From Nitrospinota bacterium (lineage in GTDB: Bacteria; Tectomicrobia; Entotheonellia; J063), in contig RFHZ01000200.1 in the NCBI GenBank assembly GCA_003696125.1, positions 1 to 5,315 on the forward strand: a stretch of 5,315 nucleotides of DNA. Direction: 5' to 3'. Below are positions 1 to 5,315 of this stretch, piece after piece. The notes beneath the pieces are model-generated. The model made no database searches, was not told the origin of the DNA, and saw nothing but the letters and a program-made list of their open reading frames with translations. The translations under genes were made by a program, and so were the position numbers. Each line of letters starts with the position of its first letter. Within the stretch, counting starts at the first letter, position 1.

Positions 1-510
1 ACCGTAAACATCGCTGGTAAAGCCGTGCAGGATGGTATATTCGGCCCGGGCAGCCGCCACCATGTGCATCGGCTGTCCGGTAAAGGGGCAGGTTATCGGT
101 CTGGCCAGCGTGGTCCGCTCGGCCATGTCTGTCCCCAAAAGGGCCATGGTCGGCAGGCAGGGGAGTCCCATGCTCGCAGCACGAAACCGGGCGATCATGG
201 AGGATTCGGTGAAATCCTCGATGGCGATCTCTCCCCGTTCCACAGCGCGTCGGAAGTTTTGGGCCAGGCCAAAGGGGTCGAGCCCGACATAGGCTGCCTC
301 GACTTTGGACACACAGCCGGCTCCTACCAGGAAGTCTACGGCCAGGCCCGAGGTCCAGGTGAACAGGTGAAGGCCGGTTTTCCCCTGCCGGACCATCTCC
401 CGCAGAAACCCCAGCGGGTGGCGACGCAGGATGGAGCCGCCGATGGCCAGAGAGGCACCGGAAGGGATGAGGGCAACCGCCTCCTGAATAGGTAGAAGTT
501 TTTCTCGCAC
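1..510 (-). CDS. Class I CoA-transferase alpha subunit (glutaconate CoA-transferase subunit A-like), 3' part missing
   Basis: The first 170 residues of a family I CoA-transferase alpha subunit are present; the gene continues past the left edge. It begins with GTG at 510, with AGGAG at 522-518 seven bases upstream. Visible family features are the early glycine-rich strand IPSGASLAIGG (15-25), the segment CVSKVEAAYVGLDPFGLAQN (66-85) followed by FRRAVERGE, and the end AEYTILHGFTSDVYG (156-170), which leads into the usual D-x-x-G-N. Known family members move CoA between carboxylic acids; the catalytic Glu lies on the beta subunit, which should follow beyond the window. Members are usually about 270-320 residues, so over a third is missing. 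The start lies 12 bases after the stop of the class III CoA-transferase gene, so the two are almost certainly co-transcribed. The acid substrate cannot be told: glutaconate is only the best-known member. Confidence 0.88.
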   Translation of the reverse strand, partial: MREKLLPIQEAVALIPSGASLAIGGSILRRHPLGFLREMVRQGKTGLHLFTWTSGLAVDFLVGAGCVSKVEAAYVGLDPFGLAQNFRRAVERGEIAIEDFTESSMIARFRAASMGLPCLPTMALLGTDMAERTTLARPITCPFTGQPMHMVAAARAEYTILHGFTSDVYG

Positions 511-522
511 GCCTTTTCTCCT

Positions 523-1704
523 CTACACAATTCCCCGTCGTTGGAATGCGGCAATCTCTTCTTCACTGTATCCGAGTCCGCCGTACACCTCCTGGTTGTG
601 CTCGCCGATGGCTGGTGGAACGCTGCGGATCGTTCCCGGGGTCCGGGAAAACTTGATCGGCATGCCGGGAAGCGGGACCTTTCCCAGGCGGGGATGCTCG
701 ACCTCGATGAGCATCTGCCGGGCCTGAAACTGGGGGTGCCGGACCACCTGGGGGATGTCCAGCACCGGTGTACAGGGAACAGAGAGTTCCTCGAGTATGC
801 GTACCACTTCGGCCACGCTCTGCTCCTTGATCCAGTCCCCGACCAGGCTATCGATCACCTCTCGTTGCTGCACACGCGCCATGGGGGTGTTGAAGCGGGG
901 ATCATCGATCAGCTCTTCCCGCTGCATGGCACGTAACAGGTTGTTCCACTGCCCGTTGGTGGTGGCAACCAGGAAGACGTACCCATCACGGGCCGGATAG
1001 GCGTTTGCCGGGGAACAGAAACGCTCCCGGTTTCCCACCCGGGCCGGCTCCTGGTTCAACAGCAGGTACTCCAGGGGATAGGTCCTGAGCAGTGAGGTGA
1101 CCACATCGAAGAGGGCCACATCGACCACCTGTCCCTCCCCGGTAGCCTGCCGATGATAGAGCGCTCCCAGGGTTCCCAATGCCGCATGGACGGCTGTGGT
1201 ATAATCGACGATAAAGGTACCGACCAGGGTGGGAGGGCCATCAGGCCAGCCGGTCATGTGCATCAACCCTCCCATGGCCTGGGCGATGAAGTCAAAGCAG
1301 GGTTTTTGCGCATACGGTCCTTCCTGGCCAAAGCCGGAGATGGAGACGAGGATGATATCTGATCGCAAGGCCTTGAGGCGTTCGTACCCGAATCCGATCC
1401 GCTCCAGGACCCCAGGACGAAAGTTCTCCACCACCACATCACACCGCTGCACCAGTCGGGCCAAAATCTCCTTCCCTTCTGGCGTGCGCAGGTTGAGAGA
1501 GACACTCTTCTTGTTCCGGTTGAAGATCAGGTAGTAGAGACTCTCCCCCTGCCAAAAGGGGGACTCTCTCCGCCCGTGCTCTCCATCCAAAGGTTCGACT
1601 TTGATCACCTCTGCTCCCATATCGGCCAGCAGTTGGGTACAGTAAGGACCGGCGATAAAGCGGGAGAGATCGACGATTTTCACGCCGGAAAGAATGCTGT
1701 CCAT
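523..1704 (-). CDS. CaiB/BaiF family (class III) CoA-transferase
   Basis: This is a complete 393-residue protein, the usual length for class III CoA-transferases, which move CoA from an acyl-CoA to a carboxylic acid in the cytoplasm. The N-terminus LSGVKIVDLSRFIAGPYCTQ (5-24), then LADMGAEVIKVE (26-37), the block VVENFRPGVLERIGFGYERL (91-110) and ISGFGQEGP (122-130) are typical of the family. Asp167 in GTFIVDYTTA matches the position of the catalytic aspartate that forms the acyl-anhydride intermediate. The C-terminal half carries the expected GDGYVF-like segment (ARDGYVFLVA, 238-247) and VPCTPVLDIPQVVRHPQFQAR (309-329). ATG at 1704 is chosen because it places the first conserved block where relatives have it. 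The best Shine-Dalgarno, GAGGAG at 1723-1718, is 13 bases away, longer than ideal. It is the first gene of a leftward unit. The substrate is unknown; the family includes formyl-, carnitine-, succinyl- and bile acid-CoA transferases. Confidence 0.95.
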   Translation of the reverse strand: MDSILSGVKIVDLSRFIAGPYCTQLLADMGAEVIKVEPLDGEHGRRESPFWQGESLYYLIFNRNKKSVSLNLRTPEGKEILARLVQRCDVVVENFRPGVLERIGFGYERLKALRSDIILVSISGFGQEGPYAQKPCFDFIAQAMGGLMHMTGWPDGPPTLVGTFIVDYTTAVHAALGTLGALYHRQATGEGQVVDVALFDVVTSLLRTYPLEYLLLNQEPARVGNRERFCSPANAYPARDGYVFLVATTNGQWNNLLRAMQREELIDDPRFNTPMARVQQREVIDSLVGDWIKEQSVAEVVRILEELSVPCTPVLDIPQVVRHPQFQARQMLIEVEHPRLGKVPLPGMPIKFSRTPGTIRSVPPAIGEHNQEVYGGLGYSEEEIAAFQRRGIV

Positions 1705-1741
1705 CGTTATCGTTTCACTCCTCTAATTTTGCGATTGAGTC

Positions 1742-1780
1742 CACCGCAACCGGTGAGTCTTCCCCCTCCCCTATGCGGTG
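1742..1780. repeat. Spaced inverted repeat CACCGCA / TGCGGTG
   Basis: Perfect 7-base arms lie at 1742-1748 and 1774-1780 with 25 bases between them. The pair AACCG/CGGTT lies nearby in the same order. It sits just upstream of the class III CoA-transferase start, so it could be an operator or a leader hairpin in the leftward transcript. Arms this short can occur by chance. Confidence 0.35.
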
Positions 1781-1925
1781 ATCGGTTTTCTCCCTGTCCT
1801 CCTGATTGCTCCATGCTACCTTATCCCCAAACCAAACACAATGCAAAAGAGATGACAGGCGAGATGAACAGCAGCCCCGGTGTATCCGGTGCGCGAGACG
1901 CGTTCCCCCATTGCTCTGTTTCCCG

Positions 1926-1954
1926 TTGCAATGCCTCCAGAAACGGCATATACT
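1926..1954 (+). promoter_or_regulatory. Sigma-70-type promoter for the selenoprotein gene
   Basis: TTGCAA (1926-1931) and TATACT (1949-1954) are separated by exactly 17 bases. The -10 box matches five of six consensus positions and the -35 box four of six. Transcription would start near 1961, giving a leader of about 53 bases before the ATG at 2014. A second TATACT occurs at 1972-1977 but has no -35 box at the right distance. The hexamer GGTTAT repeats at 1969-1974 and 1985-1990, downstream of the expected start, where a repressor could bind; that is speculative. Confidence 0.6.
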
Positions 1955-2013
1955 ACGCGATAATCCAGGGTTATACTCTCAAGAGGTTATTCTTTCTAAA
2001 GGAGGGAGGAACC

Positions 2014-3687
2014 ATGTATACACTCGACGTCTTAGACCCGGTTGCTCCCCAGCAAGGGGATATCACGGCGTTGCCGCTGGCCCCACGACCGGCCTCACTG
2101 GCAGGAAAGACGCTGGGACTCTTGTGGAATGGGAAGGCGAATGGGGATAAGGCCTTAAGACGGGCCGGTGAACTGGTCCAAAAGCGGGTACCTGATGTTA
2201 CGGTAAAGTTCTACAGCGGGGCCCTTCCCTGCCCGGATCGCCTCATGGAGCAGGTCAAGGCGGAAGCAGATGCGGTCATCGCCTGCACGGCGGACTGAGG
2301 GTCGTGCACGTCGTGGCTTGTCCACGACATGATTGAGCTGGAAAAGGCCGGTATCCCGACCGTGGCCATCCTCTCCCACGGTTTCGAGCATGATGCCGAA
2401 GCCACGGCCAAAGCCTTTGGTATGCCCGGCATCCGGTACGCAGTGGTGCCCAAGGTGTACAACAACATCAGCGAGGCAGAGGTCATCGCGCAGACCGATC
2501 CGGTGGTTGATGACCTGATCAAGCTTTTGACCACCCCGGCAACGAGTGCAGAGACCATCTCACAAGAGGTCAAACGGGCCGGTCTGGAAACCTTTTCCGG
2601 TACCGACCAGTTTGCGGCGTGGGAAGCGTTTAACGAAACCTTCCTTGAGCGAGACTGGGGAGACGGTTTCCCGCTCATTCCTCCTACACCGGCTCGAGTG
2701 GAAGCGATGCTGCAAGGGACGACTCGTGATCCGCTCGATGTCGTATGCATGCTCCCCCCAGGCAACGGTGTGGCCACAGTAGAGAAGATCGCCATCAACT
2801 GTGTCATGGCCGGCTGCCGTCCAGCACATCTCCCTATCATCATGGCAGCGGCCCGGGCCATTGCCAGGATGGAGCGACGGGCGGTGCGTGGTTTCCTGAT
2901 GTCTACCAGTGCCCATGCCCCCCTGATGGTCATCAACGGCCCCATCACCAGGGAATTAGGGATCAACTCTGGTCGCTGTACCCTGGGACCGGGCAAGATG
3001 TCTCGGGTTAACGTGGTTCTCGGTCGTGCCCTGGTTCTTACCCTGAAGAATGTGGGACACTGGTATCCCGGGATCATGGACATGGATACCATCGGCACGG
3101 CACGGAAATTCAGTATGTGTGTGGCAGAGAACGAAGAGCACAGCCCCTGGGAACCGCTCCATGTGGAGCTCGGCTTCCCCCCTGAAGCCAGTACAGTGAC
3201 CATCTTCAGTACCGGTGGGGATAAGGATGTGGCCGACCAGGGGAATACCACGGCAGAAGGACTGCTACGCACCATCGCCTACTGTTGTATCTGGGGTGGG
3301 GCCGGCTACATCGCCAGCCTGGCTGGAGAATACGACGATACACCACAGGGGGCAACCCTGGTCTTCATCCCCCCGGCCCATGCCCGCCCCATGGCCCGGG
3401 ATGGCTTCAGCAAGAAGGCGGTGAAAGACTTCATCCATGCCCATGCCAGAGCCCCGGTGCGCCACCTGATCAACAGCTTCAACGTGCCGGAAAAGGTCCG
3501 TGTGCAGTGGCAATGGCTCTATCGCCTCTCCCCAGAGGAGCAGGAACGGATGCTGCTCCCGGTTCAGGAGACCGCACAACGCTACTTCATCGTCTGCGTC
3601 GGTGCACCGGATAGAGGAAAGGATCTCGTCTTCCCGAGCGGGTCCCCGTCCATCGAGGAGATCACCGATCGTGCACCACTCGGGTAG
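2014..3687 (+). CDS. UGSC-family selenoprotein (Sec95), fused two-domain form
   Basis: Read from ATG at 2014 (AAGGAGG eight bases upstream) to TAG at 3687, with TGA 2296-2298 as selenocysteine, this gives 557 residues. Residues about 27-175 form the UGSC domain: GKTLGLLWNGKANGD (31-45), then Cys91-TAD-Sec95-GSC98-TSWLVHDMIELEKAGIPTVAI. Sec95 and Cys98 make a UxxC redox pair, with Cys91 close by. The Sec-G-S-C...E-x-x-GIP pattern recalls the Sec site of GrdB-type glycine/betaine reductases (from memory). A second domain runs from GDGFPLIPPTPARVEAML (216-233) to the end, with LPPGNGVATVEKIAINCVMA (247-266), INGPITRELGINSG (307-320) and AENEEHSPWEPLHVELGF (371-388). I recall these blocks from uncharacterised proteins that accompany UGSC domains. 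There is no signal peptide or membrane segment, so it is probably cytoplasmic. Function is unknown; a selenol-based redox reaction is likely. The frame is identical on both sides of the TGA and conserved sequence crosses it, which argues against a pseudogene. Confidence 0.93.
2299..2328 (+). promoter_or_regulatory. Bacterial SECIS element (selenocysteine insertion hairpin)
   Basis: Directly after the UGA, GTCGTGG (2310-2316) pairs perfectly with CCACGAC (2322-2328) around the five-base loop CTTGT. The loop starts 18 bases after the UGA, within the distance known for bacterial SECIS elements that bind SelB. There is a G in the loop, and if the last G-C pair opens, G becomes the first loop base, as in the bacterial consensus. 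TCGTG occurs twice (2302-2306 and 2311-2315), so a weaker alternative register with a larger loop exists. The hairpin lies within the coding sequence and encodes part of TSWLVHD. Confidence 0.8.
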
Positions 3688-3703
3688 AGCCATCCTCTGG
3701 AGA

Positions 3704-3734
3704 TTCCTGTAAGGCAGGAAGTTATCGCTACAGG
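3704..3734 (+). promoter_or_regulatory. Two overlapping, mutually exclusive hairpins in the spacer after the selenoprotein gene
   Basis: TTCCTG (3704-3709) pairs with CAGGAA (3715-3720) around a five-base loop. The overlapping CCTGTA (3706-3711) can instead pair with TACAGG (3729-3734). Both pairings are perfect over six bases and use the same left arm, so only one can form at a time. No T-run follows, so this is not a standard terminator. It begins 17 bases after the selenoprotein stop codon and may affect expression of the dehydrogenase gene or mRNA ends. Confidence 0.35.
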
Positions 3735-3737
3735 CAT

Positions 3738-3762
3738 CTACCGCCGGGCCCGGCTTTGGTAG
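3738..3762 (+). repeat. GC-rich palindrome inside a CTACC/GGTAG inverted repeat
   Basis: GCCGGGCCCGGC (3743-3754) is a perfect 12-base palindrome, bracketed by CTACC (3738-3742) and GGTAG (3758-3762). A further short hairpin, AGGGA/TCCCT, follows at 3761-3774. With only three T bases after the palindrome it is a poor intrinsic terminator. It could partly weaken read-through into the dehydrogenase gene or stabilise a processed end. Confidence 0.4.
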
Positions 3763-3836
3763 GGAAGGGTCCCTGACAGCGCATAGCCATAGGAGCGCAA
3801 AAGAGTGCGTAACAGCTACCTAGATGGGAGGGTAAG

Positions 3837-4739
3837 GTGAAAATCGGTTGGATCGGTCTGGGAAACATGGGAAAACCAATGGCAAAGCATGTCCAGGAGG
3901 CAGGATACGAGTTTGCCGTGCACGACCTGCGTCGCAACGTGGCTGCCGACATGCTGGAGGCAGGGGCGCATTGGGCCGAATCTCCGGCTGAGGTCGCAGA
4001 GGGAAAAGACATCGTCTTTACCTGCCTCCCCATGCCCGAGGATGTGGCCTCGGTCGCCCTGGGTCCGCGAGGCATCCTGGAAGGATTGCCCCCTCACGGG
4101 ATATTCATCGACATGTCTACCAACTCCCTGTCCATGATCAAGCACTTACACGCCGCCTTTGCCGATAAGGGGCGTCGCATGCTAGATGCACCGGTTAGCG
4201 GAGGAGTGCAGGGGGCCATCAGCCGTGATCTGGTGGTGATGGCCAGTGGTGATGCGGAGACCTACCAGCAGGTCAAACCGGTTCTCGATGCCATCGGAGA
4301 TAAGGTCATCTACTGCGGCCCTATCGGAAACGGTACCATCTGCAAGCTCTGCCATAACCTGATGACCGCCGGCATCTACCAGGTCCTTGCCGAAATCCTG
4401 ACCATGGGGGTCAAAGCCGGGGTAGACGTGGCCACCCTGGCCGACGCCATGTCGAAGGGAGCCACAGGCAAGCAACCTCCCCTGGCCAGATGGTGGGATA
4501 CCACCTTCAAAGGGAAATTTGAAGGGACCCCCATGAGCTTTTATCTGGAGCTGATGCGGAAGGATGTCCGGCTGGCCTGCGAACTGGGCCGGGAGGTCAA
4601 TGTCCCCATGGAGATCGCCAACATCGTCGAGCAACGCTTCATCACCGCCATGAACCGGGGATGGGGTCGGATGAACTCTAACGCCGCCATCCTCCTGCAG
4701 GAGGAACGGGCCGGTGTCAAGCTGCGTATCAGAGAGTGA
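3837..4739 (+). CDS. 3-hydroxyisobutyrate dehydrogenase-family (beta-hydroxyacid dehydrogenase) oxidoreductase
   Basis: This is a complete 300-residue protein, normal for the family. It starts with GTG at 3837, with GGAGG (3827-3831) five bases upstream, placing the Rossmann motif at the very N-terminus as expected. GLGNMG (7-12) in IGLGNMGKPMAKHV is the dinucleotide-binding loop. Asp30, at the end of the second strand (AVHDLRR), suggests NAD rather than NADP. DAPVSGG (117-123) is the substrate-binding signature, and Lys170 in GNGTICKLCHN, with Asn174, matches the catalytic lysine region. LMRKDVRLA (239-247) is the conserved helical-domain motif. Relatives reversibly oxidise 3-hydroxy acids such as 3-hydroxyisobutyrate, tartronate semialdehyde or hydroxybutyrate; the exact substrate cannot be told. 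It lies 149 bases after the selenoprotein on the same strand with no clear promoter of its own, so co-transcription is likely and a shared pathway plausible. Confidence 0.93.
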   Translation: MKIGWIGLGNMGKPMAKHVQEAGYEFAVHDLRRNVAADMLEAGAHWAESPAEVAEGKDIVFTCLPMPEDVASVALGPRGILEGLPPHGIFIDMSTNSLSMIKHLHAAFADKGRRMLDAPVSGGVQGAISRDLVVMASGDAETYQQVKPVLDAIGDKVIYCGPIGNGTICKLCHNLMTAGIYQVLAEILTMGVKAGVDVATLADAMSKGATGKQPPLARWWDTTFKGKFEGTPMSFYLELMRKDVRLACELGREVNVPMEIANIVEQRFITAMNRGWGRMNSNAAILLQEERAGVKLRIRE

Positions 4740-4772
4740 ATCCCCCCTTCCCTCTCCCCAGCAGGACCAGGA

Positions 4773-4794
4773 TTTTGCATAGCAGTATGCAAAA
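4773..4794. promoter_or_regulatory. AT-rich perfect inverted repeat (operator-like)
   Basis: TTTTGCATA (4773-4781) and TATGCAAAA (4786-4794) are perfect 9-base arms around the four-base spacer GCAG. It lies 33 bases after the dehydrogenase stop codon. The T-run is on the wrong side of the stem for a + strand terminator, and the symmetry is more like the binding site of a dimeric regulator. As RNA it would also fold into a nine-pair hairpin and could protect the 3' end of the upstream mRNA. Confidence 0.55.
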
Positions 4795-4800
4795 ATGTAA

Positions 4801-4825
4801 AGGTTTTTCCAGGAACCTGGAACCT
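4801..4825. repeat. Short tandem repeat (GGAACCT twice) with nested inverted repeats
   Basis: GGAACCT is repeated back to back at 4812-4825. The first copy also closes inverted pairs with the sequence before it: AGGTT (4801-4805) with AACCT (4814-4818), and CCAGG (4809-4813) with CCTGG (4816-4820). It lies a few bases after the AT-rich palindrome, so the two may form one control region. No function can be assigned. Confidence 0.3.
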
Positions 4826-4897
4826 GACCCCACCGGCGCTACAGGGAAGATACAGGACAGGCTGCTGTTTTCGCTTATCCTTTCCTGGTGACCTTTC

Positions 4898-4913
4898 TAG
4901 CACAGATATTGCA
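4898..4913 (+). promoter_or_regulatory. Possible sigma-54-type promoter for the TubC-repeat gene
   Basis: TAGCACAGATATTGCA resembles the sigma-54 consensus TGGCAC-N5-TTGCA. The spacing between the -24 and -12 dinucleotides is exactly ten bases, as required, and only the first G of the -24 GG is replaced by A. That position matters for sigma-54, so activity is uncertain. A start site would fall near 4925, about 60 bases before the ATG at 4985. I see no good sigma-70 pair in this spacer. Confidence 0.3.
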
Positions 4914-4915
4914 CA

Positions 4916-4929
4916 CCCCCTGCTGGGGG
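4916..4929 (+). repeat. Small G/C hairpin CCCCC-TGCT-GGGGG
   Basis: Five perfect G-C pairs close the four-base loop TGCT. It lies directly after the sigma-54-like site and upstream of the ribosome site of the TubC-repeat gene. No T-run follows, so it is not a terminator. Confidence 0.35.
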
Positions 4930-4978
4930 ATGCCAGAGCCGGCAACCAGAACAAGGGCAAAGAAGGAGGGGGAACAAG

Positions 4979-5007
4979 CGCATAATGAACGCAAGAGCGT
5001 TATTGCG
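4979..5007 (+). promoter_or_regulatory. Imperfect hairpin enclosing the start codon of the TubC-repeat gene
   Basis: AACGC (4988-4992) pairs with GCGTT (4997-5001) around the loop AAGA. The stem can continue with AAT (4984-4986) to ATT (5002-5004) and CGC (4979-4981) to GCG (5005-5007), leaving G4987 and A4982-T4983 bulged. The start codon ATG (4985-4987) is therefore inside the stem. The nearest strong Shine-Dalgarno, AAGGAGG at 4963-4969, is 15 bases away, so translation start may depend on folding. Confidence 0.35.
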
Positions 5008-5315
5008 TGAGTTATGGGAACAAGGGGTATTTGTGGCCTTGGGCCGAAAACAACAGTTGTGCTGTAGCCTCAAGATTCCCAAGAGCGAGGCGGAAAAGGA
5101 GGCGCTTCAGCAACTGCTCCGGCAAGAGCGGGAAGCCCTGGTCGCCGTGCTGCAGGAAGAGGCAGAGCGGCAACGTACCGCCTTAGAGCTCTTCCTCTTC
5201 CTTTTGGAAAAAGGGGTGATTCTTTCCAACAACGGGGAAAAGATCCAATGCCGGGCACCAGAGGGGAGCATCACGGCCATACTCTGGGAAGTCATGCGCG
5301 AGTATAAGAGAGAAC
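4985..5315 (+). CDS. Protein with two TubC N-terminal docking-like repeats, 3' part missing
   Basis: The first 110 residues are present and the gene runs off the right edge. Two similar units are visible. Unit 1 (about 4-56) is RALLRELWEQGVFVALG followed by a charged helix ending ALVAVLQ. Unit 2 (about 66-110) is ALELFLFLLEKGVILSNNGEK, then IQCRAPEGSITAILW and a final basic helix. Unit 2 closely fits the TubC docking-domain pattern: helix, GV, short beta hairpin, RAP-x-G, helix ending in a K/R-E cluster. These small domains mediate protein-protein docking in peptide/polyketide synthetases and, as I recall, also occur at the front of plasmid and phage proteins such as primases. A Glu/Gln-rich helix (34-65) joins the units. 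ATG 4985 is the only plausible start: the frame has a stop at 4898 and no start codon between. The function of the whole protein is unknown. Confidence 0.65.
   Translation, partial: MNARALLRELWEQGVFVALGRKQQLCCSLKIPKSEAEKEALQQLLRQEREALVAVLQEEAERQRTALELFLFLLEKGVILSNNGEKIQCRAPEGSITAILWEVMREYKRE

Follow-up and report, generated by a model that had tools for sequence, protein, structure and literature searches.

The 5,315-nt stretch of DNA analysed here (the window) contains, between positions 2014 and 3687, what is almost certainly one gene coding for one protein, with UGA 2296 decoded as selenocysteine (Sec). The predicted product joins a UGSC domain to a second conserved domain, and its likeliest function, judged from its relatives and their neighbours, would be that of a two-part reductase linked to thioredoxin and acting on small organic acids or amines. 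The finding itself is not new, since the UGSC family and this kind of fusion (UGSC/Unknown_1) are already present in the 2008 GOS survey (PLoS Genet 2008, PMC2398784, Fig. S1A), in which the family has 255 sequences; few predicted selenoproteins of bacteria are more abundant in metagenomes from aquatic habitats. In the UGSC passage of a 2026 review it is still counted among the families with largely uncharacterised functions. Our analysis adds a putative kinship to the Sec subunits GrdB and PrdB, a neighbourhood of thioredoxin genes and the presence of Sec in all UGSC genes of five genomes. The features that define the gene are:

2014 to 3687, forward strand: whole gene of the 557-aa selenoprotein, with TGA 2296 as its Sec codon (translation, family matches, homologues)
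1998 to 2009, forward strand: Shine-Dalgarno-like run AAAGGAGGGAGG for ATG 2014 (read from the sequence by eye)
2296 to 2307, forward strand: U-G-S-C motif, Sec95-Gly96-Ser97-Cys98, with TGA 2296-2298 (translation, homologue alignment)

Translated with TGA as a residue, the sequence from ATG 2014 through TGA 2296-2298 to TAG 3685-3687 forms a single frame of 557 aa whose lone TGA is codon 95, and re-translation gave the context CTAD-U-GSC-TSWLVHDMIELEKAGIP, both exactly as an earlier note on this DNA had described them. That note had also located the only ribosome site at 2014, in agreement with our reading by eye: the run AAAGGAGGGAGG is strong, no Shine-Dalgarno run was seen upstream of ATG 2329, and positions 2299-2328 hold no in-frame ATG, GTG or TTG. 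The stretch from the TGA to ATG 2329 is probably translated, because its residues are conserved (UGSCTSWLVHD in the window, UGSCTSWMIHD in the Dehalococcoidia homologue L030). The further claim that gene callers split such genes has an example in a public record, where annotation hides a UGSC gene of the Paracoccus ferrooxidans plasmid pFER4 as two 'hypothetical' CDS, the first of which stops at the TGA (L132, 5914-6483 and 10886-12661 for the UGSC gene and for the selB that lies 4.4 kb off on the same plasmid).

Members of the family with Sec or Cys aligned at residue 95, for which the earlier note had proposed to look, were found. Among 38 distinct homologues with either residue in this column, a count that excludes L062 as an out-of-frame artefact, it holds TGA in 30 and Cys in eight, the latter being L031 and seven plasmid homologues. 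An in-frame UGA aligned with Cys in homologues, by which bacterial selenoproteins are recognised, is found here together with the family's own Sec (or Cys)-Gly-Ser-Cys motif, as UGSC at residues 95-98. L030, 65% identical to the window protein, and the Chloroflexi homologue L033 have Sec at the motif, and the Streptosporangiales (actinobacterial) L031, 44% identical over the full fused length, reads CGSC. Furthermore, the window's own genome contains four UGSC genes: those on C512 and C626 are fused, those on C402 and C454 have the second domain in a neighbouring gene, and each has one TGA at the same place. The TGA is neither chance nor a sequencing error, because it is shared by L030, the fused paralogue C626 and the split paralogues C402 and C454. 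In the five genomes of the class, TGA is present in every motif-covering UGSC gene, with four to eight genes per genome. The metagenome-assembled genome that holds the window is in 990 contigs, and its contamination is estimated at 8%; the pattern is nevertheless the same in the related genomes, of which two are single contigs. One UGSC gene (L058/L062, G001:C6:86435-86949) has an apparent frameshift right after the motif, which may reflect error or decay. In viral contigs no relative was found.

The genome also carries the machinery for Sec insertion. selB (386 bits) and a tRNA-Sec with anticodon TCA were found, as were selA, split over two contig ends, and a partial selD at a contig end (L029/L015, G000:C684:3-299), which completes the set of selA, selB, selC and selD named in the earlier note and contradicts its refuting case of a genome lacking selB and selC. 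This selD has a TGA within its own reading frame, which is to be expected if its product contains Sec.

Comparison of the Sec genes additionally points to a conserved RNA structure downstream of the TGA:

2310 to 2328, forward strand: apical hairpin resembling a bacterial SECIS, with loop CUUGU at 2317-2321 between the arms 2310-2316 and 2322-2328 (covariation in Sec genes)

This hairpin, 14-33 nt after the TGA, provides the stem-loop with a G in its small loop that is expected shortly after a Sec-coding UGA. When the 51 nt from the TGA of the 38 genes were compared with 300 synonymous-codon shuffles each, the 30 Sec genes folded more stably (mean z -1.06, Fisher combined p 3.6e-6), a p value that is indicative only because the genes are related and not independent, and the eight Cys genes gave a mean z of +0.16 (p 0.70). 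Covariation is the better test of the hairpin than the folding p value. Across 26 Sec genes, 82.5% of the cells of a nine-pair stem were paired and 22 cells showed compensatory changes on both sides, against 9.7 in shuffles (0 of 500 reached this value); at stem columns 21/27, both third codon positions, G-C and C-G occurred 13 times each with zero mismatches, and the eight Cys genes had no covariation excess. The window sequence alone, over 56 nt around and after the TGA, folded no better than shuffles (z -0.6), so that only the family comparison is informative here, and an Rfam scan of the window gave no match. The loop begins with G-U in most Sec genes; in the fused branch, which includes the window, it reads CUUGU, AUGUG or UGA, with a G still present. 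In the window's own branch this G stands at the fourth position, versus the first in most of the family, which we counted as a point against the overall explanation proposed below.

These data bear on the possibility that the UGA is a true stop, in which case the window would encode a 94-residue fragment and a separate 452-residue protein from ATG 2329, or else a decaying pseudogene. Standard gene calling yields precisely this arrangement and split genes for both domains do occur elsewhere; those splits, however, lie at the boundary of the domains (about residue 185) rather than at the UGA. This codon is moreover conserved across phyla and replaced by Cys in others, conserved residues follow it directly with no ribosome site before 2329, and a covarying hairpin lies downstream, all of which makes termination at this codon extremely improbable.

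Read through as a single selenoprotein, the gene would encode two domains:

2014 to 2568, forward strand: UGSC domain covering residues 1-185, PF24696 matching 5-173, with a predicted flavodoxin/Rossmann-like alpha/beta fold of five parallel strands (Pfam, NCBIfam, model)
2596 to 3684, forward strand: C-terminal domain, residues about 195-557, 'Unknown_1' by description, with motifs DG-P---T and N--MAGC-P (locus comparison)

The assignment to UGSC in the earlier note holds for the N-terminal domain, which matches PF24696 with 141.1 bits (model positions 1-171 of 172; Pfam gathering cut-off 25 bits). NF041046 gave 119.5 bits over the full model, slightly below the NCBI equivalog cut-off of 125 bits, and by its sequence scores the predicted protein is a UGSC member by Pfam and a marginal one by NCBIfam. 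The C-terminal domain had no Pfam, NCBIfam or PDB match, and its model, built from a four-sequence input, gave no usable fold (pLDDT 32). In the five genomes of the class this domain is fused to, or lies near, almost every UGSC gene, the loosest cases being a pair separated by about 1.7 kb and a gene at the end of a contig. On haloarchaeal, actinobacterial and proteobacterial plasmids the two domains are likewise encoded side by side, in both orders. Comparison of these loci shows that the predicted window product combines in one chain two subunits for which other loci have adjacent separate genes. Two C-terminal-domain genes without a nearby UGSC match (orphans) were also seen, at G002:C1:270834-271643 and G003:C1:2482854-2483681 (L078, L077).

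In the model of the UGSC domain (residues 26-185, pLDDT mostly 55-90), five strands and the helices between them alternate, and Sec95 is placed at the start of the helix that follows the third strand. The predicted fold appears flavodoxin/Rossmann-like rather than the thioredoxin fold guessed in 2008. Foldseek/VIA-align searches with this domain returned many generic flavodoxin/Rossmann matches and no family-level answer, and phmmer and profile searches of PDB sequences found no meaningful relative; a Cap2 match to residues 52-102 (E 0.009) was weak and judged to be chance. This model bears on the idea that UGSC is a thioredoxin-fold thiol/selenol oxidoreductase that reduces peroxides or disulfides in proteins, the C-terminal domain having an accessory role. 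Like thioredoxin (PF00085), with its CxxC, the domain would carry its UxxC motif at a helix start, and the UGSC passages of the 2008 survey call the family 'likely' Trx-like (PMC2398784). In the model, however, the strand arrangement differs from that of thioredoxin, with five parallel strands in alpha/beta alternation, profile similarity is confined to the four-residue motif, and the gene neighbours are mostly enzymes and transporters of organic-acid catabolism rather than oxidative-stress genes, which leaves a thioredoxin-type oxidoreductase quite unlikely.

A different relationship was suggested by hhalign, where the profile of 35 UGSC domains scored 44.3 (Prob 86.5) against that of 17 domains of GrdB/PrdB, a similarity and not a proof of common descent. 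The alignment places Sec on Sec and continues through the following helix and a G-I-P strand, and control scores were at most 21.1 in 200 column-permuted and 15.9 in reversed comparisons; with the motif masked, the score was still 32.9, versus at most 20.7 in controls. Because the profile score lies far above the controls, we read the UGSC domain as a probable distant relative of the Sec subunits GrdB and PrdB, not as a member of their family. PF07355 did not match the window protein up to E 10. The window's relatives also have GrdB genes and short PrdB-like genes with Sec, in which the PF07355 (GRDB) matches stop just before the in-frame TGA (GrdB L097, L098 and L102; PrdB-like L101 and L104), and the PF07355 model therefore seems to miss the Sec part. 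Close kinship of UGSC to thioredoxin (15.8) or to Asp/Glu racemase (20.7) was rejected, both scores being at control level with profiles of few sequences. Profile comparison likewise detected no similarity of the C-terminal domain to GrdE or to the GrdB N-terminal region and ruled it out as a relative of either; since the domain is unlike both, the window protein is probably not simply a Grd-type complex. In the papers examined that name both UGSC and GrdB/PrdB, the UGSC passages do not mention a link between them.

The gene neighbourhood provides a further line of comparison. Two neighbours in the window were assigned by family match and serve as context only:

3837 to 4739, forward strand: 3-hydroxyisobutyrate dehydrogenase-like NAD-binding enzyme
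523 to 1704, reverse strand: CaiB/family III CoA-transferase, divergent

A 3-hydroxyisobutyrate dehydrogenase-like gene also lies near a fused gene of a related genome (L118, G004 C166), and CoA-transferase genes are close to several homologues. An ORF at 4985-5314 of the window is truncated where the contig stops, and its end is similar to the TubC N-terminal docking domain (25.8 bits, cut-off 26). Of the named records that were examined, about a third have thioredoxin or thioredoxin reductase neighbours: the gene order is trxB-trxA-U1-UGSC in Arthrobacter, trxB adjoins UGSC in Roseovarius and the UGSC pair in Variovorax SRS16, a TrxB-like gene lies beside the pair in Variovorax EBFNA2 and Haloterrigena, and in L031 a thioredoxin gene is directly 3' of the Cys fusion. 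No thioredoxin gene was found beside the gene in the window, or near most of the UGSC genes in relatives from its class. The other UGSC neighbours include family III CoA-transferases, TctC/TRAP/TAXI uptake proteins, LysR regulators, PEP-mutase/isocitrate-lyase-like enzymes, 3-hydroxyisobutyrate dehydrogenase-like enzymes and CoA ester lyases, and by family assignment they appear typical of small-organic-acid catabolic pathways. The combination of thioredoxin and catabolic neighbours suggests a thioredoxin-linked reductase whose substrates would differ among paralogues.

The mechanism that we propose begins with UGA 2296 being read as Sec with the help of the downstream hairpin, SelB and tRNA-Sec. 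Sec95-x-x-Cys98, at the helix start of the flavodoxin-like alpha/beta UGSC domain, would work with the 'Unknown_1' subunit as partner: Sec95 would attack the substrate, a small organic carboxylate, amine or keto acid held between both domains, a substrate bond would be cleaved reductively, and the resulting Sec-Cys98 selenenylsulfide would be re-reduced by thioredoxin/thioredoxin reductase, in analogy to GrdB and PrdB, which carry the Sec in glycine reductase and D-proline reductase. Taken as a whole, from Sec decoding to two-part reductase chemistry, we consider this explanation somewhat more probable than its negation.

The earlier note had taken Sec95 to be the active-site residue. Comparison of the sequences supports this well in the branches with Sec or Cys; against it stand fused homologues in Sporomusa and Vibrio, beside aconitase-X and DUF126, which read D-M-G-T-S where U-G-S-C stands and have neither Sec nor Cys:

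7713 to 9437 of L094, Sporomusa termitida: fused homologue with D-M-G-T-S, next to aconitase-X/DUF126
5749 to 7434 of L129, Vibrio europaeus: fused homologue with D-M-G-T-S, next to aconitase-X/DUF126

The existence of this branch implies that the UGSC scaffold can act somehow without the redox pair. UGSC could accordingly be a non-redox lyase, isomerase or racemase, with Sec or Cys as nucleophile or acid/base and no net reduction, and the retention of both domains in the aconitase-X-linked homologues fits this, as do the CoA-transferases, PEP mutase/isocitrate lyase-like enzymes and CoA ester lyases among the neighbours. The second Cys of the motif is, however, conserved together with Sec, thioredoxin genes are adjacent in several lineages and the kinship to GrdB/PrdB points to reduction, so that non-redox chemistry seems rather unlikely, if a serious alternative. 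More broadly, and tentatively, UGSC-Unknown_1 may constitute a hitherto overlooked branch among those selenium-dependent reductases that are kin to glycine and proline reductase. Its enzymes, two-subunit or fused, would have an unrelated domain as partner and be supplied by thioredoxin, one genome would encode several Sec paralogues for different organic acids or amines, and plasmids would have carried Cys versions into haloarchaea and aerobes.

With the family and its fusion already known, the interest of the window gene comes from a testable functional link: through GrdB/PrdB, thioredoxin and Cys versions in culturable bacteria and haloarchaea, the UGSC family gains a reaction type that can be tested. 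The window protein shares the whole N-terminal domain and U-G-S-C with the family as defined by PF24696 and NF041046 and differs from it by the fused second domain. The UGSC/Unknown_1 fusion of the 2008 survey (PMC2398784) has, in its published outline, the same architecture of UGSC plus a conserved domain, the second domain being matched by description only. GrdB/PrdB and UGSC both present Sec-x-x-Cys after a strand, followed by a helix, G-I-P and a strand, whereas UGSC lacks a direct PF07355 match and its partner domain is unrelated to GrdE or the GrdB N-terminus. Unlike GrdB/PrdB, UGSC also occurs on plasmids in haloarchaea, actinobacteria and proteobacteria.
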